A DNA stretch of 8,194 nucleotides from NCBI GenBank assembly GCA_002712305.1, contig PATE01000048.1, positions 17,725-25,918 of the forward strand, written 5' to 3'. Under the pieces are notes generated by a model. The model was not told the DNA's origin. It searched no databases and was given only the letters and a program-made list of their open reading frames with translations. Every line of letters begins with the position of its first letter. Position 1 is the stretch's first letter. This document shows positions 1 to 8,194 of this stretch, piece after piece. This DNA comes from Gemmatimonadota bacterium (lineage in GTDB: Bacteria > Latescibacterota > UBA2968 > UBA8231). The position numbers and the translations under genes are program-made.

Positions 1-227
1 CCACCCACCAGTTGACCGACTCTGCCCACGATCCCTTCGTGACGAGCGATCGAGGCATAGGATGCTTTGGTCTGATGATTCTGGAGACCCGCTGGCCGCT
101 CGTCTCCGTAGGCTTCGTCCTGACTCAGAAAGTTGCCCACCTCTTCGGCGGAGAGAAGGTCGGGAACCACGACGAAGCCCTGCTCCTGGTAGTGCCGTAG
201 TTGGGCATCGGTAAACGTCGTTTGCAT
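1..227 (-). CDS. Phytanoyl-CoA dioxygenase (PhyH) family protein, N-terminal part
   Basis: Partial gene: the start is at 227 on the minus strand and the frame stays open through the window edge, giving 75 visible residues. Residues 13-30 read YQEQGFVVVPDLLSAEEV, the usual opening of PhyH-family Fe(II)/2-oxoglutarate oxygenases (an aromatic-rich helix, then G-[FY]-V-V-V-P-[DN]-L-L-S-x-E-E). The iron-binding HxD...H residues of the family lie further on and cannot be checked here, so activity and substrate are unknown; bacterial members hydroxylate a wide range of small molecules. The ATG is chosen because GGAG lies 6 nt upstream on the coding strand; an in-frame GTG four codons upstream is possible but has no better site. 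The gene is divergent from the dCMP deaminase gene, with 128 bp between the two starts. Family assignment is fairly safe; function is not. Confidence 0.75.
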   Translation of the reverse strand, partial: MQTTFTDAQLRHYQEQGFVVVPDLLSAEEVGNFLSQDEAYGDERPAGLQNHQTKASYASIARHEGIVGRVGQLVG

Positions 228-302
228 GTACAGCTCCACAAAGAGGAGAGTTGGCGTCGTGCCAGGGCATCCGCGTTGGGGCGTAGCGCGATCGGGCGTT
301 TC

Positions 303-331
303 AGAATATCATCGGAGGCCCATGCCGGCAA
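303..331 (-). promoter_or_regulatory. Possible weak promoter for the PhyH-family gene
   Basis: On the minus strand TTGCCG (326-331) and TATTCT (303-308) are separated by 17 bp. Each matches 4 of 6 positions of the sigma70 consensus. Transcription would start near 296, about 70 nt before the start codon at 227. The match is weak and could be chance. I found no convincing promoter for the plus-strand deaminase gene in the same 128-bp divergent gap. Confidence 0.2.
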
Positions 332-344
332 GATGGCAAGAACC

Positions 345-350
345 AGGAGG
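345..350 (+). promoter_or_regulatory. Ribosome binding site fixing a TTG start
   Basis: A perfect AGGAGG lies 5 nt upstream of the TTG at 356. It is the best Shine-Dalgarno match in the window and is the reason for choosing the rare TTG start of the deaminase gene. Confidence 0.8.
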
Positions 351-355
351 GAAGA

Positions 356-886
356 TTGACGGACAGCAGACAACGACCTGATTGGGATGAGTACTACATG
401 CGGATCGCCATGGCCGTACGATCACGAGCCGACTGCGTCGGTAACCGAGTAGGAGCCGTCCTGGTGTTGGATGACCGGATCATCTCCACTGGCTACAACG
501 GAACACCGGCGAACATGCCCAACTGCACCGAGGGGGGATGCCTGCGGTGTTCCCAGCGCGAGCGCTTCGAGTCGGGCAAGGCGTATGATCTGTGTATCTG
601 TGTTCACGCCGAGCAGAATGCATTGCTTGCGGCAGCCCGCTTTGGCATCGCCACCGAAGGGGCCCGGATCTACTCTACCATGCAGCCCTGTTTCGGTTGT
701 ACTAAGGAACTGCTGCAAGCCGGTATCCATCGCGTCCACTATTTGCACGACTGGGTCTATCCAGATGACGAGATGCAGAACACCTACCAACTGCTGCAGG
801 GGAATTTCCAGGACGGTATGCACGAGGTCGACATCGAAGACGAGGAGGCGAACTGGGCTGTCTCCCTGGGAAGGGTCCCTGAATAG
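356..886 (+). CDS. dCMP deaminase family protein (cytidine/deoxycytidylate deaminase fold)
   Basis: A 176-residue zinc-dependent deaminase. The family converts dCMP to dUMP in the cytosol, supplying substrate for thymidylate synthase; ComEB-type proteins belong to the same group. The catalytic signature is intact: H84-A-E86 (zinc ligand and general acid/base) and P111-C112-x-x-C115 (the other two zinc ligands). Upstream are the nucleotide-binding GYNGTP segment (46-51) and a cysteine-rich stretch, C57, C62 and C65, which in bacterial dCMP deaminases often belongs to a second structural zinc site. The segment YDLCICVHAEQNALL (77-91) is typical of the dCMP rather than the free-cytidine branch. 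Length is normal for the family (about 150-190). TTG start at 356 with a perfect ribosome binding site; the stop TAG ends at 886. It is followed by a 125-bp gap, so it is probably transcribed separately from the genes downstream. Family assignment is secure; substrate is inferred. Confidence 0.93.
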   Translation: MTDSRQRPDWDEYYMRIAMAVRSRADCVGNRVGAVLVLDDRIISTGYNGTPANMPNCTEGGCLRCSQRERFESGKAYDLCICVHAEQNALLAAARFGIATEGARIYSTMQPCFGCTKELLQAGIHRVHYLHDWVYPDDEMQNTYQLLQGNFQDGMHEVDIEDEEANWAVSLGRVPE

Positions 887-951
887 GCCCGAATAGATTT
901 CGTTTTGGATTTGGCGGATTTTTGTATTTTTGTGCAATTGCCAACCCGTGC

Positions 952-987
952 GGCAAGCGAATACCTACTGGCGCGGTAGCGCTTGCC
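952..987 (+). other. Inverted repeat ahead of the PAS-receiver remnant gene
   Basis: GGCAAGCG (952-959) pairs perfectly with CGCTTGCC (980-987). Inside it CTAC (965-968) pairs with GTAG (976-979), leaving a 7-nt loop and a one-sided 5-nt bulge. There is no T tract on either strand after the hairpin, so it is not an ordinary terminator. It lies 24 nt before the ATG at 1012 and could be a 5'-UTR hairpin, an operator or chance. The rest of the 887-1011 gap is T-rich (around 899-931) with no clear promoter. Confidence 0.35.
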
Positions 988-1011
988 TGACGGACACGGC
1001 GACAACCAGCC

Positions 1012-1497
1012 ATGACGACGAATCTTCCTCCTGATCCGATCGGGTCCCTTCCTTCTGACGTTCCAGGGTCGCCCCTGGGATCGTTGACAGACCCACAGGC
1101 CGAGCTTGGTGTTCAGGGGATGCTGCGATCTCTCGAAGAGATCTGCCGCGACGTCGTCGATCATGTGCCAGACATCGTCTACCGGCTCGATGGAGAGGGC
1201 AACATGCGACTCCTCGAGCGATCCGGCTACAGAATCGTCACTGCCGCTACCGGAGAGCGGGGCCTCGAGATCTTTGAAGCGCAGGCTGATGTGATCGATC
1301 TGGTCTTGCTGGATCTGTCCATGCCGACCATGTCCGGTCACGAAGTGCTGTTGCGCATTCGTGAAATGAACAGCGAGGCACACGTCCTCATTCTCACCGG
1401 ATACGCCATTGGGGATATCGACTTTGATACGGCCGTGTTGCGAAAGCCCTTCACCATCGCCGAACTCGAGTCCAAGATCATCGAGGCCCTACGCTGA
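1012..1497 (+). CDS. PAS-start/receiver-domain fusion, probable in-frame deletion remnant of a hybrid histidine kinase
   Basis: A 161-residue protein in two mismatched halves. Residues 1-36 are a proline/glycine-rich leader. Residues 40-65, including VVDHVPDIVYRLDGEGNM, match the first strand and turn of a PAS domain and then stop. From residue 66 (RLLERSGYRIVTAATG) the sequence matches a response-regulator receiver domain from its first helix onward: phosphoacceptor D101 in LVLLDLSMPTMSGHEVL, T129 in LILTGY, and K145-P146 in LRKPFT. The first beta strand and the adjoining acidic pair that binds Mg2+ are absent. The stretch from T129 to K145 is also about six residues shorter than in CheY. 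A normal hybrid kinase has a HisKA and an HATPase domain between PAS and receiver; both are missing. Phosphorylation at D101 is therefore doubtful. The frame is open throughout with an in-frame stop upstream at 988-990, so ATG 1012 is the first usable start. It has no clear Shine-Dalgarno. Whether it is expressed is unknown. Confidence 0.7.
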   Translation: MTTNLPPDPIGSLPSDVPGSPLGSLTDPQAELGVQGMLRSLEEICRDVVDHVPDIVYRLDGEGNMRLLERSGYRIVTAATGERGLEIFEAQADVIDLVLLDLSMPTMSGHEVLLRIREMNSEAHVLILTGYAIGDIDFDTAVLRKPFTIAELESKIIEALR

Positions 1498-1563
1498 TCA
1501 GGCTCACCAGACTCGACGACTCTCTGCCCCCATCTGCATCAGCTGCATATCAACCGAGCGCCA

Positions 1564-2685
1564 TTGCCTGACTTAGAGCGCATCGGTGGCTTGCTACAGT
1601 CCGCCATCGACGCTGGTGCCTTTACCGGCGTTCAACTGGCGGTTGAACTCCGTGGCGAGTCTCTGGAGTTGTGCCTCGGTGAAGCCTCTGCAGGTGAGCC
1701 CATGTCGCCGGGACACCTCCTGCCCTGGCTGTCCGCCGGCAAACCACTGACGGCGATCGCCTGGGCGCAGCTGTGGCAGGCCGGCCGGATCGGACTCGAT
1801 GATCCTATCGTCGAGCACATTCCCGAGTTTGGTCAGCGCGGCAAGGCAGCGATTACTTACCGACACCTGCTTACCCACACGGGTGGCTTTCGCTCGATGG
1901 TCGATGTGGACAGTCGACAGCCCGACTGGCCAGCCGAAGTGGACCGAGTCTGTCGTGCTCGTCTCGAGCGCGATTGGATCCTCGGACGACGAGCTGGATA
2001 TCAGGCTCGCGGAAGTTGGTACATCCTGGGGGAGACGCTGCAGCGATTGACCGGTAGGCCGCTGGCCGACATCGTCCGCGTGGACATCTGCGAGCCGGCG
2101 GGTCTGGAAGACGTGTGGTTGGAGATGCCGGCGCAGAGGTTCAGCGACTACGGGAGCCGTATTGGCGAGCTCTTCGACACCACCGATCCGTCGAACCCGA
2201 TCTCCGAGGAAGACATCTGGGGACCTGACGCGGCCGGAACCTGCGTGCCGGGCACCAGTGCTCGAGGTCCCATGCGGGATCTGTGCCGCCTCTATGCAAC
2301 ACTTCTGCGAAGAGATGGCACTCTACTCGGGCCACCAGCCCTCGAAGCGATGGTCGCCAGACAGCGCTCGGGTCTGTTCGACGAAACCTTCCGCCACTCT
2401 CTGGATTGGGGCCTCGGATTCGTGCTCGATTCGAATCATCACGGCGCCGATACCGTGCCCTACGGATATGGCCGGCACGCGTCATCGCGGGCTTTTGGTC
2501 ACGCCGGTGCTCGATGTGTGAGTGGCTTCGCCGACCCCGAATCCGAACTGGCCGTGGCCCTCGGCGTGAATGGTCGATTGGCGCAAACGGCCCACGTTGA
2601 CCAATTTCGAGAGTTCCTGACGGCTATCTACGAGGATCTGGAGATACCCGGTTCCGATCTGATGACGACGATGGAGAGTACATGA
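1564..2685 (+). CDS. Beta-lactamase-related serine hydrolase (class C / EstB type)
   Basis: A 373-residue member of the serine beta-lactamase/DD-peptidase fold, normal length, with no signal peptide, so probably cytosolic. The nucleophile motif SxxK is S57-A-G-K60, followed by the usual helix and the GRIGLDDPI segment (75-82). RHLLTHTGGF (100-109) is the standard 'LLTHTSG' landmark. The third motif appears as FGHAG (311-315), the HxG variant that replaces KTG in class C-like esterases and peptidases. The second motif, normally YxN, is not canonical: the matching region is Y146-Q-A-R-G-S-W-Y-I-L-G156, with Y146 offset by about one residue and no asparagine. Relatives act as carboxylesterases, D-amino-acid peptidases or transesterases, so the substrate cannot be named. 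The TTG at 1564 has only a weak upstream site and the start is uncertain; the frame is open back to the TGA at 1495. Its stop overlaps the next start (ATGA), implying co-transcription and coupled translation with the ThDP enzyme. Confidence 0.85.
   Translation: MPDLERIGGLLQSAIDAGAFTGVQLAVELRGESLELCLGEASAGEPMSPGHLLPWLSAGKPLTAIAWAQLWQAGRIGLDDPIVEHIPEFGQRGKAAITYRHLLTHTGGFRSMVDVDSRQPDWPAEVDRVCRARLERDWILGRRAGYQARGSWYILGETLQRLTGRPLADIVRVDICEPAGLEDVWLEMPAQRFSDYGSRIGELFDTTDPSNPISEEDIWGPDAAGTCVPGTSARGPMRDLCRLYATLLRRDGTLLGPPALEAMVARQRSGLFDETFRHSLDWGLGFVLDSNHHGADTVPYGYGRHASSRAFGHAGARCVSGFADPESELAVALGVNGRLAQTAHVDQFREFLTAIYEDLEIPGSDLMTTMEST
2673..2676 (+). promoter_or_regulatory. Ribosome binding site at the ATGA overlap
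   Basis: GGAG lies 5 nt before the ATG at 2682, inside the end of the serine hydrolase gene. With the 4-bp ATGA overlap it fixes the start of the ThDP enzyme and suggests translational coupling. Confidence 0.6.
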
Positions 2686-4313
2686 AGGCTTCCGATCTGT
2701 TCATCAAAGCGCTCGAGGCTGAGGGCGTAGAGCACATCTTCGGTATCCCTGGCGAGGAGAATCTCGATTTCCTCGATTCGATGAGGGGTTCGAAGATCCG
2801 TCTTATTCTCACGAGGCACGAACAGGCGGCAGGCTTCATGGCCGCCACATACGGGCGTCTCACCGGCAAGGCGGGTGTCTGTCTATCAACGCTGGGCCCT
2901 GGGGCGACCAATTTCGTCACCGCCGCCGGGTATGCCCAGTTGGGCGCCATGCCGATGATGATGATCACCGGACAGAAACCGATCAAAACGAGCAAACAGG
3001 GCCGCTTCCAGATCGTCGACATCGTCGAGATGATGAAACCCCTGACGAAATACACGCACCAGATCGTCAGCGGCGAGAACATCCCCTCCCGAGTTCGAGA
3101 GGCCTTCCGGTTGGCCGAGGAGGAGCGACCGGGCGCAGTGCATCTGGAGCTTCCCGAAGATATCGCCGCCGACCCCGTCACGGAGACACGCCTGTTTCCG
3201 AAGGATCGTGTGCGCCGTCCGATTGCCGAAGAGAAGGCGATCTTCCGCGCCGTCGAGATGATCGAGAAAGCAAAGCATCCCTTGTTGGTCGTCGGTGCGG
3301 GCGCCAACCGCAAACGGTCTTCACGGATTCTGAGTCAGTTCGTGGACGAGTGCGGGATTCCCTTCATCAGCACGCAGATGGGGAAGGGCGTCATCGACGA
3401 GCGTCACAAGCTCTATCTGGGCAACGCTGCCCTGTCGTCCAACGATCCACTTCACTGCGCCGTCGAACGGGCCGACCTGATCATCAACGTCGGTCACGAC
3501 GTGGTCGAAAAGCCGCCCTTCTTCATGGATCACGATGGTTTTCAGGTGATCCACGTGAACTTCAATTCAGCCGAAGTCGATCCCGTGTACTTCCCGCAGT
3601 TAGAGGTAATCGGCGATGTGGGCAACTCCGTCTGGCAGATCATGCAACACCTGGAACGCCAAGATCACTGGGATTTCGACTACTACCTGCGGGTCAAGGA
3701 CTGGGTCCATGAACTCACTCGCGAGGGAGAGGACGCGGACAGCTTTCCCGTACTTCCGCAGCGGTTAGTCAAATCCGTCCGCCAGGTCATGCCCAGCGAT
3801 GGGATCATCGCCCTCGACAATGGCGTCTACAAGATCTGGTTCGCCCTCAACTACGAGGCACACGAACCGAACACGGTGCTGCTGGACAACGCGCTGGCTA
3901 CCATGGGAGCGGGCCTGCCCTCGGCCATGGGCGCCAGAATGTGTACTGATGCCAAGGTCGTGGCCATCTGCGGCGATGGTGGTTTCATGATGAATTCGCA
4001 GGAATTGGAGACGGCAGTACGCCTGAAGATGAACCTCGTCGTTCTGATTCTACGGGATAATGCCTACGGTATGATCAAGTGGAAGCAGGCGGGCATGGGG
4101 TTGCCTGATTTCGGACTGGATCTGGGCAATCCGGATTTCGTCCGCTACGCAGAGAGTTATGGCGCCAACGGATACCGTCTGGAGAAGACGGAGGACCTCG
4201 AACCCCTGATGCAGAAGTGTCTGGACACAGACGGCGTGCATCTGATTGAGGTGCCCATGGACTACTCAGGCAACGGTAAACTGCTCGATGAAGATCTGGT
4301 GTGTCCCGCATGA
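2682..4313 (+). CDS. Acetolactate synthase-like thiamine diphosphate enzyme, large subunit
   Basis: A 543-residue ThDP enzyme with the three-part fold of the acetohydroxyacid synthase/pyruvate oxidase family. The pyrimidine-binding domain (about 1-165) carries FGIPGEENLD (20-29) and the catalytic glutamate E47 in RHEQAAGFMA. The central domain (about 185-325) holds VVGAGANR (203-210). The pyrophosphate-binding domain (about 360-530) has GDG (431-433) ending at N460 in the GDG-x(26)-N Mg/ThDP motif. The chain resembles the single-subunit, catabolic (AlsS-like) branch, which condenses two pyruvates to 2-acetolactate and CO2. No ilvN-type regulatory subunit gene lies nearby, and no acetolactate decarboxylase or ilvC is in the window, so a role in butanediol formation or branched-chain amino acid synthesis cannot be decided. 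It overlaps the hydrolase stop and the MOSC start by 4 bp each, so it sits in the middle of an operon. Other decarboxylases or carboligases of the superfamily remain possible. Confidence 0.88.
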   Translation: MKASDLFIKALEAEGVEHIFGIPGEENLDFLDSMRGSKIRLILTRHEQAAGFMAATYGRLTGKAGVCLSTLGPGATNFVTAAGYAQLGAMPMMMITGQKPIKTSKQGRFQIVDIVEMMKPLTKYTHQIVSGENIPSRVREAFRLAEEERPGAVHLELPEDIAADPVTETRLFPKDRVRRPIAEEKAIFRAVEMIEKAKHPLLVVGAGANRKRSSRILSQFVDECGIPFISTQMGKGVIDERHKLYLGNAALSSNDPLHCAVERADLIINVGHDVVEKPPFFMDHDGFQVIHVNFNSAEVDPVYFPQLEVIGDVGNSVWQIMQHLERQDHWDFDYYLRVKDWVHELTREGEDADSFPVLPQRLVKSVRQVMPSDGIIALDNGVYKIWFALNYEAHEPNTVLLDNALATMGAGLPSAMGARMCTDAKVVAICGDGGFMMNSQELETAVRLKMNLVVLILRDNAYGMIKWKQAGMGLPDFGLDLGNPDFVRYAESYGANGYRLEKTEDLEPLMQKCLDTDGVHLIEVPMDYSGNGKLLDEDLVCPA

Positions 4314-4753
4314 GCGGTCAAGGGGAATTGCTGGAGATTCTTCTCTATACACGGCGCCGGGCCCCCGCCGAGCCTGTAGAGGAGGCCATGGCCACCGAGG
4401 GCGTGGGACTCGATGGCGATCATCCCCGCGCAGGGAAACGACAGGTGACGCTGCTGTCGGTGGAAGCCTGGCAGGAAACGATGCACCAACTCGAAGCCGA
4501 CTTGCCCGCCAAGGCCCGACGAGCAAACCTCGTGGTGCGCGGCATCGACCTGGCGGCCAGCATCGGACGACGGATTCGTATCGGAGAAGTGGAACTGCAG
4601 ATCGAGGGGGAGACGACCCCCTGTGATCTGATGGAATTGCAGCGCTCCGGTCTACGCGATGCCCTGGAGCCAAAGATGCGAGGTGGCGTCTTCGGCTGCG
4701 TCACCGTCGGTGGATCTATGCGAACGGGCCTGTCGGTTGACGTGCTCGACTAA
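4310..4753 (+). CDS. MOSC-domain protein (stand-alone, YiiM/molybdenum-cofactor sulfurase C-terminal type)
   Basis: A 147-residue protein made almost wholly of one MOSC domain, the beta-barrel fold thought to carry sulfur or bind molybdenum cofactor or its substrates. Landmarks counted from the start at 4310 are a strand-rich N-terminus, GLDGDH (33-38), the RQVTLLS strand (44-50), NLVVRGIDL (73-81), and GETTPCDLM (100-108). The last carries the conserved cysteine (C105) that in MOSC proteins is the likely persulfide carrier. The C-terminal RGGVFGCVTVGG (124-135) is also typical. I chose ATG 4310, whose ATGA overlaps the stop of the ThDP gene; a GTG at 4301 would add three residues. The role in this operon is unknown; nothing else here handles molybdenum or sulfur. 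Confidence 0.82.
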   Translation: MSGQGELLEILLYTRRRAPAEPVEEAMATEGVGLDGDHPRAGKRQVTLLSVEAWQETMHQLEADLPAKARRANLVVRGIDLAASIGRRIRIGEVELQIEGETTPCDLMELQRSGLRDALEPKMRGGVFGCVTVGGSMRTGLSVDVLD

Positions 4754-4755
4754 CC

Positions 4756-5706
4756 GTGCACTTCCACGTCGCAGGCAACACCGTCTTCGATCTGCGGATC
4801 GCCCAATGGCCCGATGCCGAGGCCGCAGGCGCTGACGGTTGGACCGCAAGCAATGTGGTGCTCACCGATGATCCGCCGACACCGATGCTGGGCGGCTGCG
4901 GGGCCGCACCGGCCTACGCGCTTGCGCGACTCTCCCACGGGCTGAATACGGTCAGGCTCAATACGAGCCTCGGGGCAGACCTGTTCGGTGGACTGGCGCA
5001 CCTCTGGCTTGTACACGCCGGCGTCGCTCTGCTCGCGCCGCCCGAACCTGGTGTGGCGACGTCCACTCACATCATTCATGCCGAAGCCGAACGTCGGCGC
5101 AGCGCCTTCTATCGAGGGCATCGCGTCGACTGGTGTCGCTCTCTCGAGGCGCCCACACCCGACTGGTTTCTGGCGGCTGGATACGGTCTGGTGGAGGCCG
5201 CCGATGCCGATGAATTAACCGAGGTGTGCAGTGAGTTGGCGAAAAACGGTAGCCAGATTGTTGTTGATCCTGGCCCGTGGTTCGCGCAGTGTGCCACGGC
5301 AGATCAACTGTCACCTCTCTGGCCCCATGTAGATGTTCTGCTGGGAACGGCCGACGAACTAGGCCCTCATGTGGAGGACCATATCGAGGTGGACGACCTT
5401 CCGAAGGCGTTGCTGAAACTGGGCGTTCGCACGGCCATCGTGAAGCGAGGTGCTGAGGGGGCCAGTTGGGCTCAGCGTCAGAATGACGGCCACACCCAGA
5501 CCTTCGCGGTGGATGACGGCTACAGCGTTGGAGCGGGGGATACCTTCAACGCTCGGCTCGTATTCGGTTTGGCCCGCGGAGACGAGTTGTCCGATGCAGT
5601 ACGAGCCGCCTGCGGGCTGGCGACGCGGGTCGTGACCGAGGGACGCGGTGTGCTGGGGGCGTTCGGAGATCACCCCACCGTAGAGGGGCTCGATACCTGG
5701 CTGTGA
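4756..5706 (+). CDS. PfkB-family carbohydrate/nucleoside kinase
   Basis: A 316-residue ribokinase-like protein of the PfkB family, which transfers ATP phosphate to a sugar, nucleoside or related alcohol. The N-terminus HVAGNTVFDLRI (4-15) is the usual first strand. GGCGAAPAYALARL (46-59) is the substrate-side glycine motif, although the asparagine normally following it is alanine (A51). SLGADLFG (71-78) matches the G-x-D-xx-G segment, VKRGAEGA (229-236) the ATP-side strand-turn, and VGAGDTFNA (258-266) the PfkB signature 2 with GAGD and the catalytic base D262. Length is typical (about 300-330). The substrate cannot be told. The GTG start lies 2 bp after the MOSC stop, with no strong Shine-Dalgarno, so translation is probably coupled. 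It is the last gene of the 1564-5706 operon. No convincing terminator follows; the short CCGG repeat at 5712-5723 has no T tract. Confidence 0.85.
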   Translation: MHFHVAGNTVFDLRIAQWPDAEAAGADGWTASNVVLTDDPPTPMLGGCGAAPAYALARLSHGLNTVRLNTSLGADLFGGLAHLWLVHAGVALLAPPEPGVATSTHIIHAEAERRRSAFYRGHRVDWCRSLEAPTPDWFLAAGYGLVEAADADELTEVCSELAKNGSQIVVDPGPWFAQCATADQLSPLWPHVDVLLGTADELGPHVEDHIEVDDLPKALLKLGVRTAIVKRGAEGASWAQRQNDGHTQTFAVDDGYSVGAGDTFNARLVFGLARGDELSDAVRAACGLATRVVTEGRGVLGAFGDHPTVEGLDTWL

Positions 5707-5738
5707 TCTGTCCGGCGTGCCGGTGGGCCCGCTATACC

Positions 5739-5768
5739 TTGACACAAAGTGACGGCCCCGGTTATACT
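5739..5768 (+). promoter_or_regulatory. Sigma70-type promoter for the thrS leader
   Basis: TTGACA (5739-5744) is a perfect -35 box. TATACT (5763-5768) matches 5 of 6 positions of the -10 consensus, with an 18-bp spacer; reading TTATAC at 5762 gives 17 bp. Transcription would begin near 5775, leaving a leader of about 330 nt before thrS. This is the best promoter in the window and lies exactly where an attenuated leader would need it. Confidence 0.75.
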
Positions 5769-5777
5769 TCGACAAGT

Positions 5778-5791
5778 GGACTGAAAAGTCC
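5778..5791 (+). other. Small GAAA-capped hairpin at the 5' end of the thrS leader
   Basis: GGACT (5778-5782) and AGTCC (5787-5791) pair perfectly around a GAAA tetraloop, within a few nucleotides of the predicted transcript start. Such a stem could protect the 5' end of the RNA. It is short, so chance is not excluded. Confidence 0.4.
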
Positions 5792-5819
5792 GGCAACTCG
5801 TTCCCGGAGTGAACTTTGG

Positions 5820-5975
5820 ATGTCTCTGGACCGGCGAAATAAAGGCCGACGTAATATCGCGGTCGTTCGCCGCCCGCTGCAGCAGCGCGTGGCGATGGCA
5901 TCCGTTCTCTCCACCCCTCTCCCTACAACTACTACGCCGCCTGCGCGAGCAGGCGTGACGATGGCGGGAGGCTGA
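5820..5975 (+). CDS. Threonine-rich leader peptide of thrS
   Basis: A short reading frame, 51 residues if started at ATG 5820, whose distal part holds the codons ACC (5913), ACA ACT ACT ACG (5925-5936) and ACG (5958). There are six threonines in the last 26 residues, four of them in a row, directly upstream of a threonyl-tRNA synthetase gene. ATG 5820 is preferred because GGAG (5806-5809) lies 10 nt upstream and the predicted transcript starts about 45 nt before it; an in-frame ATG at 5895 would give a more classical 26-residue leader but has no clear ribosome site. The frame is open back to 5703, upstream of the promoter, so that longer version is not expected on the leader RNA. The N-terminal part of the 51-residue form is arginine-rich and resembles no protein I know. 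The peptide itself probably has no function; translating it is the sensor. Confidence 0.65.
   Translation: MSLDRRNKGRRNIAVVRRPLQQRVAMASVLSTPLPTTTTPPARAGVTMAGG
5938..5955 (+). promoter_or_regulatory. GCGA-capped hairpin directly after the Thr codons
   Basis: CGCCTGC (5938-5944) pairs perfectly with GCAGGCG (5949-5955) around a GCGA (GNRA) tetraloop. The stem begins two nucleotides after the last codon of the Thr run (ACG, 5934-5936). A ribosome halted on that run would melt it, as expected for a pause or 1:2 hairpin in an attenuator. A shifted register pairing ACGCC (5934-5938) with GGCGT (5952-5956) is also possible and would include the last Thr codon. Confidence 0.6.
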
Positions 5976-6048
5976 GTGTCGCTGAACTGAGGCGCACTCG
6001 AAGACCGTTCGGGCAAGGCCCGGACGCACGTAGCTGACACCCATCGTC
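5957..6048 (+). promoter_or_regulatory. Predicted antiterminator of the thrS attenuator
   Basis: GACGATGG (5957-5964) is perfectly complementary to CCATCGTC (6041-6048), the ascending arm of the terminator; U5956 can add a wobble pair with G6049. Immediately inside, GTGTCGCT (5976-5983) pairs with AGCTGACAC (6032-6040) over 8 bp with one bulged base. The 3' strand is thus continuous from 6032 to 6048, while the 5' strand has an 11-nt bulge (5965-5975) that contains the leader stop codon. A further 9-bp hairpin with an AAG loop (6006-6026) sits within the helix. A ribosome at the stop codon would cover both 5' strands and prevent this fold. Confidence 0.6.
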
Positions 6049-6071
6049 GATAGGCTCGACGGTGGGTTTTT
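6039..6071 (+). terminator. Intrinsic terminator (attenuator) upstream of thrS
   Basis: A 12-bp stem, 6039-6050 with 6056-6067, has one G-T wobble (6044/6062) and no mismatch, closes a 5-nt loop (TAGGC), and is followed by TTTTT (6067-6071). It lies 36 bp before the thrS start. A strong terminator placed between a promoter and its gene only makes sense if it is conditional, which is the main argument for attenuation. Confidence 0.88.
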
Positions 6072-6096
6072 CATTGAAATCGAGAGCCGCAAGGCC

Positions 6097-6100
6097 GGAG
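6097..6100 (+). promoter_or_regulatory. Ribosome binding site of thrS
   Basis: GGAG lies 7 nt before the GTG at 6108 and sits downstream of the terminator, outside the antiterminator helix. Control is therefore expected at transcription rather than by hiding this site. Confidence 0.7.
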
Positions 6101-6107
6101 CAAAGAC

Positions 6108-8039
6108 GTGAAAATTGGTATCAGAGAAGGTGAGGTTCTCGAGCACGAAGGACCCGCGACGCTAAAGGAAATCCTCGTCGAGCACGACAAGTCTCTGCTC
6201 AAGGAGTTTATCGCCGCCCGGACGGCAGCCGATGAGCAGGTCGACTTCCATACGGAGCTAGCCGACGACGCCGAGGTGCAATTGATCCGGTGGGATGCCG
6301 ACGAAGCCGCCTGGATCTATCGTCACAGCATGTCGCATGTCATGGCACAGGCTGTTCGTCGACTGTTTCCAGATGTGAAACTCGCCATCGGCCCCGCGAT
6401 CGACGATGGCTTCTACTACGACTTCGACGCGCCGGAACCGTTCACGCAGGAGGATCTGAATAAGATCGAGAAGGAGATGAAGCGCGTCGGCAAGCAGAAC
6501 CATCGTTTTGAGCGTGAAGAGGTCTCCCGCGAGCAGGCCCGTGAACTGCTGATCGACGAGCCGTACAAGCTCGAGATCATCGACGATCTGGAGGATGACC
6601 AGTCCCTGACATTCTACAGGGATGGGGACTTTGTCGACCTGTGCCGAGGTCCGCACATGCTCAGCACGAGCCAGGTGAAGCACTATAAGCTGTTGAGTGT
6701 GGCCGGGGCGTATTGGCGGGGTGACGAGAAGCGGAAGATGCTCCAACGGATCTACGGAACGGCCTTCGCGACACGCGAAGCCCTTGATGAGCACATGCAC
6801 ATGCTCGAAGAGGCCAAGAAACGCGACCATCGCCGACTCGGGCAGGAACTCGATCTATTCTTCTTTGACGACGAGGTGGGGCCTGGCTTGCCCATGTGGC
6901 AGCCGAAGGGCACGGTGCTGATCGAGGAACTCGAAAAGTTGGCGAAAGAGACGGAGACAGCGGCGGGCTACGACCGTGTGCGCACGCCACACATCTGCAA
7001 AGAGTCGGTATATCACACGAGTGGCCATCTACCGTATTACCAGGAATCAATGTTTCCACCGATGGAGCTGGATGGGACGACGTACTACCTGAAGCCGATG
7101 AATTGTCCGCATCATCACAAGATCTTCGGCTCTTTGCCCCGTTCCTATCGAGACATGCCATTGCGACTTGCCGAATATGGTACGTGTTATCGGTATGAGC
7201 AGTCGGGAGAGTTGTTTGGTCTGATGCGGGTGCGCTCGATGCAGATGAACGACGCGCATATCTACTGTCGCCTCGACCAGTTCGAGGAAGAATTCCTCGC
7301 CGTGTGTCGCATGTATCTCGATTACTTCGAGTTGCTGGGCATCGAAAAGTATGTCATGCGATTCAGCACCCACGATACGGAGGGTCTCGGCAAGAAATAC
7401 GTTGATGCCCCGGAGTTGTGGAAGAAGACGGAGGACATGGTGCGCCGCACGCTGGAGCATGGGGGCATCAACTACGAGGAAGTCTCCGGAGAGGCCGCTT
7501 TCTATGGCCCGAAGATCGACGTCGAGATCTGGAGTGCCATCGGTCGGGAGTTCTCGATGGCCACAAATCAGGTCGACTTTGCCGTGCCGGAACGATTCGG
7601 GCTCTCGTACGTGAATAGCGACGGGGAAGATGAGGTCCCGCTGTGCATCCATCGGGCTCCTCTGGGCACGCATGAGCGCACGGTGGGATTTCTCATCGAA
7701 CACTACGCAGGCGCTTTCCCGGTCTGGTTGGCGCCGGTACAGGCGGTGGTGTTGCCCATCGCGGAGCGCCATGCCGAGTACGGTCAGCGCGTACTGGAGG
7801 CCTTGCTCGAACAAGGTGTGCGGGCTGAGGTCCACGCGGATCAGACGCTCAACTACCGAATCAGAGCCGCGCAGAAACAGAAGGTGCCGTACATGATGAT
7901 CCTGGGTGATCGCGAAGTGGAGGAGCTGCAGGTATCCATTCGCGAACGCAGCGGCGAGAATCTCGATCCCATGTCGCTTGACGCCGTCGTGCAGATGATG
8001 GGCGAGAAGATTCGTTCACGCAGCGGCGAACTCCAGTAA
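6108..8039 (+). CDS. thrS: Threonyl-tRNA synthetase
   Basis: A complete 643-residue class II synthetase (E. coli ThrRS has 642) that charges tRNA-Thr with threonine in the cytosol. Domains in order: a TGS domain (about 1-62); the N2 editing domain that removes mischarged serine, with H73-x-x-x-H77 and the C179...H183 pair in LCRGPH; the catalytic core (about 245-535); and the anticodon-binding domain (about 540-640). Motif 2 includes YGTCYRYEQSGE (357-368) with R362. Motif 3 is HRAPLGTHERTVGFL (515-529) with R524. The active-site zinc ligands that read the threonine hydroxyl are C333 (MNCPHH), H384 (NDAHI) and H515. All editing and catalytic residues I checked are present, so the enzyme should be active and proofreading. 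GTG start at 6108, fixed by GGAG 7 nt upstream and by the TGS domain beginning at once. Expression is probably set by the attenuator upstream. Unlike in E. coli, infC does not follow directly. Confidence 0.98.
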   Translation: MKIGIREGEVLEHEGPATLKEILVEHDKSLLKEFIAARTAADEQVDFHTELADDAEVQLIRWDADEAAWIYRHSMSHVMAQAVRRLFPDVKLAIGPAIDDGFYYDFDAPEPFTQEDLNKIEKEMKRVGKQNHRFEREEVSREQARELLIDEPYKLEIIDDLEDDQSLTFYRDGDFVDLCRGPHMLSTSQVKHYKLLSVAGAYWRGDEKRKMLQRIYGTAFATREALDEHMHMLEEAKKRDHRRLGQELDLFFFDDEVGPGLPMWQPKGTVLIEELEKLAKETETAAGYDRVRTPHICKESVYHTSGHLPYYQESMFPPMELDGTTYYLKPMNCPHHHKIFGSLPRSYRDMPLRLAEYGTCYRYEQSGELFGLMRVRSMQMNDAHIYCRLDQFEEEFLAVCRMYLDYFELLGIEKYVMRFSTHDTEGLGKKYVDAPELWKKTEDMVRRTLEHGGINYEEVSGEAAFYGPKIDVEIWSAIGREFSMATNQVDFAVPERFGLSYVNSDGEDEVPLCIHRAPLGTHERTVGFLIEHYAGAFPVWLAPVQAVVLPIAERHAEYGQRVLEALLEQGVRAEVHADQTLNYRIRAAQKQKVPYMMILGDREVEELQVSIRERSGENLDPMSLDAVVQMMGEKIRSRSGELQ

Positions 8040-8057
8040 GCAGGCAAGCAGCCAACT

Positions 8058-8194
8058 GTGGGGAAGGGTCGTAAGCGGGTCAGTCGGTGGCAGCAAATCC
8101 GTCACGGCGCGACCGTCGTTTGGCGCTTTCGTTATCACCTGTTGTGTGCGGCTGTCGCCCTGGGACTCTGGAACACGGCTGTCATTAAGCCATT
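8058..8194 (+). CDS. Unrecognised protein, N-terminal fragment with probable membrane segment
   Basis: The frame from GTG 8058 is open through the window end, giving 45 residues. It begins with a basic stretch (GKGRKRVSRW, residues 2-11) followed by a hydrophobic segment, YHLLCAAVALGLWNTAVI (about 26-43). That pattern suits a signal anchor or first transmembrane helix with the N-terminus inside. I do not recognise the family. The start lies 18 bp after the thrS stop, in the same frame, with only a weak purine-rich site (around GGCAAG, 8043-8048), so co-transcription with thrS is likely if the gene is real. The +2 frame over this stretch is also open but has no good start. Confidence 0.45.
   Translation, partial: MGKGRKRVSRWQQIRHGATVVWRFRYHLLCAAVALGLWNTAVIKP

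Follow-up and report, generated by a model that had tools for sequence, protein, structure and literature searches.

A probable leader-peptide attenuator with threonine codons upstream of thrS in a family of Latescibacterota

In one family of Latescibacterota, thrS is very probably controlled by a ribosome-mediated attenuator of transcription, with charged tRNA-Thr as the signal that is sensed. The leader was analysed in a window of 8,194 bases, by which we mean the whole stretch of DNA examined, which belongs to contig C69 in an assembly of 4.77 Mb. Threonine attenuation of this gene had been put forward in the original prediction and now gains support from comparison across the family, from the clustering of threonine codons and from the absence of comparable leaders before other genes.

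The thrS locus and its leader

The ORF at 6108-8039 matches TIGR00418 with 678 bits, which exceeds the curated cut-off and agrees with its earlier identification as thrS. The + strand genes 5' of thrS are dCMP-deaminase-like, response regulator, beta-lactamase-family, acetolactate-synthase-like, MOSC and PfkB kinase genes. The features of the locus are as follows.

5739-5768, + strand: near-consensus promoter, TTGACA-18-TATACT, kept in genome G020
5806-5809, + strand: GGAG, probable Shine-Dalgarno sequence of the leader ORF, 10 nt 5' of the ATG
5818-5824, + strand: 5' strand of helix H1, GGATGTC, which holds the leader start codon
5820-5975, + strand: predicted leader ORF, 51 codons plus TGA, MSLDRRNKGRRNIAVVRRPLQQRVAMASVLSTPLPTTTTPPARAGVTMAGG
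5897-5903, + strand: 3' strand of helix H1, GGCATCC, shortly before the threonine codons
5925-5936, + strand: proposed regulatory codons ACA ACT ACT ACG (four Thr)
5938-5955, + strand: hairpin CGCCTGC-GCGA-GCAGGCG, between the threonine codons and the antiterminator strand
5956-5964, + strand: antiterminator 5' strand, TGACGATGG, within the last leader codons
5973-5975, + strand: leader stop codon, TGA
6039-6067, + strand: intrinsic terminator hairpin of 12 pairs, then a T run
6041-6049, + strand: terminator 5' arm, CCATCGTCG, which is also the antiterminator 3' strand
6108-8039, + strand: thrS, threonine--tRNA ligase, GTG start, TIGR00418

The promoter, claimed as near-consensus in the original prediction, agrees with the consensus at 11 of 12 positions and is the sole such site in 5600-6250 (shuffled sequences have a mean of 0.1); transcription would start near 5775. 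The leader ORF most likely begins at ATG 5820 and would encode 51 amino acids, since GGAG lies upstream at a suitable place and the GGATGTC context recurs in relatives. GGAG or GAG is found 7-10 nt ahead of the aligned ATG in G020, G021, G013, G019, G002, G007 and G022. The short frame with threonine codons that had been predicted therefore exists, but it is longer than was implied and its likely start is not near those codons.

Neither strand of the window has a run of four ACN codons other than ACA ACT ACT ACG. In 400 dinucleotide shuffles of the leader its threonine clustering was never equalled, which agrees with the earlier argument that a match between the codons and the downstream enzyme would not readily arise by chance. 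The predicted ORF thus has what ribosome-mediated attenuators require, a short reading frame with clustered codons for the cognate amino acid, here threonine ahead of thrS. As in such attenuators, the leader has a promoter of its own, and a terminator under that promoter separates its ORF from the gene. The hairpin that directly follows the threonine codons, the strong terminator and the alternative pairing had each been predicted and were each recovered; the last joins 5956-5964 to 6041-6049 in nine pairs, and the terminator surpasses shuffled expectation.

Conservation, wear and loss of the leader

The closest relatives of the window genome form one family (f1) within the phylum Latescibacterota, of which 21 genomes with a readable thrS 5' end, the window genome included, were compared. 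The conserved threonine-rich frame that the original prediction proposed to look for in relatives is found in 15 of the 21, whose leader ORFs have four or more Thr per eight codons. Where the window has four consecutive threonine codons, relatives have runs of 6 to 10, with tracts of up to 9 or 10 codons in genus g3 (for example MISVMLTVASAPCLSGFPSGPTATTTTTTTTTTMCAG in G004) and the tract MAFPTTTTTTRTTAAILSGAMVDY in G016. Retention of the threonine codons is nevertheless partial: G013 and G019 keep the ORF with 3 Thr, and the leader is lost in 4 of the 21, being decayed in G001 and gone in G014, G017 and G018. At loci L021, L022 and L018 (G018, G014 and G017, respectively), a promoter-like sequence stands directly 5' of the old terminator hairpin (ACCCGCTGTCG...CAGCGGGT), so that the hairpin should sit too near the start to terminate.

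Most differences in the threonine tract among close relatives either fall at third positions or involve whole codons, the pattern that a translated frame would show. No residue other than threonine is strongly clustered (cluster score summed over 17 leaders 97 for threonine, against 47 for the next residue), and in 14 of the 15 threonine-rich leaders no more than 5 of 400 dinucleotide shuffles matched the clustering. Of 16 leaders measured, 14 have 29-33 nt from stop codon to terminator; the other two, those of the window genome (G000) and G020, have 63-65 nt and carry an inserted extra hairpin. Every leader with an ORF (17 of 17) has CGA(T/C)GG or a near match inside the ribosome shadow at the stop; as this motif lies in the last codons or just past the stop, a ribosome at the stop would cover it.

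Two further observations concern codon choice and initiation. ACT accounts for 38 of 135 leader threonine codons in 17 family genomes, against 7 of 100 threonine codons in six genes of the window and 10 of 148 in the thrS genes of genus g3; the excess in the leaders possibly reflects choice of a sensitive isoacceptor. At L005 and L008-L013 (genus g3) and L014 (G023), the leader ATG lies only a few bases past the -10 box, and there the transcript that carries the leader ORF is probably leaderless.

The leader appears confined to the family. No threonine-rich leader precedes thrS at any of 35 loci from the phylum's other families (two of them, G036 and G039, clipped by contig ends), and among 80 contig loci examined only family members have it. 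In five family genomes nothing convincing of the kind was found before ileS, valS, metG, leuS, pheS or hom. A genome pattern search for a threonine run followed by CGAYGG picked out the leader of thrS in G011 and in G016, with other matches scattered. At L045, a thrS locus from one Chloroflexi relative, a T-box scores above the Rfam threshold.

In a tree, the family ThrRS is distant from that of the phylum's other families (branch 0.94, support 100/100) and clusters with Bipolaricaulota and Chloroflexi sequences, which suggests replacement of thrS by transfer. Loci L007 (G002) and L019 (G007) share the upstream gene and have homologous leaders, with ThrRS identity of 75% in the N-terminal half and only 59% in the C-terminal half; the G007 C-terminal half is 77-84% identical to those of G001 and G016. 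These identities suggest that a portion of the synthetase was swapped beneath a retained leader.

Competing helices and helix H1

The terminator helix is 96.7% paired across leaders, with compensatory changes, and covaries. In the antiterminator helix 89% of pairs are retained and only one-sided exchanges of the G-U/G-C type occur, with no double compensatory change in the leader comparison. The covariation proposed as a check thus appears in the terminator and is missing from the antiterminator. A strand shared by two helices would be expected to show one-sided changes, although these are weaker evidence. Antiterminator duplex energy is moderately better than that of shuffles (z 0 to -2.9).

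Pairing was modelled by folding the RNA that exists just ahead of synthesis of the terminator 3' arm. For the window leader, the terminator 5' arm is held by the antiterminator with a probability of 0.79 when a ribosome is stalled at the threonine codons, against 0.23 when it is at the stop. Antiterminator pairing is higher with the stalled ribosome in 15 of 16 modelled leaders, G016 being the exception with a mixed result (0.52 and 0.69 vs 0.54). In the folding model the antiterminator therefore excludes the terminator, and its 5' strand is free on stalling and covered at the stop, as in an attenuator. Folding of the complete RNA at equilibrium always prefers the terminator, so antitermination must be kinetic and settled while the RNA is being made, as it is in classical attenuators. 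Even with no ribosome on the RNA, the antiterminator is predicted in most leaders, and for this reason a protector (1:2) hairpin, which is present in trpL and which we treat as typical of attenuators rather than defining, gains no support from folding. The hairpin at 5938-5955 has counterparts at the same place only in G020, G021, G022 and G023 besides the window genome, and is probably a spacer.

Eight leaders with a 5' untranslated part and a long ORF were examined, and helix H1 can form in all 8; it lies at the same place in G020, G021, G022, G002, G007, G013 and G019. Its duplex energy beats shuffles in most of the eight (z -0.6 to -3.8). In the alignment 83% of cells are paired and 5 of 9 pairs show changes on both sides, a count that leans towards the helix since the alignment was hand-registered along it. 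The helix covaries across genera, with a score of 0.425, compared with 0.237 in shuffled alignments and no more than 0.131 when the register is slid. A UGGUA loop inside H1 of G021 was considered as a tRNA-Thr anticodon-like loop and rejected, as it is not conserved. We infer that H1 could serve as a pause or initiation gate. Tentatively, it may provide a second control, in which a ribosome stalled at the threonine codons would open H1, expose the start codon and recruit further ribosomes, or in which H1 would time the polymerase to the first ribosome; we hold this to be possible but rather doubtful.

Mechanism, alternatives and relation to known systems

The course of events that we propose draws on the anatomy of the sequence, on how this is conserved within the family and on the potential pairings. 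RNA polymerase would start at the leader promoter and the leader ORF would be translated at once. When charged tRNA-Thr is ample, the ribosome would pass the threonine codons and arrive at the stop codon at 5973-5975, where it would cover 5956-5964; the terminator could then form and an RNA of about 300 nt would be released. Under scarcity of charged tRNA-Thr, the ribosome would stall at 5925-5936 and leave 5956-5964 free to pair with 6041-6049 before the terminator 3' arm exists. Transcription would then proceed into thrS, yielding more ThrRS.

Retention of the ORF in most family members, with an N-terminus that is often MS or MIS, would also suit an ORF that encodes a functional small protein and is followed by a leaky or constitutive terminator. 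Such a protein would, however, vary from 24 to 58 amino acids with slight conservation outside the threonine tract, and the leader ORF has no family match in Pfam or NCBIfam. The 3' end of the ORF is, moreover, tied to the antiterminator strand, and its spacing to the terminator is near constant. We consider a functional small protein very unlikely. It is likewise hard to see the threonine run as a coincidence and the hairpin as the end of an upstream transcript. The window leader alone, with just four consecutive threonine codons, might allow that reading, but the terminator follows its own near-consensus promoter immediately ahead of thrS and the longer runs in relatives contradict it, leaving it with next to no probability.

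Autogenous control, with ThrRS or uncharged tRNA binding the structured leader, for example in the region enclosed by H1, would draw on the high degree of structure (MFE z -3.3) and on the covariation of H1. Against it, an Rfam search of the leader, in the window and in the family, matched no known RNA family, the T-box (RF00230) included, which argues that no T-box is present. The sequence enclosed by H1 is not conserved, and inspection by eye found no recurrent tRNA-Thr anticodon-like loop within H1. Most genus g3 leaders, G016 and G023 are missing the H1 region and yet retain the threonine codons and the terminator. Autogenous control is accordingly highly improbable, and ribosome-mediated attenuation remains our preferred reading.

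Classical ribosome-mediated attenuators are known from enterobacteria in trpL-trpE, thrL-thrABC and pheM-pheST, the last of which likewise targets an aminoacyl-tRNA synthetase. The thrS leader resembles them in its ORF with cognate codons, in the antiterminator strand within the ribosome shadow at the stop and in the overlapping intrinsic terminator. It differs in having thrS as its target, in the lack of a convincing 1:2 protector hairpin and in the conserved H1, which holds the leader start codon paired with bases before the threonine codons. It also has no sequence relation to them by Rfam: RF00506 (Thr_leader, the enterobacterial thrL) had no match in 5700-6120 even at E up to 10. The well-studied controls of thrS itself are the T-box and autogenous repression, and in the E. 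coli thrS operator ThrRS binds tRNA-like hairpins to repress translation. The present leader would respond to the same signal as a thrS T-box, uncharged tRNA-Thr, but through a translating ribosome. It shares its gene with the E. coli operator, and here a transcription terminator is preceded by a coding leader.

Attenuation of synthetase genes has precedents. The pheST attenuator is cited in PMC1262725, and leader attenuators of Streptomyces trpS, leuS and alaS, which concern other amino acids and another phylum, place synthetase attenuation outside Proteobacteria (PMC1262725, PMC8079986); Bacillus hisS leaders have also been reported (PMC2965389). The nearest case is thrL-thrS of Streptomyces lividans, in which a leader peptide with 2 Thr, MKRVRPFLETTPGFVPAR, precedes thrS (PMC8079986, Table 4). 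Its transcript is leaderless and has one hairpin with no U-rich stretch, which left termination unclear to its authors (PMC8079986). The leaders described here share with it a threonine-containing peptide before thrS, and differ, in a different phylum, in having up to 10 consecutive threonine codons, a clear intrinsic terminator and conservation across genera. The suggestion in the original prediction of an undescribed regulatory class was therefore too strong. Since synthetase attenuation is known and a threonine leader before thrS has been reported in S. lividans, the thrS leader very probably represents a known mechanism, classical ribosome-mediated attenuation, rather than a new class, with H1 as a possible new detail. 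If true, H1 gating would be a variant of attenuation absent from the open literature that we found.

The open papers that we found describe no such switch in Latescibacterota. The leader extends classical leader-peptide attenuation, so far reported chiefly in Proteobacteria and Actinobacteria apart from the Bacillus hisS report, to this uncultivated phylum, with an anatomy far more complete than in the earlier S. lividans report. Within a single family the switch occurs in several states, with 10 threonine codons, with 4, with 3, decayed and deleted, which makes it possible to trace on one gene how an attenuator is gained, wears and is lost.
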